A stretch of DNA of 64,000 bases from Rhodanobacter sp. (lineage in GTDB: Bacteria; Pseudomonadota; Gammaproteobacteria; Xanthomonadales; Rhodanobacteraceae). This document shows positions 1 through 64,000 of this stretch, in pieces; within the stretch, counting starts at the first letter, position 1, and each line of letters opens with the position of its first letter. The notes under the pieces are model-generated. The model saw nothing but the letters and a program-made list of their open reading frames with translations, was not told the origin of the DNA and ran no database searches. The DNA lies in contig JASBTI010000014.1 of the NCBI GenBank assembly GCA_030148505.1, positions 124,001-188,000 on the forward strand. Direction: 5' to 3'. The translations under genes were made by a program, and so were the position numbers.

Positions 1-277
1 ACTGGCGGATGCCTGCCGCAAACACGCCAGGCTGCTGCAGCTGAAATTGAATGGCATTGGGCCAGGGTTCGTCGAACAGCTGCAGCACACGCTGGCAGGT
101 TACCGCGGCGGCAACGCCACTGTGACCTTGCACGGCTATCACAATCACGATGCACAGGCCGATATCGAACTGGGCGAGGCATGGCGCGTGGAAGCCATTC
201 CCGAGCTGCTGCGGCGTGTACGCGCCCTGCCTGGGGTGCAGGCGGCACGGCTTCGCATCGTCAGGCAGCAGGACTGA
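1..277 (+). CDS. dnaE: DNA polymerase III subunit alpha, C-terminal fragment (partial at window edge)
   Basis: Open frame from position 2 ends ...QLQHTLAGYRGGNATVTLHGYHNHDAQADIELGEAWRVEAIPELLRRVRALPGV..., resembling the DnaE C-terminal tail (E. coli ...LRQSLEQHRSGTIPVHLYYQ...LRFGATWRV...). Confidence 0.8.
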   Translation, partial: LADACRKHARLLQLKLNGIGPGFVEQLQHTLAGYRGGNATVTLHGYHNHDAQADIELGEAWRVEAIPELLRRVRALPGVQAARLRIVRQQD

Positions 278-324
278 ACCCAGGCCTTCGGACTCTTCGC
301 ACGGGTAATAGCATCGCTACCGTG

Positions 325-987
325 TCAGTAGCTGGAAAGCAGCCGGCCACCCATCGCCGCATTCAGCGCGACCACCACCCCAACCGCCACCACATGCGTC
401 AGCAAGTCGGTAGCCGCCGCATCGTAAGCGTGACAGATCTCCAGCAAGCTGGCCGACGCTGAGGCGCTGGCCAATCCCACCATCACAGCTGTCAGCACCG
501 GACGCAGAGGGCAGGCACGCCGCAACAGCAAAATCATCAAGGCCGACAGCGGGATCGAAAAACTGATGATGAAGATCAGGCAGTCGCTTGCCTGATGCAG
601 GTTGGCGATACTGGTGTGCGGTGCGATCCAGTGCCGCAGACAACCCAGGCCACTGGCACCGATCCACAACAGCATGCCCGGCACGGGCACCCAGGCCCAG
701 CGTGCATGTCGCCCCGGTATGCCCAGCGCAAACGCCGCCCACGCCGCCGTGATCGCGGTGATCACCGCACCCAGCGCCGCCCACGCCAGATCCGGTGCGC
801 CCTCCCATCGATGCAACATGGGATGCACGCCATATAGCATCAGCAACACCACCGCGATCGCCGCCACCACCAGCAACCAGCCCAAGGTTCGCTGTCCCGG
901 AGACAGCAACCGTCGTACCGGCACCAGCTCAGTGCCGAGACGATCGATCAGGGTCTTATTGGAGGAGGTGGCAGACATGGTGGTCAA
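325..987 (-). CDS. nrsF: NrsF-family (DUF1109) anti-sigma factor, multi-TM
   Basis: About six hydrophobic helices, conserved Cys contexts (RRACPLRP, EICHAYDAA); overlaps the ECF sigma gene stop. Confidence 0.85.
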   Translation of the reverse strand: MTTMSATSSNKTLIDRLGTELVPVRRLLSPGQRTLGWLLVVAAIAVVLLMLYGVHPMLHRWEGAPDLAWAALGAVITAITAAWAAFALGIPGRHARWAWVPVPGMLLWIGASGLGCLRHWIAPHTSIANLHQASDCLIFIISFSIPLSALMILLLRRACPLRPVLTAVMVGLASASASASLLEICHAYDAAATDLLTHVVAVGVVVALNAAMGGRLLSSY

Positions 988-1571
988 GAGTCTCCATGGA
1001 AACGTCCGCGCAATGCCTTGATCGCACGGTGCAAATTCACTTTCAACGCGCCGCTCTTGCGGCCGGTGAGCTCCGCCACTTCACTCAGCGAACGCTCCCT
1101 CAACCCCAGCTGCTCGATCGCCTCACGCTGGCCTGGCGGCAGCTCCGCAATGGCCGCATGCAGTTGCCGCGCACGCTGCAGACTTTCCGTCGCAGCGCTG
1201 GCGTCATGCAGATCAGGATGGCTGTCCAGCGCAAAATCGTCATGAAGCTCGCGACGGACGCGGCGGCCATGGCCACGCAGCGCATCGATCGCGCGACGAC
1301 TGGCAATCGCCGTAACCCACGCGTCATACGACCGTCCCGGATCGAAAGTATGGCGCACGCGATGGATAGTGATCAGGGTTTCTTGCACGACGTCATCCAG
1401 ATGGTCATGGGCAACACCCTTGCGCCATGCCACCGCGCGAATCAGTGCTACTGACTCCGCCAGCAGTTTCTCATACGTCCGGCGGTCACCGGCCTGCGCA
1501 AGCGCCATCCACCTCGCCCGACGCTGATCGGGCGATTTGCTGGTATCGGCAGCGGTAGATTCGGCTGTCAT
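984..1571 (-). CDS. ECF RNA polymerase sigma factor, SigF-like
   Basis: Sigma-70 region 2 (HDHLDDVVQETLITIHRVRHTFDPGRSYDAWVTAIASRRAIDALR) and region 4 (LPPGQREAIEQLGLRERSLSEVAELTGRKSGALKVNLHRAIKALR); start chosen at MTAES. Confidence 0.9.
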   Translation of the reverse strand: MTAESTAADTSKSPDQRRARWMALAQAGDRRTYEKLLAESVALIRAVAWRKGVAHDHLDDVVQETLITIHRVRHTFDPGRSYDAWVTAIASRRAIDALRGHGRRVRRELHDDFALDSHPDLHDASAATESLQRARQLHAAIAELPPGQREAIEQLGLRERSLSEVAELTGRKSGALKVNLHRAIKALRGRFHGDS

Positions 1572-1681
1572 GGGATGAAGAGTACTCGGCCATGAGGGAA
1601 GGCGCCTATCAGCGCTCCTGAGCGTACCGGCGATCAATGCATGCGACATGGCCTCTCCAGTCCGGAAACGGCGATAGGCTC

Positions 1682-1707
1682 TTCGTTGCATCCTGTCCTG
1701 AAGTTAC
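1682..1707 (-). promoter_or_regulatory. Candidate SigF-type promoter for the sigma factor operon (GTAACT-N16-CGAA on minus strand)
   Basis: Plus strand reads TTCG(1682-1685)-N16-AGTTAC(1702-1707), upstream of the sigma gene start at 1571. Confidence 0.65.
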
Positions 1708-1767
1708 TTCGTGGCGCATGCTGGTGGGCTCGTGCCCCGCATTTTCTCCAGCACAGGGCCACGCGAC

Positions 1768-1793
1768 GTAACGGAAGACGACCGTCAGGCGAA
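1768..1793 (+). promoter_or_regulatory. Candidate SigF-type promoter for msrB (GTAACG-N16-CGAA)
   Basis: GTAACG 1768-1773, 16-nt spacer, CGAA 1790-1793; about 106 nt upstream of the msrB start. Confidence 0.65.
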
Positions 1794-1898
1794 TGACTCA
1801 TGAGACATCCTTCATGCGCCCGTGATGCACGCGCATCATCAGCGACTGGCGGATGGCACACTCTCCCGCAATCGGTGGTTCAGAACCCTGGAGGCCCC

Positions 1899-2525
1899 AT
1901 GTCACGCCTTGATCAAACCCTCGCAATGGACCGCCGCCGCTTTTTGCGCGCCGCGCTGGCTGGCAGCGGCTTGCTGGTCGTCGGTGCCGGACTGCTGGGA
2001 CCGCACCTTTTTGCCACGGCTCGCACGCCGACAAGCAGGCCCGGCAAGGTGCGGCTGGAGATCTTTGCCAGCGATGGCCGTGATCTTGGCACACGCGAGA
2101 TACCCAGGCTGGTGTTGACCGATGCACAGTGGCGTCAACGGCTGTCCCCCGCGGCGTTCGAGATCATGCGCCGGGCGGGAACTGAGCGGGCCTTCAGTGG
2201 CGATCATGAGAAACCGGCAGTGGGCGGCCTGTTCCGCTGTGTCGCCTGCCATACCGCGCTGTACGATGCCGCCACGGAATTCGATTCAGGGACCGGATGG
2301 CCAAGCTTCTGGCAGCCCATCGCTGCTCGCAACGTCATCGAGATCCCCGACAGCAGCTTCGGCATGCTACGGACAGCCATCAGCTGCGCCGGTTGCGACA
2401 GCCACCTCGGTCACGTCTTCGATGATGGCCCTCACCCGACCGGCCTTCGCTACTGCATGAATTCGGTCGCCTTGCGCTTCGTGCCGCTAAGCATGGCCCG
2501 CGCGAAAACTCCTGACACGGTATAG
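1899..2525 (+). CDS. msrB: Peptide-methionine (R)-S-oxide reductase with Tat signal
   Basis: Twin-arginine leader MDRRRFLRAALAGSGLLVVGAG; MsrB signatures CVACHTALY, FDSGTGWPSFWQPI, CAGCDSHLGHVFDDGP, RYCMNSVALRF. Confidence 0.93.
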   Translation: MSRLDQTLAMDRRRFLRAALAGSGLLVVGAGLLGPHLFATARTPTSRPGKVRLEIFASDGRDLGTREIPRLVLTDAQWRQRLSPAAFEIMRRAGTERAFSGDHEKPAVGGLFRCVACHTALYDAATEFDSGTGWPSFWQPIAARNVIEIPDSSFGMLRTAISCAGCDSHLGHVFDDGPHPTGLRYCMNSVALRFVPLSMARAKTPDTV

Positions 2526-2731
2526 GCGTCGAATTCTCCCATTGCAGCAAACCGAAAAACTGTTCGGCATCATGAATTCATCGGAACTCGACAGGCCGCA
2601 GCGCACACTCGATACCTGTTCCATCGTCCTGCGCTCCCGGTCCGGGCACGCGGGCCTGCGTTGACTCTGTCGCCCTCCCGTGCCGATCGATATCGGACTG
2701 CCACCATACTGCGCCGGGGCCACCGCGGAGG

Positions 2732-4330
2732 TTGCCAAAACAGGAATCCGCAAGTATGTGGCGCAACGTTTTCTACCTGATTTCATTACTGGTCCTGGTC
2801 GCGGTCGGGCTGGCCGCCCCCAGCTTCCCCCACGTACTGTATGCGCTGATCGTGGTCGTTCCGCTGATCGCGCTCGGTACTTACGATATTGCCTCCAGCC
2901 ACAATGTGCTGTCGAACTACCCGGTAATCGGCCATCTTCGCTACATGATGGAATTCATCAGTCCGGAAATACGCCAGTATTTCCTGGAGGACGACAAGAG
3001 CGGGCGTCCGTTCAATCGCCAGCAACGGGATCTGATCAAGGCTCGCGGTCGCGGCGAGGCCGGCACTCACCCGTTCGGCACCGAATATGACATCGAGCAG
3101 CCTGGCTATGACTTCGCCTTGCATTCGGTCGCCGTCAAAGAGCTGCCGGAGAGCGCCGAACGCATCATGGTTGGCGGACCATTGTGCCGCCAGCCCTACC
3201 TCAGCTCCCGACTGAATATCTCGGCAATGAGCTTCGGCGCACTCAGCAGCCATGCGGTACTGGCAATGAACAAAGGTGCCGCGATGGGCGGCTTCGCCCA
3301 GGACACCGGCGAAGGCGGCCTCACCCCCTACCATCTCGAACACGGTGCCGACATCATCTGGGAAATTGGTTCGGGGTATTTCGGCTGCCGCACCAGGGAC
3401 GGGCGCTTCGATGACCAGGATTTTCGCACCAAAGCGGGCAACCCGCTGGTCAAGATGATCGAGATCAAGCTCTCGCAGGGAGCCAAGCCAGGACATGGTG
3501 GCATGCTGCCGGGCAAGAAGGTCACCGCCGAGATTGCCAGGATTCGCGAGGTACCTGAAGGCGAAGACTGCCTGTCACCGGCGGTGCACCGGGAGTTCGC
3601 CACACCATGCGGCTTGCTGGATTTCGTGGCACGATTGCGCCGGCTGTGCGACGGCAAGCCGGTCGGCTTCAAGCTGTGCATCGGCCGTCGCAGCGAGTTT
3701 CTCGGTATCTGCAAAGCCATGCTGAGCAGCGGTATCCTGCCGGATTTCATCACCGTGGACGGTGCCGAGGGTGGCACCGGCGCGGCACCGGTCGAGCTCT
3801 CCGACAAACTGGGATTGTGCATCGACGAGGCCGTGCCCTTCGTGCACAGCGCCCTGGTCGGCTGCGATTTGCGTCAATCGATCCGGGTGATTGCCAGCGG
3901 CAAGGTGGTCAATGGCTTCGATATGGTGCAAAAACTTGCCATCGGTGCCGACATATGCAACGTGGCGCGGCCGATGATGTTCGCGGTCGGCTGTATCCAG
4001 GCTTTGCGCTGTCACACCGACAATTGCCCCACCGGTGTGGCCACCCAGGATCCGCGACGTGCCCGTGCCTTGAAGATCGACGAGCGGGCCGGCCACGTGA
4101 AAAACTATCACCGTGCCACCCTCGACAGCTGCATGCAGATCACCGGTGCGCTGGGCGTCCTCACACCGGACCGGTTGACCCCGGCACACATCCTGCATCG
4201 CCTGCCCAATGAGCGGTCATGCTCCTATGCGCAGCTGTATTGCTATCTTGAGCCGGGTGAGCTTTTGCGCAAGGAAGTACCCGAGGCATTTGCCGATGAC
4301 TGGGCATTGGCGTGTGCCGAACACTTCTAA
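2732..4330 (+). CDS. FMN-binding glutamate synthase family protein (stand-alone GltB synthase-like domain)
   Basis: N-terminal TM segment, GltB-like core (ISAMSFGALS, GQDTGEGGLTPYH-like region, VDGAEGGTGAAP), Fe-S triad CIQALRCHTDNCPTG; start could be slightly downstream (MWRNVFYL). Confidence 0.9.
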   Translation: MPKQESASMWRNVFYLISLLVLVAVGLAAPSFPHVLYALIVVVPLIALGTYDIASSHNVLSNYPVIGHLRYMMEFISPEIRQYFLEDDKSGRPFNRQQRDLIKARGRGEAGTHPFGTEYDIEQPGYDFALHSVAVKELPESAERIMVGGPLCRQPYLSSRLNISAMSFGALSSHAVLAMNKGAAMGGFAQDTGEGGLTPYHLEHGADIIWEIGSGYFGCRTRDGRFDDQDFRTKAGNPLVKMIEIKLSQGAKPGHGGMLPGKKVTAEIARIREVPEGEDCLSPAVHREFATPCGLLDFVARLRRLCDGKPVGFKLCIGRRSEFLGICKAMLSSGILPDFITVDGAEGGTGAAPVELSDKLGLCIDEAVPFVHSALVGCDLRQSIRVIASGKVVNGFDMVQKLAIGADICNVARPMMFAVGCIQALRCHTDNCPTGVATQDPRRARALKIDERAGHVKNYHRATLDSCMQITGALGVLTPDRLTPAHILHRLPNERSCSYAQLYCYLEPGELLRKEVPEAFADDWALACAEHF

Positions 4331-4418
4331 ATGGGGCCGTCGTGGGCATCGCGACTCGCCCTTGTTTCCCTGTGCACTGACGCCATGTTGGCACCACAGC
4401 TTTCGCCCGGAGTCTGCC

Positions 4419-4862
4419 ATGAGCACATCGTTGACCATCCCCTGCCAGCACTGCGGCGCGCTCAACCAGGTGCCTGCCGAACGCATCGGCGAGCATCCGA
4501 ATTGCGGCCGCTGCAAGCAAGCGCTGTTCGAGGGCCACCCCATCGAGCTGACCGCCGCGAACTTCGATGGCCTGGCCGGTCGCGGTGAGCTCCCCTTGCT
4601 GGTGGACTTCTGGGCCCCTTGGTGCGGACCTTGCCGCGGATTCGCGCCGGTCTTCGTTGAAGCTGCACGCCGGCTCGAACCGCGCCTACGGCTGGCCAAG
4701 CTGGACACCGAGGCGCAGCCACAACTCGCCCAGCGTTTCAACATTCGCAGTATCCCGACCTTGCTGCTGCTGAAGCAGGGACGCGAGATCGCGCGCCAGG
4801 CCGGGGCACTGAATGCTGCACAACTGCAGCAGTTCATCGATGGTGCACTGCAACCCCATTGA
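4419..4862 (+). CDS. trxC: Thioredoxin 2 (N-terminal zinc motifs plus WCGPC)
   Basis: CQHCG...CGRC N-terminal Zn motifs; FWAPWCGPCRGFAPVF; RFNIRSIPTLLL. Confidence 0.93.
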   Translation: MSTSLTIPCQHCGALNQVPAERIGEHPNCGRCKQALFEGHPIELTAANFDGLAGRGELPLLVDFWAPWCGPCRGFAPVFVEAARRLEPRLRLAKLDTEAQPQLAQRFNIRSIPTLLLLKQGREIARQAGALNAAQLQQFIDGALQPH

Positions 4863-4940
4863 CCCGTGCCGTAGGGGCAAGCATACGCATCATCCATGTC
4901 TTTAAGCACTCTCCTTCGTGCCCTGGGGGGAATTATTCTT

Positions 4941-4968
4941 GGAGCTTTGATCCCGTAAGGAAAGCTCC
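4941..4968 (+). promoter_or_regulatory. RBS hairpin: 8-bp inverted repeat abutting the GTG start
   Basis: GGAGCTTT (4941-4948) / AAAGCTCC (4961-4968); 12-nt loop gatcccgtaagg; GTG at 4969. Confidence 0.5.
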
Positions 4969-6474
4969 GTGCGCAAGCCTCTGCAATCTGCTGTCCTGGC
5001 AGCCTTGATCCTGGCAGGATCGGGTTCGCCTTTGCTGGCCGCCAGCAGCCACCTCTCCAGCGCGCCAACCAAGGCCGCCGAAAACGGCGGCTTCCACCTG
5101 CCGGCGTTTCCGGCCGACGCCCATGTCACCCAATCCACACGGGTCGACGGCAAAACTTTGAAATACACCGTCACCGTCGGGTCGTTGCCGGTACGCGACG
5201 ATAAGGGCAACCTCACCGGACAGGTGGTCTATACAGCCTATACCGTGCCCGGCAAGGATCGCCCAGTGACATTCGCGTTGAACGGTGGTCCGGGCGCGTC
5301 CTCCGTCTACCTTAATCTCGGTGCGATCGGCCCGAAAAAGGTGAATTTTGGCGTCGAGGGTGACACCCCCTCACAGCCGGCCACCCTGCATGACAACCCC
5401 GGCACCTGGCTCGACTTTACCGACCTGGTGTTCATCGATCCGATCGGTACTGGCTACAGTCGTGCGCTGGTCGACCGGAAAAAAGCGATCAAGCAGTTCT
5501 ACAGCACCGACAGCGATATCAAATATCTCTCGCGCATCGTCTACGACTGGCTGGTCAAGAACGGCCGCATGACCTCGCGCAAGTATCTGGTGGGCGAGAG
5601 CTACGGGGGATTCCGCGGCCCGCGCATCACCGACTATCTGCAGACCCAGCTTGGCGTGGCGATGAACGGTGTAGTGCTGTTGTCACCTTACCTTGACCCG
5701 GCAGCATCGGATGACAAGAACGTCTCCCCCCTGCCCTGGATGCTGACCCTGCCGTCGATTGCCGCGGCGCACCTTGAGCGCGAGCACAAGCTCAGCGCCG
5801 CGGCGATGGCGCCCATCATCGACTACACCCGCGGCGCCTACGCCGAGACCTTGATGAAGGGGCGTTCCGACCCGGCCGCCACCGCGGCGATGATCAAGAA
5901 AGTCACCTCATTGACCGGGCTCGACCCGGTGTTCGTGAAACGCTCCGGTGGACGCCTCGATACCCAGGCTTACCTACGCGAGGTCTACCGCGCCGAAGGC
6001 AAGCTGGGTAGCCGCTACGACTCCAATGTCACCGCATGGGATCCGTTCCCGTATGCGCCGCAGCAGGAAACCGGCGATCCGCTACTCAATGGCATCATCG
6101 CGCCGACCACCACGGCCATGGTCAATTTCGTCACCCGTACCGTAGGCTGGAAATTCGATGGTCGCTATAACGCGCTGAGCTATGCGGTGAACCGGATGTG
6201 GCACCGTGACAAGGACGCCAATCTTGGCTCGGTCGCCCAGCTTCGCGAGTCCGTGGCCAATGACCCCAATCTGCGTGTACTGATTGCCCACGGTTGGGAC
6301 GACCTGTCCTGCCCGTTCATGGCCTCCGTGCTGATCGTGGATCAGATGCCGGCGATGGGTGACCCGACCCGCGTGCAGGTCAAGGAGTATCCTGGCGGCC
6401 ACATGTTCTATGCACGTCCGAAAAGTCAGTCTGCACTGACCAAGGATGTGCGGGCGATGTACAGAGCCAGATAA
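4969..6474 (+). CDS. S10 family serine carboxypeptidase-like protein, secreted
   Basis: Signal peptide; NGGPGASSVYLNLG, GESYGG, C-terminal HGWDDLSCPF and PGGHMFY. Confidence 0.9.
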   Translation: MRKPLQSAVLAALILAGSGSPLLAASSHLSSAPTKAAENGGFHLPAFPADAHVTQSTRVDGKTLKYTVTVGSLPVRDDKGNLTGQVVYTAYTVPGKDRPVTFALNGGPGASSVYLNLGAIGPKKVNFGVEGDTPSQPATLHDNPGTWLDFTDLVFIDPIGTGYSRALVDRKKAIKQFYSTDSDIKYLSRIVYDWLVKNGRMTSRKYLVGESYGGFRGPRITDYLQTQLGVAMNGVVLLSPYLDPAASDDKNVSPLPWMLTLPSIAAAHLEREHKLSAAAMAPIIDYTRGAYAETLMKGRSDPAATAAMIKKVTSLTGLDPVFVKRSGGRLDTQAYLREVYRAEGKLGSRYDSNVTAWDPFPYAPQQETGDPLLNGIIAPTTTAMVNFVTRTVGWKFDGRYNALSYAVNRMWHRDKDANLGSVAQLRESVANDPNLRVLIAHGWDDLSCPFMASVLIVDQMPAMGDPTRVQVKEYPGGHMFYARPKSQSALTKDVRAMYRAR

Positions 6475-6568
6475 CCAGGCCGCAAGGCAGGTGGCCGGGA
6501 GCAGCACCGCGCGTTTGCTCCCGGTCATTCCACCCCAACGGGTCGGACAAGCCGGGGTGGAGGCTTGT

Positions 6569-7555
6569 TCAGCCGGCCAGGGCGCTGGTGCGCACGAGAT
6601 ACTGCACGCTGAACATTTGCTGTGGATCGGTCCATACTTTCTTCACGGCCAAGCCGGCCCGAGCCGCCAGCGTCGCAAAATCGGCCAGCGAATATTTGCA
6701 GCTGTATTCGACCTGGATCACTTCATCCATGCGAAACACCACCTTGCTGCGCCCCACCTTCACCTGCTGGTCGCACCGGCTGACAATGTGGGTTTCGATG
6801 CGCCCGGCCATCGGGTTGTAGTGAGCCCGATGCGCAAATTTCGCAAGATCGAAATCGCTCCCGATCTCCCGATTCAGGCGTACCAGCATATTGAGCGTGA
6901 ACGCTTCGGTGACACCTGCCCGATCGTTGTAGGCGGCCTCGATCAAGGCGGGGTCCTTTTTCAGGTCGACGCCGATCAGCAGGCCACCGTTGTCCCCCAT
7001 CTCATTACGCATCTTGCGCAACAATGCCACGGCATCGTGGCTCTCGAAATTACCGATGGTAGAGCCGGGAAAATACACCACGGTTCGGCGCGGCGCACGT
7101 GGCGGAATCGGCAAGCGTAACGGCCGGGTAAAATCCGCACACAATGGCTGCAGTGACAATGAAGGAAATTCGTCCGACAGCCGGTCGATACTCTGCCGCA
7201 ATGGCTCGGGCGAGATTTCCACCGGAACATAGGTCACCGGCTCATGCAGATGTTGCAGCAGCAGATGCGTTTTCTGCGCATTGCCACTACCGTATTCGAC
7301 CAACCGTACGTCCGCACCCAGGCTGTCGGCGATGGAACCGGCATGCTCGTTCATCAAGGCTATTTCACAACGCGTGAGGTAGTACTCGGGTTGCTCGCAA
7401 ATCCGCTCGAACAATTGCGATCCACGCTCGTCGTAAAACAGCCATGACGGCAAGCGTTTCGGCTTGTGTGCCAATCCGTGCTGGACCACCTCCAGCAGAT
7501 CATTCATTGGCGGGCGACGATCGTCGTCGCTGATGCCGAAGGCATGCAAACTCAT
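6569..7555 (-). CDS. egtD: L-histidine N-alpha-methyltransferase
   Basis: FYDERGSQLFERICEQPEYYLTRCE, YGSGNAQKTHLLL, FPGSTIGNF; overlaps egtB by 4 nt. Confidence 0.94.
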   Translation of the reverse strand: MSLHAFGISDDDRRPPMNDLLEVVQHGLAHKPKRLPSWLFYDERGSQLFERICEQPEYYLTRCEIALMNEHAGSIADSLGADVRLVEYGSGNAQKTHLLLQHLHEPVTYVPVEISPEPLRQSIDRLSDEFPSLSLQPLCADFTRPLRLPIPPRAPRRTVVYFPGSTIGNFESHDAVALLRKMRNEMGDNGGLLIGVDLKKDPALIEAAYNDRAGVTEAFTLNMLVRLNREIGSDFDLAKFAHRAHYNPMAGRIETHIVSRCDQQVKVGRSKVVFRMDEVIQVEYSCKYSLADFATLAARAGLAVKKVWTDPQQMFSVQYLVRTSALAG

Positions 7556-8805
7556 CGGTCATGTCCCAGTCGTAGCCCGGCAAATTGCCAGCGGGCGTGG
7601 GGTGGAAAGAAATTTCGGTAACTCGCGCGCAAGTGATGCTGCGGCGTGGCGCACGAGCCACCGCGCAGTACCCACTGACCACACATGAACTTGCCGTTGT
7701 ATTCACCCAGCGAACCGGGTAGGGGGCGGAAGCCGGGGTAACTTACATACGGTGACGCCGTCCACTCCCACACATCGCCATACAGTTGCTGCAAGCCTTC
7801 GCCTGGCTGTGCCTGGCGCGGATGAAAGCGCTGTGTCTCCTGAAAGTTGCCCTTTATTCGCGCCGCCTGCGCCGCTGACTCCCACTCCGCCTCGGTGGGC
7901 AGACGGGCGTCGGCCCACCGCGCGAACGCCTCGGCCTCGAAATAGCTGAGGTGGCAAACCGGCTCGTGTGGATCGAGAGCGCGCACCCCACCGAGGGTGA
8001 ATTCGCTGGCCAGATCGTCGCCCCAGTACAGCGGATGTTGCCAGTTTCCGGCTTGCACTGCGGCCCAGCCATCGGACAACCAGAGACCCGGCTCCCGATA
8101 GCCGCCTTCGTGCACGAAGGCCAGGTATTCGGCATTGGTGACGGCCCGATTTGCCAAGGCATGGGGCTGCAACAAGGTGCGATGGCGCGGTATCTCGTTG
8201 TCGAAGGCGAAGCCCTCGCCATGGTGTCCGATCTCGACGATGCCATCGACGCCACTGAGAAACCGCAAAGGGACTGCTTCGGTGATGCTCTCCATCGGCG
8301 CCAGCCTGCGATACGCTGGCTGCAATGGGTTGCTCCAGAGGGCATGCTTGATATCCGTCAGGAAGAGCTCCTGGTGTTGCTGTTCGTGCTGCAGACCGAG
8401 CTCGACCAGGGTGGTCAGCTCCGGGTCATCGTCGCGGCCCAGCAGATCGCCGACTGCCGCGTCGATGTAATCGCGGTAATCGCGCACCTCGTCCAGTGAA
8501 GGCCGCGACAACAGCCCCCGCCGAGGGCGCGCATGCATGGGCCCAACTGATTGGTAATAGGAATTGAACAGGAAGTGCCACGCCAAATTGCGTGGCCTGT
8601 ATGCCGGATCGCGCCCCAGCACGAACTGTTCGAAAAACCAGCTGGTATGCGCAAGATGCCACTTGCCCGGACTCGCGTCGGGCATCGACTGCACCAGCAG
8701 ATCTTCTGCGCTGAGGCCATCGCAAAGCGCCACCGTGGCGCGACGCACCGCCGCGAACCTTGTGGCGAGGTCCGGCGGGACAACCGTTTGCCGGAAAACT
8801 ACCAT
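7552..8805 (-). CDS. egtB: Ergothioneine biosynthesis sulfoxide synthase EgtB
   Basis: DinB-like N-terminus (KWHLAHTSWFFEQF, HEQQHQEL) plus formylglycine-generating-enzyme-like C-terminus (GDVWEWTASPY, VLRGGSCAT). Confidence 0.94.
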   Translation of the reverse strand: MVVFRQTVVPPDLATRFAAVRRATVALCDGLSAEDLLVQSMPDASPGKWHLAHTSWFFEQFVLGRDPAYRPRNLAWHFLFNSYYQSVGPMHARPRRGLLSRPSLDEVRDYRDYIDAAVGDLLGRDDDPELTTLVELGLQHEQQHQELFLTDIKHALWSNPLQPAYRRLAPMESITEAVPLRFLSGVDGIVEIGHHGEGFAFDNEIPRHRTLLQPHALANRAVTNAEYLAFVHEGGYREPGLWLSDGWAAVQAGNWQHPLYWGDDLASEFTLGGVRALDPHEPVCHLSYFEAEAFARWADARLPTEAEWESAAQAARIKGNFQETQRFHPRQAQPGEGLQQLYGDVWEWTASPYVSYPGFRPLPGSLGEYNGKFMCGQWVLRGGSCATPQHHLRASYRNFFPPHARWQFAGLRLGHDR

Positions 8806-8942
8806 GGGCGATGATGCACAAGAATCAACACGACAGCACCGTGCAAGAACATGACTGTCAGCATGCCGCGACAAGCGTTCAAATCATGTGATGCGGGTCA
8901 CCTGAATAGGCACGGCCCGTCGACCGAGCTCATGACCCAAAA

Positions 8943-8974
8943 GAAAAAACCCGGCTGCGAAGCCGGGCTTTTCT
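8943..8974 (-). terminator. Rho-independent terminator
   Basis: Inverted repeat CCCGGCT-gcga-AGCCGGG flanked by A/T tracts; downstream of the minus-strand gene ending at 9005. Confidence 0.75.
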
Positions 8975-9004
8975 TTCCATACGCGATTCGCTCGATTCGA
9001 CAGC

Positions 9005-9433
9005 TCAATCGCCATCATCATCGTCATACCCATCATCACGCAGGTACCGGTGCGGATAGCTATCGCGATAGATCACCGTGCGAGTCACCACCCGACGACG
9101 CACGATCGGTAGACCATCTTCGTAGACTACAGTGCGCGGCGGATCGTAGTAGGTGGGTGGGCCGTAATAGACCGGAGCCGGGCGCAGCGCATCGCTGACC
9201 AGGCCTACCACGGCGCCAGTCACCAGGGCCCCGGCGATCCAGCGACCGCCGTCCAGGTGACCGCCGTCATGGTCGCGATAGCCGCGATGATATTCGCCGT
9301 GATGGCCGCCACGCCAGCCGTCATGACCACGCCAACCATCGTGCGCCGACGCGGCGACGGGCATGGCGACCGCAGCGGCAACCGCAAGACCGAGGGTCGC
9401 CAACTTGCTCACACTGTTGAAACGCTTGGTCAT
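9005..9433 (-). CDS. Secreted His/Gly/Asp-rich protein
   Basis: Signal peptide MTKRFNSVSKLATLGLAVAAAVAMPVAASA followed by HDGWRGHDGWRGGHHGEYHRGYRDHDGGH. Confidence 0.8.
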   Translation of the reverse strand: MTKRFNSVSKLATLGLAVAAAVAMPVAASAHDGWRGHDGWRGGHHGEYHRGYRDHDGGHLDGGRWIAGALVTGAVVGLVSDALRPAPVYYGPPTYYDPPRTVVYEDGLPIVRRRVVTRTVIYRDSYPHRYLRDDGYDDDDGD

Positions 9434-9498
9434 GATCAGTCTCCTCCGTTGGTACGCTGTCATCGTCGGTCCACCCCGCTTAATATGAACTGAAGGGT

Positions 9499-11685
9499 TT
9501 ACTTTTTAACCTGGGCGGAATCCCAGGGATTGACTCCCTGCTCGGCCTTGCGCCGCCGCAACAACCAGCATCCATGGATATCGGCGCGCCTGGCAAAGTC
9601 AAACGGGATGCTGGGGGCCGTCCAGTCCTCGATCTCGAAGCGCTGCTCCAGATCCACACGGTCCAGCTTGAACCGGCGGAAGTTGTTGGAGAACACAATC
9701 ACCCCGTCCCGCGTCAGACGCTCCCGGCAGGCGTCGAGCAACTTCACATGGTCGCGCTGCACGTCAAAGTCCTCGGCGCGCTTGGAGTTGGAGAAGGTCG
9801 GCGGGTCGACGAAGATCAGCCCGTAATGACCGCGGTCGCGCTGCAGGAACTCCAGCGCATCGAACTGCATCAACCGGTGACTGGCACCGCTGAAGCCGTT
9901 CAGCGCCAGGTTGCGCGAGGCCCATTCCAGATAGGTGGCGGACAGGTCCACGCTGGTGGTTTCCAACGCACCGCCTGCCGCCGCATGCACGCTGGCGGTG
10001 GCGGTGTAGGCAAACAGGTTGAGAAAGCATTTGCCGTGCGCCAACTCGCGTACTTTCGCCCGCACCAGCCGGTGATCGAGGAACAGTCCGGTATCGAGAT
10101 AATCCGTGAGATTGACCAGGAACTTCAGGCCGTCCTCCTCCACCTCGATGAACTCGTTACGCCGGTCAAGCTGGCCGTACTTGGACCCGCCCTTGCCGCG
10201 TTCGCGGGTCTTGATCGCGATGCGCTCACGCGGCACGCCGAGCACGTCACCGGCGACGCGAGCGATTTCGCGCAGGCGCAAGCGGGCGATATCAGCCGGC
10301 ACCTCGGCCGGTGCGCGGTATTCCTGGATGTGCAGGTGAGCGTTACCACTGGTGTCTCCGTACACATCGATTGCGGCGGCGTATTCGGGCAGATCCTGAT
10401 CGTAAGTGCGCCAGCAGTGGACGCCCTCACGCGCCAATCGCTTGCGCAAATGCTTGACGTTTTTTTCCAGCCGGTTCTTCAGCATCTGCGCACCGGCCGA
10501 CAGCGGCTTCGGCTCGCGCGGCGCTTCGTCGCGCTGGCTCAGGTCGAACGTCAGCAAGACGGTTTCCAGCGCGCCGTTGTAAAGCGCATAGCGCTTGTCC
10601 GCGTGCAATCGCATGGCGCGACCCAACTCCACGTCACCGGCGAGCACAGCGGCACGCCAGCCGCTGAAACGCGCACGTAACGTGTCACCCAGCAGGCGAT
10701 ACAGCTTCGGCATCTCGGCGCGTTCACCGAGCCGTTCGCCGTAGGGCGGATTGGTGATGACCAGGCCATAGCCGAGGCCCGGCGGCGGCGCGGCATGGGC
10801 CAGATCCTGCCGGTCCAACGTGAAGAAACCGGCCACACCCGCTTCCTGCGCGTTGCGTTTGGCCGTCTGCACCATGCGGGGGTCGGCATCGCTGCCGAAA
10901 AACACGCTGCGCAATCCACGCAAGCCGGTTTCGGCGCGTTGCTTGGCCTCGTCCAGCAAGCCGCGCCACAGCGCAATGTCGTGCTGCTGCCAACCGAGGA
11001 AGCCGAAATACTGACGGCGCAGGCCTGGTGCCACGTCCGCTGCCATCAGCGCCCCCTCGATCAGCAGCGTACCCGAGCCGCACATCGGATCGAGCAGGGC
11101 ACCGCCATCTGCATACATCTCGGGCCAGCGCGCACGCAGCAGCATGGCGGCGGCCAGGTTCTCCTTCAGCGGCGCTTCGCCCTGCACTTCGCGCCAGCCA
11201 CGGCGGTGCAATGGCGAGCCGGCCAGATCCAGCGACACCGTGGCGCGATCGCGACGCAGCCGCACATTGATGCGAATGTCCGGCTCATCGGTGTCGATGC
11301 CGGGTCGATTACCGTCCCGTTGGCGGAACTGGTCGACTACCGCGTCCTTGGTGCGCAGGCCGATGAACTGGCTGTGAGTGAGCTTGCTCATCGCGGTGCC
11401 CGCATCCACGGCGAAAGTGGCATGCGCGGCCAGGTGCTGGCTCCACTCGATGTCCTGCACACCGCGGTACAGCGCATCGTCGTCGACCGCATCGAATTCG
11501 GCTAGTGGCCGCAGGACGCGGCTGGCCAGACGCGACCAAAGGCAGGCGCGATACGCAATTTCGAGGGTTCCGGAAAAATGTACACCCGCCAGCGCCTCGC
11601 GTACGTCGCTGGCGCCGATCGCGACTAGTTCGTCGCGCAGCAGGTATTCCAGCCCTTTCGGGCAAGTCGCGAAGTAGGGGCTCAT
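9499..11685 (-). CDS. rlmL: Bifunctional 23S rRNA (guanine-N2/N7)-methyltransferase RlmKL
   Basis: THUMP plus two methyltransferase domains (DPMCGSGTLLIEGAL, TNPPYGERLG, LNLFAYTATASVHAA). Confidence 0.93.
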   Translation of the reverse strand: MSPYFATCPKGLEYLLRDELVAIGASDVREALAGVHFSGTLEIAYRACLWSRLASRVLRPLAEFDAVDDDALYRGVQDIEWSQHLAAHATFAVDAGTAMSKLTHSQFIGLRTKDAVVDQFRQRDGNRPGIDTDEPDIRINVRLRRDRATVSLDLAGSPLHRRGWREVQGEAPLKENLAAAMLLRARWPEMYADGGALLDPMCGSGTLLIEGALMAADVAPGLRRQYFGFLGWQQHDIALWRGLLDEAKQRAETGLRGLRSVFFGSDADPRMVQTAKRNAQEAGVAGFFTLDRQDLAHAAPPPGLGYGLVITNPPYGERLGERAEMPKLYRLLGDTLRARFSGWRAAVLAGDVELGRAMRLHADKRYALYNGALETVLLTFDLSQRDEAPREPKPLSAGAQMLKNRLEKNVKHLRKRLAREGVHCWRTYDQDLPEYAAAIDVYGDTSGNAHLHIQEYRAPAEVPADIARLRLREIARVAGDVLGVPRERIAIKTRERGKGGSKYGQLDRRNEFIEVEEDGLKFLVNLTDYLDTGLFLDHRLVRAKVRELAHGKCFLNLFAYTATASVHAAAGGALETTSVDLSATYLEWASRNLALNGFSGASHRLMQFDALEFLQRDRGHYGLIFVDPPTFSNSKRAEDFDVQRDHVKLLDACRERLTRDGVIVFSNNFRRFKLDRVDLEQRFEIEDWTAPSIPFDFARRADIHGCWLLRRRKAEQGVNPWDSAQVKK

Positions 11686-12209
11686 GCAGGATCCGTCAAT
11701 CGATCGAGCAGCGACGAAAACTGGGCGGCAATGGCGGCCATGCTGTCTCCCAGGCGGTGGTCGTCATCCAGTAACAGCAGTGGCAGACGACGGCGAGCGC
11801 AGAACGCCTGAATTCCTCCGACCGGACATACCTCGTCACGCCACCCGTGGATCAGCATGCCAGGTACGCCGCGGCGCAGATCAAGCGCACGTGGGTAACC
11901 GGGAATGCCGCTCGGTGTGGCCAGCAACAACAACCCGGCAACCGGTACATCCAGCGAGGCCAGGCCGGAAACGAACGCCCCCATGCTCGATCCGATCAAC
12001 AGCGGTGGCGCGTCCAGCGACTCGATGGTCGCGCGCAGACGGGCGATCCGTGGCGCCACCGAATCGGCATGTCCGCGTGCATCGTCGGTACGATAGTCCG
12101 GCCGGTGCGTGCACCAACCCCGTGATTCCGCCAGTGCGGCCAGCGCGCTGATCTTGGTGGCGTCCGGACTGGAATCCGAGCCGTGCGAAAGAATGATATG
12201 GCCGCGCAT
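11682..12209 (-). CDS. Alpha/beta hydrolase family protein
   Basis: LIGSSMGAFVSGLA nucleophile elbow, HGWRDEVCP, DDDHRLGD; overlaps rlmKL start by 4 nt. Confidence 0.8.
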   Translation of the reverse strand: MRGHIILSHGSDSSPDATKISALAALAESRGWCTHRPDYRTDDARGHADSVAPRIARLRATIESLDAPPLLIGSSMGAFVSGLASLDVPVAGLLLLATPSGIPGYPRALDLRRGVPGMLIHGWRDEVCPVGGIQAFCARRRLPLLLLDDDHRLGDSMAAIAAQFSSLLDRLTDPA

Positions 12210-12294
12210 GACGGTCTCCGTGAACGTCCGTTGCAGGACGCGCATCGTAGCAGGGCCGTTCCCGTCCGGCCTGCCGCCGTGCGAGACTTTCGCC

Positions 12295-12858
12295 ATGCCG
12301 ATAACTATCCACGACCAGCCTTTGCCTTATGTGGCGCAGCTGTCCGAGCGCCCCGCCAGCGCCGTCGAGCTGGTGGTGATCCATTGCACCGAGCTGTCTG
12401 ACCTGGCCGAAGCCCGTCGTTACGGCGAAAAAGCCCTGTATACCAATGGTACGGGCAACAGCGGGCACTACTATATCGATCGCGACGGCACGATCTACCG
12501 TTACGTTCCCGGCACCCGCATGGCCAACCATGTGCGAGGGTACAACCCGCAATCGATCGGTATCGAGCTGGTCAACCGCGGCCGCTATCCGCGCTGGTGG
12601 GATTCGCGGCAGCAACAGATGACCGAGCCCTATACCGAGGCCCAGGTTGGCGCACTGCGCGCCTTGCTGGCGCAGCTTCGCAACGATTTCCCGAACCTGC
12701 GCCAGATCGCCGGGCACGAGGATCTGGACACTGCGATGATCCCGGCCAGCGACGACCCCTCCAGGGAAATCCACCGCAAACTCGATCCAGGCCCGCTGTT
12801 CCCGTGGAATGAAGTACTCGCGGGCAGCGGACTGCAACGCATCGGCACCGATCGCTGA
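12295..12858 (+). CDS. N-acetylmuramoyl-L-alanine amidase (AmpD-like)
   Basis: VVIHCTELSDL, GHYYIDRDGTIYRYVP, NPQSIGIELVN, GHEDLDT, KLDPGPLFPW. Confidence 0.88.
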   Translation: MPITIHDQPLPYVAQLSERPASAVELVVIHCTELSDLAEARRYGEKALYTNGTGNSGHYYIDRDGTIYRYVPGTRMANHVRGYNPQSIGIELVNRGRYPRWWDSRQQQMTEPYTEAQVGALRALLAQLRNDFPNLRQIAGHEDLDTAMIPASDDPSREIHRKLDPGPLFPWNEVLAGSGLQRIGTDR

Positions 12859-12939
12859 AACAGCGTTCTTCAAAGCGGATCACTGGCTCCCGGCGGCTAT
12901 AATCGACGGCTTGCCCCCTCAAACCAGGACATTTTTCAC

Positions 12940-13806
12940 ATGCGGGAAGTCCACGTCGCCGAACTGATCGAGTTGCTGCAACTCGAACGGCTGGAAGACA
13001 ATCTTTTCCGCGGCCAGAGCCGGGATATCGGCACCCGCTTCGTGTTTGGCGGACAGGTGCTGGGACAGGCGCTGGCGGCGGCGCAGGAGACCGTGGAGTC
13101 GGCCCGCGAGGCGCATTCCCTGCATGCCTATTTCCTGCGTGCCGGCGATATCACCGCACCCATTGTCTACAATGTGGAGCGAACCCGCGACGGGGGCTCG
13201 TTCTCGTCACGGCGGGTGGTGGCGATCCAGCATGGCCAACCGATCCTCAACGGCTCGATCTCGTTTCAGCGGCCGGAGTCGGGCTTCGAACATCAGACCG
13301 CCATGCCCGAGGTACCCTCCCCTGACGAGCTGCCGCCGATGCGTCATTTGCCGCAGGCGGAGCTGGACCGCTTGCCGGTAAAGTTGCAGCGCTGGTTGGG
13401 TATCGATGGCCCGTTCGAATTTCGCCAGGTATGGCCTCGTGACGAGCTGCACCCCGTCAAACAGCCGCCCATCCAGCACATCTGGTTTCGCCTCACCGCG
13501 CCGATCGGCGACGCCGCGATTTTGCATCGCACCATGCTTGCGTACGCGTCGGATTTTCACCTGATTGGCACCGCCACCCTGCCCCACGGGATCTCCTACA
13601 TGACCCGCAATGTACAGATGGCCAGCCTCGACCATGCCCTGTGGTTCCATCGTCCCTTTCGAGTCGACCAGTGGCTGCTGTATTCATTCGACAGCCCCAC
13701 GGCGCAAGGTGGCCGTGGTCTCGCGCGTGGCCAGATTTTCACGCGCGACGGCCAGCTGATCGCGTCCACCGCGCAGGAGGGTCTGATCCGCCTGCGCGGC
13801 AACTGA
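12940..13806 (+). CDS. tesB: Acyl-CoA thioesterase II
   Basis: FRGQSRDIGTRFVFGGQVLGQAL, RDGGSFSSRRVVAIQ, SLDHALWFHRPFR. Confidence 0.93.
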   Translation: MREVHVAELIELLQLERLEDNLFRGQSRDIGTRFVFGGQVLGQALAAAQETVESAREAHSLHAYFLRAGDITAPIVYNVERTRDGGSFSSRRVVAIQHGQPILNGSISFQRPESGFEHQTAMPEVPSPDELPPMRHLPQAELDRLPVKLQRWLGIDGPFEFRQVWPRDELHPVKQPPIQHIWFRLTAPIGDAAILHRTMLAYASDFHLIGTATLPHGISYMTRNVQMASLDHALWFHRPFRVDQWLLYSFDSPTAQGGRGLARGQIFTRDGQLIASTAQEGLIRLRGN

Positions 13807-13828
13807 GCCGTTCGCGTAAACTGCCCCC

Positions 13829-14221
13829 ATGCGCCAGATCTATACCTCTCCCCGGGCGGAGAACATCGACAACGTGGTTGCCCTGATGGCCGAAAACGGC
13901 ATCGAGACCACAGTGGCGAACCGCTCCAACTACAACCGCCGCAACTGGCAGCGTTTCAGCTATACGCAACGCCAGGGTGATCGCGAAAGCTGGGCACAAG
14001 TGTGGGTCAGCCATGCTGATGACTACACCCGCGCCCGCGCCCTGCTGCGCGAAATCGGCATCGAACCGGTGATCCGCCACGGCGAAGAACTGGCTGCTGC
14101 CCGCAACCCCACACCGGTTAACCAACGTCAGCGCACCGTGGTAAGGGCGCGTCGCATCGCGCTGCTGGCCGTGCTGGCCGCCTTTGCGATGGTGGTGCTG
14201 CGCTACCTGCACGTGGTGTGA
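13829..14221 (+). CDS. DUF2007-like putative signal-transducing protein with C-terminal TM
   Basis: Short N-terminal ferredoxin-like DUF2007-type domain, C-terminal hydrophobic helix. Confidence 0.6.
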   Translation: MRQIYTSPRAENIDNVVALMAENGIETTVANRSNYNRRNWQRFSYTQRQGDRESWAQVWVSHADDYTRARALLREIGIEPVIRHGEELAAARNPTPVNQRQRTVVRARRIALLAVLAAFAMVVLRYLHVV

Positions 14222-14267
14222 CGTGGTGCGATGGTACCGTCCAAGCCGGCGAGCATAGAATCGGGGC

Positions 14268-14972
14268 ATGCGCTCCGACCCTGTCCGTCTGTTCCAGACC
14301 CTGCCCCACGCGTGCGGTTATTACGCCGATCGCACCGCACAGAATCTGGTCATCGATCCGGCTGCGCCTCAACTCGACAGACTGTATGGACCTGCGCTGG
14401 AACGAGGCTTTCGTCGCGCCGGGGGCCATCTGTATCTGCCCAACTGCCCGCAATGTCGCGCGTGTACGCCGTGCCGGATTGACGTGGAGCACTTTCAGCC
14501 GGACCGCTCACAGCGCCGCTGCCACAAGCGTAATGCGGATCTCCAGATCAGCGAATCGATGCCTGGCTACAACCGTGAACGGCATGCCTTGTACGAGCGT
14601 TATCTGCAAAGCCGTCATCGTGGTGGCGGCATGGACGAGGCCGAGGCCAGTGACTTTCGCCGCTTCCTCACCGCACCGTGGAGTCCCACATTGTTCCTAG
14701 AGCTACGGTTACGGGAGCGCTTGCTGGCCGTCGCCGTCACGGATGTCTCCATCAACGGCCTTTCCGCGGTCTATACGTTTTACGATCCCGAGGAAAGCGG
14801 GCGCGGCCTTGGCACCTACGCAATCCTGCAGCAGGTGGAGCTTGCCAGACGCCGGGGCATGCCATGGCTCTACCTGGGCTTCTGGATCGACGGCCACCCG
14901 AAGATGGACTACAAGCGACGCTTTCGACCACTGCAACTTCGCGTAGCCAGCGGTTGGACGACGATGACCTGA
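14268..14972 (+). CDS. bpt: Aspartate/glutamate leucyltransferase (arginyltransferase family)
   Basis: CGYYADRTAQNLVIDP, GFRRAGGHLYLPNCPQCRACTPCRI, LYLGFWIDGHPKMDYK. Confidence 0.92.
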   Translation: MRSDPVRLFQTLPHACGYYADRTAQNLVIDPAAPQLDRLYGPALERGFRRAGGHLYLPNCPQCRACTPCRIDVEHFQPDRSQRRCHKRNADLQISESMPGYNRERHALYERYLQSRHRGGGMDEAEASDFRRFLTAPWSPTLFLELRLRERLLAVAVTDVSINGLSAVYTFYDPEESGRGLGTYAILQQVELARRRGMPWLYLGFWIDGHPKMDYKRRFRPLQLRVASGWTTMT

Positions 14973-15148
14973 GGTAAGCAAATCACAGCGAAGCTCAATG
15001 CCTCGTTCCGGCCTGGGCATTTTATGTCGTCGGCGCGTCACGCAGATCAAAATCTACTGCATCGATGTGGGAAAAAGCAGGCTGGAGCGCCTCCAACCTG
15101 CCTTTATGGCGTGCAGGGAAACTCAATCCAACATGATGTGATGCGTGG

Positions 15149-15697
15149 CTATCGAGCAGCCACTTCCTGTTGTTGAGTGACCTTGAAGTCCGTGACTTGG
15201 TTGTTTCCGTCACACATCACATTGGCTGTCAGATTCGCTCGTTGATATTTCATGGGGATCGCGACCACGGCCTGGCCTTCGCCACCGACTCCGATCAGCG
15301 GCTGATGGCTGAAACTCGACCACTTCCCATAAGAAGACTCCAGCGATGTCCACATCCGTGCAAGATGCTCAGGCGTGACCTGACTCTGCGCCGATGGGCT
15401 GAAAGACTTCAAAGCACCCTTGTAATCCTGGCTCGCAAGCTCATGCAGCATCCACCGCGCCTGCCTCAGACATTGCCCGATAAGAATGCCGCTCGGCGAA
15501 TGAGAATCCGAGGTCAGTAGGGAAAAATCGTATTTCCGGAACGGCGGGCTGGCCGTTTGGTAAGCAGAAAAGTTGCGGGTTGTCTGCAAGCTGTCCCGCA
15601 TTCCTTGGGTCACTCCCTGATTCTGCGTGCCTTGTGCCCACGCACAATCCATCAAAGACAGGGTCAAGACAACGGAGGTCATCAACACCATCTTCAT
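15149..15697 (-). CDS. Hypothetical secreted protein
   Basis: Signal peptide MKMVLMTSVVLTLSLMDCAWAQG; no recognised domain. Confidence 0.65.
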   Translation of the reverse strand: MKMVLMTSVVLTLSLMDCAWAQGTQNQGVTQGMRDSLQTTRNFSAYQTASPPFRKYDFSLLTSDSHSPSGILIGQCLRQARWMLHELASQDYKGALKSFSPSAQSQVTPEHLARMWTSLESSYGKWSSFSHQPLIGVGGEGQAVVAIPMKYQRANLTANVMCDGNNQVTDFKVTQQQEVAAR

Positions 15698-15969
15698 GCG
15701 CTCTCTCCTTCGTAGCGGCAGGTTCTATTACTGCGGATCACCAGCAAAGCCCCCAGGCGCAGACATCGAAAGAAAAAACGACTCTCGTGCTGACCTTGAT
15801 GTTCATCCTTGTGGCAACCACGGTACGGCAGCCTCAGGATGATCCTTTCAAAAAAATGTCAAATCAACAGTTTGGATCAAGCATGAACGCCCAAAGTTCG
15901 CTTAAGTGCACGAAAGCCGTGGCCACACGCGTTCAAAATCCGTATTTTCATGCGCTATGCGCCGCCGAT

Positions 15970-17493
15970 TCACGTGGCGCCGGCTGATCTCGAACCCGCC
16001 GGATACGGAAACAGCTTCTCCAGTGGAATCGAGATGCCGTCGTCACCGACCACCCGGCAGTGGCTGCGATCAAGCTGGCGTGGATCATCGACGCCGCAAC
16101 TGTGCGCGATGATGCCAACCTCGCGTATCACGTTGGTCGCGTAGTGATAAACCTTTTCGCTTTTGTCGGTCACTACCAGCCCGCGCTGCAGCCTCGGATT
16201 CTGCGTCGTGATACCGGTCGGACAGGTGTTGCGGTTGCACTGCAGCGACTGGATGCAACCCAGAGCCAGCATGAAGCCACGCGCCGAGTTGACGAAGTCC
16301 GCACCGGTCGACAACGCTCGCGCCACGTCGTACGCGGTCACGCATTTGCCCGAGCAGATTACCTTGATCCGCTGGCGCAGGCCTTTGACGATCAAGGTGT
16401 CGACCAGCGCCGGTAACGCTTCATGCAACGGCAGGCCCACCCCTTCCATCAGGGTTTGCGGTGCCGCACCGGTGCCACCCTCGGAGCCATCGACAATAAT
16501 GAAATCCGGTGCGCTTTCGATCCCTCGACGGTGTACCTCGTCACATAGCTGCTCGATCCAGGCCAGTCCGCCGAACACCGCCTTGAAACCCACCGGCTTG
16601 CCGGTGAGCTCGCGGATATGCGAGATCGCATCCATCAGTTCGGCGACGTTGGCGATATCCAGGTGCCGGTTCGGGCTTTGCGAGTCCTCGCCCATCGGAA
16701 TCCCACGGATCGCCGCAATCTCCTCGGTTACCTTGGCCCCAGGCAACAAACCGCCCATGCCCGGCTTGGCACCCTGGCCGAGCTTGATGCTGACCATCCT
16801 GACCTGCTGGTGCGCGCAGACTGCCTGAAGCTTGTCGTCGTCCAGCCTGCCATCGGGAGTACGTACACCGTACTTGGCGGTGCCGATCTCGAACACGATG
16901 TCGCAGCCACCTTCCAGATGATACGGGGCAAGGCCACCCTCCCCGGTATCGAGCCAGATACCCGCCTTCGCTGCGCCGATCGAAAGCGCACGTACGGCCG
17001 GCGCCGACAGCGCACCGAAACTCATTGCCGAAATATTGAAGAAGGCGGCATGGTCGTACGGCTGGCGCGCATAAGGACCAATGCGTATCGGCTTCGGCTT
17101 CACCTGATGATCGCCCAGGGCAGGAAAGGCGGCGTTGACGAAGAACGGTACGCCTTCCGCGCGCAGATCGCGGGTGGAGCCGAAAGCGTTGGTGTTTTCC
17201 GCGTTACGGGCTGCACGATAAACCCATACGCGCTGGGCACGGTTGAACGGCAGCTCCTCGCGGTCGCTGGAATACAGGTATTGCCGAAAGAACTCACCCA
17301 GCCGCGAGAAGCCGTAGCGGAAGTGCCCGATCACCGGGAAGTTGCGCAACACCGAATTGGCAGTCTGCTGGCGATCAAGCACCCAGGTGACCAGTACCAC
17401 CACCACGCCGAAGACCAACAGCAACACCAAGGCTGCAGCGAACGTTTCAACCAGCACCACCAGCCAATGCGAGAAACCCGTTGCCTGCATCAT
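15970..17493 (-). CDS. FMN-binding glutamate synthase family protein (second paralogue)
   Basis: Same architecture as 2732..4330: N-terminal TMs, ISAMSFGALS, DTGEGGLAPYHLEGG, VDGSEGGTGAAP, CIQSLQCNRNTCPTG. Confidence 0.9.
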   Translation of the reverse strand: MMQATGFSHWLVVLVETFAAALVLLLVFGVVVVLVTWVLDRQQTANSVLRNFPVIGHFRYGFSRLGEFFRQYLYSSDREELPFNRAQRVWVYRAARNAENTNAFGSTRDLRAEGVPFFVNAAFPALGDHQVKPKPIRIGPYARQPYDHAAFFNISAMSFGALSAPAVRALSIGAAKAGIWLDTGEGGLAPYHLEGGCDIVFEIGTAKYGVRTPDGRLDDDKLQAVCAHQQVRMVSIKLGQGAKPGMGGLLPGAKVTEEIAAIRGIPMGEDSQSPNRHLDIANVAELMDAISHIRELTGKPVGFKAVFGGLAWIEQLCDEVHRRGIESAPDFIIVDGSEGGTGAAPQTLMEGVGLPLHEALPALVDTLIVKGLRQRIKVICSGKCVTAYDVARALSTGADFVNSARGFMLALGCIQSLQCNRNTCPTGITTQNPRLQRGLVVTDKSEKVYHYATNVIREVGIIAHSCGVDDPRQLDRSHCRVVGDDGISIPLEKLFPYPAGSRSAGAT

Positions 17494-17547
17494 CACTCTC
17501 CCGTGTTGTTGTGGATCAAGCAAAACCCTGCTCTCGCCCCGCTGCGC

Positions 17548-18729
17548 TCACAGCTCCACACGAAGCCGGGCCGCCGCTCTTGCGGCCTTGGCTCTGGCTG
17601 CCCCGACGTTCTCGTCGCGCGCCAGCGTTACCGCCATTCGCCTGCGCCCTTTCACAGTCGGCTTGCCGAAAATTCGCAACTGGGTATCGGACTCGACCAG
17701 TGCGTCAGCCACGTTGAAATATCGCGGTGCTGCGCCATCGCCCTCGACCAGCACGGCATACGAAGCCGAGGCGCCCAGCTGCCGGATCACGGGAATCGGC
17801 AGACCAAGGATCGCCCGCGCGTGCAGCGCGAATTCCGACAACTCCTGCGACACCAGGGTGACCAAGCCCGTGTCGTGCGGACGCGGACTGACTTCGGAAA
17901 AGATCACGTCGTCGCCCTTGACGAAGAATTCCACCCCGAATACGCCCCAACCGCCGAGCGCACCGGTGATCGCCCCCGCCTGACGCTGCGCCTCGGCTAC
18001 CGCGGCCTCGCTCATCGGTTGCGGCTGCCAGGATTCACGGTAATCACCCTCCTCCTGGCGGTGGCCGATCGGCGCACAGAAACTCACCCCATCCCGGTGA
18101 CACACTGTGAGCAGGGTGATCTCGTAGTCGAAATCGACGAAACCCTCGATGATCACCCGACCCTTGCCGGCACGACCACCCGATTGGGCATACGCCCATG
18201 CGGCGGCCAGTTCATGCTCGCCTCGCACCACGCTTTGGCCCTTGCCGGAAGAGCTCATTACTGGCTTGATCACAAACGGCAGGCCGATCTCCGCTACCGC
18301 CGCGTGATACTGCGTCTCATCATCGCAGAACCGGTACGGTGAAGTCGGCAGCTGCAATTCTTCAGCCGCAAGCCGTCGAATACCCTCGCGGTCCATCGTC
18401 AGCCATGCCGCCCGCGCGGTTGGAACCACGTGCAAGCCGCCCTTTTCCAGCTCGACGAGGGTCGGCGTGTGAATCGCCTCGATTTCCGGCACCACCAGAT
18501 CGGGCTGCTCCAATGCGATCACCCCACGCAGCGCGTTGCCATCAAGCATGTCCAGCACATGACTGCGGTGGGCAACTTGCATCGCCGGCGCATCAGCGTA
18601 GCGATCCACTGCGATCACTTCGACCGCATAGCGCTGCAACTCGATTGCCACCTCCTTGCCCAACTCGCCGGCGCCCAGCAACAGTACGCGGATGGCATGC
18701 TCCGAATGGGGGGTGCCAAATGGCTTCAT
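17548..18729 (-). CDS. purT: Formate-dependent phosphoribosylglycinamide formyltransferase
   Basis: [20 protein letters not shown]-grasp core, [14 protein letters not shown]. Confidence 0.95.
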
Positions 18730-18998
18730 CAACCGGCTCCTGAGGCAAAGCCGCAGTGTAACGGCCTGCGGGCAGCAATGGCGCAGTCGCGCTCATGCAC
18801 AACCAATACCCTCACTGGGGCAAGCGCTGGCGGTCGGTCAGTCCGGGCCTGATCATGAAAATGCTGAGGTCGGGACCCGATCAGAACGCCCCACGTGGAT
18901 CCTTAGTCTCCGACGCCCTGTCGCTCAAGCACTGAACGAAGGATCGGGATCGGAGGTTTTCAGCCGCGCGATGCGCTGATCCGCGCGGGTCGACAACC

Positions 18999-19379
18999 TC
19001 AGCGGCCGTCTGCCACGGCGACCCGCAGCTGGGGCAGGGAAAGCGCCTCCTGTTTGCCATCAGCGTCAACCAGGAACAAATGGCCGTCACGCTGCACCAG
19101 CGCATCGACATCCTGCAAGCCTTGCTCGATCTTGATCCGACGCAGTGGGCGTCCGTTGGCAGCGTTGTAGACCACCAGTTGATCCGCTGTTCCGTCTGCC
19201 ACCAGTAGCCAGTTGTGGCCTTGATCACGCCAATGGGCCATGGCATCGAGAGTTGGCGTGGCTCCTGACCGCACCCGCGGATAGTCACTCAGGCCAAACC
19301 CACTCAGCACGATCGCCGCCAAGGCAAGCGCCAACAGCCAGGAAGGAGGACGGATCGCCGCGAATTTGCTCATGCGCAC
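18999..19379 (-). CDS. Hypothetical secreted/anchored protein
   Basis: N-terminal hydrophobic segment; no recognised domain. Confidence 0.55.
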   Translation of the reverse strand: MRMSKFAAIRPPSWLLALALAAIVLSGFGLSDYPRVRSGATPTLDAMAHWRDQGHNWLLVADGTADQLVVYNAANGRPLRRIKIEQGLQDVDALVQRDGHLFLVDADGKQEALSLPQLRVAVADGR

Positions 19380-19436
19380 AGCATGAGCCCCCTCGGTGAC
19401 AGGCGCATGACATCGGCACCGCCCCTGACGTGGCGT

Positions 19437-19814
19437 TCATAGGGTCCGGCGCAGCGACAAGCCCAGTGCGATCCAGCCGGCTATGAAGCCGAGGCCGCCA
19501 AACGGCGTGATAATCCCGATCCAGTGCGGTGCACCGAGTGCCAGCGCGTAAAGACTGCCGCTGAATAACACGATACCCAGGGTCAAGGCGAAGGTCGCCA
19601 CACGACCTGCCTGTCCCTCCCCTAGGCTCACCGCTATCATCAGCGCCAGCGCGTGCCAGACGTGATAGTCGACTGCAGTGTGCCAAAGTTCCAGATGGCC
19701 GGTATCGAGTACGCCGCGCAACCCATGGGCACCGAAGGCGCCAAGTACGACGGCACTGGCGCCGGTCACACCCACCAGCCACGCAACCCGGGCACTGACA
19801 TTTTGTCGCATCAT
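19437..19814 (-). CDS. DUF423 family membrane protein
   Basis: GASAVVLGAFGAHGLR, WHTAVDYHVWHALALM, PFGGLGFIAGWIAL. Confidence 0.88.
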   Translation of the reverse strand: MMRQNVSARVAWLVGVTGASAVVLGAFGAHGLRGVLDTGHLELWHTAVDYHVWHALALMIAVSLGEGQAGRVATFALTLGIVLFSGSLYALALGAPHWIGIITPFGGLGFIAGWIALGLSLRRTL

Positions 19815-19892
19815 AGACGAATTTCCCGAATGGCGGGCTCGCGCTGTTGCCAGCAGCGTATGCTTGTTGTGGTTGAGATATCGGATTTTCGC

Positions 19893-20510
19893 ATGAAGCT
19901 TCGCTACTGGCTGCGCCCCACTCTGTGGTTGATCCCAATGACTGTCGGCCTGCTGCTTGGCGCCTGCCATCGCGCTGAGCCGCTGCCGTTTCGCCTGACC
20001 AATGTCACCGGCCACATGCCGAAGCTTGAGTTCACGCTCACCAATGATGAAGGCAAGACGGTATCGGCCAGCGACTATCGCGGCAAGGTAGTCTTGCTGT
20101 ACTTCGGCTATACCCATTGCCCCGATGTCTGCCCGCTGACGCTGGCTCATCTGCATGTGGTGATGCAGCGCCTTGGCAAACTGGCGGAAGGCGCGCGCAT
20201 CCTGTTCGTCACAGTCGATCCGGGCCGCGACACACCGTCGGTCTTGCACGGGTACGTCAAGGCATTCGACTCGCATGCCATCGGCCTGACTGGCTCCCCC
20301 CGTGACATCGAGGCGCTGGTCAAACGTTACCGCGCCTCTTTCACCCGCGAACCGTCGAGCAGCGACGGCAACTACGAAGTCAGCCACAGTTCGGCGATCT
20401 ACGTGTTCGACCGGCTGGGCAACCCCCGGGTGCTGTCGACGCCGGCCGACTCGCAAGACGATCTCGTCCACGACCTGCACCTGCTACTGAGCCATGGAGC
20501 CTCCCGATGA
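19893..20510 (+). CDS. SCO1/SenC family copper chaperone
   Basis: FGYTHCPDVCPLTLA CxxxC motif, FVTVDPGRDTP, HSSAIYVFD. Confidence 0.93.
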   Translation: MKLRYWLRPTLWLIPMTVGLLLGACHRAEPLPFRLTNVTGHMPKLEFTLTNDEGKTVSASDYRGKVVLLYFGYTHCPDVCPLTLAHLHVVMQRLGKLAEGARILFVTVDPGRDTPSVLHGYVKAFDSHAIGLTGSPRDIEALVKRYRASFTREPSSSDGNYEVSHSSAIYVFDRLGNPRVLSTPADSQDDLVHDLHLLLSHGASR

Positions 20511-20962
20511 AATTCCGTACCGTGCCCTGCCTGCTGCTGGCCGGCGTGTTGCTGGCTGGCGGCGCACATGCCGATGAAGCGGCGCATATTACCGCCAGCC
20601 ACGGCTGGATCCGCATCCTGCCAGGCAACTTGCCTGCCGGCGCCTACGTTACGCTGACCAACCATGGCGATAAGCCCGCGGTCCTGCAAGGGGCCAGCAG
20701 CCCAGCCTATGGCGAAGTAATGCTGCACAAAAGCTCAACCGAAGGTGGCGTCAGCCGCATGAGCATGGTGAAGGCGTTGAACGTGCCAGCGCACGGCACC
20801 GTCCGGCTCGCGCCGGGCGGCTACCACCTGATGCTGATGAAAGCTGGCCACCCGATAGAGCCGGGTAACTTTGTCCGGATGACGCTCCGATTCCGTGACG
20901 GCAGCCACCTGGTCAGCAATTTCATCGCACGCCCGGCGAATGCCGTGGACGCCGGCGATTGA
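20507..20962 (+). CDS. Periplasmic copper chaperone PCu(A)C
   Basis: AYVTLTNHGDKPAVLQGASSPAYGEVMLHKS...GGVSRM...PGGYHLMLM; overlaps the SCO gene by 4 nt. Confidence 0.92.
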   Translation: MKFRTVPCLLLAGVLLAGGAHADEAAHITASHGWIRILPGNLPAGAYVTLTNHGDKPAVLQGASSPAYGEVMLHKSSTEGGVSRMSMVKALNVPAHGTVRLAPGGYHLMLMKAGHPIEPGNFVRMTLRFRDGSHLVSNFIARPANAVDAGD

Positions 20963-20990
20963 GATGGCGGGATCGCTTGCCGCAAGACCA

Positions 20991-21860
20991 TCAATCCGCG
21001 GCGCTCGTTGAGGGTCGCGCCGCCCCCGGATGCCGCAACACGTGCTGCCGAGGCAGGCGGCCATTGCGGGACAGCCGTAACCATTGCCGCAAGGCCATCA
21101 ATCCGCCGATCGACTCGATCAATGCCGCCGGCACCCAGGTAATGATGCCCCCGATCATCTGACCAGTCAGCACATTGAAGCTGAAAGCACGACCGCATAT
21201 TTCGAAAATCGGGTACAGGTCGGTCCGGGAAAAGGTGACGATTGCGCCGGCCAGTATCTGTGGCGTCATGGTGATCGCCGGCGACAATACACGCATCCCG
21301 ACCACCATCCGTCCGGGTGGATGTGGCCGGTGGTCGAGCACCAATGCCCAGTAGGCGAACCCGCTCATCAACATCGTCCAGTTCATGAAACGATAGATGC
21401 GCCAGTCCAGCATGGCGAGTGTCTGCATCGACGGAATCAACCATACCAGCACAAAGAAAATGAACAACAACGTCGCCACGGTGGGATTCAACAGCACACC
21501 GCTGATTACCCGCCACGGCCAAGATCGCTGTAGCGGCCGCAATACCCGGAGTCGCCACCCCAGCGGCAATCCCGCTCGTAGGGTACTGGCCGGATAGGCC
21601 GTCACAATCAGCAGAGGGGCAAGGTGATGCAGCAGCAGCTGCTGCAACCGGTGCACGAAAAACTCATGCTCGGCGTAGTAATCCAGATAGGTATGCAGCG
21701 ACAGGTAGATGATCGCCATGCCGATCCAGAACGACAACTGGCGGCCGAAGCTCACATGCAGCCGGCGGCTGCCACGGAAATACAACACACACGCCAGCAC
21801 GAAGGTCGCCAGAAACGCCCACGAAAACTCCCACGGCACAACCCACTTCAACAACGTAGC
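20991..21860 (-). CDS. CtaG-like (caa3-type) cytochrome c oxidase assembly membrane protein
   Basis: Multi-TM protein with HHLAPLLIV, LDHRPHPPGRM and WTMLMSG segments typical of caa3_CtaG. Confidence 0.82.
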   Translation of the reverse strand, partial: ATLLKWVVPWEFSWAFLATFVLACVLYFRGSRRLHVSFGRQLSFWIGMAIIYLSLHTYLDYYAEHEFFVHRLQQLLLHHLAPLLIVTAYPASTLRAGLPLGWRLRVLRPLQRSWPWRVISGVLLNPTVATLLFIFFVLVWLIPSMQTLAMLDWRIYRFMNWTMLMSGFAYWALVLDHRPHPPGRMVVGMRVLSPAITMTPQILAGAIVTFSRTDLYPIFEICGRAFSFNVLTGQMIGGIITWVPAALIESIGGLMALRQWLRLSRNGRLPRQHVLRHPGAARPSTSAAD

Positions 21861-21959
21861 CATCACTTCAGCACACCTGAACCCCTGACCCCGACAACCT
21901 GCGAAGTCCATCCAGCTTAAAGCCGCCAGCCACTTCAGCGTTGCGGCAGATTGCCACCC

Positions 21960-23876
21960 TCACCGATACCTCCGGTTACGGCGTGTCCGACGCCAGCCGT
22001 AGAGCAGGCCGATCAAGGTGACCAGCCCCGGAACCAGCACGATATTGATCACTTTCAAACGAAAACCCAGGGCATCGATCTCCGCATTGAGCTGGTGCTG
22101 TACGTCGCGCAAGGCCTTGTTGATCGCCATCTGGCGCTGGCGAAATTGCTCGATCTCGTGCCGCTGTTCGGCGGTAATCAGGCCCGCCTGACTGCCTTTG
22201 GCCGGCTGCAGCTCCTGCAGTCGCCTGCGAGTATCCGCAAGCTCCTTCTCCAGCTCGCGCTCCTTCTGCAGAAATTTCTGGTCGGCCACATTGCGCAAGG
22301 CTTGTACCCGCGTGAATGGCCGCTGCGAAGTGGATCGGCCACGAATCGACAACAAGGCCGAGGATCCACTCAAATTGTCCACCAGATTGTTGACGAAATC
22401 GCCATTGTTGGCGAACACACGCATCATTGTCTGCCCGAGAATGTTTTGCGGCTCGACCCACAGCCGATCGTTCAACAGGTCAGTATCGGCGATCAGGATG
22501 ACCTCGGCACTCGACCCAGAGTGGGTCAGGTGCCCAGGCTGACTGGCACGTTCGGGAAAGGCACTGGTGAACGGGCCACGCAGCCTGGCCGCCAGAACAT
22601 AATGGACATTGTCAGGTTTGTAACCCTGCAGCAGTTGGCTGGGATTGTTGCTGTCCCGCAGCACGCGCTGGGTCGATACCGCCTCGGCCTGGGCACTGCT
22701 CTGCAGTAACGGAATCAGGCGCGTAGTGGCGTTGGGGGCAAGATCGAAGTAACCAATGGTGGCGACATTGATGCGTTGCAGGCTTGCGGTGACGACGTCG
22801 TCGTGATTTAGCTGCTGCGAGCCGAGTGCAAGCATCGCCGGATGATTGAAGCTGCTGCCGGCAAGCTCGATCGGCAACGCCCGCGAACGGTCCAGAACGA
22901 CCTTGTTCGGATCGAAACGCACGCCCCATGCGGCGAACAAGCGCGGCAGGTTGGAGCTGACCCCGGAAGACTCCGGACCTACCGCCGGCACAGCAGGCGT
23001 TTCCAGCTCGGCGTCGGGATCGACAAAAACCACAAGATGGCCGCCACCCAATACATATTGGTCGATTGCATATTGTGCGCTGACCGACAACTCCTGCGGA
23101 TGAATCAACAACAACACCTTGATGCGGTCACTGATGAACTGCAACTTGTTCTGATCCAGCATCTTCACGTCAAACAACTGGTTGAGCTGTTGCATCACCG
23201 TCCAGGGGGGCACTCCCAGCAAGGGATTGCCATCGACCGGCAGCGAGCTGATCACGCCTACCAGGGGCTTGCTCGACTGGTTCAATTCGTAAAGCAGCTT
23301 CGCGATGTCGTACTCGAGGAAGGCCTCGCGAGCCGGATCGAAAAACGGGATCGACAGCGTTTTCTCCGGCATTCGCTCCCGCGCGGCCCGCCCCTCCGCG
23401 TCTGCAGGCAAGGTATTTCCGACCAGCCCGAAAAACACACGCTCCCCATTGCTGCCGCCACTAGCCGCCGTCAGCCCGCCCGCTTCGGCATTGGACTCAT
23501 CGTCCGAGTACGGCACCGGATCAATTACTTGAAGGTGGATGCGCCCATGTGAGCGCACCGCCATCTCCTGCAGCACTTCACGCACCCGTTGCTCGTAACT
23601 GCGCAGTTGCGGAAGGTCGCGTGTCGCATGACTGGAGAAATACAGCGTCAGATTGAGCGGATGGCGTAACGTATCGACAATCTTCAGCGTACCGGGCGTC
23701 AGCGTGTACAGGTGATCGGTAGTCAGATCCACGCGCGACACGTGCAGCCAGCGGCCACTGCTGACAATCACCGGAACAATAACCAGCACCAGCAACAGCA
23801 GACGCAGATACAGCATGAGACGTCGGCTCAGGTGAATCGGTGTGATCAATACCTTCGGCAGACGCAATCGGGCCAT
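21960..23876 (-). CDS. GldG-like ABC transporter auxiliary protein
   Basis: TM-bounded protein with VDLTTDHLYTLTPGTLKIVDTL and LVGVISSLP segments; upstream permease and ATPase genes. Confidence 0.82.
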   Translation of the reverse strand: MARLRLPKVLITPIHLSRRLMLYLRLLLLVLVIVPVIVSSGRWLHVSRVDLTTDHLYTLTPGTLKIVDTLRHPLNLTLYFSSHATRDLPQLRSYEQRVREVLQEMAVRSHGRIHLQVIDPVPYSDDESNAEAGGLTAASGGSNGERVFFGLVGNTLPADAEGRAARERMPEKTLSIPFFDPAREAFLEYDIAKLLYELNQSSKPLVGVISSLPVDGNPLLGVPPWTVMQQLNQLFDVKMLDQNKLQFISDRIKVLLLIHPQELSVSAQYAIDQYVLGGGHLVVFVDPDAELETPAVPAVGPESSGVSSNLPRLFAAWGVRFDPNKVVLDRSRALPIELAGSSFNHPAMLALGSQQLNHDDVVTASLQRINVATIGYFDLAPNATTRLIPLLQSSAQAEAVSTQRVLRDSNNPSQLLQGYKPDNVHYVLAARLRGPFTSAFPERASQPGHLTHSGSSAEVILIADTDLLNDRLWVEPQNILGQTMMRVFANNGDFVNNLVDNLSGSSALLSIRGRSTSQRPFTRVQALRNVADQKFLQKERELEKELADTRRRLQELQPAKGSQAGLITAEQRHEIEQFRQRQMAINKALRDVQHQLNAEIDALGFRLKVINIVLVPGLVTLIGLLYGWRRTRRNRRYR

Positions 23877-23879
23877 CGG

Positions 23880-24614
23880 TCAACGCATCCGCTTCAGATT
23901 GAGCACCAGCACACCGGCAATCAGCCAGCCGGCCATGCTCAGCACGAAATACAGCATGTCGCGCAGGTCCAGCACTCCGCGCGCGATCGCCTCGAAGTGG
24001 TGAAGCATACTGAGATCCATCGCTCCCCGGATCAGTTGCCGGGGCAGCGCGCCATGGAAGAAATCTAACACCTGCTGCTGGCCGGCCAGTATCAGCAGTA
24101 CACACACCAGCGCAGTCAGGATGAAAGCGACTACCTGACTTTGCGTCACGGCAGACAAGCATGCGCCAATGGCTACGAAGGTGCCCGCCATCAACCAGCT
24201 GCCGAGATACCCAGCCAGGATGACCCCATTGTCCGGCGCACCCAGATAGTTGACGGTGACCCAGATCGGAAACGTCAACAGCAGAGCTATGCCGATGAAC
24301 AACCAAGCCGCCAGGAACTTGCCCAGCATCGCTTGCCAGAGGGTCAACGGCAGCGTCAGCAGCAACTCCAGGGTGCCACCCTTGGCCTCCTCGGCCCACA
24401 TGCGCATGGTGATTGCCGGCACCAGGATCAGATACAACCAGGGATGCATCACGAAAAAAGGTTGCAGGTCCGCTTGCCCACGCTCGTAGAAATCGCCGAC
24501 ATAAAACGTGAGAATGCCGCTGAGCACGAGAAAGATAACCAGAAATACGTAGGCCACCGGGGTCACGAAATAACTGCGCAGCTCACGACGGACCACCGCA
24601 CTGACGGGGCTCAT
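23880..24614 (-). CDS. GldF-like ABC transporter permease
   Basis: VVRRELRSYFVTPVAYVFLVIFL, EEAKGGTLELLLTLPLT, six hydrophobic segments. Confidence 0.86.
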   Translation of the reverse strand: MSPVSAVVRRELRSYFVTPVAYVFLVIFLVLSGILTFYVGDFYERGQADLQPFFVMHPWLYLILVPAITMRMWAEEAKGGTLELLLTLPLTLWQAMLGKFLAAWLFIGIALLLTFPIWVTVNYLGAPDNGVILAGYLGSWLMAGTFVAIGACLSAVTQSQVVAFILTALVCVLLILAGQQQVLDFFHGALPRQLIRGAMDLSMLHHFEAIARGVLDLRDMLYFVLSMAGWLIAGVLVLNLKRMR

Positions 24615-25567
24615 GCGGCGTCCTCTTGCGAGGCGACTGACTCGTCCCCCGTAGCGGTCGTGATCTGTCGAAACACCTCGTCAAGGCGACCACGCTCCAG
24701 CTGGATTTCCGATACCTCCAGCCCCTGCTCGCGCAACAACCCTTCAACCGCCTCCAGAATACGTTCGCCGCGACGGGGAAACACGGTAACCCGACCGTCC
24801 AGCGGATCAACCTCGATCGCCGCCACTTGCGGCAGGCGTCCCAACATCTCCTGGGACATGCCGCTACCCGGGGCACTGAACGACACCGCTCCGTGATAGC
24901 GTGAACGACGCTCCAGTTCTGCCGGGGTCGCGTCGGCCAGCAGGCGGCCGCAGGCGATGATCACCACGCGGTTGCACAGCGCATGCACCTCTTCCAGCAG
25001 ATGCGTCGAGATCAGGATCGTGCGATCCCGCGCCATCGTGTCGATCAGCTGGCGTACTGCATGCTTCTGGTTCGGATCGAGCCCATCGGTGGGCTCGTCC
25101 AGCATCAATACCGGCGGATCGTGCAGAATCGCCTGAGCCAGTCCAACCCGGCGACGCAAACCCTTGGACAAGGTCTCGATGCACTGCCCCAGCACGTCCT
25201 CCAGTTGCAGCCGCTGCACCACTTCGTCGAAGCGACGAAAACCGGTATCCGCCTTGAAGCCGCGCAGGCGAATAATGAACTGCAGGAACTCCCGTACCGT
25301 CATCTCGCCGTAACTTGGCGCACCTTCGGGCAAATATCCCAATGCCCGCTTCGCCTTGAGCGGATCGCGCACCACATCGTAGCCACAGACGCTTGCGGTG
25401 CCCGATGTCGGCACCAAAAACCCCGCGATCATGCGCATCGCCGTCGACTTGCCCGCCCCATTGGGGCCCAGCAGACCAAGGACCTGACCTGGCTCGACCC
25501 GGATGCTCAGGGCATCGACGGCCGTCAGTCCGCCATAACGACGGGTCAATCGGTTGGTTTCAATCAT
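24611..25567 (-). CDS. ABC transporter ATP-binding protein (GldA-like)
   Basis: Walker A GPNGAGKST, signature LSKGLRRRVGLAQ, Walker B VLMLDEPTDGLDP; 4-nt overlap with permease. Confidence 0.93.
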   Translation of the reverse strand: MIETNRLTRRYGGLTAVDALSIRVEPGQVLGLLGPNGAGKSTAMRMIAGFLVPTSGTASVCGYDVVRDPLKAKRALGYLPEGAPSYGEMTVREFLQFIIRLRGFKADTGFRRFDEVVQRLQLEDVLGQCIETLSKGLRRRVGLAQAILHDPPVLMLDEPTDGLDPNQKHAVRQLIDTMARDRTILISTHLLEEVHALCNRVVIIACGRLLADATPAELERRSRYHGAVSFSAPGSGMSQEMLGRLPQVAAIEVDPLDGRVTVFPRRGERILEAVEGLLREQGLEVSEIQLERGRLDEVFRQITTATGDESVASQEDAA

Positions 25568-25695
25568 CTTGGTCGTTGCGCGGTGGTTGTTTGTCGCGAG
25601 AGGGACAGTCACCACCAATGTACCGCATCACCGGACAAAGGTTCCTGCGAGCCCTGACGACGATGCCCTGGCCTACAGGACATCGCCTCAAGACA

Positions 25696-28221
25696 TCAGA
25701 ACTTGAAATCGAGCCGTGCGTAGTAGTAGCCGCCGTTGATACCGAACGGCAGCGTCTCCCAGCCGTAGGTGAACCCAAGCTGTGGGAACGGGAAACCCTG
25801 CTGCCTGTTCCAACGATCCGGATAGGTATTGAACATGTTATCCGCACCAATGGTCAGACGTGCCTTGTCAGAGAAGCGGTAACCGACAGCCATATCGGCG
25901 AGCCACTTGCCACTCCAGGTTTGCTTGATGCCAGGAGTAAAGCCGTCACCGGTAACGGGACCATAGTAGTTGCCACGCAGCGTCAGCGCCCACGGCCCTT
26001 CACTATAGACACCTTGCAGCACACCGTGCACGCGCGGCTGACCATGCTCGATCAGGGTGACCTGAGTATCGTCGAACAACTGGGCTGGCGGCAGGATGGC
26101 CGATTGCGACTTGCGCTTGGTCACCTTGGTCTGGTTGTAGTTATACAACGCGGTCAGGTTCAGCCGCGATCCGCTGTCGAACGTAAAGCCTTTTTCGGCA
26201 ACCACATCGACACCTTCAGTGCGGGTATCGATCGCATTGGTAAAGAACAGCACCTGACCGACCCCGATCGGATCAAGAATGGCCGCGATCGGACAGTTGG
26301 CATTGTTGGCCGCGCAGGGCTGACCATTGGTGCCGGTGGATTCCGGCACGATATTGCTCGAGAACACAATGCGGTTCTTGATATCGATGCGGAACAAATC
26401 GACGGTCAGCGTGAAGTCATTGCCGGGCTTGTAGACCACGCCCAGTGTTCCGCTGCGCGACGTCTCCTGTTTGAGCGGCTGGATACCGAAATCGCGGGTA
26501 ACCGTGCTGTTCTGTCGCGCTGTCAGGGTGTCGACCAGTACGCCACTGGGATTCAGGTTGGTCGAGCGCTGGCTGTAGAACATCTGTTGCACGCCTGGCG
26601 CACGAAACCCCGTCGCCAGCGTGCCGCGCACGGCGAAGCTGTCGGTGGCGTCAAAGCGCGCAGAAAACTTGCCGGTGCTGGAGCCGCCGAAATCCGAATA
26701 CTTTTCGTAGCGCGCGGCAGCACCCAGCAACAGACGATCAGTAACCTGCGACTCGGCATCGACGTAGAACGCCCAGTTGTGGCGACCGGCATTCACCGCC
26801 TCGGTGGGCGAGAATCCCGGGAAGCCCTGAATGCCCGGCTGGGCGATTGCACCGGTCTGCCCATAGATCGGGATGGCGCGATTGTTGGTACGTCCGTACA
26901 TGTACGAAACCGGATCCCCGGGGGTGATACCGTAGACGTCCTTGCGCCATTCCAGGCCCGTGGCGAAACTCAGCACATCGTTCCCGATGCCCCAGTTGAT
27001 CGGCCCGCGAAAATCAAGGTTGAGCGAGGTCTCGTCCAGCTTCAATGTGCCGGTGTTGGCCGAGGTCGGCGAACTGGCGTAAATGCCACCATTCGCCAGG
27101 GGCTCGTACCACCAGCTGACGTTGACCGAATTGCGCTCGTGGAAACCAAAGCTGCTGTGGCCCCGATTCACCGAAAGGTCCCAGTCCCAATCCGCGCCCA
27201 ACGGACTGCGGTAACCGGCCACGACCGAGGCGTCCTTCACCGTGGTGACAATATTGGGAAGAAACCCGTTCGGATACAGCGCCGGCACGGTGCGATTGTC
27301 GCCGGCCGAGCGGAAAAAGCCGTACGAACTTCCATCACGCTTGGAAACACCGCCGAACCAGTAAAACTCACCGCGGGCGACCGGCAGTGCGCCGTTCATC
27401 CAAAAATAGCCATCGGTAGCGTCGGAATCACCCAGTTTTTGCGTTACCCGTGGTGGATTTACCCGCAACGTGTCGGGGCCCGCCCGATTGGTCGCGCCGC
27501 GTTTGCGATACTCCAGGGTAAGATTGAGATAGCCACCATGACCGAGCGGCACGCCGGTGTTGACGCTGCCATGGCGTACCAGCCCGTCCCCCTTGTAGGT
27601 CTGTCCGGTATCCATCGACACGCTGGTCACGTTGACCTGCTTTTTCAGCACAATGTTGATCACGCCCGAGATCGCGTCAGACCCATACTGCGCAGCGGCC
27701 CCGTCGCGCAACACCTCCACGCGTTCGATCGCCGCCAACGGAATCGCATTGATGTCCGTGCCTGCCGAGCCCCTGCCAATGGTCTGCTGGACATTGACCA
27801 GCGCCTGCTGATGGCGGCGCTTGCCATTGACCAGCACCAGGACTTGGTCGGGACCTAACCCTCGCAAGGTCGCCGGCCGAATGATGTCGGTACCGTCACT
27901 GACGAAGGTACGCGAAAAATTGAAGCTTGGCTCCAGCATCTGCAAGGCCTGACCCAGCTCGCTGGCACCGGTATTTTCCAGTTGGGTATTGCTGATCACG
28001 TCGACAGGCGCCGCTGTTTCCGCTGCCGTACGCCCACCCGCGCGCGAACCGATGACTTGCACGCCTTGCAGCTGGACGGCCTTGCTCTGGTCGGGCTTGG
28101 TGGCCTGCTGGCCCAGTGCTGGCATGGCCATCCCCGATGCGCCCAATGCCAGTGCCGCAATGAGGGCGTAAGATGAAATGCCACCTGCGCGTCCAGCCGG
28201 ACGCCAATGGTTGTGCTGCAT
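25696..28221 (-). CDS. TonB-dependent receptor
   Basis: Signal peptide, plug domain (TAAPVDVISNTQLENTGASELGQAL), barrel ending YYARLDFKF. Confidence 0.93.
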   Translation of the reverse strand: MQHNHWRPAGRAGGISSYALIAALALGASGMAMPALGQQATKPDQSKAVQLQGVQVIGSRAGGRTAAETAAPVDVISNTQLENTGASELGQALQMLEPSFNFSRTFVSDGTDIIRPATLRGLGPDQVLVLVNGKRRHQQALVNVQQTIGRGSAGTDINAIPLAAIERVEVLRDGAAAQYGSDAISGVINIVLKKQVNVTSVSMDTGQTYKGDGLVRHGSVNTGVPLGHGGYLNLTLEYRKRGATNRAGPDTLRVNPPRVTQKLGDSDATDGYFWMNGALPVARGEFYWFGGVSKRDGSSYGFFRSAGDNRTVPALYPNGFLPNIVTTVKDASVVAGYRSPLGADWDWDLSVNRGHSSFGFHERNSVNVSWWYEPLANGGIYASSPTSANTGTLKLDETSLNLDFRGPINWGIGNDVLSFATGLEWRKDVYGITPGDPVSYMYGRTNNRAIPIYGQTGAIAQPGIQGFPGFSPTEAVNAGRHNWAFYVDAESQVTDRLLLGAAARYEKYSDFGGSSTGKFSARFDATDSFAVRGTLATGFRAPGVQQMFYSQRSTNLNPSGVLVDTLTARQNSTVTRDFGIQPLKQETSRSGTLGVVYKPGNDFTLTVDLFRIDIKNRIVFSSNIVPESTGTNGQPCAANNANCPIAAILDPIGVGQVLFFTNAIDTRTEGVDVVAEKGFTFDSGSRLNLTALYNYNQTKVTKRKSQSAILPPAQLFDDTQVTLIEHGQPRVHGVLQGVYSEGPWALTLRGNYYGPVTGDGFTPGIKQTWSGKWLADMAVGYRFSDKARLTIGADNMFNTYPDRWNRQQGFPFPQLGFTYGWETLPFGINGGYYYARLDFKF

Positions 28222-28413
28222 GATTTTTCTCCCCGAGATTTCGCGACGCAACGGTGTCCGCGCTTATGCAATGCGAGACTACAGCGCCCTCCCCGACACT
28301 AGCAAGAACTTACCGCTGGCGGATCGGAAGAATTTGATGCCAATCACCCCAATCGCCTGTTGTCGCGATGACCCAAGGTCATCTAGGCGGGCAATTTCTG
28401 CAGTCGCAAGGCG

Positions 28414-28452
28414 TAAAAAAAAAGCCTGCCACGATCTGTGGACAGGCTTTTT
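28414..28452 (-). terminator. Rho-independent terminator (possibly bidirectional)
   Basis: AAAAAGCCTGCC...GGACAGGCTTTTT hairpin just downstream of the minus-strand gene ending at 28486. Confidence 0.75.
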
Positions 28453-28485
28453 GAGCTTTTTCTTGCGCCCGGTTACGCAATAAAA

Positions 28486-29856
28486 TCAGTTTGCCACGCT
28501 GGCACCGCTTGCCGGAGCCGCGGCGGAGCCGGCTGGAGCGGGCGCAGAAGAAGATGAAGCAGGTGCACCCGTGTCCATCGATGGCTGCCGGATGCCGGCT
28601 GCCTGCTCAGGCGTCTGCTGCGGAGCACTGCTCAGCGGCAAGTACACATCATACTTGGCATAGGTGGTGATGGCGCCGCTGGCGTCTTTGACTTCCGGCT
28701 GAACCAGGATGTCGTAGGAGGGGCTGACGACCACATCGAACTGGTAGCCGTGCGTCTGCGCATAGGCCTTGAGCATGTCACGAATCTGCGGCACCCCGGC
28801 GAAGGTGCCACTCCACACGCCCTTCAGTGCCGCGCCGCCGAATACCATCGCCCCGCGTACATTGTTGTCCAGTACCAGACGGCCGTAACGATCGCGGTTA
28901 CCGGGGGTGAGCGCCGGACTGCTAGCCGCGGCAGCGGCGGTGCCAGCCTCAGCAGGAGCCGCGGTCGTATCGATCGATGGCGGCACCGGTGCCGTCAACT
29001 GCTCGCTCTGCCCGGCGACGGTTAGCGTACCGGTATCGATCGGCATGGCCACGTCGAATTTGAAGGTCTGATCGCCGTAGCTAGTCGTGAACAGGATACG
29101 CGGGCCGGTGATGTTCACCCCGAGCTTCTTGGCCTCGGCTTTGATTTGCCCGATGGCAGTTGTCACCGCCGTATCCAGGCCATCCAGGCCTTCCTTGCGG
29201 GCAATCGAGCTGGAGACCAGCAGTACCGGTGTCGGTTGGGTCTGCTCGATCGAAGGATTCAGCTGGCTGTAATCGACGTTGGGTACGGCTGCCAACACGT
29301 TCTGCAGATTATTCAGGCTGTACTGGATGAAGGCATCGGGCTCGCCATGGATATACAGATTGGCAAAGCGGTTGACCAGATTCCAGCCATAAGTGACGTC
29401 GTACGACCAGGTGATATCGGTCAGTTGACCGCGGCTGCCCTTGCGGGCCAGATCCAGGGTGAAGTGCTTGTCACGGCCACGCCAAGTATTGTCCAGGCTC
29501 CAGACGATGCTGGCGCCCCGCGTATTGCTGTCGATCTTGTCGAAATCCGGCGTAGCACTGGCAATCGTCAGCTGGCCATTACCGAGTTTGGGATTGGAAC
29601 TGGTCCAGCTCACCTCGGAACCGGGTCCGTAAGACTTCCCCGAAAAGGTGAACTGCGCCTTCGGATCGATCGAACCGATCGCCGAATATTTCGGCAGCAC
29701 CCTGAAGTTGTCCAACACGTCATACACCTGACGCAGGTCTTTGCCGACAACCAGGGTACGTTCCACATGGCCGCTGCCCGGCATGACCACCGCTGCCGCC
29801 ACACCAATCGCCGCGACGATGACCAGGGCAGCCAAAAATTCAAGGACACGCATCAT
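28486..29856 (-). CDS. SRPBCC-domain protein with GyrI-like C-terminal region and Ala/Pro/Ser-rich tail
   Basis: N-terminal TM, VYDVLDNFRVLPKYSAIG SRPBCC-like start, low-complexity C-terminus. Confidence 0.75.
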   Translation of the reverse strand: MMRVLEFLAALVIVAAIGVAAAVVMPGSGHVERTLVVGKDLRQVYDVLDNFRVLPKYSAIGSIDPKAQFTFSGKSYGPGSEVSWTSSNPKLGNGQLTIASATPDFDKIDSNTRGASIVWSLDNTWRGRDKHFTLDLARKGSRGQLTDITWSYDVTYGWNLVNRFANLYIHGEPDAFIQYSLNNLQNVLAAVPNVDYSQLNPSIEQTQPTPVLLVSSSIARKEGLDGLDTAVTTAIGQIKAEAKKLGVNITGPRILFTTSYGDQTFKFDVAMPIDTGTLTVAGQSEQLTAPVPPSIDTTAAPAEAGTAAAAASSPALTPGNRDRYGRLVLDNNVRGAMVFGGAALKGVWSGTFAGVPQIRDMLKAYAQTHGYQFDVVVSPSYDILVQPEVKDASGAITTYAKYDVYLPLSSAPQQTPEQAAGIRQPSMDTGAPASSSSAPAPAGSAAAPASGASVAN

Positions 29857-30144
29857 TCCAGAGTTCTCCGAGCGTCTCTACGCTGTACCAAAAGATGTCA
29901 CCCCGCAGCCACTTCAACCCACTGGAAGAGGGTACTCCGCAAGCCATCGCCGGGGGGTCGGCAAATGCCGAAGCCATGGATGTTACTTGCTCGCGCGCTG
30001 GAACGCTATTGGCCGCGCCGCGTTCGGGGGCGATGTCCCAAATTCACTCAGCGCCGACCTTTTTCAGGACCACAAACCAGGCTGCGGCGAATGCACCGAA
30101 ATCCTCGAGATACCCGCCCCAGCCTCGCATCCGGCGACCTCGGC

Positions 30145-30786
30145 TCAGACGATACCCAATTCCAGCGCTTTGAGCACGGCACGCGTGCGATCGCGCACAC
30201 CAAGCTTGGAGAGAATATTGGAAACGTGGTTTTTTACCGTGCCTTCGGCCACCTTCAGCGAGTTGGCGATCTCCTTGTTGCTGTAGCCGCCGGACAACAG
30301 ACGCAGGATCTCGGTCTCTCGCTCGGTCAGCGGATCCGGCTGCTCGAGACTGGTGAACTGGTTCTGCATCCGTGCTACACCGGCCATCAACCGCTGGGTC
30401 ACCATCGGCGCCACCAGCGAGCCGCCCCCAGCCACGGTGCGAACCGCTTCCACCAGTTGCTCCAGCGAAACATCCTTCAAGAGATAGCCCCTGGCGCCCG
30501 CCTTGAGGCCCTGCAATACCAGTTGATCGTCGTCGAAGGTCGTCAGGATGATGGTCGGCGGCAGCTCGTTGCGGGCCGACAGCGCCTGCAGTACTTCCAA
30601 TCCACTCATGTTGGGCATGCGCAGATCCAGCAGCACCACATCCGGCCTGACCCTCGGAATTTCCTGCACGGCCTGGGCACCGTCGGCGCACTCCGCCACG
30701 ACCGTGATGTCTTCCGCCAGGTCAAGCAGGGAGCGCACCCCTTGGCGCACCAGATTCTGATCGTCAACGAGACAAACGGATATCAT
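30145..30786 (-). CDS. NarL/LuxR-family response regulator
   Basis: SVCLVDDQNLVRQGVRSLL receiver; LTERETEILRLLSGGYSNKEIANSLKVAEGTVKNHVSNIL HTH. Confidence 0.93.
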   Translation of the reverse strand: MISVCLVDDQNLVRQGVRSLLDLAEDITVVAECADGAQAVQEIPRVRPDVVLLDLRMPNMSGLEVLQALSARNELPPTIILTTFDDDQLVLQGLKAGARGYLLKDVSLEQLVEAVRTVAGGGSLVAPMVTQRLMAGVARMQNQFTSLEQPDPLTERETEILRLLSGGYSNKEIANSLKVAEGTVKNHVSNILSKLGVRDRTRAVLKALELGIV

Positions 30787-30890
30787 CGAAAATCCTCAGT
30801 CAAATCCGACTCACAAAGACGACCATACCGCACACGGCGCGCCATCGCCCCGGCAGCCATCCATTCTGACAGCGTGATCGGTAAGGTCTA

Positions 30891-32189
30891 TTACGACACA
30901 TCCAAGGCAGGTGGTTCAAACCGCGTTGGCGCATGCGCCAAGGTGGCCTGCTCGCCGAGTGGCAGGCGGATGGTCAAGGCAAAGCCCTGACTCATACCCG
31001 TGTCCAGATTCAGGCTGCCGCCGAGTTCAGAGAGCCGCTCGCGCATCCCCGACAAGCCGTTGCCGGGCTCGACCCTTTCGGCGCCACGCCCGTCATCGCG
31101 TGCGTGCAGACCGACCATGCTGGCATCGGCATAGGCGAAATTGAGCCACAAATTACGCGCGCCAGCGTGTTTCACCGTATTGGTGATGATCTCCTGCGCA
31201 CAGCGCAGCAGGACCTGAGCCCGTCGCGGATCCTCCACACTGAACCGTGGTGGCATGACGACATGCACATTCAATCCCGGGACGCTGTCGGTCAGGCTGT
31301 GCAACGCCTGAGTCAGGTCGATAGCGTCGTCCTGACGCAGTTCGCTGACCGCTTCCCGCACATCGGCCAGCAGATGCCGGGCGGTGCTCTGCGCACTGCG
31401 CACATGCGCGCCGGCCGCCTCGTTGGTGAGGTGACTGGCCACCTCGAGATTCAGACTCAGTGCGGTCAGATGATGGCCAATCAAATCATGCAGGTCGCGC
31501 GCGATACGCATGCGCTCGGCGATACGGCTGGACTCGGCCAACAAAGCGCGGGTGGCCCGCAACTCGGAGTTGAGCCTTCGCAACGACTCGCGCTGCTCGG
31601 TCTGCTGGCTGGCCACGGTCGAAGTGACGAAGACCAATACCGAGATGCCCAGATAGATGCTGGCCTGCAGAAACCCGACTGCGATGCTATGGCCGTACTC
31701 CGGGAAGGTGGCGAAGATCGCCACCAGGCTGAGATGCTGCAGCACCAGCCAGAACACCCCCAACCAGAACGGCAGCAGCCACGGCAATACCACCGAGGCG
31801 ACAACCATCAGCATGGCCGACAGACCGCTATGGCTGTACCACCCAACGGCCAAGGCCGCCGCCGTCATCAAGGTCAGGCCGAGCAGCTTCAGCCCCGGGT
31901 AGCGGCGCGAACCGAGGTTGCTGGTCAGCATCCAATACATCAAGCCAAAGATCAGATAGCACAGCGTCCATAACAACAAGGAAAAGTTCGGGCGCTGCAA
32001 TTGATTCAGACGTTCAGTCGCCCAACTGGTAATCAGCGGCGTACCTACCGACAGATAGGTAAAAAAGCCTGCGTAACGAAGCAGGCGGATGTGGTTGAGA
32101 TGGGGCCAACGCATATTGCGCATGATTGGACGAATAGGCCTTGCACGCAATCGGCGGAAAGTCATGCGCCGACTCTCGCCCTCCGTCAT
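30891..32189 (-). CDS. Sensor histidine kinase (HisKA_3 type)
   Basis: Multi-TM N-terminus, RIARDLHDLIGHHLTALSLNLEVA, C-terminal HATPase; start uncertain. Confidence 0.92.
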   Translation of the reverse strand: MTEGESRRMTFRRLRARPIRPIMRNMRWPHLNHIRLLRYAGFFTYLSVGTPLITSWATERLNQLQRPNFSLLLWTLCYLIFGLMYWMLTSNLGSRRYPGLKLLGLTLMTAAALAVGWYSHSGLSAMLMVVASVVLPWLLPFWLGVFWLVLQHLSLVAIFATFPEYGHSIAVGFLQASIYLGISVLVFVTSTVASQQTEQRESLRRLNSELRATRALLAESSRIAERMRIARDLHDLIGHHLTALSLNLEVASHLTNEAAGAHVRSAQSTARHLLADVREAVSELRQDDAIDLTQALHSLTDSVPGLNVHVVMPPRFSVEDPRRAQVLLRCAQEIITNTVKHAGARNLWLNFAYADASMVGLHARDDGRGAERVEPGNGLSGMRERLSELGGSLNLDTGMSQGFALTIRLPLGEQATLAHAPTRFEPPALDVS

Positions 32190-32329
32190 CCGGCTTTACA
32201 AAGCCTTTACGGTAACCGGTCTCGCGTCCCGCACCGCTGTACAGCCCGGGGCCACATGCCATAATGGAGCATCGCCTGAGGCCCGATGACTTGAAGCCTC
32301 TCCTCGAACCCATCATTGCGGAGCAACGC

Positions 32330-32950
32330 ATGGCCCTTGCCATCCGCGACGTGCGCGAGCACGACCTGGATGCCGTACTGGCACTCAACAACACCGCCGG
32401 TCGGTCCATCCTCGTCCTCGACGCTGACAGGTTGTACTACTTCTACCAGCACGCCGACTACTTCCGGGTCGCCGAGATCGACGGTCAGCTGGCCGGGTTC
32501 CTGATTGCCCTGCGCGAGGGCGGTCTCTATGAGAGCCTCAATTACCGCTGGTTTTCCGAGCACTACCCTCAGTTCCTCTACATCGACCGCATCGTGATTG
32601 CCAACGCCTACCGTCGACACGGCCTGGGACGCATCTTCTACAGCGATGCCCAAAGCTATGCCGAAGTACGCGTACCCTTGCTCACCTGCGAAGTATTTCT
32701 GGAACCGCGCAACGACATCGTGGTGTTGTTCCATGGCACCTATGGCTTTCAGGAAGTCGACCAACAGCGGATGGGCGAAAATGGCCCGCAGGTCAGCCTG
32801 CTGGCCAAGGACCTGCCCAGCTATGCTTACGTCCGCGATACCTGGCTCGAAAAAGGCGGATTGCCGGACGTCCCCTGGCTGGCCGAACGTGATCGCCCCG
32901 GACAAACCGATGCCGCGCCGCAGCATTGCACCGGAGAACAACACCCATGA
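32330..32950 (+). CDS. GNAT family N-acetyltransferase
   Basis: IDRIVIANAYRRHGLGRIFY acetyl-CoA motif; start chosen at MALAIRD with GGAG upstream. Confidence 0.85.
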   Translation: MALAIRDVREHDLDAVLALNNTAGRSILVLDADRLYYFYQHADYFRVAEIDGQLAGFLIALREGGLYESLNYRWFSEHYPQFLYIDRIVIANAYRRHGLGRIFYSDAQSYAEVRVPLLTCEVFLEPRNDIVVLFHGTYGFQEVDQQRMGENGPQVSLLAKDLPSYAYVRDTWLEKGGLPDVPWLAERDRPGQTDAAPQHCTGEQHP

Positions 32951-33714
32951 GCGCGAAAGTGGAGACTGTCGACTCCTGCGACCTGCGTTTCGGCCAAGTA
33001 GGCATTGCCTGCGTGCGCATCCGTCGGGTGGACGCCGCGGCGCTTTGCACCGAACTGGAGCGGCGCGTACAGGCCGCCCCACAACTGTTTTCCCGTGCTG
33101 CGGTGGTGCTCGACCTGAGCCACCTGCTCAGCCTGCCCGACGATGGCACAGTCGACGCCCTGCTCGAAGCGGTACGCAGCGCTGGCATGCTGCCCGTTGG
33201 CCTGGCTTACGGCACCAGCGAGACCCAAGCGCTTGCCGAGCGCATGGGGCTGCCGCTGATTGCCAAGTTCCGCGCCGCCTATGAACCGGCCGGAGGTAAC
33301 GCACCGACAGCAGTAGAAACGGCGGTAGTCCGGCGCGACCCTGCCCCCGCGGAACCGATCCATGCGGCGGCGTCCCTCGGCCAGACCCAGACCGCCCAGC
33401 ACCACGCTGCTTCGGTGCGCTCGGGTCAGCAGATCTATGCCCGCGACCGCGACCTGATTGTCACCGGGGCCATCGCCAATGGCGCCGAAGTGATCGCTGA
33501 CGGCAACATCCACATCTATGGCAGCTTGCGCGGCCGGGCCATGGCTGGCGCCCAGGGTGACGAAAATGCCCGTATCTTCGTGTCCGACTTCCGCGCCGAA
33601 CTGGTCGCCATTGCCGGTCACTATCGGGTATTTGAACAGATTCCTGACAATCTCGAAGGCCAGTCCGTGCAATGCTGGCTTGAAGGCGAAAAGCTGTTGA
33701 TCGCCAAGCTGTAA
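32947..33714 (+). CDS. minC: Septum site-determining protein MinC
   Basis: C-terminal VRSGQQIYARDRDLIVTGAIANGAEVIADGNIHIYGSLRGRAMAGAQGD; followed by minD and minE. Confidence 0.95.
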   Translation: MSAKVETVDSCDLRFGQVGIACVRIRRVDAAALCTELERRVQAAPQLFSRAAVVLDLSHLLSLPDDGTVDALLEAVRSAGMLPVGLAYGTSETQALAERMGLPLIAKFRAAYEPAGGNAPTAVETAVVRRDPAPAEPIHAAASLGQTQTAQHHAASVRSGQQIYARDRDLIVTGAIANGAEVIADGNIHIYGSLRGRAMAGAQGDENARIFVSDFRAELVAIAGHYRVFEQIPDNLEGQSVQCWLEGEKLLIAKL

Positions 33715-33748
33715 TCACCTACAACAAGAACGATATGGAGATGGGCCC

Positions 33749-34564
33749 TTGACTGCTGAGATTATCGTTGTCACCTCGGGCAAAGGCGGCGTCGGCAAGA
33801 CGACGACCAGTGCCTCGCTCGCCACTGGCCTGGCCATGGCCGGCAAGAAAGTCGCCGTGATCGATTTCGACGTCGGCCTGCGCAACCTCGATCTGATCAT
33901 GGGTTGCGAACGGCGCGTGGTCTACGACTTCATCAATGTCGTGCATGGCGAAGCCACGCTGAAACAGTCGCTGATCAAGGACAAGCGACACGACAATCTG
34001 TATGTGCTCGCGGCCAGCCAGACCCGCGATAAGGACGCACTGACCCAAGAAGGTGTCGAGAAGGTGCTCGATGGCCTTTCCGAGGACGGCTTCGACTACG
34101 TCGTGTGCGACTCGCCCGCCGGTATCGAGAAAGGCGCCCACCTGGCGATGTATTTCGCCGACCATGCGGTGGTGGTAGTCAATCCCGAAGTGTCGTCGGT
34201 ACGTGATTCCGATCGCATCCTAGGCTTGCTGGCCAGCAAGACCCGCCGCGCCGAACGCGGAGAGGGTGCCATCACCCAGCATCTGCTGCTGACCCGGTAC
34301 AACCCTGCGCGGGTGGCGATCGGCGAGATGCTCAGCGTCAAAGATGTGGAGGAAATCCTCGGCATCAGCGTGGTCGGTGTAATTCCCGAATCGGAAAACG
34401 TGTTGACCGCCTCCAACAACGGCATCCCGGTAATCGTCGACGTCAATTCGATGGCAGGCCAGGCCTACAGCGATACGGTGGCCCGCATCCTCGGCGAAGA
34501 GCGACCGTTGCGCTTCATCGATGTGCCCAAGAAGGGCTTTCTCCAGCGCGTCTTCGGAGGTTGA
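33749..34564 (+). CDS. minD: Septum site-determining ATPase MinD (TTG start)
   Basis: IIVVTSGKGGVGKTTTSASLATGLA deviant Walker A, C-terminal amphipathic KKGFLQRVFGG. Confidence 0.97.
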   Translation: MTAEIIVVTSGKGGVGKTTTSASLATGLAMAGKKVAVIDFDVGLRNLDLIMGCERRVVYDFINVVHGEATLKQSLIKDKRHDNLYVLAASQTRDKDALTQEGVEKVLDGLSEDGFDYVVCDSPAGIEKGAHLAMYFADHAVVVVNPEVSSVRDSDRILGLLASKTRRAERGEGAITQHLLLTRYNPARVAIGEMLSVKDVEEILGISVVGVIPESENVLTASNNGIPVIVDVNSMAGQAYSDTVARILGEERPLRFIDVPKKGFLQRVFGG

Positions 34565-34569
34565 TCACG

Positions 34570-34860
34570 ATGGGCATTCTGGATTTCCTCAAGCGCAAGC
34601 CGGAACCAACCGCCACCGTGGCACGCGAACGCCTGCGCATCATCGTGGCACAGGAACGCTCTACTCGTGGCGCCCCCGATTATCTGCCGATGATGCGTAA
34701 CGAATTGCTCGAAGTAATCAAGAAATACGTTCACGTCGACATCGAGGCGATCAACATCAACCTCGAGCGCGACAGCGGGCACGAGATCCTGGAGCTCTCG
34801 GTGACCTTGCCGGATGGCAAAAGTCCCGACAAGGCCGGAAGCGACGCAAAAGCCGGGTAG
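34570..34860 (+). CDS. minE: Cell division topological specificity factor MinE
   Basis: MGILDFLKRK...ATVARERLRIIVAQERSTRGAPDYLPMMRNELLEVIKKYV. Confidence 0.96.
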   Translation: MGILDFLKRKPEPTATVARERLRIIVAQERSTRGAPDYLPMMRNELLEVIKKYVHVDIEAININLERDSGHEILELSVTLPDGKSPDKAGSDAKAG

Positions 34861-34917
34861 TCGCGAACTGCCGCCCGTTTCGACACTTCCACTCCTCACT
34901 GCGCTCGCGATCAGCCC

Positions 34918-35556
34918 ATGCTTTACAGCGATACTCCCCTTCCCCGATCAGGATCAGCTGACCCGCTCAAGCCGGTGATGCGGCTGGGTGAGCTCGGCTT
35001 CGAGGTCGCGGCGGCGCTGCTGGGACCGTACGGCCTGCATCTGCACCGGGTGGATGATGGCGAGCCGATACCCGGCAGTTTCTGGGGGGACGCGGAGGCT
35101 GGCATCATCGGTTCCGACGTCTATGCACGCATGGACACGCCTGTTCATTCGCTTCTTCACGAGGCCAGCCACCTGATTGTGCTGCCGCCAGAACAGCGCA
35201 GCATGATACATACCGATGCCACGGATTCGATCGAGGAAGAAGACGCCGCGTGCTATCTGCAGATCGTGCTGGCCGATCAGCTCGCCGGAGTCGGCCAGAC
35301 CCGGCTGATGGACGACATGGATGCCTGGGGCTATACCTTCCGGCTCGGTTCGTGTCGGGCCTGGTTTGAAGGCGATGCGGGCGACGCACGCCGCTGGCTG
35401 ATCGATCGCCAGCTGCTGACCACGGACGGCCAGTGGTTGCCGCCACAGCGGCCGCCAAGCGATGACGTGCCGTCCCATTCGGGCCCCGGCGATATCCGTG
35501 CCGCTCCCACCTCGACAGGATCTTCGTGTCACCACTCGACTTTCAGGCCGGCATGA
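34918..35556 (+). CDS. Uncharacterised protein with HExxH-type motif (HEASH)
   Basis: VHSLLHEASHLIVLPPEQR; ORF coupled by ATGA to the following glycosyltransferase. Confidence 0.7.
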   Translation: MLYSDTPLPRSGSADPLKPVMRLGELGFEVAAALLGPYGLHLHRVDDGEPIPGSFWGDAEAGIIGSDVYARMDTPVHSLLHEASHLIVLPPEQRSMIHTDATDSIEEEDAACYLQIVLADQLAGVGQTRLMDDMDAWGYTFRLGSCRAWFEGDAGDARRWLIDRQLLTTDGQWLPPQRPPSDDVPSHSGPGDIRAAPTSTGSSCHHSTFRPA

Positions 35557-36677
35557 CCCATAGCTTCCGCCGCCGTATAGCACGCCGTCTGATGCGCCTG
35601 CTGTTCGGTACCCCGGCCATGCCCAGTAATCAGCCGTTGCCGTCCGTCGGCGTACATCGCATCTTGATCTGCCATGTCAGCCACGCCCTGGGCAATGCAC
35701 TGCTGCTTACCCCGCTGCTTCAGGAACTGGAAGCCACCTGGCCCGGCGCGGAGATCGACATCATCACGCGCAGTCAGGTCGGTCGGGTCCTGTATGGTCA
35801 CTATGCAGGCGTGAACCGGGTTTTCCAGCTACCGTCACATGGCGTGGGCCACCCACGACAATGGTTGCGTGGACTGCGTGGCATGCGCGCATCGCATTAC
35901 GACTTGGCGATCGATCCCGACCCACAGTCGCAAACCGGGCGCCTGCTGCTGTTGATGGCCAAGGCCTCCTATACGCTCGGCTTCAGCGGCCCAAAGAAAA
36001 GTGGCAGCGTGACTCACGCCATCGCCTTGCCCGAAACGGTTCGCAACAAAGGCCAGCTTCCGGTATTCCTGCTGCGCAACGCCTTGCAGCAAACGCCAGC
36101 CTCACGCGTCTTCCCTGCGCCGGACATCCGCCTCGATACAAACGAACTGCGCCGAGGCAGGCAGACCCTGGATCGTGTGCTGCAAGTTTCCGACGCCATC
36201 CCCGATCGACGACGGACAGTCGGGGTCTTTGCCAATGCGACCGGCCCGAAGCAACGCAATCGGGCGTGGTGGCTGCCGTTGCTCGATCGCCTCCAGTCCA
36301 GGATGCCGGACTGCCAGCTGGTGGAGATCGTGCCGATGTTTGGTCGCTCCCTGCTGGACTCGCGTTACCCGACCTACTACTCCAGCGACCTGCGCAAACT
36401 TGGCGGCGTACTGGCCAGCCTCGATGCCTACTTCAGCCTCGACTGCGGGATCATGCACCTTGCCTGCGCCTCGCGCGTGCCCACGCTGGGCATCTTCACC
36501 ACGCCGCTGGCCGACGAGTGGGGACCGTACGGGCCGGGCAACCACGCGGTGCAGGCCATCGATCTGACGCCGGTGCAGATCGCCGAGCAGATCGCCAACT
36601 TGCTGCAAACGGCGCCTGACCAGGGCCAGCAACACACCTCCACGACGGCTCGGACACCCCGGCAGGACGAGACGTGA
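35553..36677 (+). CDS. Glycosyltransferase family 9 (heptosyltransferase-like)
   Basis: ILICHVSHALGNALLLTPLLQELEATWPGAEIDI, C-terminal SLDCGIMHLACASRVPTLGIF. Confidence 0.88.
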   Translation: MTHSFRRRIARRLMRLLFGTPAMPSNQPLPSVGVHRILICHVSHALGNALLLTPLLQELEATWPGAEIDIITRSQVGRVLYGHYAGVNRVFQLPSHGVGHPRQWLRGLRGMRASHYDLAIDPDPQSQTGRLLLLMAKASYTLGFSGPKKSGSVTHAIALPETVRNKGQLPVFLLRNALQQTPASRVFPAPDIRLDTNELRRGRQTLDRVLQVSDAIPDRRRTVGVFANATGPKQRNRAWWLPLLDRLQSRMPDCQLVEIVPMFGRSLLDSRYPTYYSSDLRKLGGVLASLDAYFSLDCGIMHLACASRVPTLGIFTTPLADEWGPYGPGNHAVQAIDLTPVQIAEQIANLLQTAPDQGQQHTSTTARTPRQDET

Positions 36678-36683
36678 ATGCCG

Positions 36684-37952
36684 TCAATGCGGCTCGGCGA
36701 TCTCCGCCTGAATCACCACCCCGGGGTCCCGATTGGCCAACGATTGCTCCAGCGGCCGCCGGGTGACCGTGCCATACCACCACCAGGACAGCGCACCGAT
36801 GCCGGTCAGGCCCGTCGCACCAAGCGCCAATGACCACATGTGAGCCGACAACAGCGGCGACAGCACACCGGCGACGGCGCTGCAGAGCAGCAAGCTGGCG
36901 AATGCCTGCACCGAGGAAATGCCACCACGCTGCTTCGGAAAACGGTCCAGCAGTAGCAAGGTCAGGGTGGGAAATGCCAGTTGAACACCGACTGCCTGCA
37001 AGATCAGTGGCAGCATCGACCAGGGCAGTCGTGGCACCGGAAGCAGTAGCGCCAGGGTCAGATGCAGGCCACAAGCCAGCAACATCGATGCGTACCCGAC
37101 CGTCACGGTCAACCCGACGCCAGCCCGTCCAGCCATCCGTCCAGACAACCAGGCCCCTACAAGCAGTCCGATCACCACCGGTATGAACAGCCACGGGAAA
37201 CCGTCGGCCGACAGGTGCAACAAGTTACGCACGATGTGAGGTGCCGATGCCATGTAGATGAACAGGCCGGCAAAGTTCACCGAACTTGAAATCAGCAAGG
37301 GCCAGAACACGCGGTCGCGACCAAACGAGGCATAGCTGGCCAGCAAGGTGCGCGGTGCGAACACCGTGCGTCGCGCGTGCGGATGGGTTTCCTCCAGTAG
37401 CAGCCACAAAGCCACTGACAGCAGTACGGTAAATCCGGCCAGCACCCAGAAGATGCCGTGCCAGCCACTGAAGGACAGCAGCCACGCGCCGACCATCGGA
37501 GCTATCACCGGGGCCACGCCAAAAATCATCATCACCCGCGCCATCAGTTGCTGCGCGGCAGCACCCTCCAGGCTGTCGCGGATCAGCGCCCGTCCGACCA
37601 CCAGTCCTGCACCGGCGCAGATCCCTTGCAAGCCCCGACATATCAGTAGCATGGTGAACGATGTCGACATCGCCGCCGCCATCGAGGCCATCGCATACAC
37701 CAGCATGCCGGTGACGATCACCGGTTTGCGACCGATCGCATCGGAGATCGCACCGTGGAACAGGCTCATCACGGCATAGGTGACCAGGTACACGCTGATC
37801 AGCTGCTGCAGCGCCGTATCATCGACGCCGAAGCGCGCGCCGATCAGCGGAAACGAGGGAAACACCGCGTCAATCGAAAACGGGCCGATCATCGACAGAG
37901 CGGCCAGCAGCCACGGCAGGCTGCGCCGAACGGTGCGGTGGCTGGGAGTCAT
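36684..37952 (-). CDS. Bcr/CflA family MFS drug efflux transporter
   Basis: 12-TM pattern; FHGAISDAIGRKPVIVTGMLVYAM; RGLQGICAGAGLVVGRALIRD. Confidence 0.9.
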   Translation of the reverse strand: MTPSHRTVRRSLPWLLAALSMIGPFSIDAVFPSFPLIGARFGVDDTALQQLISVYLVTYAVMSLFHGAISDAIGRKPVIVTGMLVYAMASMAAAMSTSFTMLLICRGLQGICAGAGLVVGRALIRDSLEGAAAQQLMARVMMIFGVAPVIAPMVGAWLLSFSGWHGIFWVLAGFTVLLSVALWLLLEETHPHARRTVFAPRTLLASYASFGRDRVFWPLLISSSVNFAGLFIYMASAPHIVRNLLHLSADGFPWLFIPVVIGLLVGAWLSGRMAGRAGVGLTVTVGYASMLLACGLHLTLALLLPVPRLPWSMLPLILQAVGVQLAFPTLTLLLLDRFPKQRGGISSVQAFASLLLCSAVAGVLSPLLSAHMWSLALGATGLTGIGALSWWWYGTVTRRPLEQSLANRDPGVVIQAEIAEPH

Positions 37953-38081
37953 CGCAAGAATCAATAGGCAAGGGCGACCCGAGTATAGGTCACCCGACGT
38001 CGCCGGTTGCGAAGAAAGCCCCGGATCGTATTCGATGCCACTTGACCACCCACCGGGCTGATCGACTACGATGGCCACCTA

Positions 38082-38177
38082 GGAGATGGCATGCCTCCGG
38101 TTGCGTGAATCGCTTGCGGTACTCGCGCGACAAACCGCTTCTCGTGCAACCCGCGTTGAAGTTGATGATGCCTGCAC
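38082..38177 (+). ncRNA. Fluoride riboswitch (crcB motif)
   Basis: GGAGATGGCATGCCTCC...CAAACCGC...GTTGATGATGCCTGCAC, with candidate pseudoknot GGCAT(38088-38092)/ATGCC(38168-38172); directly upstream of crcB. Confidence 0.85.
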
Positions 38178-38252
38178 CCCCGGCTCCCGGCGGCGCAGGT
38201 GTGCCTGCCACCGTGGTAGCCGGACATTCTGCAACGCTCAGGAGACGCGCTC

Positions 38253-38639
38253 GTGGGATTTACCGGATTTATTGCCATCGGCCTCGGCGGCGCCATCGGC
38301 TGCTGGCTGCGCTGGGGATTGGGCGTCTTGTTCAACCCGATCTTCCCCACCCTGCCCTTGGGCACGCTGGCCGCCAACCTTACCGGTGGCTTGCTGATGG
38401 GCTTTGCCTTGGGCTTGTTTCGGCACTTCCAGGCGGTATCGCCGGAGCTGCAGCTGTTTGTGATGACGGGTTTTCTCGGTGGCCTGACCACGTTCTCGAC
38501 CTTCTCGGCCGAAGCCAGCACGCTGCTGCTGCGCCAGCAATACCTGTGGTTCAGCGGGCACGTCCTGGTGCATGTTACCGGCTCGCTGGCAATGACCGTG
38601 CTCGGCCTGACCGTTACCCGCAGCCTGCTGCGCCATTGA
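38253..38639 (+). CDS. crcB: Fluoride exporter CrcB/Fluc (GTG start)
   Basis: GLGGAIGCWLRWGLG, PLGTLAANLTGGLLMG, TGFLGGLTTFSTFSAEA. Confidence 0.96.
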   Translation: MGFTGFIAIGLGGAIGCWLRWGLGVLFNPIFPTLPLGTLAANLTGGLLMGFALGLFRHFQAVSPELQLFVMTGFLGGLTTFSTFSAEASTLLLRQQYLWFSGHVLVHVTGSLAMTVLGLTVTRSLLRH

Positions 38640-38652
38640 TCCGGAGAACCTC

Positions 38653-38991
38653 ATGAAACAGGAAACCCCTACCGCGGGCGTGCATTTGTATTTCTACTGC
38701 CACGCACGTGCCCGGCATGCGGGCGTGCTGGTCTCCGAATGGCTGCTTGAGCTGGCCAAGCGGCATGCGCTGGGCGGCGGCTCGGTATTCCGCGCGATTG
38801 CGGGATTCGGTCGCCATGGCGTGCTGCATGAGGAGCAGTTCTTCGAGCTCGCCGACGACCTTCCGGTCAAGGTGGAGTTCCTGCTGCGCGAAGATCAGGC
38901 CGAGGCCCTGCTGCAACTGGTGCGCGACGACGGTGTCGACATTGTGTATGCACGCTCCCCGGCAAGCTTTGCGGTGCTGGGCAAACCGTGA
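38653..38991 (+). CDS. DUF190 family protein
   Basis: VHLYFYCHARARHAGVLVSEWLLELAKRHALGGGSVFRAIAGFGRHGVLH. Confidence 0.88.
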   Translation: MKQETPTAGVHLYFYCHARARHAGVLVSEWLLELAKRHALGGGSVFRAIAGFGRHGVLHEEQFFELADDLPVKVEFLLREDQAEALLQLVRDDGVDIVYARSPASFAVLGKP

Positions 38992-39048
38992 CCCCCGATC
39001 ACTACCGCTCGGTCCGGGAGACGCTCATTTAACCGACGAGGACACGCG

Positions 39049-40164
39049 ATGAGTCAGACCCTCAAGGAACGTGCCGGCGAACTGCTGCAGCATGCTGGCA
39101 TCCACATCAACGGTTACGCGCCGATCGACTTGCGCGTGCATGATGAAAGGCTTTATCCGCGTGTCTTCGCCCACGGCTCGCTCGGCTTGGGCGAAGCCTA
39201 TATGGACGGCTGGTGGGACGCCGATGACCTGGCAGGATTGTGCACCCGCCTGCTGACCGCCGGGCTCGATCAGGAGCTGAAAACCCTCGACACCTTGCTC
39301 GCCCACCTGAAGGCCCGTTTCGTCAACTTGCAGCGTGGTGAGCACGCCTTCAAGGTGGCGAAAGTACATTACGATCTGGGTAACGACCTGTTCCGCGCCA
39401 TGCTTGGCAAACGACTGGTCTATTCGTGCGGCTACTGGGCCACCGCCGATAACCTCGATGACGCCCAGGCGGCCAAGCTCGACCTGGTCTGCCGCAAGCT
39501 GCAACTGAAACCCGGTCAACGGATACTCGACATCGGCTGTGGCTGGGGCGAGGCACTGAAATACGCGGCGGAACACTATGGCGTCGAAGGCGTCGGCGTG
39601 ACCGTCTCGCGGGAACAGGCCGACTACGCCCGCGAACTATGCGCCGGGCTGCCGATCGAGATCCGGCTGCAGGACTACCGCGAACTCGACGAACGCTTCG
39701 ACGCGGTGTATTCGATCGGTATGTTTGAGCACGTCGGCGGCAAGAACTACCGTACCTATTTCGAAACCGTGCGACGCTGCCTCAAAGAGGAGGGACTGTC
39801 GGTCCTGCATTCCATTGGCAGCAACAGCGCCCCGGCGCAGCCCGATCCGTGGATCGAAAAATACATCTTTCCAAACTCGATGATCCCCGCCGCCAGCCAG
39901 GTGACAGCGGCACTGGAGGATCTGTTCGTAATCGAGGACTGGCACAACTTCGGCGCCGACTACGATCGCACGCTGATCGCCTGGCAGGCCAATATCGACG
40001 CGGCCTGGGCAAGCCTTCCGGCAAGCTACAACGAACGCTTCAAGCGCATGTGGCGTTACTACCTCGCGGTCTCCGCCGGCGTGTTCCGCAGCCGCCGCGA
40101 CCAGCTATGGCAGCTGGTGCTGAGTCCGCACGGTGTCGTCGGCGGCTATCGCGCACCGCGTTGA
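39049..40164 (+). CDS. cfa: Cyclopropane-fatty-acyl-phospholipid synthase
   Basis: HYDLGNDLFRAMLGKRLVYSCGYW, ILDIGCGWGEALKYAAEHYGVEGVGVTVS. Confidence 0.95.
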   Translation: MSQTLKERAGELLQHAGIHINGYAPIDLRVHDERLYPRVFAHGSLGLGEAYMDGWWDADDLAGLCTRLLTAGLDQELKTLDTLLAHLKARFVNLQRGEHAFKVAKVHYDLGNDLFRAMLGKRLVYSCGYWATADNLDDAQAAKLDLVCRKLQLKPGQRILDIGCGWGEALKYAAEHYGVEGVGVTVSREQADYARELCAGLPIEIRLQDYRELDERFDAVYSIGMFEHVGGKNYRTYFETVRRCLKEEGLSVLHSIGSNSAPAQPDPWIEKYIFPNSMIPAASQVTAALEDLFVIEDWHNFGADYDRTLIAWQANIDAAWASLPASYNERFKRMWRYYLAVSAGVFRSRRDQLWQLVLSPHGVVGGYRAPR

Positions 40165-41321
40165 GTGTGCTTGTACGACAGGTCGAAAACATCGTCGCCG
40201 AACGGCCGCAAATGTGGGGCAGCCGCGTAGCCAAGGTGAGACAGGCCGAAAAAATCCTCGACCGTGCGCAACAGGCTGTAGTGGTTGTAGGCACGGGTTG
40301 AAACTGTACCCGGCTTGATGAAGGGCGACAGCAGTACCGCGCCCGTACGGCCACCGCCTGGTCCGATGTGTCCTGGCAACGGGCCGCCAGCCAGGCCGTG
40401 TTCACCACAGCACGCCTCGCCATCGGTGCCCTCGTCGAAGGTGATGACCAGCAAGCCGTCCCGGCGAAATGCCGGCGATGCCATGATTCGTGGTACCCAC
40501 TTGCGCAGGAACGCATCGGCAGAAACCAGTCCGCCAGGCTCGCCATTCGCACACGGTGCATCGTGGCCATCGTGGCAGAGATTCGGCGTGATGTAGACAA
40601 AGTTAGGCGTGCTGTCGAGGTGCTTCAAATCCTCTGCGAGGTGATCGAAATTGACCACGTGCTGCCCACAACGCGCCGGGTCGTCGATGATCGAGTGAAA
40701 GTACACGAAGGGATTGTGCTTGTCGGCGTACTGATCGCCGGGGCTGGCATGCTCGGTGATGTCGGTCTTGCCGATCGCCACATGGCCGCACCGGGTGGAC
40801 TCGCGCGTCGGATCGCGCCCCATGTCCTCCATGTAACCCTTCCAGCTCAGCCCGACAGCCTCGAGCTGGTCGGCGACGGTCTTCACGTCCGCCGGATAGA
40901 TGCAGCCTTGACCCAGCGCCTGGCCATGCGCATCGAGCCCCGGCGCGGTACGCTTGAATTCGCTGTAGATCGAGCAGTCCTGCTGCGTGGCCGGATTCGG
41001 CGCCTGGCCGCTGATCATCGCGATGTAGTTGTCCAGGCTGTAGTGACCGATGCCGTAATAATGCGGCAGCAAGGCTCCCTGCCTGCGTAGCTCGTGCGCC
41101 AGATAAGGCGCCAACGAATGCTTGCCGAAGGTCACCTGATAGGGCTCGTTTTCCAGCACGATCACGAATACGTGGCGTACCGGTGCCGCACCGACCATGA
41201 GCGGGGATGACGCGGCATGGGCAGCGGCGACGCCGAGCCAAAGCATCGACAACAGCAGCACACAGCGTCGTGCGGCACACCAGCCTGTAGGGCTGACACC
41301 TTTTTGCGGACGTGTTTTCAT
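40146..41321 (-). CDS. Secreted phosphoesterase-family protein (acid phosphatase / phospholipase C-like)
   Basis: Signal peptide; HVFVIVLENEPYQVTFG, PHYYGIGHYSLDNYIAMISGQAPN, LLVITFDEGTDGE. Confidence 0.88.
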   Translation of the reverse strand: MKTRPQKGVSPTGWCAARRCVLLLSMLWLGVAAAHAASSPLMVGAAPVRHVFVIVLENEPYQVTFGKHSLAPYLAHELRRQGALLPHYYGIGHYSLDNYIAMISGQAPNPATQQDCSIYSEFKRTAPGLDAHGQALGQGCIYPADVKTVADQLEAVGLSWKGYMEDMGRDPTRESTRCGHVAIGKTDITEHASPGDQYADKHNPFVYFHSIIDDPARCGQHVVNFDHLAEDLKHLDSTPNFVYITPNLCHDGHDAPCANGEPGGLVSADAFLRKWVPRIMASPAFRRDGLLVITFDEGTDGEACCGEHGLAGGPLPGHIGPGGGRTGAVLLSPFIKPGTVSTRAYNHYSLLRTVEDFFGLSHLGYAAAPHLRPFGDDVFDLSYKHTQRGAR

Positions 41322-41468
41322 GCAGGACACCTTGCGGAGGAAAAGCTGGCGCGGGATGCACGGCAGCTAGCCGAACGATTGAAACAAGTGCAGATGACAG
41401 GAACAAGACCGCAGGAGCACCGCGTGACGTCCCGTCACTTTGCTGAGCCCCTCACCGGAGCAACGCCG

Positions 41469-42344
41469 ATGAAATACCGATATCGTCTCATCCTCGCGCT
41501 GGCCCTCGTCGGGCTGTGGGGCGCCCCGGTCGCGGCCAAGCCTGCGCTGTGGATGGTCCGCCAGGCACACAGCGCGGTCTATCTGTTCGGAACCGTGCAC
41601 CTGCTGCCCAACGATACCGGTTGGCGCTATCCAGCGCTGGATCGGGCGCTCGTCGCCAGCGATTCGCTGGTGATCGAGCTGACCGACGACAATCCAGCGC
41701 AGATGCAGGCGCTGGTATTGCAGTACGGCCTGGACCCGGCCCATCCCCTGTCGGATCAGCTCACCCGCAACGAACAGGCCAGCCTGGCGCGCGCGGCGAA
41801 AATCGCCGGCATCCCCGGCGGCGCAGCGACGTTGCAGGTGATGCGGCCATGGCTGGCGGCACTGACCCTGGCGGTGACGCCGCTGCTGAAAGCCGGGCTC
41901 GACCCGGCCCACGGCGTCGACAAGCAATTGAAGAAACAGATGACTGCGGACGGCAAGCCGGTAGTCGGGCTGGAGACAGCCCGGCAGCAGATCCGCCTGC
42001 TCGCTGGCATGCCGCCAGCCATGCAACTGCGCTTCCTGCGCTTGACCCTGCATGACATCGGCAAAGATGGCAGTGAGCTCAAGGTCTTGATCCGCGCCTG
42101 GAAGACGGGCGATATCGCCACCATCGCCCGCATCGACGACGAGCAGCTGCGCCAGCGCTCGCCGAAGCTGTATCAGCGGCTGCTGGTCGAGCGCAACCGA
42201 GTCTGGGCGGGCAAGATTGCGACGATGCTGAAAAAACCCGGCACGGTCTTCGTCGCCGTGGGTGCCGCACACCTGGCGGGCCCGGACAGCGTGCAGGTCC
42301 AATTGCAAAAACTTGGCCTCGTGGCCGTACGCGAGCCACCGTAG
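41469..42344 (+). CDS. TraB/GumN family protein
   Basis: Signal peptide; SAVYLFGTVHLLPNDTGWRYPALDRAL; FVAVGAAHLAGPDSVQVQLQKLG. Confidence 0.92.
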   Translation: MKYRYRLILALALVGLWGAPVAAKPALWMVRQAHSAVYLFGTVHLLPNDTGWRYPALDRALVASDSLVIELTDDNPAQMQALVLQYGLDPAHPLSDQLTRNEQASLARAAKIAGIPGGAATLQVMRPWLAALTLAVTPLLKAGLDPAHGVDKQLKKQMTADGKPVVGLETARQQIRLLAGMPPAMQLRFLRLTLHDIGKDGSELKVLIRAWKTGDIATIARIDDEQLRQRSPKLYQRLLVERNRVWAGKIATMLKKPGTVFVAVGAAHLAGPDSVQVQLQKLGLVAVREPP

Positions 42345-42363
42345 GAGCGCACCCGGTGCGCGA
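42341..42363 (+). repeat. REP-like element, left copy
   Basis: GTAGGAGCGCACCCGGTGCGCGA. Confidence 0.8.
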
Positions 42364-42395
42364 ATGCTCTTTACATCAACCCTGACAAAAAGCAA

Positions 42396-42418
42396 TCGCG
42401 CACAAGGTGCGCTCCTAC
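42396..42418 (-). repeat. REP-like element, right inverted copy
   Basis: TCGCGCACAAGGTGCGCTCCTAC; reverse complement matches the left copy at 21 of 23 positions. Confidence 0.8.
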
Positions 42419-42490
42419 ACGTCATGACCGCTTTCTGGCACCATCGACCGGCTATCCGCGCGCCGCGCGCCACTCTGCCGATGTAACCGC

Positions 42491-44731
42491 ATGAACCTGC
42501 AAGCCAATTACGAACAGATCCCGCTGAAAGACTACGCCGAACGGGCGTATCTCGACTACTCGATGTATGTGGTGCTCGATCGCGCTTTGCCGTTCGTCGG
42601 CGACGGGCTCAAGCCGGTGCAACGGCGCATCATCTACGCGATGAGCGAGCTTGGTCTGGCTGCTACCGCCAAACCGAAAAAGTCCGCACGCACCATCGGT
42701 GACGTGATCGGCAAATTCCACCCACACGGCGATAGCTCCTGTTACGAAGCCATGGTGCTGATGGCACAGCCATTTTCGTACCGCTACCCCCTGGTCGATG
42801 GCCAGGGCAACTTCGGCTCGCCAGACGACCCGAAGAGCTTCGCCGCGATGCGTTACACCGAGTCCAAGCTCAGTCCGATCGCCGAGGCACTGCTGGGTGA
42901 GCTCGGCCAGGGCACCGTCGACTGGGTACCGAATTTCGACGGCACGATGGATGAACCGAGCTGGATGCCGGCGCGTGTCCCTCACGTGCTGCTGAACGGC
43001 TCGATGGGCATCGCGGTAGGCATGGCCACCGACATCCCGCCGCACAATCTGCGCGAGCTGGCCAGCGCCTGCATCCGCCTGCTGGACGACCCAGAGGCCA
43101 CGGTCGCCGACCTGTGCGAACACGTGCGCGGACCGGACTACCCGACGCCAGCCGAGATCATCACCCCGCGCGCCGACCTGCTGGCGATGTACCAGAGCGG
43201 TGGCGGCTCGGTGCGCGCCCGCGCCGTCTACCAGCGCGAGGACGGCAACATCGTGATCACCGCGCTGCCGCACCAGGTCAGCCCCTCGAAAATCCTCGAG
43301 CAGATCGCCGCGCAGATGCGGGCCAAGAAACTGCCGATGATCGAGGACCTGCGCGACGAATCCGACCACGAAAACCCGACCCGTCTGGTGATCGTGCCGC
43401 GCTCCAACCGCGTCGACGCCGACGAAACCATGCAACACCTGTTCGCCACCACCGATCTGGAAAAGAGCTTCCGCGTCAATCTCAACATGATCGGCCTCGA
43501 TGGCCGGCCACAGGTAAAAAACCTCAAGCGCATCCTCGGCGAATGGTTGAGCTTCCGCACCAGCACGGTCACGCGCCGGCTTGAGCATCGCCTGGCCAAG
43601 GTCGAACGCCGCCTGCACCTGCTCGAAGGCCTGCGCATTGCCTACCTGAACCTCGACGAGGTGATCCGCATCGTGCGCACCGAAGACGAGCCGAAGGCGG
43701 TGCTGATGGCGCGCTTCAAGCTGAGCGAGGAGCAAACCGACTACATCCTCGAAACCCGCCTGCGCCAGCTGGCGCGGCTGGAGGAGATGAAGATCACCGG
43801 CGAGGCGGACCAGCTGGAGGAGGAGCGCGCCCGCATCAACGTGCTGCTGAAATCGCCGGCCAAGCTGAAGAGCCTGATCAAGGATGAACTGCGTGCCGAC
43901 GCGGAGAAATTCGGCGACGACCGCCGCTCGCCGCTGATCGAGCGCGAAGTCGCCCAGGCGCTCGACGAGAGCGCCTTGGTCGCCAGCGAGCCGGTCACCG
44001 TGGTGCTCAGCCAGAAAGGCTGGGCGCGTGCCGCCAAAGGCCATGACATCGACGCCGAGGGGCTCAACTACCGTGAAGGCGACAGCCTGCTCGCCGCGGT
44101 CAAGGCACGTACCACCCAGCAGGTCGCCTTCATCGACTCCACCGGCCGCAGCTATTCCACGCTGGCGCATACCCTGCCCTCGGCGCGTGGCAATGGGGAG
44201 CCGCTGACCGGCCGCTTCAGCCCCGCCGCCGGCGCCAGCTTCGATGCGCTGATTGCCGGCGACAACAATACGCGGCTGATCCTGGCGAGCAATTTCGGCT
44301 ATGGCTTCGTCACCCGCTTCGAGGCGCTTACCGGGCGACAGAAGGCCGGCAAGCAAATCATCAGCCTCAGCGACCAGGCGAAGGTACTGCCACCGCAGAT
44401 CACTGCCGACCCGGCGCGCGATCGCATCGTAGTCGTCACCACCGAAGGGCATCTGCTGATGTTTTCCGTGGCCGAGCTGCCCGAGCTGGACAAAGGCAAG
44501 GGCAACAAGCTGATCGAGATCCCCAAGGCGAAACTGGTTTCCGGTGACGAACGCGTGGCCGGTGTGGCAGTCGTCGCCGAAGGCAAGGGCGAGGTCACCC
44601 TGTATGCCGGCCAGCGCAAGCTGACCCTGCGCTGGGCGGATCTGGTCGAATACGGCGGCAACCGTGCCGGCCGCGGCGGCCTGCTACCGCGCGGGCTGCG
44701 GCGGGTCGAGCGGATTGAGACCACAAGCTGA
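42491..44731 (+). CDS. parC: DNA topoisomerase IV subunit A
   Basis: [64 protein letters not shown]. Confidence 0.97.
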
Positions 44732-44845
44732 ATGGATGGGCAGGAACTTCCTGCCGCGCCATGTTTCAAAGCCGGACACGCTGTGTTTGTGCACGCAAAC
44801 GCCGCATCGTGCGTTTGCCACGCCATATCCCCGGAGAGTTGAAAC

Positions 44846-45331
44846 ATGAAACGGCTTATCGGCGTCATCGCAGCGACCCTGCTGGTCGGTTCGGCATGGG
44901 CGCAAAGCGCCAGCCAGCCGCTGAACCTCAAGTTGCCCGCCAGCAGCAACTTTCCGCCCAGCAGCCTGCCTGCGAGCAGCAGCAGCGCCCGTGCTGCCGC
45001 CGATGCCAGTCAACCGGACACCGCCAGTTCGACCGGCAAACCAGCGCCGGGCGTGTATTACGGCGACACCAGCGGTCGCATGGGCAATACCGGACACGCC
45101 AGGGCCTCGGCGCGGACCTGCGACGATTCCACCTACAACAAGCCGCAGATGCACGGCAGCGTGGGCATGGGCGTGGTCGGTGGAAGTGGCATCAGCGGCT
45201 CCTACCAGACCGGCACGGTGAACGTCACCAAGAAGCTTGGCGACTGTGACCACCCTACCGGTGCCGTCAGTTTCTCGATCGGCGTGGGCAACGGCAATTT
45301 TCACGGTGGCGACCGCCGCCGGGGCTGGTAA
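44846..45331 (+). CDS. Hypothetical secreted Ser/Gly-rich protein
   Basis: Signal peptide MKRLIGVIAATLLVGSAWAQ; no recognised domain. Confidence 0.65.
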   Translation: MKRLIGVIAATLLVGSAWAQSASQPLNLKLPASSNFPPSSLPASSSSARAAADASQPDTASSTGKPAPGVYYGDTSGRMGNTGHARASARTCDDSTYNKPQMHGSVGMGVVGGSGISGSYQTGTVNVTKKLGDCDHPTGAVSFSIGVGNGNFHGGDRRRGW

Positions 45332-45391
45332 GCCGAAACGACGACGCCACGCCACGCGGGACGGCCCTGGTCGGATCCGTGCAGCCTGACG

Positions 45392-45880
45392 CTACAGCCG
45401 CGTATAGGACCACGACTGCATGCGGCCGTCCTTGTAGGGCATCACGCCGTGAAACGGCCGCGGATCGGCATCAAACACCAGCGGCAGAAAGTGGCGGTCC
45501 CCTTCCCACATCGGCAGCGACGACAGCCGATCCAGCGCCACCCATTCCAGCGTACCTTCGGCATTGACGGTAAGCGGTGTGCCGGCGTAGCGCTCGATCA
45601 CGAAGATGAAACCGAGCCAGTCCTCGCCGTGTTTGCCGAAGCCCGGCCAGTTCAAGGTGCCGCGCAGTTGCATCGACTCGCAAGCGATACCGGCCTCCTC
45701 GAGAATCTCGCGGCGCATGCAGGTTGCCGCGTCTTCACCCGGCTCCATCTTGCCGCCCAGGCCATTGTATTTTCCCAGATGCTGGTCGTCCTGCCGCGCA
45801 TTGCGGTGAATCATCAGCACCTCGCGTCGATCGGGCGAGAGCACATAGCCCAGGGTGGCGACAATCGGGGTATACGGCAT
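45392..45880 (-). CDS. NUDIX hydrolase (8-oxo-dGTP diphosphatase-like)
   Basis: GLGGKMEPGEDAATCMRREILEEAGI Nudix box. Confidence 0.93.
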   Translation of the reverse strand: MPYTPIVATLGYVLSPDRREVLMIHRNARQDDQHLGKYNGLGGKMEPGEDAATCMRREILEEAGIACESMQLRGTLNWPGFGKHGEDWLGFIFVIERYAGTPLTVNAEGTLEWVALDRLSSLPMWEGDRHFLPLVFDADPRPFHGVMPYKDGRMQSWSYTRL

Positions 45881-46003
45881 GGCCTGCGCCTATCGAAAAG
45901 CCCGCAGTTTAGCGGCAGCAGGCCGGCCGCATCGAGCCGATGCCTGAACATGCCGGCCGGCGCAGACTTGCGCTGGCCCGCCCGGCCCGGCGACCATCGA
46001 CAA

Positions 46004-46822
46004 ATGCACGCATCGACCTCACCGCTCCTGCGCCGTGTTCACCGCCGAGGCTTTCTGCATTGGTTGGTGCCCGTGCTACTGCTCGCCAACCTGCCAGCCT
46101 GCAGCTCGGGGGCACGCGGCGTGGACAGTCGCGAGCTGGCATTTGCCGGCCAGAACTACCGTGTCGTGCACCTCGACCTGAAACACGATCAGCTCAAGCT
46201 GTTCTGGCGCGAACCCCAGAGTGGCCAGCCCTTTGGCAGCATCGACGCACTGCGTCGGTGGGGCCAAGCGCATGGCAAGCGGCTGCTGTTCGCCGCCAAT
46301 GCAGGCATCTACGACCGCCAGTCGGCACCGCTGGGACTCTATGTGGAAAACGGCAAGACCATGGTTCCGCTGAATCTGTCCCACGGCAACCCTGCCGCCG
46401 GCAACTTCTCGTTGCTGCCGAACGGCGTCTTTGTGATCTATCCGGATGGCCATGCGGCGGTGCGCACCAGCAATGACTTCAAAGCGGATGGCAAATCCGC
46501 GCAGTGGGCTACCCAGTCCGGTCCGATGCTGTTGATCGACGGCAAGCTCAACCAGCAATTCGTGGATGATTCGTCCAGCCTCAAGTGGCGCAGCGGCGTC
46601 TGCGTGCGGAGCTCAACCCAGGTGCTGTTTGCGGTCAGCGAGGGACCGGTCAATTTCCACACCTTTGCGCGACTTTTCCGCGACAAGCTCGGTTGCCGCG
46701 ACGCCCTGTATCTGGACGGCAGCATCTCCCAGTTGTATGTCGACGGTGAAGGCTACGCGGGTGCCCCTGCCTTCATGGTTAAGCCTTACGCTGGAATTTT
46801 CGCGGTGTTTGCGCCGCGATGA
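46004..46822 (+). CDS. Phosphodiester glycosidase family (NAGPA-like) lipoprotein candidate
   Basis: Lipobox-like LANLPACSS; FAANAGIYDRQSAPLGLYVENGK, DGSISQLYV. Confidence 0.86.
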   Translation: MHASTSPLLRRVHRRGFLHWLVPVLLLANLPACSSGARGVDSRELAFAGQNYRVVHLDLKHDQLKLFWREPQSGQPFGSIDALRRWGQAHGKRLLFAANAGIYDRQSAPLGLYVENGKTMVPLNLSHGNPAAGNFSLLPNGVFVIYPDGHAAVRTSNDFKADGKSAQWATQSGPMLLIDGKLNQQFVDDSSSLKWRSGVCVRSSTQVLFAVSEGPVNFHTFARLFRDKLGCRDALYLDGSISQLYVDGEGYAGAPAFMVKPYAGIFAVFAPR

Positions 46823-49236
46823 CGACACCTCGGGTTTGGCGTATCGGGCGCGCATTGTTGCTGGCGCTGCTGACCTTGCTGCTGATCGCCTTCGGCATAT
46901 CGTGGTGGCTACTTGCCGGCAGCCGTGCCCGCCTCGACGGGCAGCGGCAGCTGTCGGGCCTGACCGCCAGCGTCAGTATCGGCCGCGATGCGCTGGGTAC
47001 AGTTACCGTGCAAGGGCAAAACCGTACCGACCTCAGCTTCGCGCTCGGCTACGTGCACGCGCAGGAGCGCTTTTTCGAGATGGACTTGATGCGCCGGATG
47101 GCGGCTGGCGAGCTGGCCGCACTAGTCGGTCCGGCGGCGCTGCCGACCGATCTCAACCATCGCCGCCAACGCCTGCGCGCCGTTGCCGAAGCCGCCATCA
47201 GGCAGCTGCCTCCCGCGCAGCAAAAGCAGCTTGACCGCTATCGCGATGGCGTCAACGCCGGCCTGGCCGACTTGCGCGTACGACCCTGGGAATACCTGCT
47301 GCTCGGCAGCACGCCGAAACCCTGGCGGGCGGAAGACAGCCTGCTGGTGATCGCGTCGATGTATCTGGATCTGAATGGTGACGGCCGCAACTTGCGTGAG
47401 CTGCAGATCGCGCAGATGCGTGCGGTGCTGCCCGCGTCGCTGGTCGACTTTCTGCTGGCGCCCGACCCCACCTGGGAGGCCCCGCTCCGCGGCGGCCTGT
47501 CACGCCGACCGGTAGCGCCCGCCGCCAACGTATTCGACCTGCGCCAGCAGCCTGCTACGCGATCGTCACCCGCGCTGGCTGCCGCCCTCGCCCCGGCGGT
47601 TGATCCGGCGTGGCCCGGCAGCAACAATTTCGCGGTCGCCGGCAAGCTCACCGGCAACGGCGCGGCAATGCTCGCCAACGACATGCACTTGGCGCTGCGC
47701 GTACCCAATATCTGGTTCCGCACACGGCTGCGCTACCCCGACGCGACCGCGCCGGACGGACAGCGAGATGTCAACGGCGTCAGCCTGCCCGGCGTCCCGG
47801 CAATCGTGGTCGGCTCCAATGGGCAGATCGCCTGGGGTTTCACCAACAGTTACGGCGACTGGCTTGACTGGGTACGCGTGCTGCGCGACCCGGCCGATCC
47901 GTCCCGCTACAAAGTTCCTGGCGGCTGGGCCAGCTTGCAGCGCCACGTCGAGCAAATCCAGGTCAAGGGTGAGCCGGATACCGAGCTTACGGTTGAAGAC
48001 ACCCGCTGGGGACCGATCATGGCCCGCGATACCGACGGCACGCCGCTAGCGCTGGCATGGATCGGTGGCCGCCCTCGTGCCTACAACCTGACGTTGATGG
48101 AACTCGAGCACACCACCACCGTGTCGGACGCCCTGGATCTCGCGCCCCGGCTTGGCATTCCCCCGCAAAACCTATTGGTCGCCGACAGTGCCGGGCATAT
48201 CGGCTGGACGATTGCCGGCAACAGTATTCCCCTGCGCGTCGGCTTCAATCCTCTGTTGCCAGCGGACTGGTCCCACGACGACACCGGCTGGCAGGGTTGG
48301 ACCGCACCGGCGCAATACCCACGCGTCGAAAATCCCGGCGGCGGACGTCTGTGGACCGCCAACAACCGCACCGTCGACGGTGCCGCGTTGAATCTTCTCG
48401 GCAACGGTGGCTACGACCTTGGCGCTCGTGCCCAACAGATTCGTGACGACCTGCAGACCCATAACCGCTTCAGTCCCGGCAATCTGCTCGACATTCAGCT
48501 GGATGACCGCGCTGTACTGCTGACTCGCTGGCAGCGGCTGCTGCAAGACACCTTGGCCGGCACCCGCGACCCGGCGCTGCTGCAGCTACGTCAACTTACG
48601 GCGCTATGGGGCAACCGTGCCGCCATCAACGCCGTCGATTACCGCTTGGTCCGCGCATTCCGCATTGAGGTCATTGAACGCGCGCTGGCACCGTTTGTGG
48701 CACAAGTCAGGCGGCGCTACCCGGACTTCGCGTGGCCGCACCAGAGCAGTGCTGAAGCCGCGGTATGGATGATGGTGCGGACCGAGCCGGCAAACCTGCT
48801 CGACCCGCGTTACGACAGTTGGCGGGCTTTGCTGATCGGTGCCGCATACCACGTCGTCGTCCTCCTGAGCGGCCAGCCCGGTGGGCTTGCCGCGCGCCGC
48901 TGGGGCGAGGTCAACCGCAGCGGTATCGATCACCCGCTGGCCCGCGCCCTGCCCCCTGTGTTGGCCCGTTTTCTCGACATGCCCGATCAACCGCTGCCCG
49001 GCGACCACAATATGCCGCGCGTCGCCGCCCCCGGCTTCGGCGCTTCCGAAAGATTCGACGTGGCACCCGGCCACGAAGCCGACGGCATCCTCGAAATGCC
49101 GGGCGGGCAAAGCGACAACCCGTTGTCGCCATATTACGGCGCCGGGCATCAGGACTGGGTCGAAGGACGCCCAACCCCGTTGCTGCCGGGCAAGACGCGA
49201 CACGCATTGACCCTGGAGCCCCTTCCTCACGCTTGA
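46819..49236 (+). CDS. Penicillin acylase family protein (Ntn hydrolase)
   Basis: GYVHAQERFFEMDLMRRMAAGELAALVG; WPGSNNFAVAGKLTGNGAAMLANDMHL predicted autocleavage/nucleophile; 4-nt ATGA overlap with upstream gene. Confidence 0.93.
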   Translation: MTTPRVWRIGRALLLALLTLLLIAFGISWWLLAGSRARLDGQRQLSGLTASVSIGRDALGTVTVQGQNRTDLSFALGYVHAQERFFEMDLMRRMAAGELAALVGPAALPTDLNHRRQRLRAVAEAAIRQLPPAQQKQLDRYRDGVNAGLADLRVRPWEYLLLGSTPKPWRAEDSLLVIASMYLDLNGDGRNLRELQIAQMRAVLPASLVDFLLAPDPTWEAPLRGGLSRRPVAPAANVFDLRQQPATRSSPALAAALAPAVDPAWPGSNNFAVAGKLTGNGAAMLANDMHLALRVPNIWFRTRLRYPDATAPDGQRDVNGVSLPGVPAIVVGSNGQIAWGFTNSYGDWLDWVRVLRDPADPSRYKVPGGWASLQRHVEQIQVKGEPDTELTVEDTRWGPIMARDTDGTPLALAWIGGRPRAYNLTLMELEHTTTVSDALDLAPRLGIPPQNLLVADSAGHIGWTIAGNSIPLRVGFNPLLPADWSHDDTGWQGWTAPAQYPRVENPGGGRLWTANNRTVDGAALNLLGNGGYDLGARAQQIRDDLQTHNRFSPGNLLDIQLDDRAVLLTRWQRLLQDTLAGTRDPALLQLRQLTALWGNRAAINAVDYRLVRAFRIEVIERALAPFVAQVRRRYPDFAWPHQSSAEAAVWMMVRTEPANLLDPRYDSWRALLIGAAYHVVVLLSGQPGGLAARRWGEVNRSGIDHPLARALPPVLARFLDMPDQPLPGDHNMPRVAAPGFGASERFDVAPGHEADGILEMPGGQSDNPLSPYYGAGHQDWVEGRPTPLLPGKTRHALTLEPLPHA

Positions 49237-49518
49237 CCGGCAGCGGCCGGGCGTTGTGCTGGTGCCCTACTGGGCGACGAACTCATGACGCGCTTTCCAA
49301 TCACTTTTATCGCCCATCCAAAAGATCCCATTGGCACAACCATTGCTTTGCCAACCACGTCCAATCTTTTGCGAGAAGCGCCGATTTTTTGACGATCCCA
49401 GCGGAGCCAGGCTCGGAGAGGTTATGCCCGCGAGGGCATACCGCGTCCATTCACCGCAAAATGCGCCGCCCATGACATGGCCCTCGCATATCAAGAACGC
49501 TTTGGTACCGGAAAATTG

Positions 49519-50676
49519 ATGAGTCCTATAAAACCCGCGCCGCCGTCACCACCGATCGAACCCGCCATCTGGCCAGCCCCTCCTGCCGCCCTTCTGCATA
49601 ACCGGCTCAACAATATTGACGATTTGCTAAAGCGCCACCAGCACGTCTTGTGCTTTTCCCTATCGCTGCTGGTCGGCATCATTTCCCTGTTCGAACCGTT
49701 GGCCGCCCACGCCATTCACAATGAGGGGTGGCTGATTCCATCAATCATTGTCGCGATCGCCTGCTTCATCAATGCCTCGCTTGCCCAGGGTCGCCACGCC
49801 GATATGGCAACGCATGTCCTTGTGGTGTTGCTGACCTGCTTCATCACAGTACAAATAGGACATCACACCGGCATTACCTGGGCTTTCGTGTTGCCACCGA
49901 TGGTCTTATTTCTCCACCCGATCAAGCGCGGACTGTCTTACATCCTGGGCATCGTTCTTGTTGTCACTCTCGGCTTCTCTCTAGCCCATGTGAAACTCGA
50001 CCTCAGAGATCACGAGCCCTTCGAATTCTGGGCCAGTTTCTTCACGGTAACTGCCGTTTCCGCACTACTGGGGCGTGATCTCAGCACTACGGTAAAAGCG
50101 GTAACGACCGTAGCATTTCGGGACCCCCTCACCGGCCTCTACCAACGCGACCTCTTCCTTGAACTGGCCAGCCATCAGCTGGAAGTCGCAAAGCGCGACA
50201 AAACCTTTTTCAGCCTGCTTGCGATTGATATCGATAACATGAAAGCCGTCAACGATCACTCCGGGCATGCTGCGGGCGACGCGGTGCTGCAATCCGTCGC
50301 GGCGATGCTGGGCCGGGAACTTCGCGGCTCCGATTTCAGCGCCCGTTTCGGCGGCGACGAATTCGTGATTTCCCTCACCGGCGTCGACGTGGTCCGGGCA
50401 CGCGCAGCTGCCGAACGGCTGATCCAGCATGCGCGGTATTCCGAGGAGTGGCACCTGTGGCGGACAGAAGCCTCATTGAGCCTCTCTATTGGCGTTGCCA
50501 GTTTTCCGATCCAAGGTGATACCTTGGCCGAGCTTCTCGCCACAGCCGACCACGCACTGCTGCAAGCCAAGGCCGGGGGTAAAAACCGGATAGTGAGCGC
50601 CTGCGGGAAAAATGACCCGGAGGAAAACGTCTCTGCTCAGTCATTGGCCGACGCTGAAATATCAACCTATGGATAA
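49519..50676 (+). CDS. Membrane-bound diguanylate cyclase (GGDEF)
   Basis: Multi-TM N-terminus; RFGGDEFVI active site; RGSD I-site 5 residues upstream. Confidence 0.92.
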   Translation: MSPIKPAPPSPPIEPAIWPAPPAALLHNRLNNIDDLLKRHQHVLCFSLSLLVGIISLFEPLAAHAIHNEGWLIPSIIVAIACFINASLAQGRHADMATHVLVVLLTCFITVQIGHHTGITWAFVLPPMVLFLHPIKRGLSYILGIVLVVTLGFSLAHVKLDLRDHEPFEFWASFFTVTAVSALLGRDLSTTVKAVTTVAFRDPLTGLYQRDLFLELASHQLEVAKRDKTFFSLLAIDIDNMKAVNDHSGHAAGDAVLQSVAAMLGRELRGSDFSARFGGDEFVISLTGVDVVRARAAAERLIQHARYSEEWHLWRTEASLSLSIGVASFPIQGDTLAELLATADHALLQAKAGGKNRIVSACGKNDPEENVSAQSLADAEISTYG

Positions 50677-53617
50677 ACACGTTCCAGGCGGGAAAAGGCC
50701 GACGGAGGCAACCCGATGGTGGGGCAGCTTACGCGCCCGGGTGATTGGCCTGGCCATCCTGACAAGTCTGCCCGGCCTGGTAGCCGCCGGGCTTACCAAT
50801 GCCACGCTGGTGGACCAAGCGCAAAAAATCTCCCGCATTTCATTGACGAAGTCGCTCAGTCATGCAAAAGACGTTTACGACGACATGATCCAGCACGCGG
50901 AAACACGGCTGGCCGAGGTCGCTACAAGCATGTCCGATGGCGAGATTGCGTGTCCGCCTTCTTTTGCCGGTTTTGTTCGCGATTATGCCGAATATCGCAG
51001 CGCCGGAATTACCAGGGAAGATGGCCAGGTAGTCTGCCTCTTCTCCACGCCGGGGCGAGCCAAGACGCTGATCGGACACGAATTGCTTCTGCAAGCGCTG
51101 CAGAATGGTGGGCATGTGGTCGAGTTTGTCGACAAGCCGGAAGGCAACGCCAAGCCGCGACTGCTGATCGCGCAGCAGATCGCGAGCAGATCTTCCGTGC
51201 ACTACGTCGCCTTTCTTGCGGTAGCCATTCAACCTCTGGCAGAGATCATCCATACGCCGCAGCTGCGGAATGCCCGGCAGTTTCTGATTGATTCGGCAGG
51301 CAACGTGAGTAGCCTCGGTGACACGGGCCACCACGCCTCGAAGGAGTCGGTACGTCGAGCGATCGCCGACAAAGTGTTGCATCCATCCAATACGCCGACC
51401 GCGCTCAGTCTTCAGCAGATCGGCCAGAATCTGGTCCTGTGGCTACCCCTGGGAAGGCAAGCACAGGCTGGTGCGCTTGCCTTGTCCATTCCGAGCACCA
51501 CGCTGTATGCGCATGCCGAAAACATCAGGAAGGGCAGCATGGGCATGCTTCTGGCGGGATTGCTGCTTTCGATGATGGTGATCTGGTGGCTAGGCTATAT
51601 CTTGATATTGCGCCCGACACAACGGGTTCTGCGCACCACCAATCTGCTGGCGCAAGGCGACTTTTCGGCCAGGACGGGCATGCCTCCCGGTACTGACGAA
51701 ATCGCACGCATTGCGATATCGCTCGACCAGATGGCCGGATACTTCCAGCAAACCGCAAACGAGCGAACCCAGCACCTCAAGTCACTCGAACGCAGCAATC
51801 GACTGCACAATGTGCTGTCAGCGATCAATGCAGCGATCTTTCGCCGCATCGGTGTCATCCCCTTGCTCGATGAAATCTGCCGGGTGGTATGTGCGATCGG
51901 TGGATACCGCGTGGCCTGGATCGGCGAAGTCGATCTCGCCGAAAAGGTCGTGAAAGAGATCAGCTGGACTGGCTCGGCAAATCAGTTCAAGGGTCCGACA
52001 CGACTGCCGCTCGATCCCTCCCAACCCGGCGGAGATGGTCCGGCCGCCAAGGCGGTCAGGGAAGGTATCCCGGTCGTAGACAATCACTATCCGGATGGAT
52101 TGCAGATCTGCGCCTGGCAACAGCAATGGCAACTCGGCGGCATTCGTTCGGTAGCCGCGTTCCCGATGGGCTTTTCCGCCAGCGGCCAACGGCGGATCCT
52201 CGTTGTGGGGGTTGAGCAGGAAGGCTACTTCGAGGCGGAGGAAATCCATATCCTCGAGCAGCTGGTTCAAGAGGCCGCGTTCGGTCTACACCTGACGGCA
52301 ACGGAACAGACTCTCGACCACGCCAGCACCCATGACTTGGTAACCGGTCTGGCCAACAGTCGACTTCTGGAACAGCGTCTATCGGATGACATCGGTCGCG
52401 CCCGCGCAGCGCAGAAACATGTACTCGTGGCCGTGATTGAAGTCGGCTTTCAAAGTACGGCGGCGCAGTGGGGCTCCCGGCCCGCTGAAGAATTATTCAA
52501 TCGGGTCGCGCGCGAAATACAGTTATGTGTAGATGAAACGGATTTCGTCGGTGTGCTTCCCGGGGCACGGCTCGCCCTGGTCATGTGTGACCAGGAGCGT
52601 ATCGACGTCGCTGAACGCCGCATGGAAACGCTTGCGGGCAAACTGCTTGCCACCAGTATCAAGGTGCAGGAAGACTCGATAACATCGACGCCAAGGATTG
52701 GCATTTCCGTCTTCCCCGGCGATGGGGACGATGCGCATGATCTGCTCGACAAGGCGCAGGCGGCGCTCACCGAAAGTCATCCCGGTGCCGCCGGAGCAAT
52801 TCGCTTCTTTGCGCCGGACATCAGCCAGGCACTGCATGAGAGCCGCAGGCTCGAACAGCAACTTGGCAACGCGATCGCCGCGGGCGAGTTCGAACTGTAC
52901 TACCAGCCAATTATCGATCTCGCTTCCCACACATTGCGGGGGTTCGAAGCGTTGCTACGCTGGAAACATCCAACCCTTGGTCTTTTGCTGCCGCAGGATT
53001 TCATCCCGCTGGCGGAAAGCAGCGGTTTGATACTGCCGATTGGCGACTGGGTGATCGGCGATGCCGCCCGCCAGGCCGCCCTCTGGGAACAGCAAGGCGT
53101 CACCAACCTCTTCATCACACTCAACGTCTCGGCCACACAGATGCGTGATCCCCATTTTGGCGAGCGGGTGGCCGCGCGCCTTCAGGACTTTGCAACGGAT
53201 ACCCAACATGTTCGTCTGGCCATGGAGATCACCGAAAGTCAGCTCATCGGCGATATCGACTCAAGCGCGGCCCTGCTCAGCAAGCTAAGAGACCTCGGCA
53301 TTGGCATTGTCATCGATGATTTCGGCACCGGTTATTCATCACTGAGCTACTTGCATCGACTTCCTGTCGACGTGCTCAAGATCGACAAATCGTTTACCAG
53401 CAACATGGACAACAACAAGAAGGCCCGAATGATTGTCGAGGGCATACTGGCACTCGCCAAATCCCTCGAACTCGAAACCGTAGCCGAGGGTATCGAGCGC
53501 CAGGCGCAACGCGATGCAGTGACGCAGATGGGCTGCACGTACGCACAAGGCTTCTGGTTCGACCGGGCGCTGACCGCGCGCGAAGCGGCCAACAAATGGT
53601 TATTGACAATCGCCTAG
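50669..53617 (+). CDS. Membrane sensor with HAMP, GAF-like, degenerate GGDEF and EAL domains
   Basis: HAMP-like RPTQRVLRTTNLLAQGDFSAR; GGDEF site replaced by PGARLALVM; EAL intact: FEALLRWKHP, ITESQL, IDDFGTGYSSLSYL, DVLKIDKSF. Confidence 0.92.
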   Translation: MDKHVPGGKRPTEATRWWGSLRARVIGLAILTSLPGLVAAGLTNATLVDQAQKISRISLTKSLSHAKDVYDDMIQHAETRLAEVATSMSDGEIACPPSFAGFVRDYAEYRSAGITREDGQVVCLFSTPGRAKTLIGHELLLQALQNGGHVVEFVDKPEGNAKPRLLIAQQIASRSSVHYVAFLAVAIQPLAEIIHTPQLRNARQFLIDSAGNVSSLGDTGHHASKESVRRAIADKVLHPSNTPTALSLQQIGQNLVLWLPLGRQAQAGALALSIPSTTLYAHAENIRKGSMGMLLAGLLLSMMVIWWLGYILILRPTQRVLRTTNLLAQGDFSARTGMPPGTDEIARIAISLDQMAGYFQQTANERTQHLKSLERSNRLHNVLSAINAAIFRRIGVIPLLDEICRVVCAIGGYRVAWIGEVDLAEKVVKEISWTGSANQFKGPTRLPLDPSQPGGDGPAAKAVREGIPVVDNHYPDGLQICAWQQQWQLGGIRSVAAFPMGFSASGQRRILVVGVEQEGYFEAEEIHILEQLVQEAAFGLHLTATEQTLDHASTHDLVTGLANSRLLEQRLSDDIGRARAAQKHVLVAVIEVGFQSTAAQWGSRPAEELFNRVAREIQLCVDETDFVGVLPGARLALVMCDQERIDVAERRMETLAGKLLATSIKVQEDSITSTPRIGISVFPGDGDDAHDLLDKAQAALTESHPGAAGAIRFFAPDISQALHESRRLEQQLGNAIAAGEFELYYQPIIDLASHTLRGFEALLRWKHPTLGLLLPQDFIPLAESSGLILPIGDWVIGDAARQAALWEQQGVTNLFITLNVSATQMRDPHFGERVAARLQDFATDTQHVRLAMEITESQLIGDIDSSAALLSKLRDLGIGIVIDDFGTGYSSLSYLHRLPVDVLKIDKSFTSNMDNNKKARMIVEGILALAKSLELETVAEGIERQAQRDAVTQMGCTYAQGFWFDRALTAREAANKWLLTIA

Positions 53618-53753
53618 CCAACCGCGCCACTCCGAATCTCGTGACCGGCCGTGACTGGAGAAAGCCCCGCCTGACCGTCACTGATCAAGGGTAGGGTTCG
53701 TCCCTGCTCGCACACCTCTTGGCGCCAGCTATCGGCCTAGTGGCGCAGGCTCC

Positions 53754-54731
53754 TCATGAATGCCCGGACACCGCATGCGGCACATAATGTTCTTCCAGCG
53801 CGCTGATCTCGTCGGGCGTCAATGACAACGAAAGCGCCGCCACCGCGTCTTCCAAGTGCTGGGCTTTCGACGCACCCACGATCGGCGCAGTGACATACGG
53901 CTTGCCCAGCATCCATGCCAGCGCCACCTGTGCCTTTGGCACGCCTCGCACTGCGGCAACGTGTGCTACCGCATCCACCACGCGACGGTCTGCCTCCGGC
54001 ACCACATACAGGGTCTTGCCGAATTCGTCGGTCTGCTGGCGCTCACTGGTTTCGTCCCAGGCACGGGTGAGCCTGCCGCGGGCCAGAGGACTCCAGGGGA
54101 TCACCGCGATACCGGTGTCTTGGCACAGCGGCATCATCTCGCGCTCCTCCTCACGGTAGAGCAAGTTGTAGTGGTTCTGCATACTGACGAAACGTGTCCA
54201 GCCATGACGCTCGGCCACATGCTGGGCCTTGGCAAACTGCCAGGCGTACATTGACGAAGCGCCGATGTAACGTACTTTGCCAGCCTTCACCACGTCGTGC
54301 AGAGCCTCCATGGTTTCCTCGATGGGCGTGCGCGCGTCCCAGCGGTGGATCTGGTACAGGTCTACATAGTCGGTGCCAAGGCGACGCAGGCTGTGATCGA
54401 TCTCAGTGAAAATCGCCTTGCGCGACAGGCCCATACCGTTGGGCCCTGCGTGCATGCGCCCATGCACCTTGGTTGCCAGCACGATGGCATCACGATGGCC
54501 GTGTTCTTTCAGCACCCGGCCGACGAACTCCTCCGAGGTGCCGTCGGAGTAGACATTGGCGGTATCGAGAAAGTTGATGCCCAGATCCAGCGCGCGACGG
54601 ATCAGCGTTCGGCTGGAATCTTCGTCCAATGTCCAGGGGTGGCTGCCGCGGTCGGATACGCCGTAGGTCATGCAGCCCAGGCACAGAGGTGACACGTCCA
54701 GGCCCGTGTGGCCAAGTTTCACGTACTCCAT
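53754..54731 (-). CDS. Aldo/keto reductase
   Basis: MEYVKLGHTGLDVSPLCLGCMTYG, GINFLDTANVYSDG, VDLYQIHRWD. Confidence 0.93.
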   Translation of the reverse strand: MEYVKLGHTGLDVSPLCLGCMTYGVSDRGSHPWTLDEDSSRTLIRRALDLGINFLDTANVYSDGTSEEFVGRVLKEHGHRDAIVLATKVHGRMHAGPNGMGLSRKAIFTEIDHSLRRLGTDYVDLYQIHRWDARTPIEETMEALHDVVKAGKVRYIGASSMYAWQFAKAQHVAERHGWTRFVSMQNHYNLLYREEEREMMPLCQDTGIAVIPWSPLARGRLTRAWDETSERQQTDEFGKTLYVVPEADRRVVDAVAHVAAVRGVPKAQVALAWMLGKPYVTAPIVGASKAQHLEDAVAALSLSLTPDEISALEEHYVPHAVSGHS

Positions 54732-55059
54732 GGGAAAGACTCCTGAAGGGAAAGGGCACGGCAGATTAAAGGTTCGACGTAGAAGGCGCACTCACCGCGC
54801 AGGTTCGCCGATAACTCAACAAGCACGGGCGGAGCGACCGAATACAGCAGCCATTGTGGCGACTTTAGCCATTGCGTCCATGGCAAGTCCCTACGGGCCA
54901 GACCCTTGCCGAAGCACGCGCTGTGGCCACGGCCCTGAGCGGCGATTCAGCCCGCTCATTGGCATGCCGAAGGACGAGAGGCCGCGAGCAGCCCAGCATC
55001 TCCGCGTTCGTACAGAATGCCGCTGCCAACGATCCGGTTAAAGCGCCTCCAACAAGCGG

Positions 55060-55233
55060 TCAGTCAGCCGGTGATTGCGACTTTTCCGGCGTGGCTTCCG
55101 AACTGACTTCTCCGGGTATCAGGTCGAACTCTTTTAGCTTCTTCTCGAGTTTATTGATGCGTTCGTGATTCTTCATGCTGAAGATCAGCGCCGACAGCGA
55201 GAAGGATAAGGCAAGGATGCTGAAAGTGTTCAT
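55060..55233 (-). CDS. 57-aa small membrane protein, one TM plus charged coiled-coil-like segment (not in supplied ORF track)
   Basis: MNTFSILALSFSLSALIFSMKNHERINKLEKKLKEFDLIPGEVSSEATPEKSQSPAD; GGAG upstream of ATG. Confidence 0.65.
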   Translation of the reverse strand: MNTFSILALSFSLSALIFSMKNHERINKLEKKLKEFDLIPGEVSSEATPEKSQSPAD

Positions 55234-55374
55234 ACGTCTACTCCATGGTGAGTTCTACCCCGGTGGGGTTCGCGGCCGTGCCCCCGGGGAACCGATGAGT
55301 CGTACCCTACGCCACAAGGCGCTCACGCTGCGCAAGCCGCTCACTAGTCGCTGGTGTTTCCCACCGCCGCGTCC

Positions 55375-55402
55375 GCGATCGGCGATCGGCGATCGGCGAT
55401 CG
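55375..55402. repeat. Four tandem copies of GCGATCG
   Basis: GCGATCGGCGATCGGCGATCGGCGATCG read directly. Confidence 0.9.
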
Positions 55403-55697
55403 CATAGTATTTTCCCGCTCCCGGGGTCGGTGACGGCCGTCAGTGAGAGCACGCACAATCGCCGTCATCAAGACGAGGCAGGATCGGATACAGCATGTCG
55501 TCGGTCCGATCGCCTGGGTAAAGGAAAACCGAGCCTTCCGGAGCCCCGCTTCATGCCCCGCTCTATTTTCCCCTTTGGAATGCTGCATCCGGCGATGCCT
55601 CTCAATGCCGCGCGGTCGACCGCGGAAAGGTGCTCATTGAGCCGCCGCCCCGTGATTGCCTCGAGGCGATCTGCGGTGCCCGAGTCATCCCTGTGAA

Positions 55698-56381
55698 TCA
55701 CTCGTCACAAGGCCCCCCAAAAAAGCGCGTCCTGCCCCCAGACGCCCCGACCTGGCCAGGCAAGTCGCTTAGCCGCTGCAGGGGCATCACGCTCTTCGGC
55801 CAATTCTCCATTTTTCCCAGTTGACCACGGGGGTCGAACGCAAACGTGTGCATACCGGCGGCGATCGACGCGGTAATGCCAACTGCGCTGTCTTCCACCA
55901 CGGCGCAGCGGTCCGGCGCAACGCCGAGCGCCGCCGCAACATGCAAAAACAGGCGAGGATCCGGCTTCCAGAAACCCACATCGTAGGAACTGAATATCGA
56001 CTGTTTGAACAAGTCGAGCAGACCGGCTAGGCGCAGGCTCAGCTCGATCTTTCCCCGCGGGCCGCTGGATGCCACCGCGTACGGCATCTTCAAGCGTGAT
56101 ATGGCCTCGCGGGCACCGGTCATCGGCTTGAGTCGGGTAACGAACGCCGCGGCGGTACGCGCGCGCAAGGCGGGCACGAAGTCCGCCGGCAGCGCCCGCC
56201 CCAGGAGTCGCTCCAGGTCGGCGACACAATCGGCCATCTTGCAACCCCGATAGTTGTGCACCGCATCGTCCACGCTCATTGACAGCCCGAGCTTGGTGAC
56301 AGACTCGACCATAACCTCATTTGCCAGCACCTCGCTGTCCACCAGCGTTCCATCGCAATCGAATATCAACGCGTCGATCTG
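55698..56381 (-). CDS. HAD-IA family hydrolase
   Basis: ALIFDCDGTLVDSEVLANEV; AVASSGPRGKIELSL; KPDPRLFLHVAAALGV. Confidence 0.92.
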   Translation of the reverse strand, partial: QIDALIFDCDGTLVDSEVLANEVMVESVTKLGLSMSVDDAVHNYRGCKMADCVADLERLLGRALPADFVPALRARTAAAFVTRLKPMTGAREAISRLKMPYAVASSGPRGKIELSLRLAGLLDLFKQSIFSSYDVGFWKPDPRLFLHVAAALGVAPDRCAVVEDSAVGITASIAAGMHTFAFDPRGQLGKMENWPKSVMPLQRLSDLPGQVGASGGRTRFFGGPCDE

Positions 56382-57041
56382 CATGCCTGCATATCTCCTC
56401 TTGGCGTGCACACTTTAACCTTACTCGCCGCATCGCATCCTGGCCCGCTCTGTTGAAAGGATAACAACTGCAGCGCCTTCGCCCTGCCCGTAGCCGCTGC
56501 GGCACTGCCCTTTCGCTTGTCCACGTCACACGCAGCAAGCTACTCGAACCACGGCGTCCAAGTGGATCAGCAAGACAGACGGCAACGCATCCAGCGACAC
56601 GATGCTGACGCCATCGTCCCTCGGCGGGCTTTTTCTGTGGGTTGGCAAGGCCGACGCAGTGTCTGATGACCGGGATATTAAGGAGCTTTCGAGGTGACTG
56701 GATAGTCATTCGGAATGCTTGCCACATCCCTGATGCGATAGTCGGGACACGGTGTCTCTACGCCCTGGTATCTCTCCCGTTTTCCCACACGTACCGGCAG
56801 GCTCCACCACCGTCACCGCTCGGATGTGTATCGCCTCTCATGCCTCATAACTCTCGACCACCGGTCTCGCACGTTTCACTGTCCTGACACTCATCCTACC
56901 CCTGGATGGCGCCACCGAGTCATGTTCGCTTGCTTACGCCCTTTGGAGTAACCGATTCTTTCGCCGAAAGACTTTCGACAGCTACACAAAAACGGCATAC
57001 AGCTAGCACATCGCGCTGATTGGCTATTGAAACAGCAGGCT

Positions 57042-57755
57042 CTACAGATAGTTCAGCAGCATCGCCTTTGCCACCGCCTGCGTCTTGTTGACCACGTTGA
57101 GCTTCGCCAGAGTGCTGGTGACATGAAAAGTCACTGTGCGCTCGGAAATACCGAGGATCGTTCCCACTTCGTCGGCCGTCTTGCCAGCGGCAGTCCAGCG
57201 CAGCACTTCGCGTTCGCGCGTCGTAAGCGTTTGGCCCTGCTCATGCTGCCATTTTTCCATCTCGGCCGAGCTGATCCGACTGTGCACGACGTGCGACAGC
57301 CACACCAGCTTGGTTTCGGTGATGGCCAGCTCGGACTCTGTCACCCGATGTTGCGATCTTGCCAACGAAAGCATGCCCACTGTGCCGGAGCGGCCGTGCG
57401 TACTGAGCGCCCAGCCATACTTGATGTCATGCTCCCGCGCCTCCTCCCAGAAAACCGGCTGGCTTGGAAAGCTCCGATCGCTCCAGACAATGGGAGAGAG
57501 ATCGCGTGATGCCTGCTGGAAAAGAGGGTCTATGTCGAGATAGTTCTGCGAAAAATAATGGTCGAGCCAGCGCTGTGGATAGGTGCTGGACCAGATGACC
57601 ACCGGACTACCGAGCGGAAAGGGAGTGCGCATGACGTAAGAACAGTATTCGAATCCCAGATCCGCCACGATAGCGGCAAGCTCATGTACGACATCGTCGA
57701 AGGAACCCTTCGACGCCGTCAATCGATCCAAGCAATCTTCACGCCACCTTTTCAC
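57042..57755 (-). CDS. luxR: LuxR-family AHL-binding transcriptional regulator (GTG start preferred)
   Basis: Autoinducer-binding signature YPQRWLDHYFSQNYLDIDPLF...PIVWSD; C-terminal LTTREREVLRWTAAGKTADEVGTILGISERTVTFHV. Confidence 0.93.
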   Translation of the reverse strand: MKRWREDCLDRLTASKGSFDDVVHELAAIVADLGFEYCSYVMRTPFPLGSPVVIWSSTYPQRWLDHYFSQNYLDIDPLFQQASRDLSPIVWSDRSFPSQPVFWEEAREHDIKYGWALSTHGRSGTVGMLSLARSQHRVTESELAITETKLVWLSHVVHSRISSAEMEKWQHEQGQTLTTREREVLRWTAAGKTADEVGTILGISERTVTFHVTSTLAKLNVVNKTQAVAKAMLLNYL

Positions 57756-57847
57756 TATTGGGGCCCCTGTCAATCTGCAGAATCCGACAGCTGGTCTCCA
57801 CGCTGTAGTGTGGATAGCTTATAGCTGCCCGATTACGAGGAAGCGCC

Positions 57848-58282
57848 ATGAGCTCAATACCGCTCTCCCAGCAAGCGCCCTTGTCCAGATCATTCGATGG
57901 CTATATACGCACTACTTTCGAGGATTTTTCAAGTCTGGACTTTTGTCAGAGGCGAGCATGGCAAGACCGGGAGCTCTGTGACGAGCTCATAGAGGACGAC
58001 GTGCCTGCGTTTCAAGCAGGGTACTGCGAGTGGGCTACGGACAAGCTACCGCACCAGGTCAGCATCGGCTGGGGCTGGTTCCGTTGGATAGACGGCCGCA
58101 CGCTGCTTGCCCCCGGAGGGATGACCAGCAATTTGATGTTGGTGGACCGAGGCTCCTACGACCTTGGCCCGCACAAGACCCATGAGCTGCTGCAATCCTG
58201 GTTGACCGGCGAACAATGGCAGCGGGACATGCTCATCTCCAGTAACACCTGCCTCTACTCGACTCATCGGTCGCCGAATTGA
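57848..58282 (+). CDS. RsaM-like / DUF4902 putative quorum-sensing modulator
   Basis: 144-aa soluble protein between luxR and luxI; W-rich core (VSIGWGWFRWIDGRTLLAPGG); family assignment from recall and synteny. Confidence 0.65.
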   Translation: MSSIPLSQQAPLSRSFDGYIRTTFEDFSSLDFCQRRAWQDRELCDELIEDDVPAFQAGYCEWATDKLPHQVSIGWGWFRWIDGRTLLAPGGMTSNLMLVDRGSYDLGPHKTHELLQSWLTGEQWQRDMLISSNTCLYSTHRSPN

Positions 58283-58336
58283 TCGCCCTAACCTAAATCG
58301 CAGCTTTTTTCATTGATCCAGATCAATATTCAAATC

Positions 58337-58358
58337 TAACTGTAGATACCTACAGTTA
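58337..58358 (+). promoter_or_regulatory. lux-box-like palindrome
   Basis: TAACTGTAG-ATAC-CTACAGTTA: perfect 9-bp arms, 57-78 nt upstream of the luxI start. Confidence 0.75.
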
Positions 58359-58414
58359 TGGTTCCACCGGTGTTTTACCTCTAATGCCCCCACTCCCTTG
58401 GCTAGAGTGACGGC

Positions 58415-59029
58415 ATGAAAATGACAGTGCTGAGCGGTACAAAAAGCCAACTTTCAATCCATGCAGAGGCTGAGCTTGCCAGCTATCGCTATGAAATTTT
58501 TGTACAGACGTTGCAATGGCAACTACCAGTTGAAGACGGCCGGGAATTCGACCAGTTCGACCGCCCCGATACCCATTACATTATTGCGCGGGATGCGCTG
58601 GGTCTGATCTGCGGTTGCGCGCGACTGCTGCCGACGACCCGACCCTACCTGCTCGACGAGGTCTTTCCCGGGCTGATGAACGGTCAGCCGCCCCCCCACG
58701 ATGCAACAGTGTGGGAACTCTCGCGCTTTTCGACCAAAACTCCAGGCGCGCTGGAACCGCCCTCGCGGGAAGATGCACGTGCCCGCTTCTGTACCTTGTT
58801 CGCCGCTGTGGTTGAAGCAGCGCTAGCCCAGGGTGCGACCCGATTGATCACGTTTACCGCTATGGGCGTGGAGCGCATTCTTCGGGCCATCGGGATGCAC
58901 GCGCATCGCGTCGGGCCGCCACAGATGATCGATGGCAAACCCGTGCTGGCAATGTGGATCGAACTGGATCAACAAACATGCAAGGCACTGGGTGTGTCTT
59001 GGCAGCCTTCGCACACGACATCGCACTGA
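58415..59029 (+). CDS. luxI: Acyl-homoserine-lactone synthase (LuxI family)
   Basis: YRYEIFVQTLQW, EFDQFDRPDTHYII, CGCARLLPTTRPYLL, VWELSRFS. Confidence 0.95.
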   Translation: MKMTVLSGTKSQLSIHAEAELASYRYEIFVQTLQWQLPVEDGREFDQFDRPDTHYIIARDALGLICGCARLLPTTRPYLLDEVFPGLMNGQPPPHDATVWELSRFSTKTPGALEPPSREDARARFCTLFAAVVEAALAQGATRLITFTAMGVERILRAIGMHAHRVGPPQMIDGKPVLAMWIELDQQTCKALGVSWQPSHTTSH

Positions 59030-59224
59030 CGACATTCCAGTTCTCTGCCTCGGGGAACAACTCCGGATCGCGAATCATGGATGACAGACCTATGTGTCTC
59101 GATGGCTTCGCTCGGATGCCGGAATCGGATCAGGCGGCGGCTCCACTTCCGCCATTGGAGCGACGCTGAAGCGGCAACTTCATTCGGGTAGGCGCGAAAA
59201 CGGAACTGCGGAGGGTCCTACATC

Positions 59225-60223
59225 ATGCTCAAGGCGAACGACGGCACCTTGCTTTTATACGATCTACTTTCCCTCAATGAAGTCTTCGGTATGGGCAATA
59301 TAGAGACGGTGCTACTCGACCCCGATGGCACGCGCACCATCGTGGACTCGCTGGCGCAAGAGGGGGCGTTCGCCTACAGCATCGAAACGCCGTGTTCCCT
59401 TCGCATTCGCCTGACCCTGCCCCACAACTGGTGCCTGCTTGGCTACATTCACCACACGGACGAAAGCAGTTGGTGCCACGGACTGTCTCTCGCTACGGAT
59501 ACCGCGTTTACGGCGCTTCCGGAAGGCCATAGCGAATTCATGTTTTCTGCAGGCAGTCGGTTCACCTTGTTGATGATGCCGCTGCAGTGGCTACACGATA
59601 AATTCTCCGAAATGGACTCTCGCTCGGCAGCACCCTCACGGTTGCACACGATATATCGCCTCGCTGATCCCGCCGCGGCACAAAGATTGAGAACTCTTTA
59701 CGAGGAAGTACGCCGGCAGATCACCAACGCATCTCCCACGTGGGAGGTGCCTCGACCTGCCACTCGGGCCGTCATCGACACAGATGCGTTGCTCGAAGGT
59801 CATCTCGCCGCCAGCCTTTCGGTCACAGCGGACGAGCTGCCCAATTATCGCTCGCGCGCTCGTCGCAGGCGCTACGTGGCGGTCCAGCGCACGGAACAAT
59901 TCATCCGCGCGAACCTGCGAAACGACATTTACATCAACGAAATGTGCGATGCCGCCGAGGTTAGCGAACGTACACTGCGATATGCATTCGACGATTTGCT
60001 GGGCATTTCCCCGAATCGGTATCTTTCCATGCTGCGGCTGTGCACTGCCTGCAAAAGTCTTGCTGCGTCCGACGCCAGCCGACGTTCGGTGAAATCGGTG
60101 GCCCTTAGTTGCGGGCTGTGGGATCTGTCGCGTTTTGCGAACAGCTACCGTCGTGCCTTCGGCGAACTGCCGCATACCACGCTGATGCGAAACCCGATCG
60201 GCGAGCCACTGCTAATGTACTGA
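59225..60223 (+). CDS. AraC-family transcriptional regulator
   Basis: C-terminal double HTH: INEMCDAAEVSERTLRYAFDDLLGISPNRYLSMLRL...SVKSVALSCGLWDLSRFANSYRRAFGELP. Confidence 0.92.
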   Translation: MLKANDGTLLLYDLLSLNEVFGMGNIETVLLDPDGTRTIVDSLAQEGAFAYSIETPCSLRIRLTLPHNWCLLGYIHHTDESSWCHGLSLATDTAFTALPEGHSEFMFSAGSRFTLLMMPLQWLHDKFSEMDSRSAAPSRLHTIYRLADPAAAQRLRTLYEEVRRQITNASPTWEVPRPATRAVIDTDALLEGHLAASLSVTADELPNYRSRARRRRYVAVQRTEQFIRANLRNDIYINEMCDAAEVSERTLRYAFDDLLGISPNRYLSMLRLCTACKSLAASDASRRSVKSVALSCGLWDLSRFANSYRRAFGELPHTTLMRNPIGEPLLMY

Positions 60224-60229
60224 AGGCGC

Positions 60230-61800
60230 CTGAGACAGGGTTGTCGTCGCGACCGACACCTTGGCGCAGCCTCCCACAGGGGGGTGTTCGAGGCTGTGAT
60301 ACGGCTGGTGACGTAGCCGTCCAAGGATGTCGATCGCGACAGACTCTGTGCGATGGCCCTCACAGTCAGGCCACCCTGAAAATTCGACTCTGCGATTGGG
60401 TGCAGGCGATCAATGCCATCGCACCTGCTGCGGACACTCGACTGATAGGTCGCCCTCCTCCCGCCCATCGGCCCTGGCAGTTCGGTCGTGGTATTCATCA
60501 AGCCGCTGTTGCCGACCATCGGGCCTGCCGCTGCCGGATCCGGTGGTAGCACCGTTGACGAAGTCTGCGACTGAGTCGGCGCTACCGCGGTCATCGGCGC
60601 CATCAGGCGCCACGATGAGCGTCGCTCTTGCGGCATCAGGCGTAGCCAAGAAGGCGAACGGCGCAATGGCTGTCAGCACCCGGCCCTCTCCCGACACGGA
60701 GGACACGCAGCGAGCGATACCCTGCCGTGACAATAGATGCGATTCATGGAAAAGTTCCTTAAGCGATGACCCATATCGGATCTTTAAGCCTGCATCTCCT
60801 GCGATCATGGGACGGCCTCCCTGCATCCAGATACCGCCGACGCTATTGAATCGCATGCGGCCGTGATTCGATATGTCTATCCGGCACCGTGCTACGCGAA
60901 TGCGGCAAGCGACTGTGCGGATACGGCAATATAGGCGCCACCTTCGGCTCGATGGCAAGATGAGGGAGGAAGACCAGCCAGGCTTCAGAGACTCGCGCCG
61001 GTGCGCCGCCCCGCGTTTCGATTTCCTGGTGGACAGTCACCGAGGCTTTGCGTTCGACCAGTCGTTCCTCCCTTGCTCGCGAACCGAAACGCCGGCAGGG
61101 GCGGCATCAACGATACCGACCAGGACTGCAGCACCGCGACGGCCGCTCGGAGCAGCAAGGGAATTTCCACAGGACTCCTGCCAGTGATCCGAACACGGCG
61201 ACGTGTTCAGCGCTGACCTGGATAGCGGGTACTGCTTTGGGGGTAGGCGGCATTTTGTCTGACCACGATTGGCATTACCGTTGAGGAAGTCGCTTCTAAA
61301 GGCGCATCGCAAGGAGGCCGGCAGCCTTGCGGACGCGGATCGGCATCGCCCCTTTTTTGCTCACTCGAGTCGGTCCCGGTGACACTCGACGCACAATCTC
61401 ATACGTGTCCCCGACCGAGGTGCCCGGCCGTCCGGCACCCCCGATCACCAGCCTCGTCAGCTGCTTGACCAGGTGGCTTTCGCCGATCAGTCTGCGGATT
61501 TCTTGTAGCCCACCGATAAGCTGCTGAACGCTCCGTCGGAGACCTTGTGTCCAAGGGGCGGGACCCGTGATCTCCCCGGGTCAGATGACAATCTCTTGCC
61601 GATGGTCCATTTGCATCAACCCAGGACACCTCTGCACCGGGAATCCCGCCTCCGTTGTTACGACAGATTGCGGGCACGCATATGCTTGGAATTCGCCCTG
61701 GATTTCAGTCGACCCGGGCCTTGGAACGAAGCCTTCATCTCGGCAGTGCCAGACTAACTAACGACAGAGTGGCGTCCCTGCGGTCGCGCTCACTGACCGA
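60230..61800. other. Decayed/non-coding region without convincing intact gene; possible gene remnants
   Basis: Only short, mutually overlapping, non-recognisable ORFs on both strands, unlike the dense coding elsewhere. Confidence 0.5.
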
Positions 61801-61850
61801 GCACAGCTGGTGACTTTGACTTCACTCATGTTTCGAGGAATGCCTGACTC

Positions 61851-63215
61851 ATGCACGCTCTTGCCTGGATCGCCGCTATCGGCAGCTTGCTGTTGCTGAC
61901 TTCGCTATTATCGGGATGGATTCGCGACTTTCCGATCACCAACTTCGCAATCTACTTGGTCGCTGGCGTGGCGGTAGGCCCGTTGGGGCTCGATCTGGTA
62001 CACATCGACCTGCGCGGCCACGGCAGGTGGCTGGCCCACATCACCGAAATGGCGCTGGTGGTTTCACTGTTCATTACCGGCCTGAAGCTACGCCTGCGCT
62101 TTCACGATCCCGCATGGCTGGACGCGATGCGCCTGGCGTTTCCGTGCATGGTATTGACGGTTGCCGGGGTGAGCGCCATCGCCCACTGGGGATTGAACCA
62201 GTCGTGGGGCATGTCGCTGCTGATCGGCGCCCTGGTCGCGCCCACTGACCCGGTGTTGGCCAGTATCGTGGCCGTGGATGACGCCCGCGACGGCGACCAG
62301 ATGCGCGTGGCGCTATCCGGCGAAGCCGGCTTGAACGACGGCCTCGCGCTGCCGTTCCTGCTGTTGGCCCTGATGATGATCGCAACGCCCGTCCCGCTGG
62401 CCCCTTCAGTGACGCTGCACTGGTTGCTGATCGGGGTGCTGTGGGGTGCCGTCGCCGGCCTGGCGCTGGGGTTCAGGCTGGGGTGGCTGATCGGCCTGCT
62501 GGGTGCACGGCTCAAGAGCGCGTCCAGGGATGTCGCGCCAAATGACTTTCTGGCGCTGGCGTTAATGGCGCTGGCCTATGCTGGCGCCGAGGCGATTTCG
62601 GCCTCGGGTTTCCTGGCCGCGTTCGCCGCGGGCCTGGGTTTACGCAGCGCGGAACTGTATGTCGTCACCCATCATCCGCATCCGCATTTCACCGAAATGA
62701 ACGGGGCCGATGGCGGCGACAACATTCACCCGCCGGCCGAAGTGTTGATCAATCCGAACAGCCGCGACCCAGACAGTGCTGACCACCCGGCTGCTTCAGT
62801 GGGCCTGGTGGTATCCGATGCGCTGTCGTTTGGCGACACGCTGGAACGCTTGATTGCCTCGGCGCTGGTGCTGCTGGCCGGCGTCGCCAGCGCACGCTAC
62901 TGGAGCGTCGATGGCGTGGTCATGGCTGTCGCACTGTTTCTGTTGGTGCGGCCGCTGGCAGTGTGGCTCAGCATGCTGGGCTCGAAGGCGCCGATGCCGC
63001 GCCGCCTGCTGATGGGCTGGATCGGAATCCGCGGCATCGGCACGCTGAACTATCTGGCCTATGCACTCACCCACGGCCTGGACAAGCCGCAGGCGATGCT
63101 GGCCGCACAGATCTCCGTCACCATCGTGGTACTGAGCATCCTGGTGCATGGTATGACGGCGCCCCCGCTGATGGCATGGCGTCGTGCCCGGGGTCACGAC
63201 ACCTGGACCGAGTGA
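61851..63215 (+). CDS. CPA1-type cation:proton antiporter
   Basis: Multi-TM; GALVAPTDPVLASIV, GEAGLNDGLALPFLLLAL; cytosolic/loop His-rich THHPHPHF. Confidence 0.9.
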   Translation: MHALAWIAAIGSLLLLTSLLSGWIRDFPITNFAIYLVAGVAVGPLGLDLVHIDLRGHGRWLAHITEMALVVSLFITGLKLRLRFHDPAWLDAMRLAFPCMVLTVAGVSAIAHWGLNQSWGMSLLIGALVAPTDPVLASIVAVDDARDGDQMRVALSGEAGLNDGLALPFLLLALMMIATPVPLAPSVTLHWLLIGVLWGAVAGLALGFRLGWLIGLLGARLKSASRDVAPNDFLALALMALAYAGAEAISASGFLAAFAAGLGLRSAELYVVTHHPHPHFTEMNGADGGDNIHPPAEVLINPNSRDPDSADHPAASVGLVVSDALSFGDTLERLIASALVLLAGVASARYWSVDGVVMAVALFLLVRPLAVWLSMLGSKAPMPRRLLMGWIGIRGIGTLNYLAYALTHGLDKPQAMLAAQISVTIVVLSILVHGMTAPPLMAWRRARGHDTWTE

Positions 63216-63282
63216 TGACCAGCGCATACGCCGGCCGACCGGTTGGCAAATTTCGACTCGGCTGGCAAAACCCGACAGGCTG

Positions 63283-63972
63283 CTAGGAGTCTGTGGCGAT
63301 GATTCGTAGGGCGACACTTCGCAGGTCGTGTTCGATGATATCCGGCTGCTCGCCCACCGGCATTGCCGCGTTTCCCGGCCGTGCCAACAGGGCCGCCTTC
63401 CAACCCGCCGCCAACGCACCCAGCGTATCCCAGGTATGCGCAGCAACCAGCCGCAGCGACCCTGCCTCGGCACCCAACGCCGACGAAACATGGCGATAAG
63501 TCTCGACGGCTGGCTTGAAGCGTTGCACCGGATCGACAGAAAACTGTCGCTCGAAATACCGGGTCAGATCGGCCTTGTCGAGCACGCTGCGGCTCGCGTC
63601 AGGCGCCGAGTTGGTCAAGGTCACCAGACGGAAGCCCGCTTCGCACAGCATGTCCAGCGCCGGTGACGCGTCTTCGTGGGCGGGCAAGTTGGCCATGTGG
63701 TCCCTGAACTCGTCGATGCTGCCGACCGCAAGCGTGACACCCCGGATCTCGGCGACCATCTTGAGTACCGCAACGGCGAGCGGCCCGAACGGCGTATAGC
63801 TACCGCTTAAGGTCAAGGCCTGGGAGTAAAGAATCAACTCAGCAAACCATTGCCTGAGCACGCTTGCGTCGCCGAACGTGCGCTCGAAATAGGGCTTGAG
63901 AACTTCTATGTCGAGCAATGTTTCGTTGACGTCGAACACAATGACTCGATTGCGTTTCGTTGATGGATTCAT
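63283..63972 (-). CDS. Haloacid dehalogenase type II
   Basis: VIVFDVNETLLDIEVLKPYFERTFG; LVTLTNSAPDASRSVLD; FKPAVETYRHVS; LVAAHTWDTLGA. Confidence 0.92.
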   Translation of the reverse strand: MNPSTKRNRVIVFDVNETLLDIEVLKPYFERTFGDASVLRQWFAELILYSQALTLSGSYTPFGPLAVAVLKMVAEIRGVTLAVGSIDEFRDHMANLPAHEDASPALDMLCEAGFRLVTLTNSAPDASRSVLDKADLTRYFERQFSVDPVQRFKPAVETYRHVSSALGAEAGSLRLVAAHTWDTLGALAAGWKAALLARPGNAAMPVGEQPDIIEHDLRSVALRIIATDS

Positions 63973-64000
63973 CGTGGCTCCGAACGACTCGTGCAGGTAT

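Follow-up and report, generated by a model that had tools for sequence, protein, structure and literature searches.

The stretch analysed here (the window) comprises 64,000 nucleotides of a Rhodanobacter sp. genome, within which genes for an ECF sigma factor and its putative membrane-bound anti-sigma factor lie divergently to a methionine-sulfoxide reductase gene. The following features were annotated, in window coordinates:

325..978, minus strand: nrsF, putative negative regulator of sigma F, a membrane anti-sigma factor with six predicted helices (PF06532, 71.6 bits, cutoff 26.8)
984..1649, minus strand: sigF, ECF sigma factor, 221 aa from ATG 1649 (Pfam Sigma70_r2, 42.7 bits; Sigma70_r4_2, 39.7 bits)
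1650..1658, minus strand: Shine-Dalgarno region of sigF (GGAGAGG), preceding ATG 1649 (from sequence)
1682..1707, minus strand: predicted SigF-type promoter of the sigF-nrsF operon (-35 GTAAC(T), N16, -10 CGAA; exact match)
1708..1767, no strand: segment of 60 bp separating the two -35 elements (13-14 bp in many family loci)
1768..1793, plus strand: predicted SigF-type promoter of msrB (-35 GTAAC(G), N16, -10 CGAA; exact match)
1890..1894, plus strand: GGAGG Shine-Dalgarno sequence of msrB (from sequence)
1899..2525, plus strand: msrB, methionine-(R)-sulfoxide reductase, predicted to be exported (SelR, 147.5 bits; TIGR00357 MsrB, 160.4 bits, cutoff 113)

The sigF product matched the domains of regions 2 and 4 only (PF04542 and PF08281). 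Its start is probably ATG 1649 rather than ATG 1571, which an earlier distance estimate implies, since the former is preceded by a good Shine-Dalgarno sequence (GGAGAGG) and the protein aligns with its relatives from residue 1. The nrsF start was placed at ATG 978, with an upstream TTG at 987 likewise open. MsrB combines a predicted Tat-like (twin-arginine-like) export signal, DRRRFLRA, with a SelR/MsrB domain containing the catalytic cysteine and the active-site motif RYCMNS. Downstream of msrB (2732-4330, plus strand) lies a gene for a membrane protein with an FMN-type glutamate-synthase domain, which also occurs in the locus of the closest relative seen (L042, see below).

Two motifs ascribed to the sigF/msrB gap in an earlier note on this DNA were recovered with exactly the same coordinates and spacers: GTAACT-TCAGGACAGGATGCAA-CGAA on the minus strand (1707-1682) and GTAACG-GAAGACGACCGTCAGG-CGAA on the plus strand (1768-1793), each with a 16-nt spacer. 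The note's description of them as facing was wrong, because the promoters point apart with their -35 elements innermost and are thus arranged back to back. Distances of about 106-111 nt to the start codons had been given for both; this stands for msrB (105 nt from CGAA to ATG 1899) and does not for sigF, as the choice of ATG 1649 places CGAA only 32 nt from the start codon, with a leader of probably ~26 nt. A weak terminator-like hairpin between both promoters (1724-1740, plus strand) is probably a chance occurrence.

Throughout the 64-kb window, these two were the only matches to GTAACN-N15-17-CGAA, compared with 0.49 expected from shuffled sequence. Across the whole genome (3.68 Mb), 13 N16 matches were counted versus 26 in a reversed control, rising to 53 versus 86 when spacers of N15-17 were allowed. 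The genome-wide enrichment put forward in the earlier note as a check is consequently absent as literally worded, per-gene enrichment being judged here from pattern matches alone, an outcome that is expected with a small regulon. Both the lack of enrichment and the mostly intragenic position of the other sites in the Rhodanobacter genome would fit an explanation of the pair as chance pattern matches in G+C-rich intergenic DNA. However, the probability of two N16 matches falling inside the 249-bp sigF/msrB gap, calculated from the genome-wide N16 density (13 real and 26 reversed-control matches), was 4e-7 to 1.5e-6, which argues against coincidence, and conservation across family loci led us to reject a chance origin, the likelihood of which we consider negligible.

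To assess conservation, sigF-nrsF loci were gathered from 148 family genomes (72 with a match) and from named genomes of Rhodanobacter and Dyella; counts are based on 76 distinct Rhodanobacter/Dyella-type loci, with motif presence scored by exact core matches. The sigF site was present in 76/76 loci, always with an N16 spacer, and the opposite, msrB-side site in 75/76 (71 with N16 and four with N15). The sixth base of the -35 element was mostly C, with G, T and A accounting for the remaining loci. Nine core bases are invariant by definition of the search, while spacer bases vary freely; since the search pattern fixed the core, the information lies not in core invariance but in the finding that nearly every locus has the sites, and has them at a consistent position. 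Retention of this position despite variable spacers excludes chance. Conservation in orthologous intergenic regions, also suggested as a check in the earlier note, was near-perfect. Judged by sequence comparison, the promoter pair is genuine, and the bacterial family has kept it almost without exception.

The consensus of ECF16 promoters is tGTAACc-N16-CGAA (PMC3420878), that of Caulobacter SigF is GTAACC-N16-CGAA (PMC3511200), as correctly stated in the earlier note (see also PMC3420878), and that in Brucella is (T/C)GTAAC-N17-CGAA, with two promoters mapped by 5'-RACE (PMC8315932). The autoregulation signature tGTAACc-N16-CGAA ahead of the sigma operon is represented in the window by the site at 1707-1682. 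Deviations from tGTAACc comprise the sixth -35 base, which is T at the sigF site and G at the msrB site, and the base preceding GTAAC, which is A instead of t at the sigF site. As the gene next to sigF encodes NrsF (PF06532), the locus is classified as an ECF16/SigF system akin to Caulobacter SigF, Bradyrhizobium EcfF and Brucella BcrS, with membership based on NrsF, domain make-up and promoter. Window SigF shares 47-54% identity with alphaproteobacterial sigma factors paired with NrsF. The identity of the adjacent gene, the consensus matches and the conserved orthologous gaps support the original reading in each of its parts, namely SigF-type promoters, an autoregulated sigma factor and an exported MsrB under its direct control. 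Taken as a whole, the two motifs are very likely promoters that depend on SigF and belong to an envelope oxidative-stress switch of the ECF16 (SigF/NrsF) type.

Among the 11 other sites in the window's genome, one lies upstream of an exported, lipoprotein-like MsrA (PF01625, 194.6 bits) and another precedes a cytochrome b561 gene followed by a molybdopterin oxidoreductase (PF00174; YedY/MsrP/sulfite-oxidase type). Sites inside genes (L005, L007-L010, L012 and L013) and those without a convincing target (L004 and L006) were treated as chance matches. The MsrA site was found in 30/30 loci of relatives with window-type NrsF in a first search; it was then present in 20/20 further genomes with window-type NrsF (50/50 pooled) and in 0/20 without it (Fisher's test between these two sets of 20, P = 1.5e-11). 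In one of the negatives, G139, the contig ended at 131 bp and truncated the region. A different, canonical NrsF is carried by several of the genomes negative for the MsrA site. For b561, the site was present in 13/16 genomes with window-type NrsF versus 1/14 without (P = 6e-5); counter to strict co-occurrence, 3/16 NrsF-bearing genomes have b561 without the site. The converse exception is G119, where a SigF-type site precedes b561 (L211), yet no NrsF was found in that genome.

Two genomes of the same genus, G068 and G137, displayed additional SigF-type sites. In both, such a promoter precedes a gene for a secreted Met-rich MXKDX-type peptide (L268, L293), which recalls the hypochlorite-scavenging peptide reported for Azospira and Brucella. 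Shared sites also lie before an operon of a catalase-family protein and cytochrome b561 (L267, L282) and before an exported peroxiredoxin (L270, L283), and G137 carries one before a cytosolic msrB-msrA pair (L277). A search of the window's genome for orthologues of the Met-rich peptide and of the catalase-family (catalase-peroxidase) protein found neither. From the predicted sites we conclude that SigF probably governs a small regulon of methionine-sulfoxide repair and oxidant scavenging, mainly extracytoplasmic.

It could be argued that the promoters are real but that msrB, msrA and the b561 operon are mainly under another regulator or a housekeeping promoter, with SigF playing a minor part. 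In Brucella, a PbcrS-lacZ fusion without BcrS still gave activity well above the empty vector (PMC8315932), induction of Caulobacter CC2748 was only partly SigF-dependent (PMC3511200), and the msrB leader in the window is long (~100 nt), so that a further promoter or regulation is possible. Nevertheless, a search of 1500-2000 returned no sigma-70 promoter-like site, and absence of the msrA promoter motif from 20/20 genomes without window-type NrsF indicates that the site tracks the sigma factor; we regard a subordinate role for SigF as unlikely. Equally, the sites might be recognised by another ECF sigma factor of the same specificity, cross-activation between ECF paralogues being known for EcfF/EcfS in Bradyrhizobium (PMC3420878), or by a DNA-binding protein with a GTAAC operator. 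Such an arrangement is highly improbable given that a single NrsF is encoded in the window's genome, that sites follow NrsF presence across genomes, and that the two half-elements keep a fixed 16-bp spacing, as is usual for ECF promoters.

Comparison of gene order around the predicted SigF promoters revealed a further difference between the window and most of its relatives. In 44/51 long family loci (including a few same-strain duplicates), a gene for a 576-aa CcdA/DsbD-thioredoxin fusion adjoins the rightward promoter, with msrB behind it; an example is L015:3155-4882 (minus strand), with CcdA/DsbD-TM, thioredoxin and Thioredoxin_10 domains. This fusion gene is absent from the window's genome altogether, placing msrB directly behind the promoter, and inspection of 1794-1898 by eye recognised no remnants of it. 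Relocation elsewhere in the genome was considered and rejected, as the matches were weak (32%), one of them beside a DsbD-type 752-aa frame. Loci L042, L106, L107, L109, L111 and L055 likewise lack the fusion gene, with msrB immediately after the promoter in each. On this comparison, several lineages have lost the gene, and in every case msrB has come to lie right behind the promoter. Its product is a plausible electron donor for exported MsrB, a role also proposed for the separate pair bll1026-1027 in Bradyrhizobium (PMC3420878); in the window's genome, the retained DsbD-like gene (752-aa frame) might act as a substitute donor.

In L042 (L042:5001-5535), both sigF and nrsF contain internal deletions, and the -35 element of the msrB promoter has changed from GTAAC to GTCAC, with the -10 element intact and the distance to msrB unchanged (106 nt). 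This pattern would be expected if selection had relaxed once the sigma factor was lost, and L042 possibly represents a decaying SigF circuit; as it is a single metagenome-assembled genome, the deletions could also be assembly errors.

Alignment of NrsF proteins revealed two highly conserved cysteines, C136 (98/98 proteins) and C116 (97/98). Compared with the canonical type, which is carried by another genus of the same family (L259-L266), C136 aligns to the C131/C129 position, while the canonical periplasmic C181/C179 position is occupied by residues other than cysteine in the window-type alignment. A nearby cysteine, C185, was present in 69/80 family proteins and 1/18 of others. An AlphaFold model of NrsF consists of six long membrane-type helices (pLDDT 87), with C116 and C136 flanking one loop, close to the ends at which helices 3 and 4 face each other. 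Assuming a topology with the N-terminus inside, this loop would be periplasmic, and we hypothesise that C116 and C136 form a redox pair. It is possible, and we advance this only tentatively, that NrsF is a rewired redox sensor in which the cysteines flank a single periplasmic loop, instead of C131/C181 in two separate periplasmic loops, so that a disulfide formed upon oxidation could free SigF; in parallel, the CcdA-thioredoxin donor would have been lost in several lineages, that of the window among them, and msrB moved directly behind the promoter.

What was observed directly, namely the promoter motifs and how they are conserved, which genes they adjoin, and how the sites co-occur with SigF/NrsF, can be accommodated in the following scheme. 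The membrane anti-sigma factor NrsF would hold SigF until oxidation of the envelope inactivates it, the inducing signal being, by analogy, hypochlorite, peroxide or heavy metals. Freed SigF would bind GTAAC-N16-CGAA and transcribe its own operon leftward, in positive feedback, and msrB rightward, while at two other sites it would drive exported MsrA and the cytochrome b561/molybdopterin-oxidoreductase pair (MsrP/YedY-like). As an expected outcome, methionine oxidised outside the cytoplasm would be repaired in a coordinated manner.

For Bradyrhizobium EcfF (PMC3420878) and Brucella BcrS (PMC8315932), experiments have established the same promoter consensus together with autoregulation and control of Msr genes. 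With autoregulation and Msr control thus known for the ECF16 group, the predicted promoter pair adds a new and well-supported case to a type of oxidative-damage response that is already known. In the literature searched, no paper linking NrsF to Rhodanobacter was found, and the analysis provides a regulon with strong computational support, comprising exported MsrB and MsrA and b561/molybdopterin oxidoreductase, for a group of soil and groundwater gammaproteobacteria. Genomes with and without NrsF, a relative whose sigma locus and promoter are possibly decaying, and an unusual pair of putative sensor cysteines also offer a natural comparison, through which oxidant sensing by NrsF can be tested directly.

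Several characterised systems resemble the one described here to varying extents. Haemophilus influenzae RpoE2/HrsE and Neisseria Ecf with msrAB likewise place an ECF sigma factor over periplasmic MsrAB (PMC7907618); the Haemophilus anti-sigma factor HrsE is, however, a small cytoplasmic protein of 67 aa, and the likeness is a functional analogy only. An ECF16 sigma factor divergent from a periplasmic methionine-sulfoxide repair operon is found in Brucella melitensis (BcrS/AbcS with bcrXQP; PMC8315932) and, reportedly, in Azospira suillum (SigF/NrsF with MrpX/YedY). The Brucella targets are a Met-rich peptide, MsrQ and MsrP, whereas the divergent gene in the window encodes MsrB and its genome yielded no Met-rich peptide. 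Bradyrhizobium japonicum EcfF/OsrA (ECF16) shares the autoregulated operon and co-regulates peptide methionine-sulfoxide reductase genes together with the DsbD-core/thioredoxin pair bll1026-1027 (PMC3420878). Its spacer motif is N14-15, in contrast to N16 in the window, and its DsbD-like and thioredoxin proteins are separate, while they are fused beside msrB in the window's family and missing in the window's genome. Caulobacter crescentus SigF/NrsF (ECF16) has in common the operon of sigma factor and NrsF, autoregulation, GTAACC-N16-CGAA promoters and, among its targets, the YedY-type molybdopterin enzyme CC2748 (PMC3511200). In contrast to the window's genome, where both MsrB and MsrA carry such promoters, the Caulobacter msrA homologues are not SigF-dependent and the main SigF targets are DUF692/DUF2063 operons, and its NrsF uses C131/C181 where the window-type protein has invariant C116/C136.
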